Source: a virus. Taken from it: a stretch of DNA of 45,736 nucleotides. Below the pieces are notes generated by a model. That model worked only from the letters and a program-made list of their open reading frames with translations. It was not told the DNA's origin and did no database searches. The position numbers and the translations under genes were made by a program. Location: positions 1-45,736 of IMG/VR virus record IMGVR_UViG_3300027792_000030; one strand, given 5' to 3'. Shown here piece by piece: positions 1 through 45,736 of this stretch (positions are counted from its first letter, which is position 1; each line of letters opens with the position of its first letter).

Positions 1-44
1 CCCTCGCGTTAGAAGCCTATCATAGCATATAGGAGGTCAAAAAA

Positions 45-542
45 ATGAAACGTGGACAGAAGCCTGTGTCGGCGCATTTGAAATTATTAGCAGGAAATCC
101 GGGGCACCAGAAAAAGAAGGTTGAGCCTGAGCCTCCGCCGGGGATACCTGATCCGCCGATTTGCCTGGATGTTTACGCGCGGGAGGAGTGGGACAGAATG
201 ATCCCATTATTATTGTATTCCGGTATAACATCACCGCTTGACCAAGGTGTATTGGCGGCATATTGCTCGGCCTATTCCCGGTGGCGCACGGCTGCGGAAG
301 AGATTCAGAAGCGCGTGGCGAAGGGCGGGCAGCTTATGGGGTTAGTGGACATAACCAAAGCCGGCAACGTGATCCAAAATTGCTTGGTGGGGATCAGTAA
401 CAAAGCGGCGAATGATATGGTAAGGTTCGCTTCTGAGTTGGGTGCGACAGCGGTATCCAGGGCGAGATTGGCGGTTGATCCTGGGAAGGGGAAGAAGAGT
501 AAGTTTGACGGGTTGATCGGTAAAAAGCCTAAGAGTGGATGA
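45..542 (+). CDS. terS: Terminase small subunit, P27 family
   Basis: This is the DNA-recognition subunit of the packaging motor. The 165-aa protein has the P27-family opening: a basic start with LKLLAGNPG, then a proline-rich stretch of alternating P and E. A helical domain follows, and the tail is Lys/Gly-rich. The start is set by AGGAGG at 31-36, eight bases before ATG 45. An HNH gene lies just upstream if the window is closed into a circle. HNH next to terS/terL is the usual arrangement in HK97-type cos phages, where the HNH protein helps cut the packaging site. Unusually, terL does not follow directly: about 1.15 kb with a minus-strand island separates them. The family call is confident; cos packaging is inference. 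Confidence 0.88.
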   Translation: MKRGQKPVSAHLKLLAGNPGHQKKKVEPEPPPGIPDPPICLDVYAREEWDRMIPLLLYSGITSPLDQGVLAAYCSAYSRWRTAAEEIQKRVAKGGQLMGLVDITKAGNVIQNCLVGISNKAANDMVRFASELGATAVSRARLAVDPGKGKKSKFDGLIGKKPKSG

Positions 543-786
543 TTAAATGTATTGATTTTAAAAACAGGTTGTGTATTTTAAAATAAAACTGCATGGGGTC
601 ACGCATCCCGGACCCCTATCGCCGGAGGATCACCGGGTAAAGGATAAACGGTCATATTTTAAAACTGCTGGTTTTTGTTGATGGTTTCCAGGTAAAAATA
701 AAACGGTCAGGAGTGACACAGATAGGACCGATATATCATGCAGAAATAGAGATTGATTTTTTAATGGGGTGTTAAAATTCAAAAAG

Positions 787-800
787 TGACCAGGTGGTCA
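787..800. promoter_or_regulatory. 14-bp inverted repeat, possible operator
   Basis: TGACCA-GG-TGGTCA is a perfect dyad with a 2-bp centre, in gene-free DNA 12 bp before a terminator stem. The size and symmetry fit a dimeric repressor site. No cognate protein is assignable. Confidence 0.3.
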
Positions 801-811
801 TAATTATGTCA

Positions 812-835
812 AAGGGCGCTCAGAGTGGCGCCCTT
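812..835. terminator. Probable bidirectional terminator
   Basis: The stem AAGGGCGC / GCGCCCTT (812-819 and 828-835) closes an 8-nt loop. On the plus strand it is followed after 4 nt by TTTT; on the minus strand by TTTGACATAATT. It sits directly 3' of the minus-strand stop at 842-844, so it most likely ends that transcript. The U tracts are short. Confidence 0.5.
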
Positions 836-841
836 CGTGTT

Positions 842-970
842 TTAGTTGGCTTTCGCCTTCCTGGGTTTATCCCAGTATGGTGAGTGGCACCGGGGGCACA
901 CGCGCACCCGATCCGCCGCTTTGGTGGGCCACTCGTGGCCGCAGCGGAGGCATTTTAGAATTTTAATCAT
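842..970 (-). CDS. Nested 42-aa zinc-ribbon protein (alternative internal start)
   Basis: ATG 970 is preceded by GGAGGTGA (982-975) at ideal spacing, better than most starts in this genome. Initiation here gives a 42-aa protein made only of the ribbon with two CxxC pairs and a basic tail. Stand-alone ribbons of this size are common next to other small genes. It shares frame and stop with the longer ORF, so it may be the main product or an additional one. Confidence 0.5.
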   Translation of the reverse strand: MIKILKCLRCGHEWPTKAADRVRVCPRCHSPYWDKPRKAKAN

Positions 971-1276
971 TAAATCACCTCCAGATAATTCAGATTGTGC
1001 TGGTTTTCCGAGGTTTTTAGCTCTCTCAACCGCAGCCGACATGCCAGGGCTGCGGAACCACCAGTTACGCAGTTTCATGTCAACTTTTTCGTTCCCGATG
1101 TCCGCAACATCGGAAAAAATCCCATAATTGTTTTCTATCTGCCACCTGATGCATGAGAACCCTGTCTCGTGGTTTGGGTAGGCGTAATAGCTGAACCGCC
1201 CCTCAGACTCCGGCCACATTTCAATTATGGTCCGTGTTCTAACATACACGGACTCATTATTTTCATGTCTTTTCAT
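842..1276 (-). CDS. Hypothetical protein with C-terminal zinc ribbon
   Basis: This 144-aa protein of unknown function starts at ATG 1276 after AGGAGG. The first ~100 residues match nothing I recognise. The last 42 form a compact zinc ribbon with two CxxC knuckles (LRCGH and CPRCHSPYWDKPR), typical of short stand-alone phage and bacterial zinc-ribbon proteins. The protein lies on the minus strand between terS and terL. An in-frame ATG at 970 with a perfect Shine-Dalgarno precedes the ribbon, so the ORF may yield two products or represent two genes whose separating stop was lost. The Zn ribbon is clear; the function is not. Confidence 0.6.
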   Translation of the reverse strand: MKRHENNESVYVRTRTIIEMWPESEGRFSYYAYPNHETGFSCIRWQIENNYGIFSDVADIGNEKVDMKLRNWWFRSPGMSAAVERAKNLGKPAQSELSGGDLMIKILKCLRCGHEWPTKAADRVRVCPRCHSPYWDKPRKAKAN

Positions 1277-1295
1277 ATCGTCCTCCTTTTTTTTA

Positions 1296-1321
1296 TTGCC
1301 CGGTGCCGCCGGGCGCGGTTG
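1296..1321 (-). repeat. Dispersed GC-rich hairpin element, copy 1
   Basis: Read on the minus strand this holds CAACCGCGCCC, then a GCCCGG/CCGGGC stem with a 5-nt loop. A near-identical element occurs at 29298-29325. Both lie in the leader of a minus-strand gene, directly after the stop of the preceding minus-strand gene. There is no U tract, so a simple terminator is unlikely. An RNA structural or mobile-repeat role is possible. Confidence 0.4.
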
Positions 1322-1326
1322 TTGGG

Positions 1327-1524
1327 TTAATTCATTTTTTCGATTCTTGCGTTTTTATACCAGCCTATTCTTTTTTCAGCGGTCTCTTTTGTAAGGTGAA
1401 ACATTTTAATTTCTTTCCAGGTTCCACCCAGGGCGTTCGTTTTGTCGATCACTATTTGATAATTTCCGTCAATGATCCCCATTGCCTCTGCGTATTGTCT
1501 TGCATGTTTGATTTCTTGATTCAT
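1327..1524 (-). CDS. Hypothetical 65-aa protein
   Basis: This small charged protein has no family I recognise. It is the first gene of the minus-strand island, starting at ATG 1524 after GAGGAG and about 40 nt below a near-consensus promoter (1598-1570). There are no membrane segments, signal peptide or Cys motif. It is rich in Lys, Ile and aromatic residues, and the second half looks helical (HLTKETAEKRIGWY). Having its own promoter and opposing the terminase operon suggests moron-like independent expression. The gene is likely real because promoter, SD and length agree. Confidence 0.6.
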   Translation of the reverse strand: MNQEIKHARQYAEAMGIIDGNYQIVIDKTNALGGTWKEIKMFHLTKETAEKRIGWYKNARIEKMN

Positions 1525-1569
1525 TTCCGTCTCCTCTTTTTGGGTTAATTTTCTCTTCTATTTGTCTTA

Positions 1570-1598
1570 ATAATATATCCTTAATATATGATTGTCAA
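1570..1598 (-). promoter_or_regulatory. Near-consensus sigma-70 promoter for the minus island
   Basis: The minus strand reads TTGACA (1598-1593), a 17-bp spacer, then TATTAT (1575-1570). Predicted transcription start is near 1563, giving a leader of about 40 nt to ATG 1524. The surroundings are very AT-rich. Confidence 0.65.
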
Positions 1599-1662
1599 TA
1601 ATTATTTTCATTATTTTCAAATTATTTTTTGTGTATACTTTTATGCAAGGTGTATCTTTTTG

Positions 1663-1691
1663 TTGACATATACCAAATTATCCTCTATTTT
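1663..1691 (+). promoter_or_regulatory. Promoter directly abutting the terL start
   Basis: TTGACA (1663-1668), a 17-bp spacer, then TATTTT (1686-1691). The predicted transcription start falls on or next to ATG 1698, which has no Shine-Dalgarno. The terL message from this promoter would be leaderless. Confidence 0.5.
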
Positions 1692-1697
1692 CTCGGT

Positions 1698-3278
1698 ATG
1701 TCTGCAAAATACACAGATAGAGTTAAAAAGATCATCCAATTCATCCAGCAATTGAAAGTCCCGTCCGGCAAGGGCGAGGGCAAGCCTTTCAAGCTCAGGC
1801 CATTCCAAAAGAAATTCATAAACGATATTTACGGGCCGGTGAATCACCTTGGAAACCGTCGGGTCCGCCGGGCGATTCTATCCCTTGCTCGGAAAAATGG
1901 TAAGTCTGTTTTAATCGCCACTCTTGCGCTGGTTCACCTTGTCGGGCCTGAGTCCGTCAACAACGGTGAGATTTATTCAGCGGCCAATGACCGGGAGCAA
2001 GCTGCGCTAATTTTCAAGTATGCTGCCCAAATTGTCCGGGCGGAGCCGGAGCTTGCGGCGATAATCAAGATTGTCGATTCAACAAAAACCATGATTTGCT
2101 TTCAGAACGGTTCCATTTATCGGGCTGTCAGCGCAGAGGCGGGCACCAAATACGGACTCAATCCAACTGTGGTTATTTATGACGAACTCGCACAGGCCAG
2201 GAACCGTGAGCTTTACGACGCGCTTGACACATCAATGGCGGCCAGGCTTGAACCGCTTTTTATCGTTATCTCAACACAATCCAATGATCCGCAACACATC
2301 CTGTCACAATTAATCGATGATGGGTTGTCCGGCCATGACCCGACAACCATATGTCATTTATATGCAACGCCCGACGACGCTGACGAAGTTTTCACAGATT
2401 TGAAATTATGGAAACTTGCAAACCCGGCACTTGGTGATTTTCGGTCCTTATCGGAAATGAAAACATCCGCAAAGCGGGCACAGCGTATGCCGACGTTTGA
2501 GGCGTCCTTCAGGAATCTGTATCTTAACCAAAGAGTGAACGCGGAAAGCCCGTTGATCCCCAGGCTTGAATGGGAGGCTTGCCGGGGCGATGCGGAAATA
2601 AAACCGGGTTCAGAAATATATTTAGGGTTGGATTTGTCAGGCAAAACGGACTTAACGGCATTGGTGGCTGTGTCCGCCGGCCAAAACGAAAAAGTTAAGG
2701 CATGGTTCTGGAAGCCAAAGGAAACCATTGAGGATGACGAGCGACGGGACCGGGTGCCCTATCGGGTGTGGGTGAATCAAGGATTTATTGAGACGACTCC
2801 GGGCCGGGCGATACAATACGATTGGGTGGCGGAAAGATTGGCGAAAATAATCAAGGATTACAAGGTTGTCGGGCTTGCTTTTGACAGGTGGCGCATTGAT
2901 GACCTTATGGCGGCCATGGGGAAGATTGGCATTGAATATTATCTTGACGGTAGCAAAGACAAGGTAAAGGCCGGAGCGCTGCGCATGGTGTCATGGGGTC
3001 AAGGTTATGGCTCTATGACGCAGGCAGTTGAGGCGCTTGAGGGGTCTATTATGGAGCGCAATTTTGTCCATGACGGAAATCCGTGTTTGACTTGGAATTT
3101 TTCTAATGCGATTGCGATTTCAGACGCGGCCGGAAACCGGAAACTTGATAAAAGCAAGACGCGATTCAGGATCGATGGGGCGGTGGCGTGCGCTATGGCG
3201 ATAGGGTTGAAGTCAAGGGATATGGCGGTGGCGCCGGGACCGTCCATCTACGAAAAACGCGGTGTGCTGACTTTATAG
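1698..3278 (+). CDS. terL: Terminase large subunit, HK97/Terminase_1 type
   Basis: This is the ATP-driven DNA translocase and headful/cos nuclease that packages DNA into the prohead. With the start at ATG 1698 it is 526 aa. The ATPase domain has a Walker A variant LARKNGKS (about 63-70), Walker B VVIYDEL (about 158-164) and the coupling motif ISTQSN (about 191). The nuclease domain begins with LGLDLSGKTDL (about 309). The frame stays open upstream to a TTG at 1629, but that extension is hydrophobic and unlike terminases. No SD precedes 1698; a promoter ends just before it, suggesting leaderless translation. Instead of portal, a sugar-biosynthesis cassette follows 8 bp after the stop. Confidence 0.92.
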   Translation: MSAKYTDRVKKIIQFIQQLKVPSGKGEGKPFKLRPFQKKFINDIYGPVNHLGNRRVRRAILSLARKNGKSVLIATLALVHLVGPESVNNGEIYSAANDREQAALIFKYAAQIVRAEPELAAIIKIVDSTKTMICFQNGSIYRAVSAEAGTKYGLNPTVVIYDELAQARNRELYDALDTSMAARLEPLFIVISTQSNDPQHILSQLIDDGLSGHDPTTICHLYATPDDADEVFTDLKLWKLANPALGDFRSLSEMKTSAKRAQRMPTFEASFRNLYLNQRVNAESPLIPRLEWEACRGDAEIKPGSEIYLGLDLSGKTDLTALVAVSAGQNEKVKAWFWKPKETIEDDERRDRVPYRVWVNQGFIETTPGRAIQYDWVAERLAKIIKDYKVVGLAFDRWRIDDLMAAMGKIGIEYYLDGSKDKVKAGALRMVSWGQGYGSMTQAVEALEGSIMERNFVHDGNPCLTWNFSNAIAISDAAGNRKLDKSKTRFRIDGAVACAMAIGLKSRDMAVAPGPSIYEKRGVLTL

Positions 3279-3286
3279 GGGGCTGT

Positions 3287-4336
3287 ATGAGAAAACTAAC
3301 TATTGGTGACAGAGTAATTACAGATGACAACGTTTTTGTAATCGCCGAGATCGGCAGCAACCACGGTGGAGATCCCGACCTGTGCGAGAAAATGATAATT
3401 GAAGCCGCTAAGTGTGGCGTGGACGCTGTAAAACTTCAGAAGCGAGACAACTCTATTATGTTTACCAAAGAGGCTTTGAATAGGCCATACGATAACGAGT
3501 TCTCTTACGGAAAAACATACGGTGAGCATAGGCAGCATTTGGACTGGTTCGGCAAGACGGAATTTGTTTGGATGCAGGATACCGCGATTAAACACGGTGT
3601 TTTATTTTTCGCGACTCCATTTGAGGAGGCCAGTGCTGACTTTTTATATGAAATAGGCATGCCGATATGGAAGATTGCCAGTTGCGACGTTACGAACCTG
3701 CCTCTGGTTAAAAAAGTCGCCGGCTATGGGCAACCTGTGATAATTTCAGTCGGCGGGGCGTCTATGGACGCTATCAAGGCTATGGTTGACACTATCGGGC
3801 CCATAAACAGCAATTTTGCCATTCTTCATTGCGTTTCTGTCTATCCTAATGAAGATTTTCAGCTTAATTTGAATTTTATTGAGACTTTACGAACGATGTA
3901 TTCAGATAACATTATCGGATTCAGTTCGCATTCCCCTGGGCAAGATACAATAAAAGATGCAATAGGTGTGGGTGCAAGAATAATCGAAGCACATTTTACA
4001 TTAAACCGGGGCAGCCGGGGGACAGATCACGGGTTTTCTTTAGAGCCAAAAGGAATGTCTGATATTTGCGAATATTGGAAACGAAGAAAGCTTAGACTTG
4101 GCAGTTCAATTCGTCACGTCTATCCAGAGGAAAAATGCGGTTTTATCAAGAAATTCGGCAAGGCAATTCACGCAGCCAGGCATATTCCGGCGGGAAAGGT
4201 GATAGAATCGAGCGATTTAACCATAAAGTCGCCGGCTGACGGACTTCCACCGGGCGAGTTTGACAAAATCATAGGCAGGGTGACATTGTTTGATTTATCC
4301 ACTGATTCCGGGTTGTCATGGGGGGATTTCGTATGA
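3287..4336 (+). CDS. NeuB-family nonulosonate (sialic acid-like) synthase
   Basis: NeuB enzymes condense phosphoenolpyruvate with a 6-carbon amino sugar to give sialic, legionaminic or pseudaminic acid. The 349-aa protein shows the whole family layout: AEIGSNHGG (20-28), KLQKR (49-53), the HCVSVYP segment, GFSSHSPG, the metal/PEP region EAHFTLN...GTDHGFSLEP, and a C-terminal antifreeze-like SAF domain (about 285-349, with HAARHIPAGKVI). Start ATG 3287 follows AGGGGG; the open frame upstream is terL shadow. It is first in a run of overlapping genes with an SDR and a CMP transferase. Which sugar it makes cannot be read from sequence. No NeuC or aminotransferase is present, so the substrate must come from the host. 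Confidence 0.88.
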   Translation: MRKLTIGDRVITDDNVFVIAEIGSNHGGDPDLCEKMIIEAAKCGVDAVKLQKRDNSIMFTKEALNRPYDNEFSYGKTYGEHRQHLDWFGKTEFVWMQDTAIKHGVLFFATPFEEASADFLYEIGMPIWKIASCDVTNLPLVKKVAGYGQPVIISVGGASMDAIKAMVDTIGPINSNFAILHCVSVYPNEDFQLNLNFIETLRTMYSDNIIGFSSHSPGQDTIKDAIGVGARIIEAHFTLNRGSRGTDHGFSLEPKGMSDICEYWKRRKLRLGSSIRHVYPEEKCGFIKKFGKAIHAARHIPAGKVIESSDLTIKSPADGLPPGEFDKIIGRVTLFDLSTDSGLSWGDFV

Positions 4337-4998
4337 AAAAGGCCGTTATCACAGGGATAACCGGGCAATTGGGCCCAGTTTGGAAGGAAACGCTGCTTGA
4401 GCTTGGGTTTGACGTTTACGGCCTGGGGTTGCCTGAGTGTGATGTTTCTGACATGAACCAGATTTATGATAATAAGTTCCATTTTTCGCCGGATGTTTTG
4501 GTTTTGAACGCTGCCATCGACAATCCGCCGGGGTCAAATGCGTCTTTTCACGGCAATCTTGAGCGGATCATTCAGGTTAATTTAATCGGTGCTGCGAATG
4601 TGGTTCAGGTTTATTTGCCTGACATGATAGAAAATGGCGGTGGGGTTATTGTCGGCATCGGGTCCATAATGGGCTTCGTCGGGGCTGACTATCGCAACTA
4701 TTCCGATGGGTGGCAAAAACCAGTCGGTTACAATCTTAGCAAGGCTGCGCTCATGCACTATATGAAATGCTTAGCGGTCCAATATGGTAAATATAACATA
4801 CGCGCGTGCGGGGTTGCATTCGGGCCATATGACGGCGGCAAGCTGAATCAGGAATTTTTAGGTAAGTTTCTAAAGAACGTGCCGTCCGGGAAACCGATTT
4901 CAAAGGATGCTTGCAAGGCAGCGCTGCGGTTCGCGGTCGAATGCGACGGGTTTAACGGGCAAGTTTCATTAATCGATGGAGGATACACAGCATGGTAG
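4333..4998 (+). CDS. SDR-family oxidoreductase, PtmA-like
   Basis: This NAD(P)-dependent short-chain dehydrogenase has 221 aa. Visible motifs are the nucleotide-binding loop TGITGQLG (7-14), LNAAID (58-63, replacing NNAG), catalytic Ser in GIGS (111), YNLSK (133-137) and the usual C-terminal SLIDGGYTAW. Start ATG 4333 overlaps the NeuB stop as ATGA and follows GGGGG; an ATG at 4318 in frame is less likely. An SDR beside NeuB and NeuA homologues recalls PtmA in legionaminic-acid loci, where it helps shape the nonulosonate or its precursor. The exact substrate is inference. Confidence 0.8.
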   Translation: MKKAVITGITGQLGPVWKETLLELGFDVYGLGLPECDVSDMNQIYDNKFHFSPDVLVLNAAIDNPPGSNASFHGNLERIIQVNLIGAANVVQVYLPDMIENGGGVIVGIGSIMGFVGADYRNYSDGWQKPVGYNLSKAALMHYMKCLAVQYGKYNIRACGVAFGPYDGGKLNQEFLGKFLKNVPSGKPISKDACKAALRFAVECDGFNGQVSLIDGGYTAW

Positions 4999-5684
4999 GA
5001 TTAATACCAGCAAGGGCTGGTTCAAAGCGCATTCCAGGCAAGAATATCAAGCCGTTTTTCGGGCATCCGTTGATTGCATACACTATCCAGGCGGCGAAGG
5101 ACTCCTGCATATTTAGCGACATTTATGTATCGACTGAGGCCTGTGTAACTGGCGAGATTGCCCAGAAATACGGGGCAAAGTGGATAATCAGGCCGCCGAT
5201 GTATGCGGTGGACTTATCGCCGGATGCGGAATGGATTAATCACGCGTTCACAAAGATTGAACCGGATGATTTTATGATTCTAAGGCCGACAAGCCCATTT
5301 CGGACGGCGGAAACTATAAAGCGGGCGGCGGGCGGGTGGAAACATATTTGCTTAAAGGCTGTTAAAAAAATAACTGAAAGACCTGAAAAAATGTGGGAAT
5401 TAGTTTCTATTGCAGACATAGATTTAATGAAATCATACAAAAAGGGCGGGTATAAGCATTTATTACAAAGTAATTCATTTGATAGAGAATTGTTTATACA
5501 AGCTGGTTGTTTAGAGATTAGGCCATTTAGCAATTCTAACGGTGAAGCCTTTATATATCAGTCGTTTTTTACAGTCGGCTATGAAGGCGTGGACATTAAC
5601 ACGCCCGATGATTGGCTATTTGCCGAAATGTTAGTCGAAAAAGGGCTTGTATCCCTGGGAGTGCCAAATGAAGCTACCATTTGA
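4992..5684 (+). CDS. CMP-nonulosonate cytidylyltransferase, NeuA family
   Basis: It activates a nonulosonic acid with CTP to the CMP-sugar used by transferases. The 230-aa protein has the CTP-binding signature IPARAGSKRIPGKNI (5-19), the DIYVSTE segment and RPTSPFR (98-104). It is within the usual length of single-domain NeuA/PtmB proteins. ATG 4992 follows GGAGG at 4978-4982 and overlaps the SDR. With the two upstream genes it makes a minimal synthase-dehydrogenase-activation set. The middle of the gene (about 5340-5560) is clearly more AT-rich than its ends, hinting at mosaic origin. Confidence 0.85.
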   Translation: MVGLIPARAGSKRIPGKNIKPFFGHPLIAYTIQAAKDSCIFSDIYVSTEACVTGEIAQKYGAKWIIRPPMYAVDLSPDAEWINHAFTKIEPDDFMILRPTSPFRTAETIKRAAGGWKHICLKAVKKITERPEKMWELVSIADIDLMKSYKKGGYKHLLQSNSFDRELFIQAGCLEIRPFSNSNGEAFIYQSFFTVGYEGVDINTPDDWLFAEMLVEKGLVSLGVPNEATI

Positions 5685-6357
5685 GATGATTACAGAAACC
5701 AAAATGGAGAAATGGCGATATGATACTTTTTGGACAAAAGAGCCGGAAACCATCGAATATATCAGATCATTCCGGGATGGCTCTATTTTTTTCGATATTG
5801 GGGCTAACATTGGTATTTATAGCCTTTATTGCGCGGCACTTTTTAGGGGTTGTTTGGTAATATCCTTTGAGCCTCACGAGGGAAACTTTACGCGATTGAT
5901 GGATAATATCAGATTGAACGATTTCACGCGCAGAATGATTCCGTATAAGCTCATGGTGGGGGCTGAAACAGGCAAGAAGAGCTTTATTTCAGATTCAACG
6001 GCCATTGGGTCAACCGGTGGCCAGATGTGCGAGCCTGGGGCATCATGCTGCGACTTATGCCGGTCAATTGATGATCTGGTATGGTTTTCCTTTTCGTTTC
6101 CAACGCCAAATCATGTGAAAATCGATATTGACGGGCAGGAATTAGAGGTTGTTAGGGGTTTAAAAAAAACACTACCGTTGATTGATAGCCTGCTTGTTGA
6201 GGTGTCCAGTAAGAGCAAGGGGCCGATAACCGACATTTTAACCGGGGCGGGGTTTACAACCGATAACAGATTTAACACCATGAGTCCGCACTCCAGGGAT
6301 AGGCGCGCTCGCGAAGGTGTTGACGCGGAAAACATTGTATTTGTGAGGACGACATGA
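5668..6357 (+). CDS. FkbM-family SAM-dependent methyltransferase
   Basis: FkbM enzymes O-methylate sugars and polyketides. The 229-aa protein has SAM motif I FFDIGANIGIYS (41-52), the acidic SFEPHEGN (67-74) and the family hallmark VKIDIDGQELEVVRG in the C-terminal half. Start ATG 5668 follows TGGGAG and overlaps the NeuA end by 17 nt; an in-frame upstream start at 5647 is less likely. Context suggests a sugar hydroxyl as substrate, perhaps on the glycan made with the nonulosonate genes. That role is inference; the fold is well supported. Confidence 0.82.
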   Translation: MKLPFEMITETKMEKWRYDTFWTKEPETIEYIRSFRDGSIFFDIGANIGIYSLYCAALFRGCLVISFEPHEGNFTRLMDNIRLNDFTRRMIPYKLMVGAETGKKSFISDSTAIGSTGGQMCEPGASCCDLCRSIDDLVWFSFSFPTPNHVKIDIDGQELEVVRGLKKTLPLIDSLLVEVSSKSKGPITDILTGAGFTTDNRFNTMSPHSRDRRAREGVDAENIVFVRTT

Positions 6358-6533
6358 AGAACGTGCTTATAGGCTGGAAGGCGATTGCTAATCATTTGGA
6401 AGTGGATGCTAAAACGGCGCAGCGTTATAAACGAGAAAAGGCCCTGCCGGTTATTTATGATCCAGCAGGGCATCCAGTCACGGAGCGGAAAAAATTAGAT
6501 GCGTGGCGTTTTGGTGTTGAATTATCCAGTTAG
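6354..6533 (+). CDS. Small HTH/excisionase-like DNA-binding protein
   Basis: This 59-aa protein starts at ATG 6354, overlapping the FkbM stop as ATGA. The order of a helix-turn-helix (GWKAIANHLEVDAKTAQRYK), a short wing (LPVIYDPAGHPV) and a final helix resembles the DNA-binding unit of excisionases and MerR-like proteins. No integrase accompanies it, so a transcriptional role is more likely than excision. It ends the plus-strand accessory operon and overlaps by 4 bp the stop of the convergent ribbon-helix-helix gene. Confidence 0.6.
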   Translation: MKNVLIGWKAIANHLEVDAKTAQRYKREKALPVIYDPAGHPVTERKKLDAWRFGVELSS

Positions 6534-6667
6534 AGCCTGTCTATGAGCATTTTCAGCCCGTCAATTACCGCTTTTTGGATTGATTTTATTTGGCCGTTAA
6601 GGATTGCGAGTTTCAGCTTGCGCCACATTTCCTCTGGCAGTCGGATTGTTAATATTTTATATTTCAT
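6530..6667 (-). CDS. 45-aa ribbon-helix-helix (Arc/CopG-like) protein
   Basis: The start is ATG 6667, with AAGG upstream. The sequence reads as a minimal RHH domain: strand KILTIRLPEEMW, then two helices (WRKLKLAILNG and IQKAVIDGLKMLIDRL). RHH proteins are small dimeric DNA binders, usually autorepressors, and some bind tandem short repeats (the omega repressor binds 7-bp repeats). The gene is last in the minus-strand set and begins 13 bp from pentamer array A, which makes it the best candidate array-binding regulator. Its stop overlaps the convergent HTH gene by 4 bp. Confidence 0.65.
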   Translation of the reverse strand: MKYKILTIRLPEEMWRKLKLAILNGQIKSIQKAVIDGLKMLIDRL

Positions 6668-6680
6668 GTTTATAAACCTT

Positions 6681-6755
6681 GTCGTGTCTTGTCCGGTCTT
6701 GTCGCGTCCGGTCCCGTCGTGTCTGGTCAGGTCTTGTCACGTCATGTCTCGTTTC
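6681..6755. repeat. GTCNN pentamer array A
   Basis: Fourteen consecutive units GTCNN run from 6681 to 6750 with no break in the 5-bp register, then one decayed unit (GTTTC). The variable pairs are GT TT CG TT GC CG CC GT TG AG TT AC AT TC: nearly random while GTC is fixed. It lies between the stop of the 174-aa gene and the start of the RHH gene, so in minus-strand RNA it is a run of NNGAC in the RHH leader. Motif constraint rather than copy slippage explains the pattern. Confidence 0.9.
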
Positions 6756-6756
6756 A

Positions 6757-7281
6757 TTATTTAAACAACTCCAATGCTTTTTTAGCTGGTAGCATATCGT
6801 TATTTTTTATGATTTGAGCCTCAACTTTTAATATTTCCTTTGGTTTGGTCATCAATTCAAACACGCCGAGGATGCTGGCGGCGGTGTTGTGGGCAATCTT
6901 GGCGTCATTCGGCAGTATATCGAAATTTTCGATACCGTGATGCAGCTTGCTTTTTTCCCGTCTGGCTACGCGCCTGATTTTTTGAATACCGAATTGTCCC
7001 GACAGGGCGACTTCTTCCTCAGTCATACATTTTAGGCCGACGTTTGTAATGGGTTCAAATACAAGTCCGAAATCTTTTAAGCAACGATCACGGGCGGTCT
7101 TGCAATAACAATAAGCGGCTGCTTGGACATCCGCTCCGATAAGTTCGGTCAGTTCTTTGTAGGATACGGTGTCGCCTCGTTGCATTTCTGACAGTCGTTT
7201 AATGAGGGTTTGGGTTTCAATGCTTTTTTCATTGATGGTTTTTTTTCGGGGGTGGTTGATGTCTATTACCGTGTTGTTCAT
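6757..7281 (-). CDS. Unknown 174-aa protein of the pentamer-array locus
   Basis: I do not recognise a named family. ATG 7281 follows AAAGGAG. The N-terminal ~35 residues are charged; then DTVSYKELTELIGADVQ (about 37-53) looks like a winged-helix/HTH element. YCYCKTARDRCLKDFG and the basic patch KIRRVARREKSKLHHG suggest nucleic-acid binding, and the C-terminal half is helical. There is no signal peptide or membrane segment. It is the middle gene of three that each carry a GTCNN array in the leader. Its leader shares an exact 19-bp element with that of the 185-aa gene, so the two are probably co-regulated and work together. Confidence 0.55.
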   Translation of the reverse strand: MNNTVIDINHPRKKTINEKSIETQTLIKRLSEMQRGDTVSYKELTELIGADVQAAAYCYCKTARDRCLKDFGLVFEPITNVGLKCMTEEEVALSGQFGIQKIRRVARREKSKLHHGIENFDILPNDAKIAHNTAASILGVFELMTKPKEILKVEAQIIKNNDMLPAKKALELFK

Positions 7282-7294
7282 TTTGTTCTCCTTT

Positions 7295-7313
7295 GGTTAA
7301 ATTGCCTTGCGTT
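7295..7313 (-). repeat. 19-bp leader element, copy 1 (next to array B)
   Basis: GGTTAAATTGCCTTGCGTT (plus strand) is identical to 7941-7959 and directly abuts the first GTC unit of array B. In the minus-strand message it separates the array from the AAAGGAG ribosome binding site of the 174-aa gene. The exact match between otherwise different leaders implies selection or duplication of an array-plus-leader block. Confidence 0.85.
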
Positions 7314-7363
7314 GTCAAGTCATGTCATGTCTTGTCGTGTCGTGTCGGGTCAAGTCTCGTCAA
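7314..7363. repeat. GTCNN pentamer array B
   Basis: Ten perfect consecutive GTCNN units start at 7314, 7319 and so on to 7359. Variable pairs are AA AT AT TT GT GT GG AA TC AA. It fills the gap between the 174-aa gene leader and the stop of the 185-aa gene (7365-7367). Confidence 0.9.
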
Positions 7364-7364
7364 T

Positions 7365-7922
7365 TTATTCAATAATCATATCAACAACATCAAACCGGCC
7401 ATAAAAACCGTTATTCCGTGGGCGGAAACGGCCAATACCGATAAATTTTCCAGCTTCCTGAAAATGATGTTTTAAAACCGATTCTGTAATGGTTTGGTCA
7501 AGGATGAAAATTTCGACGTCTCCCTGCCATTCCTGAATGACCGGGAAACACTTCAAAACCCTGGTTGAGCCTCCGCGCCGTCCGTCTGACGGAACGTGAA
7601 ACCATTCACCGGGGACATCTTCCTTTTTGATGGGCAATACGAGTGGTTCCGTGATTAATACTCCGGCTTCAAAATGCTTTGTATATGTGGATTTACCTTT
7701 ACCGGGGATTTGGATTGAGAGGAACTTGGCGGCTTCTGAGAGACAGTTTTTGAAAGCCATCGGGGGGATGAAAACATATCCGTCCTTGTTGACGTGAAGG
7801 CGGTCCCTCCATGTCCTTTCCTCGTAGGCGTCCGGGCGTTCTTTTTCAAGTTTTTCTGTTCTGTAAAATTTGCTTTGTGAATACGGGGATGCTGAAACTA
7901 CTGTTGCAATTGCTTTTTTCAT
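7365..7922 (-). CDS. RAMP/Cas7-like protein of the pentamer-array locus
   Basis: This 185-aa protein is not part of any CRISPR locus here. ATG 7922 follows AAAAGGAG. Features that recall RAMP-superfamily (Cas7-type) RNA-binding proteins, in order: an N-terminal strand (KAIATVVSASPYS), then IPPMAFKNCLSEAAKFL (about 52-68) resembling the IPGSSLKGALR-type segment and first helix, a central insertion, the strand-helix unit EIFILDQTITESVLKHHFQEAG (about 137-158), and a closing Gly/Arg-rich loop GIGRFRPRNNGFYGRF resembling the RAMP G-rich loop. All of this is pattern reading, and a distinct nucleic-acid-binding fold is possible. It is the promoter-proximal gene of the locus, with the longest array in its leader. 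Confidence 0.5.
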   Translation of the reverse strand: MKKAIATVVSASPYSQSKFYRTEKLEKERPDAYEERTWRDRLHVNKDGYVFIPPMAFKNCLSEAAKFLSIQIPGKGKSTYTKHFEAGVLITEPLVLPIKKEDVPGEWFHVPSDGRRGGSTRVLKCFPVIQEWQGDVEIFILDQTITESVLKHHFQEAGKFIGIGRFRPRNNGFYGRFDVVDMIIE

Positions 7923-7940
7923 GGTGCTTTCTCCTTTTTG

Positions 7941-7959
7941 GGTTAAATTGCCTTGCGTT
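7941..7959 (-). repeat. 19-bp leader element, copy 2 (next to array C)
   Basis: Identical to 7295-7313. Here it abuts the first in-register pentamer (7960) of array C and lies 5' of the AAAAGGAG site of the 185-aa gene. The junction between leader and array is at the same base in both copies. Confidence 0.85.
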
Positions 7960-8089
7960 GGCTGGTCGGGTCCTGCCTCGTCCTGTCGCGTCTTGTCATG
8001 TCACGTCGAGTCTGGTCCAGTCTTGACTTATCAAGTCAAATCTAGTCTTGTCGTGTCACGTCGTGTCATGACTCATTGGGTCAAGTCTC
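7960..8089. repeat. GTCNN pentamer array C (longest)
   Basis: From 7965 to 8089 there are 25 units in unbroken 5-bp register. Nineteen have exact GTC; the others are single-base variants (GCC, GAC, ATC) or ATT at 8075. A decayed unit at 7960 joins it to the leader element. The dinucleotides are highly variable. It occupies the leader of the 185-aa gene, close to the expected transcription start of the minus-strand set. Confidence 0.9.
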
Positions 8090-8094
8090 GAATG

Positions 8095-8243
8095 ACTAAT
8101 TAATTACTACCATAATATCATAATGTCAACAAAAAATATATCATTATTCCTTTTTTTATCCCTCATTGCCTGTATCAATTTTAAAAATCCCCGTCTAAAA
8201 TATTGCCATATATTTATAACTAACAATTCAGGGTGTTAAAAAT
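8095..8243. promoter_or_regulatory. Divergent AT-rich region; weak minus-strand promoter
   Basis: This region separates array C from the portal gene. On the minus strand TTGACA (8129-8124) is followed by AGTAAT after 15 bp or TAATTA after 17 bp, both weak -10 matches. Transcription would start within a few bases of array C, making the array the first part of the RNA. No clear plus-strand promoter for portal is visible. Confidence 0.35.
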
Positions 8244-9548
8244 GTGGCAATCCTAAAACGAATTAAAACCCTATTTTCGAAGCGCTCCGGCGGCATTAAC
8301 GATCCCAACATGTGGATTAATACCGCGCTACAGACTTCAGGATACGCTTCCAAATCCGGCGCCGTAATCACAGCCGATACCGCACTTAAAATATCCACCG
8401 TTTACGCTTGCGTGACAAAGTTCAGCCATACGATCGCATCCCTGCCAATGACTATCAATAAAACACTCCCCCAGGGCGGAAACGAGGTTGTATCGGATCA
8501 CTACTTATATCCGATTTTACACGACAACTTCAATTATGAGCAAACTTCATTTGAGGCCCGTGAAATGGGCATCGGCCACCTGAAACTTAGGGGTAACTGG
8601 TATAATTTTCTACAGCGCAACGGGGCCGGTCAAACGGTCGGCATTTGGCCGTTGAACCCGTCATATATGGAAGTTGTGCGGGTGGGGAACGGGATTTGGT
8701 ATCGTTATACGCACCCAGACACTCATAAACAGTATATATATTCAGCCGCTGAGATTTGGCACGTCAAGGGATTCAGCAAAGACGGATTAGTCGGGATGTC
8801 AACGGTCGAATATGCGCGGGAGTCTATGGGTATGGCCCAGTCGCTACAGGATTTCGCGGCTACGTTCTTTGGAAATAAAGCGGTCCCGGGCGCGGTGCTG
8901 CGGCATCCGGGGCAACTGGGCGACGTCGCAAGAAAAAACTTATCCGAATCAATGGATGAATACGCAACCACAAAACGGCATACAACGCTTGTTCTTGAGG
9001 AGGGCATGGAGTGGCAGTCGGTAGGCATTTCTAACTCTGATGCTCAATTTCTGGAAACCACAAACGCACAAGTCCGGGACATTGCGCGCTGGTTCCACAT
9101 GCCGTTGATCCTATTGCAGGAGCCGGATAAAGCCAGCACTTACGCAAGCGTCGAGCAATTCATGTTGTCATTCGTGCAGCATACCATTGCGCCGGACGTA
9201 GTGCGAATTGAGCAATCAGCGAATAGGGCACTGTTGACTGAAGCGGACAGGCAGAATGGATATTACATCAAGCTGAATCTAAAAGGCTTGCTACGTGGCG
9301 ACTTTGCAACTCGTATGAATGGGTATCGGGTCGCGCGCGAGGGTGGCTGGATGTGTGTTGACGATATACGAGGGCTGGAAGATATGTCCCCATTACCTGA
9401 TGGGAAAGGACAAATCTATTTACAGCCGCTCAACTACAAAGAGGCTGGAACTGAAACACCAGCTCCGGCGGCAGCACCATTCCCAGAGAAGGACGAAAAA
9501 ACACCACAGGAGAAAGACGATGGAGAAGAAGGAAATCAGGACGTTTAA
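8244..9548 (+). CDS. Portal protein, HK97 family
   Basis: This is the dodecameric ring at the capsid vertex through which DNA enters and leaves. The 434-aa protein has the HK97-type portal pattern: ITADTALKISTVYACV, LPMTINK, AEIWHVKGFS, and LILLQEPDKASTYASVEQ in the crown/stem region, with an acidic disordered tail. It starts with GTG 8244 after AGGGTG; the overlapping ATG 8242 runs straight to a stop. It is followed by protease and capsid in the standard order. Confidence 0.92.
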   Translation: MAILKRIKTLFSKRSGGINDPNMWINTALQTSGYASKSGAVITADTALKISTVYACVTKFSHTIASLPMTINKTLPQGGNEVVSDHYLYPILHDNFNYEQTSFEAREMGIGHLKLRGNWYNFLQRNGAGQTVGIWPLNPSYMEVVRVGNGIWYRYTHPDTHKQYIYSAAEIWHVKGFSKDGLVGMSTVEYARESMGMAQSLQDFAATFFGNKAVPGAVLRHPGQLGDVARKNLSESMDEYATTKRHTTLVLEEGMEWQSVGISNSDAQFLETTNAQVRDIARWFHMPLILLQEPDKASTYASVEQFMLSFVQHTIAPDVVRIEQSANRALLTEADRQNGYYIKLNLKGLLRGDFATRMNGYRVAREGGWMCVDDIRGLEDMSPLPDGKGQIYLQPLNYKEAGTETPAPAAAPFPEKDEKTPQEKDDGEEGNQDV

Positions 9549-10110
9549 TTTTGTTTGCGAGGAACGCAAGATGCAGGGCCATGCTGCTGTTTTCGGGCAA
9601 GAAACGGACATTGGCGGCTGGATGCGTGAAAAAATAGAACCAGGGGCGTTTAGGGCCAGTATTAAAAAAGATGATGTCAGGGCATTGTTCAACCATGATC
9701 CAAATTACGTTCTTGGTCGGTCCACTGTTGGGACATTAAAAATGTCTGAGGATGATGTCGGGTTGAAGATCAGTATTGAGCCGCCGGACACACAATGGGC
9801 GCGGGATTTGGCGGTGTCAATCGAACGTGGCGATATAAATCAGATGTCTTTTGCCTTCCAGGTGCAGGAAGAGGAATGGGTCAGGGGGGACAAAAAAGAG
9901 CCTGATTTGCGAATACTAAAAAAAGTCAGATTGTTTGACGTTTCGCCTGTAACATTCCCGGCATACGACGGAACTGACATCGCCATGCGGTCGCATGATG
10001 CATGGCAAAAACAAATTGAGGCAGAAGAAAAAAAAGACGAAGAACCATCACAGCCAGATTACTGGCTTGTCAATAACCAAGAAAGACGTGAACTAATAAG
10101 AAAAAAATAA
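9520..10110 (+). CDS. Prohead protease, HK97 family (S78)
   Basis: This serine protease cleaves the capsid scaffold during prohead maturation. The 196-aa protein has the family hallmarks: GHAAVFG, the GAF segment, catalytic His in ALFNHDPNYVLGR, and Ser in NQMSFAFQV, followed by FDVSPVTFPAYDGTDIA. ATG 9520 follows AGGAGA and overlaps the portal end. The last ~35 residues are a highly charged linker rich in Lys and Glu. Confidence 0.92.
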   Translation: MEKKEIRTFNFVCEERKMQGHAAVFGQETDIGGWMREKIEPGAFRASIKKDDVRALFNHDPNYVLGRSTVGTLKMSEDDVGLKISIEPPDTQWARDLAVSIERGDINQMSFAFQVQEEEWVRGDKKEPDLRILKKVRLFDVSPVTFPAYDGTDIAMRSHDAWQKQIEAEEKKDEEPSQPDYWLVNNQERRELIRKK

Positions 10111-10126
10111 TGGAGGAAAAAATAAC

Positions 10127-11431
10127 ATGGATAAAATAATCGAAATGAAGCAAAAAAAAGTCGAGAAACTCGCACAAATGCGGACGATTCTTGACAAGGC
10201 CGACGAAGAAAAAAGGCCCAAAACAGAGGAAGAAATTGCTGAATATCGTAAACTTGATGGGGAAGTCGATCAGCTTGATAAAGACATTCTTGCCAGGGAG
10301 GAAGATTTGGAGCGGCGCCGGAAATTGGCCGAGCGGGAACTGGCCGCAAAGGAGACGCGAAAGCATCAAGGGCATGCCGACAACAAGGGCGATATGGACC
10401 CAGAAAAAGAGTTTCGCAATGTGGGCGAGTTCTTTTACGCGATTGCCCGGCAAAAAGCTGAAGGCATTCTTGACAGCCGATTGACGACTCTGCGCGAAAA
10501 ACGCGAGCAAACAATGGGCAGCGGGGCTACCGGCGGGTATGCTCTGCCGGAACAATTTGACGCAACCATCCGTGAGGTTCAAGTGCAGGAGGCCATTGTT
10601 CGGCCACGCGCAACTGTCATTCCGGCTGGTTCTCCGCCTGATGCGAAGTTGACATTCCCGGCGCTGGATCAAACAGCCGCTTCCAATATGTATGGTGGCG
10701 TGACGGTGGTTCATACGGGTGAAGGCGTGACTATGACCGAAACAACCGCGAAACTCAGGGAGGTATCTCTTGAGCCAAAAGAGATCAGCGCTTATATCGT
10801 CGTGACTCAAAAGTTGCTCAACAACTGGGATGCAGCAGGCGCTTTTGTTACTCGTCAGCTTTCGCAGGCGATGGTGGGCCAGGAAGATTACGACTTTATG
10901 CGCGGGAACGGCGTCAATAAGGCGCTCGGATTTATCAATTGCGCGGCTGCTATCTCTTACACGCGCGCGGGCACGGGCGCTATTTCGTTTGCCGATGTCT
11001 ATAATATGTATGCCCAGGCATTGCTTGGTCGGGGCGGGTCTTACATCTGGCTTGCAAGCCAGACCGTAATTCCGGCTTTAGCGGCCATGACTGACGCGGG
11101 CACCCATGCTGTATGGCTTGGCGGCGGCGATGCAAACGGAGCGGCACGGGCACCTATGCCTAACACGCTTTTTGGTTTCCCGATTATTTTTTGTGATCGA
11201 CTTCCGGCGCTCGGAACGAAGGGCGACTTGTCCCTGGTGAACCTGTCATATTACTTGATCAAGGACGGTTCGGGACCGGCGGCGGCATCCAGCGAGCATG
11301 TGTATTTCACCAGCAATAAAGTAGTTTTCAAGATTGTTTGGAACGTGGACGCGCACCCGTGGCTTACAGAAGCGCTTGCCCTTGAAGGCGATACGTCAAA
11401 AACCGTCAGCCCGTTTGTCGTGCTGAACTAA
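10127..11431 (+). CDS. Major capsid protein, HK97 fold with N-terminal delta domain
   Basis: This shell protein has 434 aa and follows GGAGG. Residues 1 to ~85 are an extended coiled coil rich in Lys and Glu, the delta (scaffold) domain normally removed by the upstream protease. The mature HK97 fold then follows, with MGSGATGGYALPEQF, the E-loop-like region IRPRATVIPAGSP (approximate), and GVTMTETTAKLREVSLEPKE. The prohead cleavage site is not obvious; it should lie between about 90 and 125. It heads the structural gene run. Confidence 0.93.
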   Translation: MDKIIEMKQKKVEKLAQMRTILDKADEEKRPKTEEEIAEYRKLDGEVDQLDKDILAREEDLERRRKLAERELAAKETRKHQGHADNKGDMDPEKEFRNVGEFFYAIARQKAEGILDSRLTTLREKREQTMGSGATGGYALPEQFDATIREVQVQEAIVRPRATVIPAGSPPDAKLTFPALDQTAASNMYGGVTVVHTGEGVTMTETTAKLREVSLEPKEISAYIVVTQKLLNNWDAAGAFVTRQLSQAMVGQEDYDFMRGNGVNKALGFINCAAAISYTRAGTGAISFADVYNMYAQALLGRGGSYIWLASQTVIPALAAMTDAGTHAVWLGGGDANGAARAPMPNTLFGFPIIFCDRLPALGTKGDLSLVNLSYYLIKDGSGPAAASSEHVYFTSNKVVFKIVWNVDAHPWLTEALALEGDTSKTVSPFVVLN

Positions 11432-11448
11432 TAAGGGAGGCTAAATAA

Positions 11449-12231
11449 ATGAAATATCTATCAGACCATTTAAATATTATTCCGTTGACCATTGTCCAAG
11501 ACACGGTCGCGGGAACGTCCATCAAGGTTAAACACTTTGGCGGGGATTTTTCCATCCTGTGCGGCGCTCAATTTGCAGCTACCGGGGCTATCGGTCTTGT
11601 CGGTTCTACGGCTGCGGATTACAGCGCGTCGAAGGCCAACAACGTCGCTGAGTTCACGGTGGTTGAGGCCACTGCAAGCACAGCGGCGGGCAGCGCGATT
11701 TCCGGGGCTACGTTGAGCCTTGGGTGTGCTACTGCCAACGTTATCCGGGGCGCGGCCATCGGATTGTTTGAAATTACTTCCGGGTTGACAACCGATGTCA
11801 GCATCACCATCAACGGAAAGAATTATCATACCGCAACAACCGGGCCGGGAAGAGACGGGACGGCGGTCGCAACTGAAGTTCAAACCGTGCTTAACGGCGG
11901 TGCAACCGGCGCAACGAAGGTCCATAAGATTCCGCACTACGAGGCCATTGCCAATGCTCAATCTTCTGGCGTGATAACCTTATCACCTGATGATGACATG
12001 GCGACCGGAATCACTATGAGCGCGTCGGCGGCGGGACTTTATAGGCCGCTCGGTGGGATTTGCCAGGGGTGCATCAACATCCAGGGCAGCAAGCTGTCAA
12101 CAAACACGCCGAAATATATCGGGGTTATTATCGCTGAGACAACCGGCGTGGTGGCTAAGTCAGTTCATTTGGCAAGATTCCCGTCTGCTGGCGGTGCGTT
12201 CCCTGGTGCTGTTGTTGACGTAACGACATAA
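11449..12231 (+). CDS. Putative virion structural or decoration protein
   Basis: The protein has 260 aa with a good GGAGG site upstream. It is low in charge and rich in Ala, Gly, Thr and Val, with a beta-rich look: MKYLSDHLNIIPLTIVQD, then many short Ala/Thr repeats. There is no signal peptide. Its place directly after the capsid gene is typical of head decoration or minor capsid proteins. The middle segment ITINGKNYHTATT (about 120) is seen in phage surface modules. The role is inferred from context. Confidence 0.5.
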   Translation: MKYLSDHLNIIPLTIVQDTVAGTSIKVKHFGGDFSILCGAQFAATGAIGLVGSTAADYSASKANNVAEFTVVEATASTAAGSAISGATLSLGCATANVIRGAAIGLFEITSGLTTDVSITINGKNYHTATTGPGRDGTAVATEVQTVLNGGATGATKVHKIPHYEAIANAQSSGVITLSPDDDMATGITMSASAAGLYRPLGGICQGCINIQGSKLSTNTPKYIGVIIAETTGVVAKSVHLARFPSAGGAFPGAVVDVTT

Positions 12232-12240
12232 GGAGGGGCC

Positions 12241-13059
12241 ATGAATGAATTCCAAGAAAAATATAAGGTGATTGTTGACACTTTTTCAACCGGATCAACA
12301 ACGGAGAAGTTTTCTCAATACCACGACATGCAAGGCTTCCGGCGGATCGACTTCCTCGTATCGGGGCTTGTTAAGAGCCCTGCTACGGGCGCGCTCGGCG
12401 CAACCGACTATCAGAAGTTTACAATTCGGGCCATGGTGGCCACTGATAGCACAGGCGGCGGCGCGGCGGCATTATCTTCCGCAACGTCATTGACTGGAAA
12501 GGACGGCGCAACTGCGATTGGCTCAGCGATGAAGTGTCGGCAAGGATTTATTTTCTTTTCGACATTGACAAGCGCTGTCCCGCTTGAGGTTGGCGTTGGA
12601 TCTGCTGTTTACACGATGTCAACGGCGGCTGGTGGGGTTCACGCGTATCAGGTAGCAAGCCAGTCAGATGCGACAGTCGCATGTCAGGCGTTTGTTGCCG
12701 GGTTTAATTCGACAGTGAACAACACAGCCACGGCGATTACGGCGAAATGGGAAGCAGCAACTGAGGCGGCGGCGGTGCCATGGGTCAGGATTATACCAAA
12801 AAATCCAGATGGCACGGATATTTTGACGCTCAGTAACACGGCGGCAAATGCTTCTCAGGTCGGCGTCGGCGGGGTGTTTCAAGCTCATATTGGGATTGAC
12901 GCTCAATATCTGGGTGATAGGTATCGCTATGTAGCGCTCGGAATTAAGTCAACTGAGCATACGAACCCATACACGATTACCGTTATAAAAGAGCCGGATA
13001 ATGCGCCTGTAAAGGCCGTTACCGTCAGCGTGTCACTCAATCAGTCAACATCAAAATAA
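12241..13059 (+). CDS. Putative virion structural protein
   Basis: This 272-aa protein starts at ATG 12241 after AGGAGG, 9 bp from the previous stop. Its composition matches its neighbour (Ala/Thr/Gly/Val-rich, beta-type, few charged clusters). The N-terminal part FSQYHDMQGFRRIDFLV and the C-terminal segment LGDRYRYVALGIKSTEHTNP suggest a folded beta-sandwich. No family is recognised. Adjacent to capsid and decoration genes, it is probably a second head or neck component. A GC-rich hairpin follows. Confidence 0.5.
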   Translation: MNEFQEKYKVIVDTFSTGSTTEKFSQYHDMQGFRRIDFLVSGLVKSPATGALGATDYQKFTIRAMVATDSTGGGAAALSSATSLTGKDGATAIGSAMKCRQGFIFFSTLTSAVPLEVGVGSAVYTMSTAAGGVHAYQVASQSDATVACQAFVAGFNSTVNNTATAITAKWEAATEAAAVPWVRIIPKNPDGTDILTLSNTAANASQVGVGGVFQAHIGIDAQYLGDRYRYVALGIKSTEHTNPYTITVIKEPDNAPVKAVTVSVSLNQSTSK

Positions 13060-13068
13060 CTTTTAACC

Positions 13069-13090
13069 GGAGGGGGAGAGATCCCCCTCC
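13069..13090. terminator. 9-bp GC hairpin with GAGA tetraloop
   Basis: GGAGGGGGA (13069-13077) pairs perfectly with TCCCCCTCC (13082-13090) around GAGA, a GNRA-class loop. No U tract follows, so it is at best a partial terminator. It may instead set RNA stability between the abundant head genes and the weaker downstream genes. The GGAGG in the stem is a buried SD-like sequence. Confidence 0.5.
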
Positions 13091-13115
13091 AATAACTATG
13101 AAAGGAATGTGCCTT

Positions 13116-13988
13116 ATGAATTATGAGTCAAAGACCATCCCAGTCAAATTTGATACCGGAAAGATCGAAGATTTGGAGTTGAAATATCCGGTTAAGGAAA
13201 AAGACAGGGTGTATATTGTCGGATGCGCAACGACCAAAGATGTGGTTCCGTGGGGCGACAAGGATGCGGAATTTTGGGGGGTGAACAACCTCTATGCGGT
13301 GCCGCTTAAGGGGGCGCATTTCGATCGGTGGTTTGAGATTCATAACATTTGGCATGACGGACAGCAAAGACTTATCCGGCGGGGGTCGTTTGATTTCCGA
13401 GGCCAGCCGGTGGCGGAATATATGCAGGGCCTGGGGAAGATGAATTGCACAGTTTACATGCAAAAACATTGGCTTAACCTCATCCCCTTGTCGATTCCGT
13501 ATCCACTCAATGAGATAGTCGAGTTTTTCAGCCAGAAGGGTTTCGACATTTCCCTTTGTCGGTATCTGACCAATACGATTTCATACGAGATTGCATTGGC
13601 CATTTATTTGGGCTTCAAAGAGATTCAAGTTTGGGGTGTGGATATGTCAATGGGCACAGAATACGAGGCTCAACGGCCATCATGTGAGTTCTGGGCGGGC
13701 GTGGCGGCGGGCATGGGTATAAAATTCTTAGTTCCCGCTCAAGCGGATTTGCTCAAGACGCGGTTCCTGTATGGATTTGAAGAAAAACTGCAAGATACAT
13801 GGGCCGAGAAAATGGAGAAAATGCGCGTTGACATCAAGCTGAAACGGATGAAACTTGAACAACAAAAAATTGAAGCCGAATCCGCGATTGCACAATACAA
13901 GGGCGGCGAGCAAGTCATCAGCGAAATACGCAAGATGTGGAGCAACCTGGGCGATGATATTTTGTTCCAGAAGCGGGGGACGATATGA
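13116..13988 (+). CDS. Phage MptE/DUF115-like Rossmann protein
   Basis: This protein is of a type often found in phage head operons. The 290-aa product starts with a Rossmann-like core (RVYIVGCATTKDVVPWG, then FWGVNNLYAVP), a RWFEIHNIW motif, a central YLTNTISYEIALAIYLGFK, and IQVWGVDMSMGTEYEAQRPS. This pattern resembles DUF115/MptE-like proteins, a superfamily that also includes motility-associated (Maf) nonulosonate transferases. The last ~70 residues are a long charged helix. Three in-frame ATGs compete (13098, 13107, 13116); AAAGGA favours 13116. A role in transferring sugars is only a hypothesis. Confidence 0.5.
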   Translation: MNYESKTIPVKFDTGKIEDLELKYPVKEKDRVYIVGCATTKDVVPWGDKDAEFWGVNNLYAVPLKGAHFDRWFEIHNIWHDGQQRLIRRGSFDFRGQPVAEYMQGLGKMNCTVYMQKHWLNLIPLSIPYPLNEIVEFFSQKGFDISLCRYLTNTISYEIALAIYLGFKEIQVWGVDMSMGTEYEAQRPSCEFWAGVAAGMGIKFLVPAQADLLKTRFLYGFEEKLQDTWAEKMEKMRVDIKLKRMKLEQQKIEAESAIAQYKGGEQVISEIRKMWSNLGDDILFQKRGTI

Positions 13989-14224
13989 CAACATTTTATC
14001 GTGGCGTTTGCTTGAAAGAAATATACTGGAATAATCGCACCTATCGGGAAGGGGCTTACATTACGGTCGATGAATACGATGTGAAAATGTTGCGAGACGC
14101 AGGAGTAGTTGCTGACATAGTAGAGCATGAAATTGAAAAAATCGAATACGCTGTAAAAGAAGAGCCTGAAAACGCCATGAAGCCGTATAAGCGGCGCGGG
14201 AGGCAGGCAGCGCGGGCCATATGA
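13985..14224 (+). CDS. Hypothetical 79-aa protein
   Basis: This small protein lies between two MptE/DUF115-like genes, overlapping both by 4 bp (ATGA type). It begins with a beta-type segment (FYRGVCLKEIYWNNRTYREG) and TVDEYDVKMLRDAGVV, which resembles the short SH3-like proteins found near head-tail connectors. The tail is Arg/Lys-rich (KPYKRRGRQAAR), suggesting contact with DNA or acidic proteins. No function is recognised. Tight overlap makes translation likely. Confidence 0.5.
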   Translation: MTTFYRGVCLKEIYWNNRTYREGAYITVDEYDVKMLRDAGVVADIVEHEIEKIEYAVKEEPENAMKPYKRRGRQAARAI

Positions 14225-14796
14225 AACTGAATTGGGCAGACAAGCCTTGCGTGTTAATCGGCGGCGGGCCGTCACTGAGTCAGGAGCAAATAGATTATGC
14301 GATACGGTCAGGATGCTACATCATGGCAATCAACAACGGCTATCAGATTTGCCCGCAGGCCGACGCGCTTTATGCCTGTGATAAAAAATGGTGGAATCAT
14401 TACAAGCCGGATTACGGCGGCGCGAAGTATAGTTTGGAATATGGAAGCAATGAAGTTTGCAAGCTGAAGCAAACAGGGATTTACGGCATTGATTTTGAAT
14501 GGCCGGGGATCCGAACCGGGCAAAACAGCGGATACCAGGCAATAAATTTAGCAATACATTTCGGATGCACAAGGTTGATTTTAATAGGGTATGATATGCA
14601 ACACACGCAAAATAAAAAACATTGGCATCCAGATCATCCCAAACCGCTTAGCAACGCTGAGCCGGTCAAATCGTTTTTAGCGAACTATAACCAAGTCGCA
14701 CCTGTCTTGAAATACCACGGAATTGAAGTCACGAATTGCAGTATTGAGTCTGCTCTAAAATGCTTCCCGCGCGCGCGCATAGAGGACGTATTATGA
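14221..14796 (+). CDS. DUF115/MptE-like protein (sugar-transferase superfamily)
   Basis: The 191-aa protein has the characteristic opening PCVLIGGGPSLSQEQID, then YIMAINNGYQICPQADAL, and NSGYQAINLAIHFGCTRL followed by ILIGYDMQ. These match the DUF115 / 6-hydroxymethylpterin diphosphokinase MptE-like domain, whose relatives include Maf proteins that attach sialic-type sugars to flagellin. ATG 14221 overlaps the upstream stop. Given the NeuB/NeuA pair in the same genome, transfer of a nonulosonate to a virion protein is conceivable. However, DUF115 proteins also occur in phages without such a pair. Confidence 0.62.
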   Translation: MKLNWADKPCVLIGGGPSLSQEQIDYAIRSGCYIMAINNGYQICPQADALYACDKKWWNHYKPDYGGAKYSLEYGSNEVCKLKQTGIYGIDFEWPGIRTGQNSGYQAINLAIHFGCTRLILIGYDMQHTQNKKHWHPDHPKPLSNAEPVKSFLANYNQVAPVLKYHGIEVTNCSIESALKCFPRARIEDVL

Positions 14797-15380
14797 TTCA
14801 CACAGCTAAAACCATAGTCACGGCACCCACGATAGAACCGGTCACATTAAACCAGGCCAAAGCGCATTTGAGGGTCACAGGCAACGACGATAACGATTAC
14901 ATTGAGTCATTAATTCAAATGGCGCGGGAAGTCACGGAAGATTTAACAGGTCGGGCGATTATCACGCAGACATGGAAAGCGTTCTATTCCGATTGGCCAA
15001 GTGACGATTTTTTCAAATTGCCACTACCTAAACTTCAGTCCGTGACTCACGTAAAATATAAAGGAACTACCGGCACGCAAACCACATGGGCGAGCGCTGA
15101 ATATATCGTTGACACCGATAGAGAGCCGGGCAGGGTGTCACTTGATTATAATGAATCATGGCCCAGTGCGACATTGTATCCAAACCTGCCTATTGAGATT
15201 CAATTCATATGCGGATACGGAGCGACGGCGGAAGATGTTCCGGCGGCGCTCAAACAGGCCATGCTTTTATTAATTAACCATTTTTACCAGGCCAGAAGCC
15301 CGATACAATACGGTGGCACGGTGGCGGATGTGCCCTGGACATACAAACAATTGCTTTATAATTATCGGGTGTATTTATGA
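14793..15380 (+). CDS. Head-tail connector (HK97 gp6-like adaptor)
   Basis: The adaptor ring binds under the portal. The 195-aa protein has the gp6-like pattern: EPVTLNQAKAHLRV, DDNDYIESLIQMAREVTEDLTGRAI split by short charged stretches, the PLPKLQSVTHVKYK strand, then IQFICGYG and VPAALKQAMLLLINHFY. ATG 14793 follows AGAGGA and overlaps the previous stop. The frame is open upstream to 14760, but that part is shadow. It is followed by the head-closure gene, as expected. Confidence 0.85.
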   Translation: MIHTAKTIVTAPTIEPVTLNQAKAHLRVTGNDDNDYIESLIQMAREVTEDLTGRAIITQTWKAFYSDWPSDDFFKLPLPKLQSVTHVKYKGTTGTQTTWASAEYIVDTDREPGRVSLDYNESWPSATLYPNLPIEIQFICGYGATAEDVPAALKQAMLLLINHFYQARSPIQYGGTVADVPWTYKQLLYNYRVYL

Positions 15381-15703
15381 ACCCAGGGCGGATGGACCGT
15401 AAAATAACGATTGAAAAGGTCACGGAAACGAGGTCAAGCTCAGGCCAGGTGACGAAAACATGGTCCACGTTTGCAAGCGTTTGGGCGGAGAAAATAGACT
15501 CAGGAAGTCGTGAGTTTTTCAACCGGGGCGCGGTGGCAGAAACGGCAACTGTGTTTAAGATTTATTATCTTAACGGACTTACGCAAAAACACCGGGTGAA
15601 ATACAACAACGAGTATTACGACATTAAAAGCATAAAAGAGCTTGGCAGGCGGGAAGGTCACGAGATAACGGCGGTGAAACAGGATCATGGGTATAACACA
15701 TGA
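15377..15703 (+). CDS. Head closure / head-tail joining protein
   Basis: Stopper-type protein sealing the connector (SPP1 gp16 / Phage_H_T_join type). The 108 aa show the family motif MNPGRMDRKITIEKV, an Ser/Gly turn, WSTFASVWAEKI, and HRVKYNNEYYDIKSIKELG. It overlaps the adaptor gene by 4 bp. Confidence 0.82.
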   Translation: MNPGRMDRKITIEKVTETRSSSGQVTKTWSTFASVWAEKIDSGSREFFNRGAVAETATVFKIYYLNGLTQKHRVKYNNEYYDIKSIKELGRREGHEITAVKQDHGYNT

Positions 15704-16266
15704 GATTCGAGAAGTCGCAAATATATGGCGGAGTTGAGTTTGCCGAATTGTTGAAGGCGTTCCCGGCGCGATTACAAAAAGAAATAGTGAACGAAGCAAC
15801 AAAAAAAACCGTCATGGAGGTGTTTGCGAAACTGGTTAAAGAAAATATTGAATCAAAATATAAATCGTTTACCGGGAACCTTCTGGCGGGGGTGACGGTT
15901 AAAAAATTCAAAGGGTTGGATCATGCGTATCGTTTGTTTATGTCCGCGCCAGCATATCATGCGCATTTCTTTGAATACGGCACCGTTAAATACCGGAAAG
16001 CGATGGGGATAAAAACAGACCGGGACAAAATACGATATACGCGATATGCGCGCCCAGCACTCGTAACTGTTGGATGGCGAACGATCACCCATACTGGCGG
16101 CATAAAGAAAAACGCATTTTTCAGACCGGCGATTGACGAAGGCAAGGAGATGGCAAGAAATGTTTATTCAATGTTTATGCTATCAAAGATGGGCCGGGTG
16201 ACAAAGCAGATGTCACAGGAATACAACACGCTATCAAAAACATTTAAGAAAAAGTTGGGTTCATAA
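15700..16266 (+). CDS. HK97 gp10-like neck / tail-completion protein
   Basis: This 188-aa protein acts at the head-tail junction. It shows VEFAELLKAFPARLQKEI at the start, the typical HAHFFEYGTVKYRKA region (about 86-100), and NAFFRPAIDEGKEMARN. ATGA overlap with the head-closure gene and the order adaptor, closure, gp10, DUF3168, tail tube support the call. The central extension with two basic clusters is slightly longer than usual. Confidence 0.82.
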   Translation: MRFEKSQIYGGVEFAELLKAFPARLQKEIVNEATKKTVMEVFAKLVKENIESKYKSFTGNLLAGVTVKKFKGLDHAYRLFMSAPAYHAHFFEYGTVKYRKAMGIKTDRDKIRYTRYARPALVTVGWRTITHTGGIKKNAFFRPAIDEGKEMARNVYSMFMLSKMGRVTKQMSQEYNTLSKTFKKKLGS

Positions 16267-16673
16267 TGGCAATCGAAGAGGGGATATACGCATATTTGCA
16301 GACAAAAACAGCGGTCACGACTCTGGTGTCAACTCGCATATATCCGATTATGTTCCCGCAAGACCCGACCCTGCCATGTATTGTGTTTCAAAAGGTGAGC
16401 GGGTCCAGGCAGCATGAAGCACGCGGGGCCGTGTGCGTGCAAGGCAAAGTCCGCTCACGGTATCAATTCGATTGTATAGCCGAAACGCCGGATGGGGCGA
16501 AGAACTTGGGGGAAGCTCTAAGGATAGCGCTTGACGGCTGGATTGGTTTGATGGGAACAAATACAGTTCAATCGGTTTCGTTGATCGGCGATAGAGACGT
16601 TTACGATCCTGAAGTCGATTTCTTTATACGGTCAATGGATTTTTTATTAGTTTACTTGGAAGCAACAACATAA
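16266..16673 (+). CDS. Tail completion protein, DUF3168 family
   Basis: The 135-aa protein has the DUF3168/gp17 pattern: IEEGIYAYLQTKTAVTTLV at the start, RIYPIMFPQDPTLPCIVFQKVS, and the strand YQFDCIAETPDGAKNLGEAL split by helices. It forms the terminator ring at the head-proximal end of the tail. It overlaps the previous gene by 1 bp and precedes the tail tube gene. Confidence 0.82.
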   Translation: MAIEEGIYAYLQTKTAVTTLVSTRIYPIMFPQDPTLPCIVFQKVSGSRQHEARGAVCVQGKVRSRYQFDCIAETPDGAKNLGEALRIALDGWIGLMGTNTVQSVSLIGDRDVYDPEVDFFIRSMDFLLVYLEATT

Positions 16674-16689
16674 AAAAGGAGAAACGATA

Positions 16690-17106
16690 ATGGCAATTAT
16701 GGAAGTCGAGGGAATGTCATTGGAAATGGGGGATGCTGCGAGCCCTGAAGTATTCACAGCTATCGCCGGGGTCAAGGACATCCCAAAAATTAAGATAAGC
16801 AAATCAAGACGAAACAGAACGGAAGTTACCAGCACCCGGCAAGTTCTTTATCCGGGGCTTGCGCAGGCTGAAGAGTTTACACTAACGCTGATGTATTACG
16901 ACAACGACACACAGCAAATGGCGCTCAAGACGATCCAGGCGAGCGAGGCGGTGAGAAATTTCAAGGTGGTAGGCTCTGATTCGCCGGCCACAGAATGGTC
17001 GTTCTCCGCGCGCGTGTTTGACATTTCAACGCCAGGCGGCGCGGTCGACACCGATGCGACACAGGATGTGACTTTTGTTCTGACAACGGATGTAACTGAA
17101 TCCTAA
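16690..17106 (+). CDS. Major tail (tube) protein
   Basis: The protein has 138 aa, with AAGGAG at the ribosome binding site. The beta-rich core (VKDIPKIKISKSRR, TEVTSTRQVLYPG, EFTLTLMYYDNDT, WSFSARVFDISTPGG) is typical of short siphovirus tail tube proteins. Position between tail completion and chaperone genes gives further support. Tube hexamers stack along the tape measure; with a 701-aa tape measure the tail should be about 100 nm. Confidence 0.8.
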   Translation: MAIMEVEGMSLEMGDAASPEVFTAIAGVKDIPKIKISKSRRNRTEVTSTRQVLYPGLAQAEEFTLTLMYYDNDTQQMALKTIQASEAVRNFKVVGSDSPATEWSFSARVFDISTPGGAVDTDATQDVTFVLTTDVTES

Positions 17107-17122
17107 AATAAAAAGGTGATGT

Positions 17123-17485
17123 ATGCCGATATTGTCAGCTAAGGAAATCCTTGAACTGCCTGATATGGTGAAGTTGCCGTCTGAAATCCTGGGTGGCGAT
17201 GTGTGGGTGAAACGCATATCAATTGAGGATCGGGAAGCGGTGGCGGATTATTTTGAGGCCACAAAAGCAAAAGATGAAGGCGTCAGAATATCGGGGTTAT
17301 GGGGGTTGATGATTGAAAAATGTATCGTCAATCCAGACGGGTCCGCCATGTTCATGCAAGAGGAAGTTAATCAGCTTAAAAAAAAGTCTGAGAATTATTT
17401 CCGAGAACTCAAGCGCTTGGTGGATGAAGCAAACCCGGCGCCGACTACTGATAAAATAAAGGCTGCTAAAGAAAATTTCGGTTAA
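17123..17485 (+). CDS. Tail assembly chaperone (G-like)
   Basis: The 120-aa product is the unshifted form of the tail chaperone. It begins with ILSAKEILELPDMVKL and contains VWVKRISIEDREAVADYFE and LWGLMIEKCIVNPDGSAMF, a common pattern for these chaperones. Near its end the zero frame reads GAA AAT TTC GGT TAA, containing the slippery heptamer A AAT TTC. Ribosomes that slip make the longer fusion. It precedes the tape measure, which it coats during tail assembly. Confidence 0.8.
   Translation: MPILSAKEILELPDMVKLPSEILGGDVWVKRISIEDREAVADYFEATKAKDEGVRISGLWGLMIEKCIVNPDGSAMFMQEEVNQLKKKSENYFRELKRLVDEANPAPTTDKIKAAKENFG
17473..17479 (+). promoter_or_regulatory. Programmed -1 frameshift site A AAT TTC
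   Basis: The heptamer matches X XXY YYZ in the zero frame of the chaperone gene. After a -1 slip the tRNAs pair with AAA and TTT, and the frame stays open to 17736. The zero-frame stop follows two codons later. No strong downstream pseudoknot is obvious by eye. Confidence 0.75.
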
Positions 17486-17736
17486 GCCCGGTAAGGGTGT
17501 GGATCATTAAAATAGGTCTCTTACTGGGCAAAACCGAAAAGCAGATCAGGCGAGAGTTTACATCACAGGATTTAATTGACTATATCGCATATATTCAGTT
17601 GACAAACGAAATGGCCAGGGACCCGCTGGCAGCATTACCGGAAAAAGAACAAAAGAAAAAACGGAAGCAGAAAACGATTGCGAACTTAACAACCCTGTTT
17701 GGTCCGGGTAAAAAAGTCAAAAAAGGCAAGCGATGA
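17479..17736 (+). CDS. Tail assembly chaperone, frameshift extension (T-like)
   Basis: This is the -1-frame extension made by fusion to the upstream chaperone, giving a protein of about 204 aa. It includes VWIIKIGLLLGKTEKQIRR, then QDLIDYIAYIQLTNEMARDP and a strongly basic tail. This resembles the T domain of lambda gpGT, which binds the tail tube and tape measure. A GTG at 17497 could start it alone, but there is no SD and the slippery site explains its expression. It overlaps the tape measure start. Confidence 0.75.
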   Translation, partial: RLSPVRVWIIKIGLLLGKTEKQIRREFTSQDLIDYIAYIQLTNEMARDPLAALPEKEQKKKRKQKTIANLTTLFGPGKKVKKGKR

Positions 17737-19838
17737 GTAAAGACGTCATAGCAGATTTAGAGGCGCGATTCTCAACGAACATGGAAGAGTTTAAGGCTCA
17801 GATGGGCGAGATAGCCAACTCTGTGAAAAGCCAAACTTCCCAAATGAATATCGCGATGGCGAAGCAGGAACAGGCGACAAAGGAAACCGCAAAAGCAACG
17901 AAAAGCCTGTCAGATGATTTGTTTTCGTTTGGCAAAATAGCGCTTGCGACCGCCGGAGCTTATGGTATCGGAGCGTTTGTAAAAGCCCAATTTGAGGCCG
18001 CAGGGCAGCTTGTTGACACGGCTGATAAGATAGGAATATCAACGGATGCACTACAAAAATATGACTATATGGCGGGTCAGACAGGCTTATCAACCGAGCA
18101 ATTAAACGCAGGGCTGACAAAGTTTTCCGTAAATTTGGGCGACATTAAAACCAATTCAGGGACGTTATACAACTCTTTAGAAAAGGTCGATACCGCACTT
18201 TTATCGCAATTGAAAAGCGCAAAAAGCACATCCGATGCGCTTGATATTTATATCAAGTATCTTGGCGACGTTGATGATCATAACAAAAAACTCGCTCTGT
18301 CTGTAGATGCGTTTGGCAAAGCCGCTGGGCCTGCAATGATAAATATGATAAACAACGTCAAAGAGCTTGAAGCGGCTTATAAAGAATTAGACATATCAAT
18401 ACCAGATGAGCAGCTTAGATCGCTTGAGGCAGCGGGCGACAAGATCGACAATCTTAAAAAAGTTGTTGGTGCCGCTGCTACCTCATTTTTGGGTGAACTC
18501 GCTCCGGCGATAGGGGAGGTTGCTACCATATTATCGACTTTTGCAAAAGATGGCGTCTCTGATATAAAATTAATAAGTGCGGCCATTGGCTTGGCTGCGG
18601 GTGGTGCTATTGAATGGAAGGACGCGCTTTTTGCAACTGAGCAAGAACTTAAAAACATTATAGATGTTTTTGAAAAAAAGGGTGAGTTAAAATTAAGGGT
18701 CACGCTTGACAAAATGCGGGCGGAGGCCGAGGCGAAAGAGGCGTTGAAAACGGTTGAGGGTGTTCTTGAAGCAAATCCCATATTAATGGAGCCGAAAATC
18801 GATATTACAGAGCTTAGGGAAAAATTAGGTGAAGCTGAAGAGTGGTTGGAAACATTAAAGCAATCGGCGGCTGAAAAAGTATACCTTAATGTGGATGTAA
18901 CGGAAACGAACGCTGCAATTAAAGACGCAGAAGCCGAAATCAAAAACATGAAAGAGTTGATAGGGTATCTTAACGACGAAGAGATCAAGCCTAAAGTCAA
19001 CATAAACGATGCCAAACAAGAGCTGAAAGAGTTGGAATTGTATTTGCTTGAGATAAAAAAAGAATTTGCTGAAAGGGTTATTTTAGGGCTTGAAACAAAA
19101 GACAGTCAAGCACAAATCAAGGAAACAGAAAACAGAATTAAGGAGCTTAAGGCGGCCCTTGATATTGTTAGCCCGACGGAGATTGAAATCAAAACAGATA
19201 CTGCGCGGGCAGATGTTCAGGAACTCACAGAAGATATAAAGCAGATAGTTGTCGAAATCAACGGGGTTCAAGTCGCCTGGGAAGATTTGCTTGAGTCTGA
19301 ACGCAACGCCCTTGATCGCGGGCTTGAATTATTCAGGCACGACGGCAAGATTGTTAAGTCGCAAAGTGATCCATATAGCCTCGACAAAAACCTGGGTAAA
19401 AATGAAGGCACGAAGTCTGATTTATTATACGACCAAGACACCGGATACTATAAAGACACAAAAGGCAATTATTACCGGCCAGGCGGCGGCGGTGCGGGTC
19501 CGCAGTTATTAACGGCTAGCGGAATGTCTATGCGTGAGCGCAGGCAGTTTGAGGAAAGCGGCGGTGCGTTTCCTGAATATGCGGAAGGCACGGGATTATT
19601 AGGCCTGCCATATACCGGCATGTTTTCTGGCCATCGAGGGGAGATTGTATTGAGTCCGCAACAGTCGAACGAATATCGCAATTCAGTGTCTAACGACTAC
19701 AGCACAAAGCGCAATGAGTCATACAGTATAACCATCAATACTGGCATAGGCACGCGGCCGTTCATGTCTCAGCAGGACCTTGCAAATGAGATAGTCGATA
19801 CAATCAACCAGCGCAAAGCACGTTTTGGGATGATGTAA
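17733..19838 (+). CDS. Tail tape measure protein
   Basis: The protein sets tail length (701 aa, near 105 nm at ~0.15 nm per residue). Domains: N-terminal amphipathic coiled coil rich in Gln/Lys/Ala (1-60), a hydrophobic segment FGKIALATAGAYGIGAFV (about 66-84), a typical tape-measure motif QKYDYMAGQTGLSTEQLN (about 108-125), another hydrophobic patch (about 240-300), then a strand-helix repeat of 33 residues from about 354. The C-terminus has the usual Gly/Tyr-rich linker and SGHRGEIVLSP, as seen at the ends of many tape measures. It follows the chaperone frameshift pair. Confidence 0.88.
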   Translation: MSKDVIADLEARFSTNMEEFKAQMGEIANSVKSQTSQMNIAMAKQEQATKETAKATKSLSDDLFSFGKIALATAGAYGIGAFVKAQFEAAGQLVDTADKIGISTDALQKYDYMAGQTGLSTEQLNAGLTKFSVNLGDIKTNSGTLYNSLEKVDTALLSQLKSAKSTSDALDIYIKYLGDVDDHNKKLALSVDAFGKAAGPAMINMINNVKELEAAYKELDISIPDEQLRSLEAAGDKIDNLKKVVGAAATSFLGELAPAIGEVATILSTFAKDGVSDIKLISAAIGLAAGGAIEWKDALFATEQELKNIIDVFEKKGELKLRVTLDKMRAEAEAKEALKTVEGVLEANPILMEPKIDITELREKLGEAEEWLETLKQSAAEKVYLNVDVTETNAAIKDAEAEIKNMKELIGYLNDEEIKPKVNINDAKQELKELELYLLEIKKEFAERVILGLETKDSQAQIKETENRIKELKAALDIVSPTEIEIKTDTARADVQELTEDIKQIVVEINGVQVAWEDLLESERNALDRGLELFRHDGKIVKSQSDPYSLDKNLGKNEGTKSDLLYDQDTGYYKDTKGNYYRPGGGGAGPQLLTASGMSMRERRQFEESGGAFPEYAEGTGLLGLPYTGMFSGHRGEIVLSPQQSNEYRNSVSNDYSTKRNESYSITINTGIGTRPFMSQQDLANEIVDTINQRKARFGMM

Positions 19839-20209
19839 TGTCAAGCAATATACAAATCAATGGGCATACCTATCGGACACTCAAAAACCCGGAACCAGTT
19901 GAAAAAGAGGTTGATAACGTAAAGTGGAAACGCACGGCATCCGGTGGCAAAGAGCGCGCGGTAAAGATCGGCGATTCTGTCAGGGTGCGGGCTTATCAAA
20001 TTTGGTTCAATACAACCGGCGCTTCCCCCGCTGAGGAAGCGGATTTTGATTCATTAATTACTGACCTGGATGGATACTCAAAAACATTCACTTTCGTAGA
20101 CCATAATGCGGATTCATTTACTGCCAGGTTCACGGCGCCGCCCGCGCGAAGAACTGATGAAGTGGGGGACAAAACGGTAGACATTGAAGTAATAGAGGTG
20201 CTGACGTAA
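19838..20209 (+). CDS. Minor tail / distal tail-like protein
   Basis: The 123-aa protein overlaps the tape measure stop by 1 bp. The small beta-rich domain (YRTLKNPEPVEKEVDNVKWK, DSVRVRAYQIWFNTT, FTFVDHNADSFTARF) looks like the compact distal tail modules placed directly after the tape measure. No named family is certain. Position and size favour a structural role joining the tube to the tip. Confidence 0.55.
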   Translation: MSSNIQINGHTYRTLKNPEPVEKEVDNVKWKRTASGGKERAVKIGDSVRVRAYQIWFNTTGASPAEEADFDSLITDLDGYSKTFTFVDHNADSFTARFTAPPARRTDEVGDKTVDIEVIEVLT

Positions 20210-22479
20210 TGGCCGAACAGCAACGCCGTAAAGTTATTATCGCCGGGTCAATCCAGATCAGCGATTTCGAGACCGCTGGATATACTGATATTATCCTGTC
20301 ATGGTCGCCCATTGTGTCAACGGCGCTCAATCCCATTGATTACAAGTCAACTCCGGCGCATTGTGATTTTATAGTTCAAAACAATATCACGGTTGGCGGG
20401 TATGCCAAATTTTCAAAGATACCGAATTTGATTTTTAGCTCTGTCAAGATCACTCAGGAAACGACTGAAATTTTTAAAGGCATAATTAGCAACGTAATCA
20501 ATATAGGTCATGATGAAGTCACTATTCAATGTGTCGGCAAGGATGGGGAACTAAGCAAGAAATTCACGCATGAAATAGTCGAGCTTGAAACATTTCCGGC
20601 GGCTGGCGTCGATGCTATTAGCAAAATGCTTCCTGTTGTTTACGGATCACCAAAACGGATTCCGTTTCTCAGCATTGGGACGGAAACAGTCACAACATTA
20701 AATAAAGGGTTTGATGCTTCCTTCACCGGAAATATTGGGGTTGGCGAATGGCCACGGGCAGAAACTGGATATATGGACATTGGTGGCGAGAGTATCGAAT
20801 ATGAAAAGGTATATGCAGGTGGATTAGATGGCGCGATATTGTTAGATATTATAAATAGAGGCAGTAATCCTATTGAACATTTTGCTGGCGAAATTGTCAG
20901 GTTTACGGCGAATGAACACATATTCGCCATTTCTCATCCAATAAAAGAATTTTTAGGAGTGTATATAGGCGAGCGGGCGATTCCTCTGGATCATTCTGAT
21001 TTAACTCTTTACACTGGCCAAACAGGGGACGAACACGGAACGTATACGGGGAAAGCAGTTATATCATTATCAAGGAGTAAGGATCTTGTTGGTCTTTTCG
21101 TTCGTGGAATGGGACAAAGTGATAATTACGATGTTGTCCCGACTGCGTGCGCTCCGTCCAGTGCTGGACTTATGTTAGCATATGATGGTGATGAGGATAC
21201 ATGCTTTGATTCTGATTTGCATTCAGCGCATGACCTCGGCGCCTATACGGAATTTTCTTGGACTGGTGGATCGGGGAAATTGTATTGTGTTAAATTTGAA
21301 GCGTTTACTCCGTTTTCTCAAACATCCATCAAACAAACGATCACAATAACACTAGAGGGCTCCGGGAAAACGTCATATGAAAATGATTTTGTTGTGTGGG
21401 TTGGCACGCATTACAACCTAAATGACGATTTAGCGGCTGCTTCATGGGTTCGTGAATTTGACAATCAACATACCGGCGGCAAAGTTACCAGAGTTGTTGT
21501 TGATTTTGAATCGGTGGAACCGGGTGGGGCTGGGTATAATGATATCGTAGTAGGGTTCGCTTTTCAAACTGGTGGATATTTAAAAATATACGAAATCAAG
21601 CGCACCTATTATTTGTCAGGGGCTGTAGTGGACGGAGCGAGTATAGGGCTTCTTTATAGTCCAAAACTGACAGAACTTGGCGTAGGCACGGTATCTGCGG
21701 ATGTTGATGGAGTTTATACTGATAGCAGCCCCCTTGTTTTAAAAGAACATGCAGACGAGATTTGCGAGCATATACTTGAAACGCTATGCGGCGAAACCGA
21801 CATTTGCGACGATACGTCATACACGGCGGCAGGGGCATTATATGCCGGTTCACCGGAATACATTTTGGCTTTCCCCATCCTGCAACCGCCGAATATACCA
21901 GAGCTGCTTTGGCGAATTGCGACTCAATCACAATCGATTCAATATTTTTGGCTTAACAAACATTATCTGAAATATATGACGGGGACATATACAGCGGGCT
22001 ATACCGTGACCGCTCTGGACATCGACCAGGGCCAGGCATGGGTGAAATATACAGATAAGCAATACATCTATAATCAATTGATAGGCCGTTTTGATTTCTA
22101 TTGGTGGGGCCATGAGGATGCCTTGAATAATCGCAACTCTGTGAAGGCCATAGATGGCGCGTCTCCAAGCTCTGATTCGATTTACGGCACGCTGAAAAAT
22201 AATATCAGCCTCGCATATATTCCGGGGGTGGTCCAGGCGCAGGCGGTGGCGGACTGGCTTTTGAGCGATACAAAATATCCGAGATTAATTGTTGAATATA
22301 TCGGCGGATTGACGAATAATATCAATAGAAAGGTAGGGGATGTCATAGCGTTTGACGTTTCCGATACCGACTTAAACGATCTTTTGGCCGATGAAGTCGA
22401 AACCACTGATAAATTTTTAGTTACGAATGTAACGTATCAGCCGGATTACGCGATAAGAATCGAATGTGTAAAACTATGA
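20209..22479 (+). CDS. Tail tip / hub protein
   Basis: This large 756-aa protein starts at ATG 20209, overlapping the previous stop. The N-terminal ~150 residues (FETAGYTDIILSWSPIV; FKGIISNVINIGHDEVTIQC) resemble hub domains of siphovirus tail tips. The middle has insertions with Gly/Tyr-rich loops and Cys pairs (HILETLCGETDICDD). The C-terminus (VIAFDVSDTDLN, then FLVTNVTYQPDYAIRIECV) is typical of tail hub proteins. It is followed by the fibre-like gene. No peptidase domain was seen. The exact role is inferred from position. Confidence 0.6.
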   Translation: MAEQQRRKVIIAGSIQISDFETAGYTDIILSWSPIVSTALNPIDYKSTPAHCDFIVQNNITVGGYAKFSKIPNLIFSSVKITQETTEIFKGIISNVINIGHDEVTIQCVGKDGELSKKFTHEIVELETFPAAGVDAISKMLPVVYGSPKRIPFLSIGTETVTTLNKGFDASFTGNIGVGEWPRAETGYMDIGGESIEYEKVYAGGLDGAILLDIINRGSNPIEHFAGEIVRFTANEHIFAISHPIKEFLGVYIGERAIPLDHSDLTLYTGQTGDEHGTYTGKAVISLSRSKDLVGLFVRGMGQSDNYDVVPTACAPSSAGLMLAYDGDEDTCFDSDLHSAHDLGAYTEFSWTGGSGKLYCVKFEAFTPFSQTSIKQTITITLEGSGKTSYENDFVVWVGTHYNLNDDLAAASWVREFDNQHTGGKVTRVVVDFESVEPGGAGYNDIVVGFAFQTGGYLKIYEIKRTYYLSGAVVDGASIGLLYSPKLTELGVGTVSADVDGVYTDSSPLVLKEHADEICEHILETLCGETDICDDTSYTAAGALYAGSPEYILAFPILQPPNIPELLWRIATQSQSIQYFWLNKHYLKYMTGTYTAGYTVTALDIDQGQAWVKYTDKQYIYNQLIGRFDFYWWGHEDALNNRNSVKAIDGASPSSDSIYGTLKNNISLAYIPGVVQAQAVADWLLSDTKYPRLIVEYIGGLTNNINRKVGDVIAFDVSDTDLNDLLADEVETTDKFLVTNVTYQPDYAIRIECVKL

Positions 22480-22490
22480 GGGGTTAAAAA

Positions 22491-24830
22491 ATGAAACGGT
22501 TATTATTCCTAATATTATTTGTCTTGATTTTATCGGCGTCCGCTCATGCGGACGTTGTGCTTTATGACCCGGCGGTTGATACAATGACCGTTTACAAGGG
22601 CCGGAATTGCCCGTATAAGCTGAAATTGTCATATGAAGGGGATATCCTTACCGAATCCGAGATTGAGGCTTTTACGGAGGTCAGAGTGCTGTTTAATAGT
22701 GAATATATGGACTCAACGACTTGCGATCTTTGTTTTGAGTTCGGGACCGTGGAAACGACAATCGCGGACGAAGGCATGATTATTGTTGACCTGGGATCGG
22801 TGGCATGGACCGCCGGGACGGACTCGGCGGCTGAGCTAATTGCCTATGATGCGACATATACCAATGGGCGAATTATCGGGACGTTTCAAATGACGGTCAG
22901 TGACGACGCGCTTGCAGGGGCCTCGCTGGTTGATCCACTTACCGGCGCATTTATATTCAAGACTATGGATTGCTCAAGCGGGACTGATCCAGTCGCGGAT
23001 TCGGTAACGGATACGCTGGTTATTACCGGGACAACGCCCGTTACTGTTACGGGCAATTCAACCACGGACACCGTGACAATAAGTGTAACCGAAGTCGATC
23101 CCACAGTTGACACCAGTGGCGAAATCCAGACGATAATAGGCGCGGGGGTATATGAACCGTCTTTTGCAACGGGGGCGGTTACTACTTATTTCAGGGGCGA
23201 TAAGACTTGGCAAACATTGCCTGACACATCGGCGACAAACGAAATCGAAGTTGTTGACGAAGATTACACATCAGGCAACTATGACGCTGACACGACTCAC
23301 GCGGAGTCACAGAACCGAACTTATGATTACAGGCACTTGTCCGACACGAACGACAACGGGTTTCCTGATACGATTAACGATAATGTGACCGTCGGCACTA
23401 CGGCAGCGGGGAAGAACGTGACGGTTAATGCTACTCTGGGGGCTGAACTCGCTCCTGCACTTACAGGTGCATCAGGTGTTAATTGGACTTTTGCAGGAAC
23501 TTATACATCTCCATTGGCGGGGACGATTGAGAAAGCTGGTGCAGGAACTGATACAATCACGCCGACTGCGGCAACTACCATAGTTGCTGGCACAACATAT
23601 CTTGTCACCATCACCACCTCCGCTTTTACCGCAGGGTCGTTTGCGTGGACGTTGGGCGGGGTTGCTGGAATAATTTTAACGGACGCTGTTACAGAAAGTA
23701 TCACACAATACATTACAGCAGCGACCACCGGCAAGCTGATTATCACACCTACCGATGGTTCTCGGTTCGTCATTAACTCTATATCAATTAAGGCTTTAAC
23801 TGACGCAACTGGAGATGTCACAATCACCGGCAACTTAAAAGCGCAGTCTCCGATAACTTCACCCGTATCCATTGTTAATGCCGACTCAACAGCGGCAACG
23901 GATTTATTAATTAATCCTGCGGTTAAGGCAAGCGGGAATCTGATTGACGCTCAGATTGCCGGAACGAGTAAGTTCTCGGTTAGCGGAACTGGACGGGTTG
24001 CATCGGCATACGGATTCGGGGTGGGAACATATAGTCTAAACTTTGCAGGACAGATCGCTGGACAATCCGGCAACTGGAGTAGTATACTTCTCCCGGGGAC
24101 TGTTAATAGCCCAATAGATATAGGAAACTTTAACATCGAAACTTCTGGAACTAATTTAACACTTAAAGTTTCGCCTACCTACAACCAAGCATCAGGCACG
24201 GCCTCGAATACAGACTTGCTTATCAATCGCACTGAAACAGCGGTCGGAAGCGGGGCGCAGCTATTAATTGATGCCAAAGTCGGGGGTGCTTCTAAATTCA
24301 AAGTCACCAATACTGGTAAAATCGGATGCGGTGGGACAGTCACGCCTACAGCATATATCCATACGGAAGCCGGAACCGCCACATCCAGCACGGCACCTCT
24401 GAAATTTACACCAGGCGTCCTGAATACCATCGCAGAACAAGGGGCGTTTGAGTTTGGCACGACTACGCATGAGTTGTTTTTCACGCCGACAGCAACAAGG
24501 CAACGGGTTGCGCTTGAAGGGACGATGACGTTTGAGTTTACAACCGAGGCGAATTTGACTGATCCACTGATCGCCCGAACCGTCCTGCTTGATGGCGACA
24601 ATGACAGCGACAGTGACACGATTGACTTGCAAAATGGAACTATTGCGGGACAGGAGTTGATACTGATTGCGTCGGCGGATATTGATGCGGATGATACGTT
24701 TATAATCAACTATGCGGATACGACAGCTACGAATGCGCCTGCACTGACTTTTGACAAGGTTGGAGAATCCGCAACACTTTTTTGGACAGGAACTATGTGG
24801 GTCGTAACGGCATATCAAACATCATTATAA
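22491..24830 (+). CDS. Fibre-like surface protein with Sec signal peptide
   Basis: The 779-aa protein opens with a classic signal peptide: MKRLLFLILFVLILSASAHA then D, with an AHA-type cleavage site. After ~140 residues of beta-sandwich comes a long Thr/Gly/Asn-rich beta-repeat region. It includes the tail-fibre motif TTYFRGDKTWQTLP (about 228) and repeats of DLLINPAVKASG and DLLINRTETAVG. The C-terminal ~90 residues form a compact beta domain. Fibre motifs put it in the receptor-binding class, but a signal peptide is unusual for a virion protein. Either the fibre is exported and assembled outside the cytoplasm, or it is a cell-surface protein. ATG 22491 follows GAGGGG. Confidence 0.65.
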   Translation: MKRLLFLILFVLILSASAHADVVLYDPAVDTMTVYKGRNCPYKLKLSYEGDILTESEIEAFTEVRVLFNSEYMDSTTCDLCFEFGTVETTIADEGMIIVDLGSVAWTAGTDSAAELIAYDATYTNGRIIGTFQMTVSDDALAGASLVDPLTGAFIFKTMDCSSGTDPVADSVTDTLVITGTTPVTVTGNSTTDTVTISVTEVDPTVDTSGEIQTIIGAGVYEPSFATGAVTTYFRGDKTWQTLPDTSATNEIEVVDEDYTSGNYDADTTHAESQNRTYDYRHLSDTNDNGFPDTINDNVTVGTTAAGKNVTVNATLGAELAPALTGASGVNWTFAGTYTSPLAGTIEKAGAGTDTITPTAATTIVAGTTYLVTITTSAFTAGSFAWTLGGVAGIILTDAVTESITQYITAATTGKLIITPTDGSRFVINSISIKALTDATGDVTITGNLKAQSPITSPVSIVNADSTAATDLLINPAVKASGNLIDAQIAGTSKFSVSGTGRVASAYGFGVGTYSLNFAGQIAGQSGNWSSILLPGTVNSPIDIGNFNIETSGTNLTLKVSPTYNQASGTASNTDLLINRTETAVGSGAQLLIDAKVGGASKFKVTNTGKIGCGGTVTPTAYIHTEAGTATSSTAPLKFTPGVLNTIAEQGAFEFGTTTHELFFTPTATRQRVALEGTMTFEFTTEANLTDPLIARTVLLDGDNDSDSDTIDLQNGTIAGQELILIASADIDADDTFIINYADTTATNAPALTFDKVGESATLFWTGTMWVVTAYQTSL

Positions 24831-24843
24831 GGAGAACAAGAAC

Positions 24844-25131
24844 ATGAAAAAAGTAATCTTAACACTGGCAATTCTGGCAATCTCAACACTGGCTTTTGGT
24901 GCGGATATATATCTAAAGGCCGACGACAACACACTCAAAGTTGAGACGGTGGTAAACGAAACCCGAAAGGTTGAGTTCAAGTACGAGTATTTGCTGTCTC
25001 AGAAAAAAGCCATTGAACAGTCTATTGCCGCTGCTCAGGTTGAGCTTGCGAAGGTAAACAAGATGATTTCAGAGGCGGACAAACTGGGTATTGATGTTGC
25101 GAAATCAGAACCGCAAGAGGAACCGAAATGA
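24844..25131 (+). CDS. Small secreted coiled-coil protein
   Basis: The 95-aa protein starts at ATG 24844 after AAGGAG. MKKVILTLAILAISTLAFG is a clear signal peptide, cleaved before ADIY. The mature part has a short beta segment and a helix YLLSQKKAIEQSIAAAQVEL that continues as a heptad-like coil, ending in an acidic Pro/Glu tail. It probably trimerises or binds in the periplasm. The partner may be the preceding signal-peptide protein. No family is recognised. Confidence 0.55.
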   Translation: MKKVILTLAILAISTLAFGADIYLKADDNTLKVETVVNETRKVEFKYEYLLSQKKAIEQSIAAAQVELAKVNKMISEADKLGIDVAKSEPQEEPK

Positions 25132-25430
25132 AACACCTATTAAAATTTCTAATCTGTTTCGTCTTTATTGTTGGATATTTTAAAGGTGTATCTTTTAATG
25201 GGGGCGAGATAATCTCGGCTGGTGAGGATGAGAATATTTTCTCTTTTTACTCCGAACCCCGACAATTTTTAGTGTTTGGTTCATTGGAAGAAGCCTTACA
25301 TTTTATCAATAATTCCGACGCTACGTTGCATAGCTTTTTGCTCTATGAGGCAACCGAGATGAAATTAAAGAATAAAATAGAAAAAAAGATGATTGAACAA
25401 TATAAAAACACATTTGAGGTGGATGAATGA
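25128..25430 (+). CDS. Hypothetical protein with N-terminal membrane anchor
   Basis: A 100-aa protein, ATGA-overlapped with its neighbour. The first ~20 residues (LLKFLICFVFIVGYF) are strongly hydrophobic: an anchor or uncleaved signal. The rest contains FSFYSEPRQFLVFGSLEEAL and a C-terminal charged helix (KNKIEKKMIEQYKN). No family. AT-rich compared with the structural genes. It belongs to the envelope-targeted cluster 22491-25792. Confidence 0.5.
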   Translation: MKHLLKFLICFVFIVGYFKGVSFNGGEIISAGEDENIFSFYSEPRQFLVFGSLEEALHFINNSDATLHSFLLYEATEMKLKNKIEKKMIEQYKNTFEVDE

Positions 25431-25792
25431 AAAAGTTAATCTTAATTGCTTTATTGTTTGCCGTCGGATGTATCCATGACGGCGACATCCGGCCAGATTG
25501 CAAGCATTGGTCTGTTATGGGTGCTTATACGATCAAACAGGCTACCGGCCAGGAACCCCGTATTGCTTGCGGCATGGGCCAGATGCGGGAAGCTCAGTGG
25601 TTTGACACGCAAGCCAGAACGGGCATCGTAATGTCACCCCATGCTCAGGTAGTTACCATTGACAAGGCCGGCGACATCGTTGAGTGGTGGAAATTTGACG
25701 GGGTTTGTTGGCGGCCATCCCATCAAGAGCTTGCAACGGTTGACAAGCTGGTCACGCTGGATGAGTTCATTGATTCAACGATACCGAGGTAG
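25427..25792 (+). CDS. Putative lipoprotein, possible transglutaminase-like fold
   Basis: This 121-aa protein has a signal of the lipoprotein type (LILIALLFAVGC; lipobox AVGC with Cys at 15). The mature part carries Cys in PDCKHWSVMGAYTIK, His in MSPHAQVVTIDK and Asp in EWWKFDGVCW, in the order Cys-His-Asp. The order and spacing are loosely like a transglutaminase or Cys-protease fold, but this is a weak guess. It overlaps the upstream stop. An envelope location is likely. Confidence 0.5.
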   Translation: MKKLILIALLFAVGCIHDGDIRPDCKHWSVMGAYTIKQATGQEPRIACGMGQMREAQWFDTQARTGIVMSPHAQVVTIDKAGDIVEWWKFDGVCWRPSHQELATVDKLVTLDEFIDSTIPR

Positions 25793-25794
25793 AA

Positions 25795-26289
25795 ATGCTT
25801 GAAAAGATCATCAGAAAATACGTTGAGAAGAACAATCCGCAAGCCTGTAATATTGACTTTGAGCCGCTTGATGAGCTTCGTCGGCTGACGGAATCATTGC
25901 CGTCTTGGTCTCAGCGGTGGGCCGGGAACGGGGACAGAATCGTATCAGTTGACGTTGCTCGTGGGGAGTGCGTGGCTTATGGATTGCACAAAGAAAAAGA
26001 CATCGGCGTGGCTCTTTGCGAGCAAGCGGCGGATACTTTTTTTGAATGTCACAGTCACGCAGGGAATGAATACGTTTTATGCGTTGAAGGCGAGATCCAT
26101 CTTGATTTCATGGACGATGAAAAAGTGATCTTGTATCCCGGGATGGCATTCTGTATTCCGGCGGGCAAGAACCATTCGGCATTTTTCCCGGTGTGGACAC
26201 GCTCACTTGCTGCCACAATTCCGGCTGATGAAAATTTTCCAAACGGAGGGCGGTGGAGTGAACGCATTGAAGACCAACCAGCAGGCTGA
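25795..26289 (+). CDS. Cupin-domain protein
   Basis: The 164-aa protein has both cupin motifs: FECHSHAGNEYVLCVEGEI (HxH, then E and G, motif 1) and PGMAFCIPAGKNHSA (PxG and final His, motif 2). Three His and one Glu would bind a metal. Cupins range from sugar isomerases to dioxygenases. The substrate cannot be read here. No signal peptide. ATG 25795 follows GAGGT. It sits between envelope proteins and the lysis genes, which is unusual. Confidence 0.75.
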   Translation: MLEKIIRKYVEKNNPQACNIDFEPLDELRRLTESLPSWSQRWAGNGDRIVSVDVARGECVAYGLHKEKDIGVALCEQAADTFFECHSHAGNEYVLCVEGEIHLDFMDDEKVILYPGMAFCIPAGKNHSAFFPVWTRSLAATIPADENFPNGGRWSERIEDQPAG

Positions 26290-26491
26290 GGATGACACAT
26301 GGCACGCCTGGTCAAAATACGTCCTGAACGAGTTAATTGAGGCTAAAAAATGTAACAAAGAACTGAGCGAGAAGATGACTGATCTGATTGTCGAGATGGC
26401 TGTAATGAAAGTTAAGGTTGGGTTGTGGGGCTTTGCCGGGTCCGCCTTTGGATTTATCGTTATGTATTTGATTTCAAGGGTGAAGATATGA
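26258..26491 (+). CDS. Putative holin-like / lysis accessory membrane protein
   Basis: The 77-aa protein starts at GTG 26258 after GGAGGG; an in-frame TTG upstream gives an unlikely extension. A charged helix (about 25-48, KKCNKELSEKMTDLIVEM) leads to one membrane segment (LWGFAGSAFGFIVMYLI) and a short basic end. The stop overlaps the lysozyme start (ATGA), so the two are translationally coupled. This layout fits a single-TM pinholin-like or phage 'TM helix' protein, though a two-TM holin candidate lies farther downstream. Confidence 0.5.
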   Translation: MNALKTNQQAEDDTWHAWSKYVLNELIEAKKCNKELSEKMTDLIVEMAVMKVKVGLWGFAGSAFGFIVMYLISRVKI

Positions 26492-26904
26492 ATCTGGATA
26501 CTCTGAAATCACAACTTAAACAGCATGAAGGATTCAAGGCAACGGCATACAAATGTCCGGCGGGCAAACTGACGATAGGTTATGGCCGAAACATTGAAAA
26601 TAAAGGCGTCACGGAAGAAGAAGCGGAATACTTGCTTGAAAACGACATTGAAGAATGTTTTGAAGATTTGGATAAGATTTTCAAAAATCAGTTTTTTCTT
26701 TTCCCGGAGTCGGCGCAGTTTGTGTTTGTTGATATGCGGTTGAACTTGGGGTCGCAAGGATTCCGGGGCTTCAAAAATATGATCGCAGCGGCAAAAAAAT
26801 TAGACTGGAAAGCGGTAAAAGCGGCGATGATTAACAGTCATTGGTATTTGCAGGTGGGTGAGCGTGGGATGAATCTTGTTGCGATGATCGGGGGGTTGAT
26901 TTGA
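26488..26904 (+). CDS. Endolysin, T4-type lysozyme (GH24)
   Basis: Muramidase that cuts peptidoglycan at lysis. The 138-aa protein has HEGFKATAYKCPAGKLT (13-29) and IGYGRNI, showing the catalytic triad as Glu14, eight residues, Cys, five residues, Thr. This is the E-8-D/C-5-T rule of T4-like lysozymes, with Cys at the second place. The C-terminal helical lobe VFVDMRLNLG and WYLQVGERGMNL is usual. No SAR signal is visible, so it needs a holin. Start at ATG 26488, not the upstream in-frame ATG. Confidence 0.9.
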   Translation: MNLDTLKSQLKQHEGFKATAYKCPAGKLTIGYGRNIENKGVTEEEAEYLLENDIEECFEDLDKIFKNQFFLFPESAQFVFVDMRLNLGSQGFRGFKNMIAAAKKLDWKAVKAAMINSHWYLQVGERGMNLVAMIGGLI

Positions 26905-27044
26905 AAGATGGATTATATCAGGTTACAATAAAATATCTTTGTGCTGGTTTTTTGGTCAGGGACGGAAAGGTTATTTTGTGCGCCCCGATTTTAAAAAAGA
27001 AGTTTGAATATTTCAAAACCATAGCTGTTTGGATTTGTGAATGA
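26901..27044 (+). CDS. 47-aa small phage protein (TTG start)
   Basis: The start TTG 26901 overlaps the lysozyme stop and follows GGGGG; the stop overlaps the next ATG (27041). The sequence has LYQVTIKYLCAGFLVRDGKV and VILCAPILKKKF, matching a short protein type I recognise from many phages but of unknown function. One Tyr/Phe/Ile-rich core could form a small beta-sheet. Confidence 0.65.
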   Translation: MKDGLYQVTIKYLCAGFLVRDGKVILCAPILKKKFEYFKTIAVWICE

Positions 27045-27223
27045 AAACATATACGCCAGCCGACGAATGCGCAGGGGCACAAATGCTTAGATGTATTTTC
27101 ATGGGGGCCAGTGTGGTCGGGATACTGCTTGCCGTTGGGACAAGAATCCTGTTCGCGGATTTACCGATTTTGGTGTATAAAAGAGCAACCAGGGGTAAAG
27201 GCGAGTCGGAGTTCTGGATATGA
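27041..27223 (+). CDS. Small membrane protein
   Basis: A 60-aa protein with one TM segment (IFMGASVVGILLAVGTRILF, about 19-38) and a basic C-terminus. Overlaps both neighbours by 4 bp. It belongs to the lysis-region block of small genes; a role in host envelope disruption is possible but unproven. Confidence 0.5.
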   Translation: MKTYTPADECAGAQMLRCIFMGASVVGILLAVGTRILFADLPILVYKRATRGKGESEFWI

Positions 27224-27417
27224 AAAAAGAATACGATTTCAGCAAAGGCAAAAGAGGCGCAATTGACAAAAATATAAAGTTAGGTGGCTCGGGTGTTTGC
27301 CCGCACTGTCTTTTCTTCGTTTCTAATATAGCGTATCATGAGCCGCGTTGTTTCTGTAATCCATGCATACCCGACACGGCAACAAACAACTCTAACATAG
27401 ATGAGGATGCGGGATGA
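27220..27417 (+). CDS. Small Cys-rich protein with antitoxin-like N-terminus
   Basis: The 65-aa protein starts with KKEYDFSKGKRGA, a motif seen at the start of several small antitoxins and phage proteins. It then has CPHC (about 27-30) and CFCNPC (about 44-49), a likely Zn site. No toxin partner is evident in its neighbours. Translation is supported by ATGA overlaps. Confidence 0.5.
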   Translation: MKKEYDFSKGKRGAIDKNIKLGGSGVCPHCLFFVSNIAYHEPRCFCNPCIPDTATNNSNIDEDAG

Positions 27418-27596
27418 GCCGAGAAGTTGAGTTTGACGAAAACGAGAAATGTGACATATGCAAAAAGCAAGGCGCATGGGATTTTATGGGTGATTATATC
27501 TGCCAGGCTTGCATTGATAGTCACAAAGCCGTGCAGATTGACAAAAATAACATCTGGGTAGGAACTGACGATATTACAATGGGAGGCGCGGTATGA
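27414..27596 (+). CDS. Small zinc-finger protein
   Basis: A 60-aa protein with CDICKK and CQAC (two CxxC pairs 17 residues apart), a treble-clef or ribbon type. The C-terminal Gly/Ile-rich part is not recognised. Coupled to its neighbours by 4-bp overlaps. Confidence 0.5.
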   Translation: MSREVEFDENEKCDICKKQGAWDFMGDYICQACIDSHKAVQIDKNNIWVGTDDITMGGAV

Positions 27597-27832
27597 ATCT
27601 TAATTTCTTGCAATTTCTTCAAGACGAATCCGGCGATTTTTCTTCCATGCGCCTTATTGTTATTCTATGGGCTATCGGCATCTTGCTCATGTGGTGCTTT
27701 TGCTCGTTTATTAACAAGTGTCTGCAACCACTTCCCGAATCGGTTGTAGGTATTATGATGATTCTCATCACGGGCAAGGCAGTTCAAAAGCGAATTGAGC
27801 AACCTAAAAAAGACTGCTCGGAGGTGAAGTAA
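27593..27832 (+). CDS. Holin-like two-TM protein
   Basis: The 79-aa protein has a short charged N-terminus (QDESGDFSSMR), TM1 (LIVILWAIGILLMWCFCSF), a hinge (CLQPLPESVV) and TM2 (GIMMILITG), then a basic tail. This matches phage holin topology well. It lies ~0.7 kb downstream of the lysozyme. If it is the holin, 26258 may be an antiholin or accessory. Confidence 0.65.
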   Translation: MNLNFLQFLQDESGDFSSMRLIVILWAIGILLMWCFCSFINKCLQPLPESVVGIMMILITGKAVQKRIEQPKKDCSEVK

Positions 27833-28083
27833 TGTTTGGGGCACAAAAATCTTTCCAGTTCAGAGTGACAGTTAATGACCTGGATGCAGCAACCGCAAAG
27901 ATCAAGCAGTTTTTTAACGAGCATGGTATTATTTTGAACGGATATAATTTCTCCGGTGCCGGGTTCGAGGGTGTTTACGGGATCGCCGGGCATGACATAG
28001 TGATTACAATCGCAAAAAAACCGTTGTGGGTGTTCAACCAAACCATGATCGACAAAGTAAAAGAGTTTTTGAAGGGGTGCTGA
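27832..28083 (+). CDS. Hypothetical 83-aa protein
   Basis: No family recognised. FQFRVTVNDLDAATAKIKQFF and then IAGHDIVITIAKKPLWVF look like a small alpha/beta sandwich. No signal peptide or TM. Same operon as the lysis genes, starting at the stop base of the previous gene. Confidence 0.45.
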   Translation: MFGAQKSFQFRVTVNDLDAATAKIKQFFNEHGIILNGYNFSGAGFEGVYGIAGHDIVITIAKKPLWVFNQTMIDKVKEFLKGC

Positions 28084-28084
28084 A

Positions 28085-28357
28085 ATGAAAACCATAGCAA
28101 TCTTTACGCTTCTTATTCTTACCGGCTGTGGGACAATAATCAGCCATCAAGCCGGAAGCAAATACACGGTTGAGGAGATCAATATCTATCAGGGCATGAA
28201 CGCCGACCTGTGCATTATCAACGACTACCGGGTAAAAACACCTATGAAAATTATGGCGGCGTTTGATTTGCCGTTGTCGTTTATCGCGGATACAATATTG
28301 CTGCCGGTGGAGGGAGCGACTATGTTTGCCAGGGTGGGGACAAATGTGGAAGATTAA
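28085..28357 (+). CDS. YceK/YidQ-family lipoprotein
   Basis: This outer-membrane or periplasmic lipoprotein has 90 aa. Signal and lipobox: FTLLILTGCGTIIS, with LTGC giving acylated Cys15. The mature part shows QGMNADLCIINDY and the family's end DLPLSFIADTILLP. Placed in the lysis region, such lipoproteins can play an Rz1-like spanin role, but the YceK family itself has no assigned function. Confidence 0.75.
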   Translation: MKTIAIFTLLILTGCGTIISHQAGSKYTVEEINIYQGMNADLCIINDYRVKTPMKIMAAFDLPLSFIADTILLPVEGATMFARVGTNVED

Positions 28358-28514
28358 AAAAGATTGGTTTATAAGCTGGTCGTTTAATGACATTCAGCTT
28401 CGGGAATGGTGGCGAAAACACTTTAAAAGGAGAAAACCAAATGCAGTATTTGACAATCATCAAAGCAATTTTAAGCCTTCTTCCTCTGTTAATCCAAACA
28501 ATAAAGGCGCTTGA
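28344..28514 (+). CDS. Possible 56-aa basic protein overlapping the next gene
   Basis: From ATG 28344 (after GGTGGGG) the frame reads a Trp/Lys/Arg-rich protein (MWKIKKDWFISWSF, LREWWRKHFKRRK). It overlaps the upstream stop and runs 74 nt into the next gene in another frame. The sequence looks protein-like in its first half but polar and random after that. Either a real short gene or a leader peptide; uncertain. Confidence 0.35.
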   Translation: MWKIKKDWFISWSFNDIQLREWWRKHFKRRKPNAVFDNHQSNFKPSSSVNPNNKGA

Positions 28515-28677
28515 GGATGTGCTACCCGCAGCCGGTCAGGGCGCAGCAAAACTGGAAATGATCCGGGAAATAATTGCAGCAGTGTCTGATAAAGCGTCTG
28601 AGATTTGGCCGTCTATCGAAAAGGCGGTTGCTATTATCGTGGCGTTTTTTAACAAGACAGGCGTGTTTGTGAAGTAA
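28441..28677 (+). CDS. Small hydrophobic/amphipathic protein
   Basis: The 78-aa protein has a good AAAAGGAG site and ATG 28441; the longer ORF from 28387 lacks an SD. Two amphipathic to hydrophobic helices (AILSLLPLLIQTIKALEDVL and AIIVAFFNKTGVF) flank a charged centre. It may associate with membranes. It is the last gene before a strong terminator. Confidence 0.55.
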   Translation: MQYLTIIKAILSLLPLLIQTIKALEDVLPAAGQGAAKLEMIREIIAAVSDKASEIWPSIEKAVAIIVAFFNKTGVFVK

Positions 28678-28713
28678 TTCCCCTGCCCGTCTGCAATGCA
28701 GATTGCCAGGGCC

Positions 28714-28752
28714 GCCCGGTGAGTTTTTGCTAATTTCTCACCGGGCATTTTT
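28714..28752 (+). terminator. Strong intrinsic terminator closing the late operon
   Basis: GCCCGGTGAG (28714-28723) pairs perfectly with CTCACCGGGC (28737-28746), 13-nt loop, then ATTTTT. It ends plus-strand transcription. The converging YopX gene stops within the right arm (28738-28740). Confidence 0.85.
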
Positions 28753-29079
28753 ATCAGCAATATCCGGGTTTTCATAAAGGTTGCCGATGACTATAGGAGA
28801 AAGTCTGTTCTCAACTATATTTTGCAAACGAGCAAGTTCGTGGAAATCCCACTTAACCACAAACTTTCTTTCGGGTCGAATCTGTTTTCCTGCATGAACT
28901 TCGTGCCCAAGCCATTCGACAACATCACCTTCATAAATCCCCCTGCCGTCCTTATCGATAAGACCAGTAAATTGCATGATCTCAATATCTTCATGTGGAT
29001 AAGATAACGTCATTTCAATATCTCCATAATACATCGTTTTGTATTTTTTATCGAATGCTCTAAATTTTAATTCTCTCAT
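28738..29079 (-). CDS. YopX family protein
   Basis: The 113-aa protein shows RELKFRAFDKKYKTMYYGD, then IMQFTGLIDKDGRGIYEGDV and ENPDIADK at the end: the YopX signature common in phages. The function is not established. ATG 29079 follows AAGGAGG. It is the last gene of the early minus-strand block. Confidence 0.85.
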   Translation of the reverse strand: MRELKFRAFDKKYKTMYYGDIEMTLSYPHEDIEIMQFTGLIDKDGRGIYEGDVVEWLGHEVHAGKQIRPERKFVVKWDFHELARLQNIVENRLSPIVIGNLYENPDIADKNAR

Positions 29080-29286
29080 TCATTCCTCCTTTTCGGGCAC
29101 TGGTTTTTGATAGGGGCATCCGTGAATTTCACGTGTCCCGCATATCCAGTCGTTCGACCGGAATCTGTATCCTTGACCCTGAGTGAAAACTCCAGGGTCT
29201 TGCCTGGGCCAGTAACAAGGACGGCTCAAGCAGTCCTTGTCGGATACGTCCACCATTTTTTTTAGATTTTTATCTTTAATTTTCAT
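29080..29286 (-). CDS. Hypothetical 68-aa Cys-containing protein
   Basis: A charged N-terminus (KIKDKNLKKMVD) is followed by four Cys spread over the chain (DCLSRPCYWPRQ, WICGTREIHGCPYQ), perhaps a Zn or disulfide knot. No recognised family. It abuts the YopX gene. The leader holds copy 2 of the dispersed hairpin. No clear SD. Confidence 0.5.
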   Translation of the reverse strand: MKIKDKNLKKMVDVSDKDCLSRPCYWPRQDPGVFTQGQGYRFRSNDWICGTREIHGCPYQKPVPEKEE

Positions 29287-29297
29287 GGTTGTTTAGG

Positions 29298-29325
29298 TTG
29301 CCCGGGATCCGCCGGGGCGCGGTTG
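29298..29325 (-). repeat. Dispersed GC-rich hairpin element, copy 2
   Basis: Minus strand reads CAACCGCGCCCC, then a GCCC-GG / CC-GGGC stem with one C-C mismatch. It aligns with 1296-1321 over about 26 nt with two 1-base insertions. It occupies the space between two minus-strand genes, as copy 1 does. Confidence 0.4.
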
Positions 29326-29375
29326 AGATTGGCAGGGAGCCGGGTTTGATACCGGCGTCCACTGCACCCATGCTG

Positions 29376-29714
29376 TTATGAAATCACAATCGTTGTCCGT
29401 GTTGAGCTTGAAAATTCAATGACGTTCTTTTTGGGGTTCGTCGTCTTTTTGTTGACAGGAAGAATTTGGATCATCTTCGCCTTCGGACAAGAGAACGTGA
29501 CGACGTTCCCGACGTTGGTGTTAAACACTGCATCACCGGAAAAACTACCCTTGCCATCATACATGACGTATTTACCGTCCCCCAAACTTTTCGAGAACTG
29601 CGTGGGCTTGCCGTATCTTGCCATCGCAATTTCATACGGGCAATCGCAATTACTTTCAACAATCAGTCTTACTGGTCCGCAAAAGCCCTCAGTCATACCA
29701 CCTAATTTACTCAT
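29376..29714 (-). CDS. Hypothetical 112-aa protein
   Basis: The start ATG 29714 follows AAAAGGAG. The sequence (GGMTEGFCGPVRLIVESNCD, CPYEIAMARYGKPTQFSK, FNTNVGNVVTFSCPK) looks like a beta-rich domain with four Cys. I do not recognise a family. It lies in the early block; role unknown. Confidence 0.55.
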   Translation of the reverse strand: MSKLGGMTEGFCGPVRLIVESNCDCPYEIAMARYGKPTQFSKSLGDGKYVMYDGKGSFSGDAVFNTNVGNVVTFSCPKAKMIQILPVNKKTTNPKKNVIEFSSSTRTTIVIS

Positions 29715-29765
29715 CTTCTTTTCTCCTTTTTTGTTGTTTTTGTTTTGCCGGTTATCCGGCGGTTA

Positions 29766-30005
29766 CTAACTTTTCTTGATATGATTCTTTCCTCCACGGC
29801 CACGGCGACGGACTCCCATTCCCTTCAGCCGGAATAAAACAGCCTGAGCCGTGAATCCGATTAATTCACCAATTTTTCGGGCCGACTCACCCAGGCATAC
29901 ATATCGATATCCTATCAATACCTGAGTCGATGGGTAGCCCATGGCGTGCGCCACTGTGTCCGTGTGGCTAGCGTGCTTCCATGTGCCTTTATTTTGGCCG
30001 GACAT
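29766..30005 (-). CDS. Small HTH-type DNA-binding protein
   Basis: The 79-aa protein starts at ATG 30005 after AGAGGA; a longer in-frame start at 30059 has no SD. ESARKIGELIGFTAQAVLFR is a helix-turn-helix, followed by LKGMGVRRRGRGGKNH, a basic arm. This resembles the HTH of resolvases and of HNH-associated binding domains. A 7-bp inverted repeat sits about 20-40 bp upstream and may be its own operator. Confidence 0.55.
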   Translation of the reverse strand: MSGQNKGTWKHASHTDTVAHAMGYPSTQVLIGYRYVCLGESARKIGELIGFTAQAVLFRLKGMGVRRRGRGGKNHIKKS

Positions 30006-30024
30006 CGGATATTTCCTCTTTTTT

Positions 30025-30046
30025 AGGTAATACCGTAGCATTACCT
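30025..30046. promoter_or_regulatory. Inverted repeat upstream of the HTH gene
   Basis: AGGTAAT (30025-30031) and ATTACCT (30040-30046) are perfect inverted arms, 8 bp apart, 20 bp upstream of ATG 30005. It could be an operator or RNA hairpin before the ribosome binding site. Confidence 0.35.
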
Positions 30047-30083
30047 GGGTTGAGATCATTCAAATTTGGGCGTTTGGCGAGCA

Positions 30084-30329
30084 TCATAATTGCTCCAGTT
30101 TTCCGCCGATCTCCACGCAGTCGGACGGGGTTACGGGATCAGGCAAGGGCGCGTGTTCGCCGTCCTCGTCGGGGTTATAAGCATCGTTGTCAACCTCGGC
30201 GGCAATCTTAATGGCCAACAATTTTAAGGCGTACGTTTCGTCACCATTAATAAATCTGTTACCGTCCGGTAGTCTATTAGCAAGCTGTAACAATATGAGC
30301 GCGTGTTCGTCTGACAAGTTGATGTTCAT
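30084..30329 (-). CDS. Hypothetical 81-aa acidic protein
   Basis: No family recognised. N-terminus DEHALILLQLANRLPDG and YALKLLAIKIAAEV are helical; the C-terminal half is acidic and Pro-rich. Overlaps the next gene upstream by 4 bp. Acidity and size would fit an inhibitor or DNA mimic, but that is speculation. Confidence 0.45.
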   Translation of the reverse strand: MNINLSDEHALILLQLANRLPDGNRFINGDETYALKLLAIKIAAEVDNDAYNPDEDGEHAPLPDPVTPSDCVEIGGKLEQL

Positions 30330-30481
30330 GGCGTCCCTCCCAGGCTAAAAAGTATTACAGTCCCGACATACATGACCGCGACCATGAGCGCCATAAGCAG
30401 GGCGTTAATGATCTTGGTGCCTAAAGTCTCTTTCTGGTGCGCCTGTCGGAGCGCGCTGATGTGTCTTTGGTATTTATTCAT
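30326..30481 (-). CDS. Small single-TM protein
   Basis: The 51-aa protein starts at ATG 30481 after AAGGAGG (the open frame to 30529 has no SD). It has a basic helix (MNKYQRHISALRQAHQKE) followed by one TM (LLMALMVAVMYVGTVILF). Membrane protein of unknown role. Confidence 0.5.
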   Translation of the reverse strand: MNKYQRHISALRQAHQKETLGTKIINALLMALMVAVMYVGTVILFSLGGTP

Positions 30482-30590
30482 AATTCCCTCCTTTATGGGT
30501 CCCGCCTGGACTATGCCGGATATTAGCATCCGTTGGCTGGCAGGCGGGAGTTTGAGGAGGTCCAGCCAGACCTGTTAAAAACAAAAAAAG

Positions 30591-31925
30591 CTATTTTTTT
30601 GCAAGTCGCGATTTCACCGCGTCTATCAACCGATCCTGACCGACAGCTTTACCCTTCACAGCTGCCATAATATCCTCGTCAATAGTGTCTCGCATCATTA
30701 ACGTATGTATTGTTACCGGGTGCCCCTGCCCTTGTCTGTGCAACCGGGCGTTCAACTGATCCCGTAATTCCAGGCTCCAGGTCAGCCCAAACCATATAAT
30801 ACGATGGCCCCCATCCTGTAAATTCAACCCATGCCCCGCACTGGCCGGGTGCGCCATCAGTAACCGGATTTTGCCTTTATTCCAACAGGCAATAGCGTCT
30901 TTTTCCTTAACATCTACAGCGTGAGGGAACCTCTTTTTAATACGAGCGACGTCATGCTGATAAGTATAAGCCACCATTACGTTATCGTTCTGCGCGGCCT
31001 CTAAAAGCTCCTCTAAAGCGTCAAGTTTAAAATCATGCAAATGATGCACGCATCTGTCACCATCATATACAGCCCCCTGGGCAAGCTGTTGCAGTTTTCC
31101 GCATAACACCCCTGCACTGATCGCCGTTATTTCGGTATCACCGAACTCCAGCAACATTCTTTCTTCCATTTCGTTGTATTTTAATAGCGTCTCAGTGTCC
31201 ATCACCACGTCCGTTGTTATCTCCATCCTGTCTGGCAGTTCCAGATAGTCTTCTGTCCGCATCGATATGAAAAGATCAGCCACAGACTCATGTATCCGCT
31301 TCTCAGCCCCAGGGCGAAGCTCCCACTTAAACCCGGAATAGTCGGCCTCAAAAAAAGTAGATCGGTAGCCGGTGTATGTCTTTCCCAGCCGCTCCCCGGT
31401 GTCCATCAGATACACCTGCGGCCATAAATCAAGCAACGAGTTGGACGCGGGCGTGCCTGTCAACAATACCACACGGTCTATCATGCTCCGAACTCGTTTT
31501 AAAGAACGAAACCTTTTTGACGCCGCCGCCTTAAAAGAACTCGACTCATCAATCACCACCATATCAAAACACCAGTCTTTACGCAATAAGTCCACCAGCC
31601 AGAACGTATTCTCACGGTTAATGACACATACTTGAGTGCGAGCAAAAACCGCTCGTTTCCGGGTGTCCGCGTCCCCCACGGCCACGCTCATACTTAGCTG
31701 AATATTCCACTTCTTTAACTCAGCCGGCCATACATGAGCCGCAACCCGTAAAGGCGCTATAACCAGCACTCTGGTAATCATACACTGCTGGAACAAATCC
31801 TGTATAGCCGTCAACGTCGCTGCCGTCTTACCAAGTCCCATACCCAAGACACACATGCAGGACGGTTTGCTTTCTATAAAACCCACCGTAGTTTCCTGAT
31901 AATGATGCAGATCAGACCTATTCAC
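30591..31925 (-). CDS. SNF2-family DEAD/DEAH-type helicase
   Basis: This ATP-dependent DNA translocase belongs to the phage replication module. Motifs: GMGLGKT (Walker A), MVVIDESSSFK (motif II), LLTGTPASNS (motif III), and LINAR/RLHRQGQGHPV near the end (motifs V-VI). GTG 31925 follows AGAGG and overlaps the VRR-NUC stop by 8 nt, giving 444 aa; the TTG at 31949 is an alternative. Together with VRR-NUC and PolA it forms the common DUF2800/DUF2815/PolA/VRR-NUC/SNF2 replication set of many phages. Confidence 0.87.
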   Translation of the reverse strand: MNRSDLHHYQETTVGFIESKPSCMCVLGMGLGKTAATLTAIQDLFQQCMITRVLVIAPLRVAAHVWPAELKKWNIQLSMSVAVGDADTRKRAVFARTQVCVINRENTFWLVDLLRKDWCFDMVVIDESSSFKAAASKRFRSLKRVRSMIDRVVLLTGTPASNSLLDLWPQVYLMDTGERLGKTYTGYRSTFFEADYSGFKWELRPGAEKRIHESVADLFISMRTEDYLELPDRMEITTDVVMDTETLLKYNEMEERMLLEFGDTEITAISAGVLCGKLQQLAQGAVYDGDRCVHHLHDFKLDALEELLEAAQNDNVMVAYTYQHDVARIKKRFPHAVDVKEKDAIACWNKGKIRLLMAHPASAGHGLNLQDGGHRIIWFGLTWSLELRDQLNARLHRQGQGHPVTIHTLMMRDTIDEDIMAAVKGKAVGQDRLIDAVKSRLAKK

Positions 31926-32187
31926 CAAATACCTCTTTAACCGCCGCAATCGAGTTTAGCACTACAACCTGGCAGCCCATACCCCTTATTTTCTTGATCT
32001 CCAGGGCCTGCAACTCGGTAGGCTTCTTTCCGGGCGCTTTCACCTCAACAAAAACCACCGTGCCACCAGGGAGTATACAAATCCTGTCCGGCACGGACCT
32101 TCTACCGGGACTGGTGAATTTGTAGGAAATACCGCCTAACTTTTTCACGGCCATAACGAGATGCCGCTCTATTGTTTTCTCAAGCAT
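31918..32187 (-). CDS. VRR-NUC domain nuclease
   Basis: A stand-alone VRR-NUC of 89-91 aa, PD-(D/E)XK superfamily. Motifs: GGISYKFTSPGRRSVPDRI (with D) and VVFVEVKAPGKKP (ExK), then Q in TELQALE. A GTG at 32193 is possible, but ATG 32187 has better SD spacing. Probable structure-specific nuclease working with the adjacent polymerase and helicase. Confidence 0.87.
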   Translation of the reverse strand: MLEKTIERHLVMAVKKLGGISYKFTSPGRRSVPDRICILPGGTVVFVEVKAPGKKPTELQALEIKKIRGMGCQVVVLNSIAAVKEVFGE

Positions 32188-32189
32188 TG

Positions 32190-34112
32190 TCACGCCTTTT
32201 TATAATAGTCACTTATGAATCCATCTGCCTTAATCGGCGCGTCTTTACACCATACCGGATTAGCAGTCATCGCTTCTATCAACCTGTTCAACGCCGTGCT
32301 GTCATTGGCTTCAGCTAAACATATGATTTCATCATGCACATGACCGACAATCTCAAGCCCTGTATGCTCTACTCTGAGCAACCCATTAGCCAGTAGATCC
32401 CTGCTGATAGCCTGCACGACATTTTCGTATATCTTCGACCCATATATATTCACCCTGGTTTTACCGTCTCTCCCCAAAAAAGTAATTTCCAGTCCGTAAC
32501 GGCCTTCCTCGATCTTAGGCTGATAATAATACATAATACGTCTTGATGGCAGCAACAGTTTCAGAAACAACCCATCAAACGACGCCTCAATCTTACCCGC
32601 GAGCGTAACCTCGCCTTTTTGCCGTATAGCTTCACAACACGCGGTCATCAGCTTATCCCACATTTCGGGAATTTCTTTATACGCTTCCCTGAAAGTCCGA
32701 ATCTGGTTTTGTGCGGATTTTTGATCCATCTTCACCCCGAATCCATCCGCGTATTTCATCAACCCCTTTGCGCCCAACCCGTAAGCCGCGCCAAGAACCG
32801 CCGGCTTGCATAAATTACGCTGTGCTTTGCTTACGGTTTCGTAGGGTATATTATACAGCTTCACTGCAAAGCTCTTATAAGCGTCAAGCCCTTTTCGGAA
32901 ATCATCAAGTAAAACCCCGCACCCGGAAAGCCACGCGCCTACTACTGACTCAATTGAACTGTAATCTGCTACGACCAGCTTCCGGCCTTCCGGCGCTACA
33001 ATGCACGACCGGATAAGGCTCGACAGTGTATCGTTTACGTTGTCATAAAGACAGGTCATAAGGTCTATATTCACACGACTCACCAGGTTACGAGCAACGG
33101 ATACACCCTCATCCGATAAGGAGCTCCGCGGTAAATTTTGCGGCTGAAACCCCCGTCCGGCCCATCGGTTTGTCCTTCCACCTCCTGCAAATAAAAAAGC
33201 CCCTCTCATCCGTCCATCTTTACAGGCGGTATCAATTAAACTGTCGAATTTGGATAAACTCGACTTGCTCAACTGCTGCCGGTATTGCAGCACGGTTTCA
33301 ATTTCTTTTGGTATGTCGGTTTTCAATAGTTTTTTAACAGTTGCCGCCCGTAAGTCCGCAGGGGCGTTATCTGACAAGTTCAAATACTCTAAAATCTGGT
33401 TTCGGCTGTTGGGATTGCGTATGCCTATCAATTTCACCATTAACGCTTCAATTTTTTCCCGATTTGCGTTAGCTAAAACTCTGATATTCTCCGCAAGACG
33501 CACATCAACCGGCAGCCCTTTGCCATTAATCCGCTGGTCCGCTTCCCATACTTTCTGCTCAAACTCAAGCATGGGATACTTACTCAGCCTGTCGGCCACT
33601 TCCATCTCGGCTTCTACGTCTCTACGACAATACTCAATAAACAGTTTCCAGTCCCCATCGTCAAACAGGTGTTTATTTGTCTGCCCTGTTTGCGGGACAC
33701 AGAATTTATTAATCAGTCTTTTACCTTCCGCCGTCATTTTGCCTTTTCCGTTTAGTTCCAACACGTTTGACAAAGTTGCCAGATCACCGGGTAAAGACAG
33801 AGACCGAGCCCAGGCCGCTGTGCATCGCCATTGCTCCGGAGGCATAGACCGCCGAAAATGCGCGTTTAAGCAAGCTCTTTCAAACTCAGCGTTATGAGCT
33901 ATTTTAATAACCAACGGATCAATCAACGCCATGAACACGTTCTCCGGCAGGGCGGCGCCGTGCTTCATGTCCACCACCTTACCGGGAAACCTGTCAATGG
34001 AGTAGCCGAAAAGCAAAATATGGAAGTCCGGGGCTTCCGTGTAGCGGTAAACCCCGGACTTCTTCAGGTCCACACTGGAATACGTTTCAACGTCAATCAG
34101 CAGTGTTTTCAA
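32190..34112 (-). CDS. DNA polymerase, family A with 3'-5' exonuclease domain
   Basis: Replicative polymerase of about 640 aa. Exonuclease motif I: LLIDVETYSS (DxE). Polymerase motif A: VVADYSSIESVVGAWL; motif B region: AQRNLCKPAVLGAAYGLG; motif C: VGHVHDEIICLAE. The start is a TTG at 34112 (after GGGG) or 34124, both overlapping or abutting the DUF2815 gene. No 5'-3' exonuclease domain. It belongs to the early replication module. Confidence 0.9.
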   Translation of the reverse strand: MKTLLIDVETYSSVDLKKSGVYRYTEAPDFHILLFGYSIDRFPGKVVDMKHGAALPENVFMALIDPLVIKIAHNAEFERACLNAHFRRSMPPEQWRCTAAWARSLSLPGDLATLSNVLELNGKGKMTAEGKRLINKFCVPQTGQTNKHLFDDGDWKLFIEYCRRDVEAEMEVADRLSKYPMLEFEQKVWEADQRINGKGLPVDVRLAENIRVLANANREKIEALMVKLIGIRNPNSRNQILEYLNLSDNAPADLRAATVKKLLKTDIPKEIETVLQYRQQLSKSSLSKFDSLIDTACKDGRMRGAFLFAGGGRTNRWAGRGFQPQNLPRSSLSDEGVSVARNLVSRVNIDLMTCLYDNVNDTLSSLIRSCIVAPEGRKLVVADYSSIESVVGAWLSGCGVLLDDFRKGLDAYKSFAVKLYNIPYETVSKAQRNLCKPAVLGAAYGLGAKGLMKYADGFGVKMDQKSAQNQIRTFREAYKEIPEMWDKLMTACCEAIRQKGEVTLAGKIEASFDGLFLKLLLPSRRIMYYYQPKIEEGRYGLEITFLGRDGKTRVNIYGSKIYENVVQAISRDLLANGLLRVEHTGLEIVGHVHDEIICLAEANDSTALNRLIEAMTANPVWCKDAPIKADGFISDYYKKA

Positions 34113-34114
34113 GG

Positions 34115-34642
34115 CTATCCCCAATCTTCATCTGTCCAGGCGCTAAAGTCGTCTTCTGCTCTTGCTCGACCACTTAACGGCGTGCCTTTGGCTATAATCT
34201 GAACATTGTTTAGCCCAAAACTCACTCCGCTATTCCCTTTCTGGTCGTATGGGTAAGCGTTCAAACTGCACCGGCAGTAGTCTCCGGAGAGGAACTCCGA
34301 GGAGTCCAATACAGGTTGCCGGTCTTTATCGATAATACCGGGGGGCTGTTTCGATTTGACGTTCATAAAAAACACCCCTTTATAGGCTTCGTCCTCCGGC
34401 CGCTCGGCGTCACCATCCCGCAGGGGGGTTCTCAGTTTTGCCGGGCGCTTGGCCCCCCACTTTTCTTTTATTACGTCCTCGACTATCTCCTGTATCCGGT
34501 CCACCGTTTTTTTGTCGGTTTTCGGGATTAAGAGGCTCATACTATACTCCTCTTCCCCTGACAGGTCGTTGAGCCTCGGCCTGAAAATGTTGACGTAACT
34601 TCCTCTTACTCGACCCGTTATAAGTCGTTTATTATTTACCAT
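34115..34642 (-). CDS. DUF2815 ssDNA-binding protein
   Basis: The 175-aa protein shows LITGRVRGSYVNIFRPRLN, YSMSLLIPKTDKKTV and GVSFGLNNVQIIAKGTP, the DUF2815 pattern of phage single-stranded-DNA-binding proteins. It ends in an acidic tail DDFSAWTDEDWG like those of SSBs that recruit partners. Start ATG 34642 after AAAGGAG. Followed directly by the polymerase. Confidence 0.85.
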   Translation of the reverse strand: MVNNKRLITGRVRGSYVNIFRPRLNDLSGEEEYSMSLLIPKTDKKTVDRIQEIVEDVIKEKWGAKRPAKLRTPLRDGDAERPEDEAYKGVFFMNVKSKQPPGIIDKDRQPVLDSSEFLSGDYCRCSLNAYPYDQKGNSGVSFGLNNVQIIAKGTPLSGRARAEDDFSAWTDEDWG

Positions 34643-34684
34643 GTTGCTCTTCTCCTTTAACTTTAGTTTTTATTGTTTTTAGTT

Positions 34685-35335
34685 TTAGACTGTGCTGACC
34701 ATTTTTTCTGTTTCTGTTTTTTGACCTCCTTTTATTTGTTCAAACATAAATTTAGGGAACACCATTACATCTTTATTCTGATGGATTTGTTTATGGTGCA
34801 AAGCGCACAACCATATTACGTTTAATGGTTTGTCATAAGATGGGTGGTGGCCATGTGCTTTAGGGCTGCCACAGACGCAACAAAGTTGTCGTTTAAGTTT
34901 GTTTCTACTGATAGCGTTGTTTATCCTATTTCTTGCGACAGTTCCTTCAGGATGTCGTTTATTTTGTTTTTGGGCGGCCTTAATGTTTGATTTTCTTCCG
35001 TTTTCTGTCTGTCTCCACTTTTTTATTCGTTCTTTTTCTTCTGCTTTATGTAATAAATAAAATTTCCTCTGTCCGTTTTTTCGGCTTAAAGCGCCTTTAT
35101 AGGTGGCTCTCCAGTGTTTTTGGTATTCTGCCGCTTTAATCTTATTTTCCGGCAACTCTCTAATCTTCCGGTCTTTTATTTTCTTTCGTTCTTTAACTTC
35201 TGGTCTTAAATGGTACTCATGGCCTATCTTAGCTTTACACGCCTTACACCAACCGTCGTACCCATCTTTGCTTTTTTTTCTTTTATGAAACCCCAGCTCA
35301 TCTTTTTCTATCCCGCATTTACTACATCTTTTCAT
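34685..35335 (-). CDS. HNH endonuclease, probably homing-type
   Basis: The 216-aa protein has an N-terminal Zn knuckle (CSKCG, then CKAC), a long Lys/Arg-rich helical linker, and a C-terminal HNH core: CCVCGSPKAHGHHPSYD, then LNVIWLCALHHKQIH. Layout and AT-rich composition differ from the flanking genes, and it splits the DUF2800-DUF2815 pair. That is typical of a free-standing homing endonuclease. ATG 35335 follows AAGGAG. Confidence 0.82.
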   Translation of the reverse strand: MKRCSKCGIEKDELGFHKRKKSKDGYDGWCKACKAKIGHEYHLRPEVKERKKIKDRKIRELPENKIKAAEYQKHWRATYKGALSRKNGQRKFYLLHKAEEKERIKKWRQTENGRKSNIKAAQKQNKRHPEGTVARNRINNAISRNKLKRQLCCVCGSPKAHGHHPSYDKPLNVIWLCALHHKQIHQNKDVMVFPKFMFEQIKGGQKTETEKMVSTV

Positions 35336-35361
35336 AAAAACTCCTTTTAAAATTCCAGGTG

Positions 35362-36474
35362 TCAGTCACTAAAATCCTCCTGCGCCGAGGTCTTACCGCC
35401 AGTAAACGCTTTTCGTTTGTCGTTTTGCGGCACGAGCGCCGGTTTGCCCGACGGCTTCTCAGTCAACGTCTTGAACACCTCGTCTTTCTTCCCCAGAACT
35501 TTCTCCGCCGCTCCGATCCCAACCAGCTTGTATTCAAACAGTTCTTTTGATTTTGGGTGCTTCAATAACGTCCCAGCCGCATCCGCCGTCCATTTCCTCA
35601 TGCTGCGGCCTTCAACCAGCTTATAGCCGGGTATGATTTGGCCGTTCAACGCTTGCTCCAGGGCATAGACTTGGAGCTCCCCAGCCCATCTTTCAATTTC
35701 AGCCAGTTTAGGCAGTAGCCCGGCGATCTCTTCTAATGATAAGATGGTTGGAACGGGAAGCGGCTCGGCGAACTCGTTCATAGCGGTCTGCAAGTTAGCT
35801 TCCGCTCTTGCCCGGCATACTGTTTTAGCACGGCACCATCGGCATTGCTTTTCACCTGGAACCAAAGCAGCCCCCGGTTGAGTGGCCTGCTTTGCTGCTG
35901 ATTTAACGTCCGCCCCAAAACTCAACAGCTCTTCAACCGCCATACGATTACTGTCGATGTGGTCCAATCGCGGCTGGCAGATAGTCATTGTAACCCGGTT
36001 AAAATCATGCCCAAGCTCGTGACGTTGATACGCTCCCAATGCGTAGATTTTAAGCTGAGACGTATCGGCATGGACTTTCACGCCCTGGCCGAATTTAAGA
36101 TCGATGATGTGAAACTCTTCTGGACTGACTATTAAGGCGTCCGCCGTGCCAAACCCGTCTGGCGCCCACTCATCAAACTCCAGCTTCTCCTCAACGTACA
36201 GGACTCCGCCGGCGGCTTTGGCTTCCGCTCTTACCAGGTCGAGATATGTCTGCACATGCTCCCGCATATCAAGTGGGTAGTTGCCTTCAGCGTCAGTTGC
36301 ATCAAGTTGGGTTTGCAGGCAGATAGCCGCCAGCTCGTGCGCTTTCCGGCCTTCTTCCGCATACTCAGACACGGTATCCGGCATGTCGGCGGTCAACGCA
36401 ACGGACCCAGGACACCGCATCCATCGGTCAGCGGCCGAAGGTGAGAGTTTAGCGTGCCCGTTATCAATGCTCAT
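35362..36474 (-). CDS. DUF2800 family protein, PD-(D/E)XK nuclease-like
   Basis: The 370-aa protein has AKLSPSAADRWMRCPGSVAL, EEGRKAHELAA, FGTADALIVSP and HIIDLKFGQGV (the D..DLK catalytic pattern), and CRWCRAKTVCRARA near residue 215, resembling the Cys set of Cas4/AddB-type nucleases with an Fe-S cluster. It is a member of the phage replication/recombination set. Start overlaps the upstream stop. Confidence 0.85.
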   Translation of the reverse strand: MSIDNGHAKLSPSAADRWMRCPGSVALTADMPDTVSEYAEEGRKAHELAAICLQTQLDATDAEGNYPLDMREHVQTYLDLVRAEAKAAGGVLYVEEKLEFDEWAPDGFGTADALIVSPEEFHIIDLKFGQGVKVHADTSQLKIYALGAYQRHELGHDFNRVTMTICQPRLDHIDSNRMAVEELLSFGADVKSAAKQATQPGAALVPGEKQCRWCRAKTVCRARAEANLQTAMNEFAEPLPVPTILSLEEIAGLLPKLAEIERWAGELQVYALEQALNGQIIPGYKLVEGRSMRKWTADAAGTLLKHPKSKELFEYKLVGIGAAEKVLGKKDEVFKTLTEKPSGKPALVPQNDKRKAFTGGKTSAQEDFSD

Positions 36475-36827
36475 AACGCCTCCACTTTCGCCTTTAACTC
36501 AGCGTATTTGGCTTCTGGCACTTCCGGCAGCTTCGCGGCGTTATAGCCGGACAGTATTTTAATCAAGTCCGTTTTCTTACCGGCCTGGGCTTTGGCTGCG
36601 AATAAGGTTCTAAGATCGTCAAGAGTTACCGCGGTAAAGGCAGGGGCAGAAACGGTGGTGGTTTGAAGGGTTTCAGCGGGTTTCTGGTCTTTTCTGAAAA
36701 AGTCCAGCATAGAGGTTAGTGCGTTAATGGATTTGCAGAGGTGATCGCCCATTTGTAAAATTGCGTAGGCAATTTTTTCCGCGTCTGTCTCTGGTTCTGT
36801 AATTGGGTTTTCTTTCTTGGTAGGCAT
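36471..36827 (-). CDS. Hypothetical 118-aa phage protein (original gene)
   Basis: The start is ATG 36827 with AAGGAG upstream. N-terminus disordered and acidic, then IAYAILQMGDHLCKSINALT, a Pro/Thr linker, and LDDLRTLFAAKAQAGKKTDL, IKILSGYNAAKLPEVPEAKY, a small helical domain. This latter segment is common in phage replication-module proteins of unknown role. It overlaps DUF2800 by 4 bp. The HNH gene upstream reads into it in frame. Confidence 0.6.
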   Translation of the reverse strand: MPTKKENPITEPETDAEKIAYAILQMGDHLCKSINALTSMLDFFRKDQKPAETLQTTTVSAPAFTAVTLDDLRTLFAAKAQAGKKTDLIKILSGYNAAKLPEVPEAKYAELKAKVEAL

Positions 36828-37499
36828 TTTTCTTTTCTCCTTTTTTATATTACTTAGGTTGGCTTTTATTGATACTAAACGCAAAGTAGCGTTTTCTTTA
36901 TGAAACTCGCGGAATTGTTTTGCAACACCTTTAGAATCTTCAAAGCTATCACCTATCACGCCATCAGTGCTGCCGACCAGACACACTGTTTCAATATTTA
37001 TGTTGAACTGCGCAATAAAAGACAATACGATACTCTCAAATGTTTTTGGCGGTTGGTGGTCAACGTGAGTGTTTTCCAAAGTAAGTTTTTCGTTTGTAAA
37101 AGGGCATAATGAATCCGGGTTTAAATTAGTATGCTTAAACTGGATGATATCGTCTTTGACAGCGGCACGACAAGCGTCTCTGAATTTTCTATGAGCGGAA
37201 CTCGGAGAAACACACTCATAAAAAGAAAAATCTGTCACAGAGTCGTCTGTTCTGAGTATCCAGAAATTAGGGTGTTTTTTATAGGTCTGATTCATCCGAA
37301 CTTCAATAGCCCGTATACCAGCACCTTTTTTGATAACATAGGAGGGATGCCTTTTCAAAACTTCGCACATAAAATCAAAGTCAAAAAGGTTAAGCGGGTC
37401 TCCTGTTTTATAAGAATACAGAATACCTTTGATTTTATTGAGAAGAGCTGATTTGCTTTTGAACTCCTGAACTCCGATTATATACTTAGGTGAGGACAC
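36471..37499 (-). CDS. DUF3223/HNH homing-endonuclease-like ORF fused in frame to the next gene
   Basis: One 342-aa ORF starts at GTG 37499 after AAAGGAT. Residues 1 to ~215 are DUF3223-like (YIIGVQEFKSKSALLNKIKG, then the HPSYVIKKGAGIRAIEV area) with a C-terminal HNH half (CPFTNEKLTLENTHVDHQPP). After RLVSIKANLSNIKKEKRK the frame continues into the 118-aa phage protein with no stop. The SD of that gene (AAGGAG) is read as Lys-Glu. The endonuclease gene seems to have landed right before a ribosome binding site and lost its stop. The products may be separate or a true fusion. AT-rich relative to neighbours. Confidence 0.7.
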   Translation of the reverse strand: MSSPKYIIGVQEFKSKSALLNKIKGILYSYKTGDPLNLFDFDFMCEVLKRHPSYVIKKGAGIRAIEVRMNQTYKKHPNFWILRTDDSVTDFSFYECVSPSSAHRKFRDACRAAVKDDIIQFKHTNLNPDSLCPFTNEKLTLENTHVDHQPPKTFESIVLSFIAQFNINIETVCLVGSTDGVIGDSFEDSKGVAKQFREFHKENATLRLVSIKANLSNIKKEKRKMPTKKENPITEPETDAEKIAYAILQMGDHLCKSINALTSMLDFFRKDQKPAETLQTTTVSAPAFTAVTLDDLRTLFAAKAQAGKKTDLIKILSGYNAAKLPEVPEAKYAELKAKVEAL

Positions 37500-37644
37500 G
37501 TTTTATCCTTTTCAACTGTTTATCTTTTATGTTTGAACTCAAGCTACGCCTTTATTTCCATGTTGTCAATATTTTTTTTATGTTTTGTTTTTTTTATTGA
37601 CAGTTTGGAAAAATACTTTATTATGTTGTTAAAGGAGTAGCGAA
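37500..37644. promoter_or_regulatory. Divergent control region between early operon and Cro-like gene
   Basis: AT-rich, gene-free. Minus strand: TTGACA (37569-37564) then TAGCTT after 17 bp, a weak -10. Plus strand: the strong promoter at 37597-37624. This is the likely lytic switch region, though no CI-like repressor is next to it. Confidence 0.45.
37597..37624 (+). promoter_or_regulatory. Promoter of the Cro-like/primase operon
   Basis: TTGACA (37597-37602), 16-bp spacer, TATTAT (37619-37624). The message would start near 37631, at the AAAGGAG ribosome binding site, leaving a leader of ~14 nt before ATG 37645. Confidence 0.65.
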
Positions 37645-37833
37645 ATGATTAAGTTGACGTATAAAGAGATATCAAAAATATTGAAGTGCGACCCAAGCAC
37701 CTCCTTCCGGTGGCTCAATCGCTCCCGCCGGCCTTCCCCGGAGATGGCGTTAAAACTTGAAAAACTTACCGGCGTCCCAGTTAATGCCTGGTTATTCCCA
37801 AATGAATATTATAACCCTTATTTTTCCAAATAA
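37645..37833 (+). CDS. Cro-like HTH regulator
   Basis: This 62-aa protein is essentially one HTH: LTYKEISKILKCDPSTSFRW, then LNRSRRPSPEMALKLEKLTG and VPVNAWLFP. The layout is the compact Cro/C1-type fold. It starts the plus-strand operon ahead of the primase, under a good promoter, and probably controls the divergent region. Confidence 0.75.
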   Translation: MIKLTYKEISKILKCDPSTSFRWLNRSRRPSPEMALKLEKLTGVPVNAWLFPNEYYNPYFSK

Positions 37834-37861
37834 CTCACCACCTTAAAAAAAGGCACGCGCC

Positions 37862-40339
37862 ATGACAGAAACCAACATACGCTCTTTGCCCCCACCCTCC
37901 ACCGGCCCTCATCGAAAACTTGTTTTCGGCGTAGGCCGGAACCGGAAAGACGTGAAAATCAAAAACACCTCCCTAACATGGAACGAATTCAAGTTACAGT
38001 TGCACGCTCCCGCTGTCACCAACGAAACCTCAGCTGAATACCAATCGGCCTCCCCATCGCAACGGGACAGCATTAAAGACGGAAAATACTTTGTTGGTGG
38101 CGGGTTCGACAAACCCCTTCGTAAAAAACAGCACTTGTTATTTCGTGACATTCTCACTCTGGATGCCGACCACGCCCCCGTAAACTGGAGGGAAGAGATC
38201 AAGACCCGTTTAGCAGGTGTTGAGTGGGCCGCGTATACCACCCACAGCCACACAGCGGAACGGCCCAGAATCAGGGTGCTGATACCGATAGACAGAAGTG
38301 TTGAGCCTTTAGAGTATGGGTTAGTGGTAAGAGTCGCAGCTCAAAAACTTGGGTTGGATTGGTTGGATATGACGTGTTTGCAATGGCTGCGTCTTATGTA
38401 CTTCCCCTCGGTATCGGTTGATGGCGCGTCTTATTACGTTTTTGAAGAGGGAAATGGGGTGTTTCTATCCCCTGAACGCATAAAGGCTAAATTTTTAAAC
38501 TGGAAAGACGTGTCCCAATGGCCGGTAGTCGACAACGAAGCTAAAGCGCTTTTAAAGAGGGCGGATAAAGTAGGCGACCCAAAGCTCAAGAAAAACTGGA
38601 TCGGGGCGTTTTGCCGGGTCTGGGGCATTTCAGAGGCCATAAATAAGTGGTTGCCCGGAGTCTATACGCAAGGGGAGGGGGGAAGAGGGGATCGGTGGAC
38701 TTACTCAAAAGGCACCTCAACCAACGGCGCAGTCGTGTACGAAGAAAAATGGCTGTATTCACACCACGAAACCGACCCATGCAGCGGTATGCTGCTCAAC
38801 TCTTTTGACTTGGTTCGGATACATCTATATGGGCACATGGACGCCAAGTGTCACATCGACACGGAAATTGATAAAAAACCCAGCTATAAGGCCATGCTTG
38901 CCCTTGCTTCCAGTGATATTGCAACAATAGAAGATATGGGGCTGACTCGGCTGCTTGCCGCCAGTGAAGATTTTAAAGCGGGGCATACTGAAGGGGCTGA
39001 AAGAGCGGCAGACACCGACGAGGGGGCACCATCAGAAAAAGAAAAAAAAGCGCCCCCTAAATTCACTCTTGGGAAAGAGGGGGAAATAAAAAACACACTG
39101 GGGAATGTGATTGAAATACTTAAACATGACACAATATTACGCGGGTGTGTGGCCCTTGATATGTTTTCAGGAAACCTGACGCACACCGCACACCTCCCTG
39201 GTTTCTATAAAAGAGAGGGTGAGCAGTGGACGGACTTCTCGGATATATGGGTTCGGAATTATCTGGAAAAACAATATAAACTGACCCCCACACCTGAGAT
39301 GGTTCACTCCGCTATTAGTCATATCGCGGCTGAAAAGCGGTTTCACCCAGTAGTGAACTGGTTAAAAAGTCTCGAATGGGACGGAAAACCCCGCGTGGAG
39401 ATGTTATTTATTGAGTGCCTGGGAGCGGAGGACAACGAGTACACTAGAAAAGTCAGTATAAATACACTGGTCGGCGCAATTACTCGTGTAATGGAACCAG
39501 GAAGCAAGTTTGATTTCATGCCTATACTGGAAGGCACGCAGGGTATAAGAAAATCAACTTTTTGGCAGGTGTTGAGTAACGGCTGGTTTTCTGAGTTGAA
39601 AACCTTCGACCAGAAGATCGCGGCTGAAATCATACAGGGGGTGTGGTTTGCTGAGGTGGCCGAGCTGGAAGCCATGCGAAAAGCAGATATCGAAAAAATC
39701 AAAGTGTTTCTCAGCCAGAATAAAGACAGATACAGGAAAGCCTATGATCGCCGGGTTGAGGACCAGCCACGACAGTGTGTTTTTGTTGGCTCAACGAACA
39801 AATCTGAGTATTTGGACGATTTTTCCGGTGCCCGTCGTTTTTGGCCTATTGCCTGTAATACAACACTGATTGATACCGTAAAATTAAAAGAAGAATTGTC
39901 TTTGATATGGGCGGAAGCATTTCAAATTTATATGTTAGGGGCGGTAAATCTGTTTATAGATGGTCCCGCTTTGGAAATCGTAAAAGAAGCACAACTTGAC
40001 CGGACTCATGCGGATGACTGGGTGGGTATTATTGCGGAATGGCTGGAAGAGGACGCACTGCTTAGTCGGTATTCAGGAACAGTAGGTGTTGGGGAGCTTT
40101 CCCAGGTGGACAGCGACGGCCAGGTATCGGGGCCAACCGAAAAAAAACAAAGAGTGTGCGTTGTCGAAGTTTGGGAAGACTGCTTCAAAAAACCAAGCAT
40201 CGAGTTAAAAAGAACAGACAGTTTCAGAATAAGCCGAATATTAAAACACGATTTAAAATGGAATCGTACAAAAAATCAACGGTTTGGGAGCCGTTTCGGA
40301 ATTCAAAAAGGCTTTACACGACCTCCTCTTTTTGTATAA
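37862..40339 (+). CDS. VapE-type primase-helicase
   Basis: The 825-aa replication protein has an N-terminal primase-like part with RDILTLDADHAPVNWREEI (about 98-116, D-x-D) and HSHTAERPRIRVLIPIDR. The C-terminal VapE/D5-type ATPase has PILEGTQGIRKSTFWQVLS (Walker A), VWFAEVAELEAM (Walker B), FLSQNKDRYRKAYDRRVED and FVGSTNKSEYLDDFSGARRF. A Glu/Lys/Pro linker joins them. Candidate origin repeats lie just downstream. It follows the Cro-like gene. Confidence 0.87.
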   Translation: MTETNIRSLPPPSTGPHRKLVFGVGRNRKDVKIKNTSLTWNEFKLQLHAPAVTNETSAEYQSASPSQRDSIKDGKYFVGGGFDKPLRKKQHLLFRDILTLDADHAPVNWREEIKTRLAGVEWAAYTTHSHTAERPRIRVLIPIDRSVEPLEYGLVVRVAAQKLGLDWLDMTCLQWLRLMYFPSVSVDGASYYVFEEGNGVFLSPERIKAKFLNWKDVSQWPVVDNEAKALLKRADKVGDPKLKKNWIGAFCRVWGISEAINKWLPGVYTQGEGGRGDRWTYSKGTSTNGAVVYEEKWLYSHHETDPCSGMLLNSFDLVRIHLYGHMDAKCHIDTEIDKKPSYKAMLALASSDIATIEDMGLTRLLAASEDFKAGHTEGAERAADTDEGAPSEKEKKAPPKFTLGKEGEIKNTLGNVIEILKHDTILRGCVALDMFSGNLTHTAHLPGFYKREGEQWTDFSDIWVRNYLEKQYKLTPTPEMVHSAISHIAAEKRFHPVVNWLKSLEWDGKPRVEMLFIECLGAEDNEYTRKVSINTLVGAITRVMEPGSKFDFMPILEGTQGIRKSTFWQVLSNGWFSELKTFDQKIAAEIIQGVWFAEVAELEAMRKADIEKIKVFLSQNKDRYRKAYDRRVEDQPRQCVFVGSTNKSEYLDDFSGARRFWPIACNTTLIDTVKLKEELSLIWAEAFQIYMLGAVNLFIDGPALEIVKEAQLDRTHADDWVGIIAEWLEEDALLSRYSGTVGVGELSQVDSDGQVSGPTEKKQRVCVVEVWEDCFKKPSIELKRTDSFRISRILKHDLKWNRTKNQRFGSRFGIQKGFTRPPLFV

Positions 40340-40350
40340 AAACACATAAT

Positions 40351-40379
40351 GTTACCAAATTTGGTAACATTTTTTTTTT
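40351..40379 (+). terminator. Terminator formed by a GTTACCAAA palindrome
   Basis: GTTACCAAATTTGGTAAC (40351-40368) is a perfect 18-bp palindrome followed by A and ten T. It lies 12 bp after the primase stop. It acts plausibly as an intrinsic terminator, and is also the first of the GTTACCAAA motifs. Confidence 0.6.
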
Positions 40380-40652
40380 GGTAACATTTTTGGTAACGCT
40401 TTTTTTTCTAATAAATTAAACTGTTACCAGAATGTTACCAAAGTTACCAAAATATGAGCATATATACATGAGAGATGAATACATATATGTAGTGTTGGTT
40501 GTAATTATAATTCTATATAAAGTTTGGAAATAGGGTTTTTTTGGTAACTTGGTAACAAAAACAGCTTTCTTATTATAGTTCCGGTAGGTTAGCGCTGTTA
40601 CCAAAATTTTCAACCTGTGTTACCAGAAGTGAAACAAGCTGAAAAAAGCTAG

Positions 40653-40721
40653 AAATGTTACCAAAGTTACCAAAAAAACCAAAAAACAGAAAGACTTTTG
40701 GTAACAAAAATAAAAATACAT
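40653..40721. repeat. Long direct repeat, copy 1 (69 bp)
   Basis: It begins AAATGTTACCAAAGTTACCA and ends with TAAAAATACAT. It matches 40759-40828 except for one A missing in an A run. It holds two direct and one inverted GTTACCAAA motif. Confidence 0.85.
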
Positions 40722-40758
40722 GAAAAACACGAAAAAACAAAAAAGTGGTAAAAATACC

Positions 40759-40828
40759 AAATGTTACCAAAGTTACCAAAAAAACCAAAAAAACAGAAAG
40801 ACTTTTGGTAACAAAAATAAAAATACAT
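40759..40828. repeat. Long direct repeat, copy 2 (70 bp)
   Basis: Same as copy 1 with a single extra A in a homopolymer. It ends 19 bp before the start of the next gene and covers its promoter region. Confidence 0.85.
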
Positions 40829-40846
40829 AATAAAGGTAGTAATAAA

Positions 40847-41038
40847 ATGTTCAGAACCGAAGATGAACGCAGAGGTTTATGGGATCGCGATCAGGTGCAT
40901 TATACCGAGATCGCGCATGATTATGTCTGTTTAGCCGTCCCGACGTTGGAAGGGTGCTTAAAATGCGGTATGGATGGGTGGCGAGACAACTGTAAAAATT
41001 ACAACGAATTAAAGCGATTGGGGCTGGTGAAAGAATGA
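40847..41038 (+). CDS. Hypothetical 63-aa Cys-containing protein
   Basis: ATG 40847 follows AAAGG; the upstream open frame is within the repeat cluster. The sequence has RRGLWDRDQVHYTEIAHDYV and LEGCLKCGMDGWRDNCKNY, with CxxC and a third Cys. No family is recognised. First of a run of small coupled genes. Confidence 0.5.
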   Translation: MFRTEDERRGLWDRDQVHYTEIAHDYVCLAVPTLEGCLKCGMDGWRDNCKNYNELKRLGLVKE

Positions 41039-41226
41039 AAACAGAATCCTGCAATCACCCGGAAGGGGCTAAAATATCCGATGACGGCCGGTGGTGCGCG
41101 ACGGAGCACGGGCCGCGGCGATGCCTGAGTTACGACTGCGAGTTTTACGGGAAGAAGGGGCTGACGGCGGCGGAAGCGGCGGAAATCATAACAAAAAAAC
41201 GAAAGGAGCAAGGAAATGGCGACTAA
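41035..41226 (+). CDS. Hypothetical 63-aa protein
   Basis: Coupled by 4-bp overlap. ESCNHPEGAKISDDGRWCAT, RRCLSYDCEFY holds four Cys, probable Zn binder; the end is a Lys-rich helix. Unknown function. Confidence 0.5.
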   Translation: MKTESCNHPEGAKISDDGRWCATEHGPRRCLSYDCEFYGKKGLTAAEAAEIITKKRKEQGNGD

Positions 41227-41434
41227 ACGACAGGCAAAGTTCGAGGTGTTATCAAAAGGCGCTTATGATTTTGACGGGGATTACGCGGTTTTGTATTGGT
41301 TCTTTCGCTTGAAGGCACCCAACGGCAAGATCGTCCTGCAATCCGAAACGTATAAATCCAGGGCCATGGCGCTGAAAGGGATTGCGGCTATAAAAAAATA
41401 CGCGGCGGACGCGCCAATATCGGAGGTGGAATAA
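41216..41434 (+). CDS. DUF1508 / YegP-like protein
   Basis: The 72-aa protein has YWFFRLKAPNGKIVLQSETY, KSRAMALKGIAAIKKYAADA, a single DUF1508 (YegP) repeat. Function unknown in bacteria as well. Start ATG 41216 after AAAGGAG. Confidence 0.8.
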   Translation: MATKRQAKFEVLSKGAYDFDGDYAVLYWFFRLKAPNGKIVLQSETYKSRAMALKGIAAIKKYAADAPISEVE

Positions 41435-41748
41435 TGTTTTTTCAAATCACAGAAAAAGGCGATGGCGTAGAAGTTGAGGAGTATAACGGCAAGTATTCGC
41501 TGATTAAAGCACGGGAATATCAAGAGAAAATTTACAAGTCTTGGTGCCGGGAGTTCTTCAAGAACGATTTGAACGAGAAGAAAACGCCGGTGAGGGTGAC
41601 TCTGGGAGACGCGGAAACGGCTTGCCAGGTTTTATGTGACATAATCGAGTATATCAAGCCGGGGTATTTGAGCAAGCCGGAGCCTCCGGTGTCACAATCT
41701 CAGTTTACGGCGGACAGTATGCCGGAAGAACACGAATTGCCATTTTAA
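41434..41748 (+). CDS. Hypothetical 104-aa protein
   Basis: This may be a small replication accessory. YSLIKAREYQEKIYKSWCRE and VRVTLGDAETACQVLCDIIE form an alpha/beta core; the end EEHELPF resembles the acidic-hydrophobic tails of phage SSB-like and clamp-binding proteins. No firm family. Confidence 0.45.
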   Translation: MFFQITEKGDGVEVEEYNGKYSLIKAREYQEKIYKSWCREFFKNDLNEKKTPVRVTLGDAETACQVLCDIIEYIKPGYLSKPEPPVSQSQFTADSMPEEHELPF

Positions 41749-41762
41749 GGGAGGACAAAAAC

Positions 41763-42086
41763 ATGTCACCAGGTGAAGCAATTAGACTTTTTTGTCGTGA
41801 ATGTGTGGGTAACGAAAATGTTAAAGAAATCCGTCGATGTGGCGGGGATGAAATGTATGGTCAAGGCGATCAAAATAATGTTTGTTGGTTTTACAAACAT
41901 CGTCTTGGGAAAGTCCGCGCTTCTGTAAGGACAATTCGGAAGCATTGTCTTGAGTGTATGGGCGGCGTCCGTGATCTGGTTGAGCGGTGTGGGACACCAA
42001 ATTGTCCGGTCCGTCCATTTAGGTTTGGGAAAAATCCAAATGTATCTCCGGGAACGGTTAAGAATTTGCTTGGCAAGGGTAGATAG
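41763..42086 (+). CDS. Cys-rich putative Zn-binding phage protein
   Basis: A duplicated pattern is visible: AIRLFCRECVGN...RRCGG and TIRKHCLECMGG...ERCGTPNCPVRPFRFG. Each half has CxxC and a second Cys group. This protein type is common in phages, with no function assigned. ATG 41763 follows GGGAGG. Confidence 0.65.
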   Translation: MSPGEAIRLFCRECVGNENVKEIRRCGGDEMYGQGDQNNVCWFYKHRLGKVRASVRTIRKHCLECMGGVRDLVERCGTPNCPVRPFRFGKNPNVSPGTVKNLLGKGR

Positions 42087-42150
42087 CGGGCGTTTTTTGG
42101 CTAAAATTCACGTTAATAAAAAACAACAATACCTAAGTATGGGTCAGTAT

Positions 42151-42273
42151 ATGAAAATTGAATTTTGCCCACAATGCGGCTACCAGATGGTAAAAATAAT
42201 ATACCGGCGCAACGGGAAACGGCCTAAACTGATTTGCCTGAGTTGCGGGCACCAGGAAAAACCAAATGCCTGA
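42151..42273 (+). CDS. 40-aa zinc-ribbon protein
   Basis: FCPQCGYQMVK and LICLSCGHQEKP give the two CxxC knuckles of a TFIIS/RpoM-type zinc ribbon. ATG 42139 in frame is an alternative start. It overlaps the nuclease gene by 8 bp. It may be a transcription factor mimic, but this is unproven. Confidence 0.55.
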   Translation: MKIEFCPQCGYQMVKIIYRRNGKRPKLICLSCGHQEKPNA

Positions 42274-42733
42274 AAAATTAACCTGGCAGTCAGAACTTGA
42301 GCGCGTCCGCCGGTCGGATCGGTCCAGGGCGAACGCAAAAAAAGGCAATAAAACCGAAGATATCGCCAAACGAGCGCTTGAAGATATGGGCCTGCTGTGT
42401 GTCGAGTCCATCAACCGCGATTGGATTATCCGATGGGGCTATGACCCGATTAAAAAGCGTCAAAAGGTGATTGACGCCATTCCTAAAAAAAAGATAGCCG
42501 GAGACATGACGGCCATTGAGCCAAGCACGGGGCGATTTGTCCTGATCGAAGTAAAATCCAAAGACACAAAAACATTGCCATATTCGGTGCTTGAAGATCA
42601 CCAGGTTCAATCGTTGAACGCAAAAATGGCAGCCGGCGCCATATGTCTACTCGTATGGGTCCGCCTGGGCGAAGTGAAAATATACCGCTGGCCGATTGAA
42701 AACTTTAAACCAAAAAAAAGTCTGAGGTGGTGA
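42266..42733 (+). CDS. RecU-like Holliday-junction resolvase / PD-(D/E)XK nuclease
   Basis: The 155-aa protein has a basic start with GNKTEDIAKRALEDMGLLCV, then IAGDMTAIEPSTGRFVLIEV followed by KSKD (E..D..ExK), YSVLEDHQVQSLNAKMAAGA, and LVWVRLGEVKIYRW. The order matches RecU/PBP-related factor A resolvases. Likely resolves branches before packaging. Confidence 0.75.
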   Translation: MPEKLTWQSELERVRRSDRSRANAKKGNKTEDIAKRALEDMGLLCVESINRDWIIRWGYDPIKKRQKVIDAIPKKKIAGDMTAIEPSTGRFVLIEVKSKDTKTLPYSVLEDHQVQSLNAKMAAGAICLLVWVRLGEVKIYRWPIENFKPKKSLRW

Positions 42734-42734
42734 A

Positions 42735-42881
42735 ATGGTTACAATTATGTTATTATTAATCACAATTTTCGTTTCTGCCGTCGACTTTAGGTCGGCCGCT
42801 GTGCTGCTTGCTGGCACGTTTATTTGCGGGGCTATTGAAAGCGGGACAAGCCGAATTATCAGCCAGTTAAAGAAACAATAA
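42735..42881 (+). CDS. 48-aa hydrophobic membrane protein
   Basis: The start is ATG 42735 after GAGGTGG. Two short hydrophobic helices (TIMLLLITIFVSA and AAVLLAGTFICGAI) separated by a short polar turn, then a basic end. Small membrane protein, function unknown. Confidence 0.5.
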   Translation: MVTIMLLLITIFVSAVDFRSAAVLLAGTFICGAIESGTSRIISQLKKQ

Positions 42882-42892
42882 GGGGTAAAAAC

Positions 42893-43393
42893 ATGCACGA
42901 ATCATCAATGGAAAACATGCGACGGTTTATTGACAAATATCTGAATAAAAATAAATCATTAAAAATCGCAGACATTGGAAGCCGGGAAGTAAAAGGCGGA
43001 TCATATCGGCGATTATTCGCAAACCAAAACTGGTTATATACCGGATATGATATTGTTTCGGGACCGAATGTTGATGTTGTTTTGAAGCACCACTACACAT
43101 GGCGGGAAATAACGCCCGAATCTGTTGATGTGGCCATATCCGGCCAAACATTTGAGCATATAGAGTTTCCCTGGATGGCTATTGAAAGCATTTATATAAT
43201 TTTAAAACCCGGTGGCCTATGCTGTATTATTGCGCCGTCAAATCAAAAGATACATCGGTATCCGGTGGACTGTTGGCGCTTCCTGCCTGATGGGTTCCGG
43301 GCGCTGGCAAGGTGGACGGGATTAGATGTTTTGGAATGCCATATTGATGACAAATCCAAGTATGGGGACTGCGTGCTGATATGCAGAAAATAG
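42893..43393 (+). CDS. Class I SAM-dependent methyltransferase
   Basis: The 166-aa protein has motif I IADIGSREVKGG (variant of DxGxGxG), YTGYDIVSGPNVDVV, SGQTFEHIEFPW and ILKPGGLCCIIAPS, the methyltransf_11 pattern. It leads the right-end glycan gene group, overlapping the next gene by 13 nt. Probably methylates a sugar or small molecule. GGGG ribosome site at ATG 42893. Confidence 0.75.
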   Translation: MHESSMENMRRFIDKYLNKNKSLKIADIGSREVKGGSYRRLFANQNWLYTGYDIVSGPNVDVVLKHHYTWREITPESVDVAISGQTFEHIEFPWMAIESIYIILKPGGLCCIIAPSNQKIHRYPVDCWRFLPDGFRALARWTGLDVLECHIDDKSKYGDCVLICRK

Positions 43394-43944
43394 ATGTTCG
43401 TATCCCATTTGAGTCCGGCGGGAAGCTCGGCGTAGACTGCAACCGAATTATGAAAGAAACGGTTCACGATTGGGTGCTGTTTTTGGATCACGACGTTTTC
43501 CTCTGTAATCCTCACTGGTATTTATTATGTCAGAAAGCGATTGATTCGAAGCCGAAAGCGGGGATGTTCTCTTGCTGGACAAACAACCTGGGTCGGACTA
43601 TGCAGCGGAATGATGAGGCACCCAAGGGCAACAACCTGAGCGATCATATTGATTTTTCACGGCTTATTTTTGATAAACACCTACACGGCGTCACACAAAT
43701 TGATAAATGTTCAGGTTTTTTTATGCTGATTAACAAGTCGGCATGGGCACAAGCTGGTGGTTTCCCCGGGGTTGGGTTTTTCAAGGAGGATTGGGATTTT
43801 TCAAAGCGACTAACACAGGCAGGATATAAAATATATCGCATAGATGGGCTCTATATTTACCATCAGCGGGACCGGGAAATAGGGTCATGGATTGATACTG
43901 AAAAAACAAGCAAGGATTATAGGGATGAGCGAGTTAAAAAATAA
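43381..43944 (+). CDS. GT-A type glycosyltransferase
   Basis: 187-aa nucleotide-sugar transferase. VHDWVLFLDHDVFLC gives the metal-binding DxD (DHD); FFKEDWDFSKRLTQAGYKIY gives the ED motif and the acceptor-loop helix; YIYHQRDREIG is a usual end. Lacks the first Rossmann strands, so it is short for GT2. Overlaps both neighbours. Confidence 0.75.
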   Translation: MQKIDVRIPFESGGKLGVDCNRIMKETVHDWVLFLDHDVFLCNPHWYLLCQKAIDSKPKAGMFSCWTNNLGRTMQRNDEAPKGNNLSDHIDFSRLIFDKHLHGVTQIDKCSGFFMLINKSAWAQAGGFPGVGFFKEDWDFSKRLTQAGYKIYRIDGLYIYHQRDREIGSWIDTEKTSKDYRDERVKK

Positions 43945-44644
43945 CATAACTCTGGTTTACGCATATTATGAAAACGGGCTGATGCTGGACCGGCACATGC
44001 TGGAATGGGCGGCCTATCCTGATGATTGCAAACCCAACCTGAAGGCGATTATAGTCGATGATGGATCACCGAAAGACCCAGCTATAAAGCATATCAAGCC
44101 CGTTGGTTTTTCGGTTGAGCTGTTCCGAATCAAACAAGATATTCCCTGGAATCAAAACGGCGCCCGAAATCTGGCAATGACTCATGCAAGCGGATGGTGC
44201 TTGCTTACCGATATGGATCATTTATTACCCATAAACATGGTTGATAAATTGTTAAATATGGAATTAAAATCAGGTGTTTATTATATTCCATCCAGAATTA
44301 GAGCTTTTGATGGATTACCGTATCATCGGCATCCGAATAGTTATGTTATGAATCGTGAATTATACTGGAAGGTGGGCGGATACGATGAGGCGTATGCCGG
44401 ATATTACGGAACTGATGCAACATTTCGGAATCAACTCGCAGCCAAGGGCGGCGGGCGGTGTGAGTTAGATGATTTTTATCTCATTCTTTACGGGCGGGAA
44501 GTGATTCCGGATGCGTCCACCACAGCATACGGGCGAAAGGGCTCAGAGTATTATATTCCAAATAATATTGCTTTAAAGATCAGGAAAAAACTTAATCCGC
44601 CTCCGATTCCACCGTTAAATTTTGACTGGGAAAGGGTGATATAA
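43925..44644 (+). CDS. Glycosyltransferase family 2-like protein
   Basis: The 239-aa protein from ATG 43925 (after AAGGA) has ITLVYAYYENGLMLDRHMLE, AIIVDDGSPKDPA (first Asp pair), WCLLTDMDHLLP (DxD) and VGGYDEAYAGYYGTDATFRN (acceptor/ED motif). It is a complete GT-A fold. Probably works with its neighbours on a virion or host glycan. Confidence 0.82.
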   Translation: MSELKNNITLVYAYYENGLMLDRHMLEWAAYPDDCKPNLKAIIVDDGSPKDPAIKHIKPVGFSVELFRIKQDIPWNQNGARNLAMTHASGWCLLTDMDHLLPINMVDKLLNMELKSGVYYIPSRIRAFDGLPYHRHPNSYVMNRELYWKVGGYDEAYAGYYGTDATFRNQLAAKGGGRCELDDFYLILYGREVIPDASTTAYGRKGSEYYIPNNIALKIRKKLNPPPIPPLNFDWERVI

Positions 44645-44820
44645 TGGCATCTTTATCTGAAATAAAAATTAGAATAGATACCGATGAATTAAAAAAGATT
44701 GTAACCGTCATTTGCGATTGTGATTCTTGTATTCATTATCTCAAGGATTCTGGTTATTGTAATCTAAAAAAAATAATGATTAATGAAAAAGGCGAATGTG
44801 TAAATAAATGTTTGATGTAA
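44644..44820 (+). CDS. 58-aa Cys-rich protein
   Basis: ATG 44644 overlaps the previous stop. CDCDSCIHYLKDSGYCNLKK and CVNKC hold six Cys with spacing like small DUF1540-type metal binders. It overlaps the next gene by 13 bp. Confidence 0.6.
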   Translation: MASLSEIKIRIDTDELKKIVTVICDCDSCIHYLKDSGYCNLKKIMINEKGECVNKCLM

Positions 44821-45521
44821 TCTGTTGGAAATGGAAATCACCGGCGGGCTATCGAAGTCAGTTTAAGGCTGAAAATGTCAACATCCTTCACAACATGGTC
44901 ACGCGTCATTTACATATTCCGTTCAGGTTCTCGTGCATCACCGACGATCCAGCCGGTATTAATTCAGGCATTCGAATAATTCCCTTATGGGATGATTACG
45001 CAACCATTCCGAATCCAAACTCAAATAAGAATCCATCATGTTATCGCCGGCTGAAGGCGTTTAGCTCAGAGGCTAAAGAATTAATTGGCGACAGGATATT
45101 GAGTATTGATTTGGACTGTGTTATCTTAAAAGATATTACACATTTGGTTGACCGTGATGATGACTTCGTGTGTTGGGGTGATACCGCAAAAGGAACCCAT
45201 TACAATGGCGGTCTATGGCTGCTCAGGGCAGGCACACGCACCCAGGTATGGGATACATTCGACCCTATCAAATCACCCATAACAACCAAGCAACGCAAGA
45301 TTATAGGCACGGATCAGGCATGGATATCATACGTATTGGATGGGCAGGATCCTAAGTGGGGAGTTGAGCATGGGATATATTCATATCGGAATCACATCCA
45401 AAATAACACACGGAAACCATTACCGGATAATGCGTGCATCATCATGTTTCACGGGCACCTTGATCCGTGGTCGGTCGGCGTAATGGACCGGCATCAATGG
45501 GTGAGGGATAACTACCGATGA
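44808..45521 (+). CDS. Glycosyltransferase-like protein (GT8/GT-A type)
   Basis: The 237-aa protein has RFSCITDDPAGI, CYRRLKAFSSEA, ILSIDLDCVILKDI (DxD), HYNGGLWLLRAG, TDQAWISYVL and MFHGHLDPWS. The order matches GT8-like and related phage-encoded transferases. The end overlaps the HNH start by 4 bp, so the glycan genes run into the packaging genes. Confidence 0.75.
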   Translation: MFDVICWKWKSPAGYRSQFKAENVNILHNMVTRHLHIPFRFSCITDDPAGINSGIRIIPLWDDYATIPNPNSNKNPSCYRRLKAFSSEAKELIGDRILSIDLDCVILKDITHLVDRDDDFVCWGDTAKGTHYNGGLWLLRAGTRTQVWDTFDPIKSPITTKQRKIIGTDQAWISYVLDGQDPKWGVEHGIYSYRNHIQNNTRKPLPDNACIIMFHGHLDPWSVGVMDRHQWVRDNYR

Positions 45522-45736
45522 GTTGGCATAATGATAAGCGTGTTGGGCGCATAGAGCGGGGGTATGATAAGCAGTGGTTCAAGGTGCGGGCCATGAAGTT
45601 GAAATCAAACCCATTGTGTCAACGATGTGAATCTAATGGGGTTGTCAAGCCTGCTGTTATGGTTCATCATATCAAGCCAATATCAAGCCACCCACAATTG
45701 CGATTAGTGATTGATAATCTTATGTCACTATGTCAC
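45518..45736 (+). CDS. HNH endonuclease next to terminase (cut by window edge)
   Basis: 73 codons are visible: SWHNDKRVGRIERGYDKQWF, NPLCQRCESNG, VMVHHIKPISSHPQ and NLMSLCH. This is the HNH type that sits before terS in HK97-like phages and is needed for cos cleavage there. The window ends inside the last Cys/His motif. If the sequence is circular the frame continues CCC TCG CGT TAG at 1-12, which lacks the second Cys/His pair usually seen; a small loss at the junction is possible. Confidence 0.75.
   Translation, partial: MSWHNDKRVGRIERGYDKQWFKVRAMKLKSNPLCQRCESNGVVKPAVMVHHIKPISSHPQLRLVIDNLMSLCH

Follow-up and report, generated by a model that had tools for sequence, protein, structure and literature searches.

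A Cas7-like protein gene among pentameric GAC arrays in a virus genome: a very probable VIPR locus

Three arrays of five-nucleotide units in the IMG/VR virus record IMGVR_UViG_3300027792_000030 (45,736 nucleotides, analysed at full length and called the window in the following) are very probably the guide-RNA genes of a VIPR system and are accompanied by its vipr and vap genes. VIPR, a months-old candidate ancestor of CRISPR, is a small CRISPR-like phage system reported in a preprint from 2026 (PMC13142463). It consists of a RAMP protein, a vap gene and vrRNAs, in which GGY and NN alternate over 9-16 units followed by a 3' tail. The fixed triplet is the protein-bound scaffold, given in the preprint as GGY "or a related consensus", and the NN pairs are a gapped guide that reads DNA with a 1-nt skip, repressing competing phages (PMC13142463). 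For SUSP1 it was shown experimentally that NN pairs read dsDNA with one skipped base; SUSP1 Vipr co-purifies with the vrRNAs, these target other elements, and in type II VIPR Vap is DNA-binding (PMC13142463).

Array 1 (6681..6748, minus strand) has 14 units, all 14 with GAC (GTC on the plus strand), array 2 (7314..7361, minus strand) has GAC in 10 of 10 and array 3 (7965..8087, minus strand) in 19 of 25, so that the triplet is fixed in 43 of the 49 units, exactly as the original prediction had counted. Arrays 1 and 2 thus fall within the published range of unit numbers and array 3 lies beyond it. The 3' half of array 3 (7965-8022) is clean and its 5' half degenerate; the latter holds five of the six deviant units (GAT twice, GTC twice and AAT), the sixth being GGC, and the array is possibly made up of two overlapping guides. 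A 5-unit pattern with at most 2 mismatches matched 37 times in the window versus 0.07 times expected in shuffles (largest value 2), and no other triplet, at periods of 4-11, gave a comparable run there. With the same kind of detector the published GGT/NN arrays of SUSP1 were found again.

Over the 49 units the minus-strand triplet G-A-C carries 1.81/1.57/1.62 bits and the two following positions 0.10/0.02 bits, which agrees with the proposal that binding constrains the triplet and leaves NN to vary. In the NN columns the composition is indistinguishable from that of the region (p 0.52 and 0.28), and no 3-unit block is repeated within the window's own arrays. The guides read AT GT AA CT CA AC GG CG GC AA CG AA AC in array 1 and GA TT CC AC AC AA AT AT TT in array 2. 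Tandem pentamers of three fixed and two hypervariable bases are a feature of VIPR.

The sense strand of the arrays is the minus strand, on which the units read GAC/NN, as the prediction had supposed for the mRNA. The assignment follows from the genes for the 185-aa and 174-aa proteins, which lie on this strand, and from the tail common to arrays 2 and 3 on that side: the 19 nucleotides AACGCAAGGCAATTTAACC are identical 3' of array 2 (7295..7313, minus strand) and of array 3 (7941..7959, minus strand), and the opposite flanks have no comparable sequence in common. An invariable 3' tail, another VIPR feature, is thus present in arrays 2 and 3; array 1 is followed by the different AAGGTTTATAAAC, which resembles AAGGGATTTATAAGG found 3' of GAC arrays in the relative L230. 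Among relatives the tail begins mostly with AAGG, AAGA or AACG (178 arrays), and AA stands as the last NN in 101 of 203 cases, which is why the unit at the end probably belongs to the scaffold and not to the guide. Since stops interrupt nearly every minus-strand frame (array 1 has one open frame), the arrays are not protein-coding. Folding of arrays plus tails was not significantly above that of shuffles, an Rfam search including hammerhead ribozymes gave no match, and promoters and terminators at the locus were found at chance level only.

Between arrays 2 and 3 lies the gene for the 185-aa protein (7365..7922, minus strand), which we assign as vipr from profile, fold and hhalign. Against Pfam, NCBIfam and PADLOC the protein gave no match of note; it belongs to PHROG 4652, a group whose function is not known, and many viral contigs carry a relative of it next to GAC arrays. 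The profile built from 20 relatives located beside GAC/GTC arrays hit SUSP1 agp039 (Vipr) with an E value of 1.9e-12, one from the alignment of 18 relatives hit PDB 36pp ("SUSP1 Vipr protein") with 2.4e-11, and hhalign gave 98%. The predicted fold (pLDDT 93.5) has type VII Cas7 and Csm3 as top Foldseek matches (E 1.5e-7 to 8yhe), and the Vipr motif GxGxxR...GxxGRF is present, with the G-loop GIGRFRPRNNGFYGRF. Profile and model comparisons thus identify a Cas7-like RAMP protein of the ancestral single-RRM type with a G-loop, related to SUSP1 Vipr. The original prediction had pointed to a Cas7-like filament on RNA, and such an RNA-binding protein next door indeed accounts for the 5-nt pitch; the filament on duplex DNA, mentioned there as an alternative, is no longer needed.

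The 174-aa protein encoded at 6757..7281 (minus strand) belongs to a family with members next to Vipr at 103 of the 134 Vipr loci. The family profile hit SUSP1 agp038 with an E value of 3.9e-5; direct profile-sequence comparison of the protein (P0002) with SUSP1 Vap gave a weak link. Its model (pLDDT 89.9) matches winged-helix structures, all weakly. By family profile and model the protein is a winged-helix relative of the SUSP1 accessory protein Vap. Directly after array 1 a 45-aa ORF (6530..6667, minus strand) resembles RHH proteins; it is an ORF call without a match in Pfam and at most a candidate member of the system. Near a Vipr relative in Pseudomonas phage Medea1 a small Arc-family gene is annotated.

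The locus thus resembles the type II VIPR of SUSP1 (PMC13142463; PDB 36pp) in having a single Cas7-like RAMP protein of about 20 kDa, a neighbouring gene for a DNA-binding Vap and several phage-borne arrays of 5-nt period, in which two free bases accompany three fixed ones and 3' tails follow. It differs in the scaffold (GAC, not literally the GGY of the tested systems), in the tail (AACGCAAGGC... versus the pseudoknot tail of SUSP1), in one array of 25 units and in a Vipr with an identity of only about 22% where the two align. With class 1 CRISPR-Cas systems (the Cas7/Csm3 filaments of types VII and III-A) it shares the RAMP fold, the G-loop and an RNA held at regular pitch. Unlike these, the window has one RAMP protein, a 5-nt unit with three fixed bases and pentamer arrays only, with neither CRISPR-type spacers and repeats nor a significant Cas match in PADLOC or NCBIfam. 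The same anatomy and the same protein recur in dozens of different phages, and no run of 6 NN is common to the arrays of different non-redundant phages. Some relatives have very large loci (L198/L201, L137, L047 and L212), with 7 to 11 arrays or up to 78 units per array, far beyond the 9-16 units published per vrRNA.

Starting from what was observed (the arrays, their tails, the homology and fold of Vipr and the co-occurrence of Vap), the system may work as follows. The arrays would be co-transcribed with vipr and vap from the minus strand, yielding vrRNAs in which GAC/NN units are followed by a short 3' tail. Along the vrRNA Vipr would form a coat, with a subunit every 5 nt that grips GAC as scaffold and leaves the NN pair free for pairing with DNA. 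By analogy to SUSP1, successive NN pairs would read dsDNA, skipping the one base between each pair and the next, and a competing phage or prophage would have its transcription repressed when the target is bound. DNA binding is probably strengthened by the winged-helix Vap.

The "free NN" of the original prediction held only in part: the pairs do vary at background composition, but by homology to VIPR they appear to be the message of the guide and not filler. In 170 guides (2175 NN pairs) the composition resembles that of codon positions 1-2 more closely than 2-3 (bootstrap p 0.027), 3-1 (<0.001) or a mix of phases (0.005), as the published wobble-skip predicts; GAC guides alone gave the same ranking of the codon phases with a small margin over 2-3. 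TA occurs among the NN pairs at 0.55 of expectation. A codon phase shared by all NN of one guide was tested for and was not significant; since this and the target searches below gave no signal, the 1-nt skip would apply to the window phage by inference.

This composition bears on the idea that the arrays are operators, on dsDNA or RNA, for a filament-forming regulator (the RHH-like or the 174-aa protein) which binds the triplet while NN carries no information. Genes do follow downstream of the arrays, the ORF of 45 aa looks RHH-like and the 174-aa protein is winged-helix; repeat operators for RHH or ParB-like proteins likewise consist of short, evenly spaced direct repeats next to a small gene for a DNA-binding protein. 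We nevertheless consider this idea very unlikely, because the partner shown to recur across loci is not the RHH-like ORF but the RNA-binding RAMP protein Vipr, whose SUSP1 relative co-purifies with such RNAs, and because the variable positions, with their codon-like information and shortage of TA, are unlike filler.

Searches of IMG/VR with a 1-nt skip gave no natural target for the guides of the window beyond what chance would give. Array 2 (9 NN) gave 3 matches, array 1 one match with 9 NN and 1 and 7 with its 8-NN halves, and array 3 none with its 3' part and 2 with its 5' part; extension of the matches revealed only scattered further agreement. The best candidate, 10 consecutive NN in a phage that is represented twice (L257/L258, 99.9% identical), was rejected as chance-like; in it the skipped base falls on codon position 1. 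Within the loci analysed, targets at skips of 0-2 were not above those of shuffled guides, and a skip of 3 returned the arrays themselves. A host search returned diverse MAGs, and the guides of three relatives gave only 3-mismatch matches, none above chance, in genomes of the Accumulibacter, Rhizorhabdus and Geobacteraceae families. One phage, the relative L175, has several guides at 2881-3354 (GC AA TT AT GG GT..., GC AA TC AG GG AT... and GC AA TT AG GG GT...) that are alike except for a few NN, as if directed at variants of one target.

That no outside target turned up, and that every array directly precedes a gene on the same strand, would also fit a system derived from VIPR whose array RNAs are leaders of vap and vipr and regulate the phage's own operon. 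The guides, however, matched the window no better than by chance at skips of 0-2 and only the array itself at a skip of 3, and the vrRNAs of SUSP1 act on other elements (PMC13142463); self-regulation of this kind is in our judgement extremely improbable, and we keep to guide RNAs acting on other elements.

The window's most similar relatives use GGC instead of GAC. Among relatives fetched by protein and not by array the fixed triplet is mostly GGC, followed by GAC, CGC, CTC, GTC, GTT, GGT and CAC, mainly with one triplet per phage; GTC and GAC being reverse complements, the label could be flipped where an array runs against vipr. Relatives with switched triplets are 45-72% identical, and close pairs are L191 (GAC) and L188 (GGC) with 79% identity and the window (GAC) and L149 (GGC) with 70%. 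A tree calculated for 72 Viprs requires 22 changes of the triplet versus 37 if the labels are shuffled. The figure of 22 is rough, because resolution is poor (12 of 69 branches starred); the well-supported branches alone require at least 4 changes for GGC.

Several Vipr residues vary with the triplet. R165 in the G-loop is found in all 39 proteins with a middle-G triplet and is absent from 20 of the 23 whose triplet has a middle A, the window's Vipr, which retains it, being an exception. Residue 126 is F in every protein with a G-first triplet and Y in 9 of 13 proteins with C-first triplets. Residue 11 is Ala or Thr in 5 of the 5 GTC/GTT proteins tabulated and in no GGC protein of the same clade; in the window's Vipr it is Ala. 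Since independent pairs are too few for significance, these covarying residues are leads. Repeated switching of the triplet together with Vipr residues goes beyond the main text of the preprint (PMC13142463). A GAC system whose closest relatives use GGC provides natural pairs for finding the residues that read the scaffold, and for asking whether the VIPRs of competing phages are orthogonal.

Four relatives (L156, L157, L158 and L160) encode one and the same Vipr sequence and show 98-99.5% identity over 4.4-7.5 kb, whereas their first arrays contain 18, 18, 22 and 31 NN and their second arrays 20, 15, 15 and 12 NN, respectively; short-read assembly of repeats could produce part of these differences. 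Several pairs among the four have 3-unit blocks in common far above shuffles, and the two arrays of L160 share six such blocks (0.09 expected); in the other pairs the array content is largely replaced. Within phages generally, 84 repeated 3-unit blocks were counted versus 26.7 +/- 5.5. From the sharing between loci and the repeats within phages it follows that units move in blocks while the scaffold is kept. The claim of the original prediction that the arrays are not shaped by slippage is thus not supported: slippage or recombination does shape them, a point that likewise goes beyond the preprint's main text (PMC13142463). NN pairs in the same order, which had been named as a sign of recent duplication, are found as common blocks in near-identical loci and are absent within the window's arrays. 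Near-identical loci with reshuffled arrays make the origin of new guides directly testable. In L064 (reverse complement), which has arrays near 3184, 3268, 3968 and 4082, two arrays have long NN runs (6-NN) in common with the other two, likely a recent duplication.

The shuffled blocks of the near-identical loci and the block repeats within phages are also what one would expect if the arrays were functionless tandem repeats generated by slippage, but we give this explanation scarcely any credence. Pure slippage would copy NN too, whereas in the window the triplet holds about 1.7 bits and NN about 0.06; the window lacks a repeated 3-unit block; and anatomy and protein recur together in many different phages. 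For functional guide arrays we tentatively suggest, with our own judgement leaning somewhat against it, that the scaffold triplet might be a self/non-self key: each Vipr would load only its own triplet, the triplet would switch with residues 165, 11 and 126, and guide diversity would arise from the shuffling of unit blocks, inside single arrays as well as from one array to another, not from target capture.

Elsewhere in the window, a cluster at 40350-40813 holds about 16 TTTGGTAACA-like sites, oriented either way, and lies just after a VapE-like gene (37862-40339); 20 such sites were counted in the window versus 4.0 expected, and the cluster looks like replication-origin or regulatory iterons. 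At 3188-6357 genes for NeuB, a short-chain dehydrogenase, a cytidylyltransferase and an FkbM methyltransferase follow each other in a row and form a nonulosonic-acid-type sugar cassette between the terminase and portal genes.
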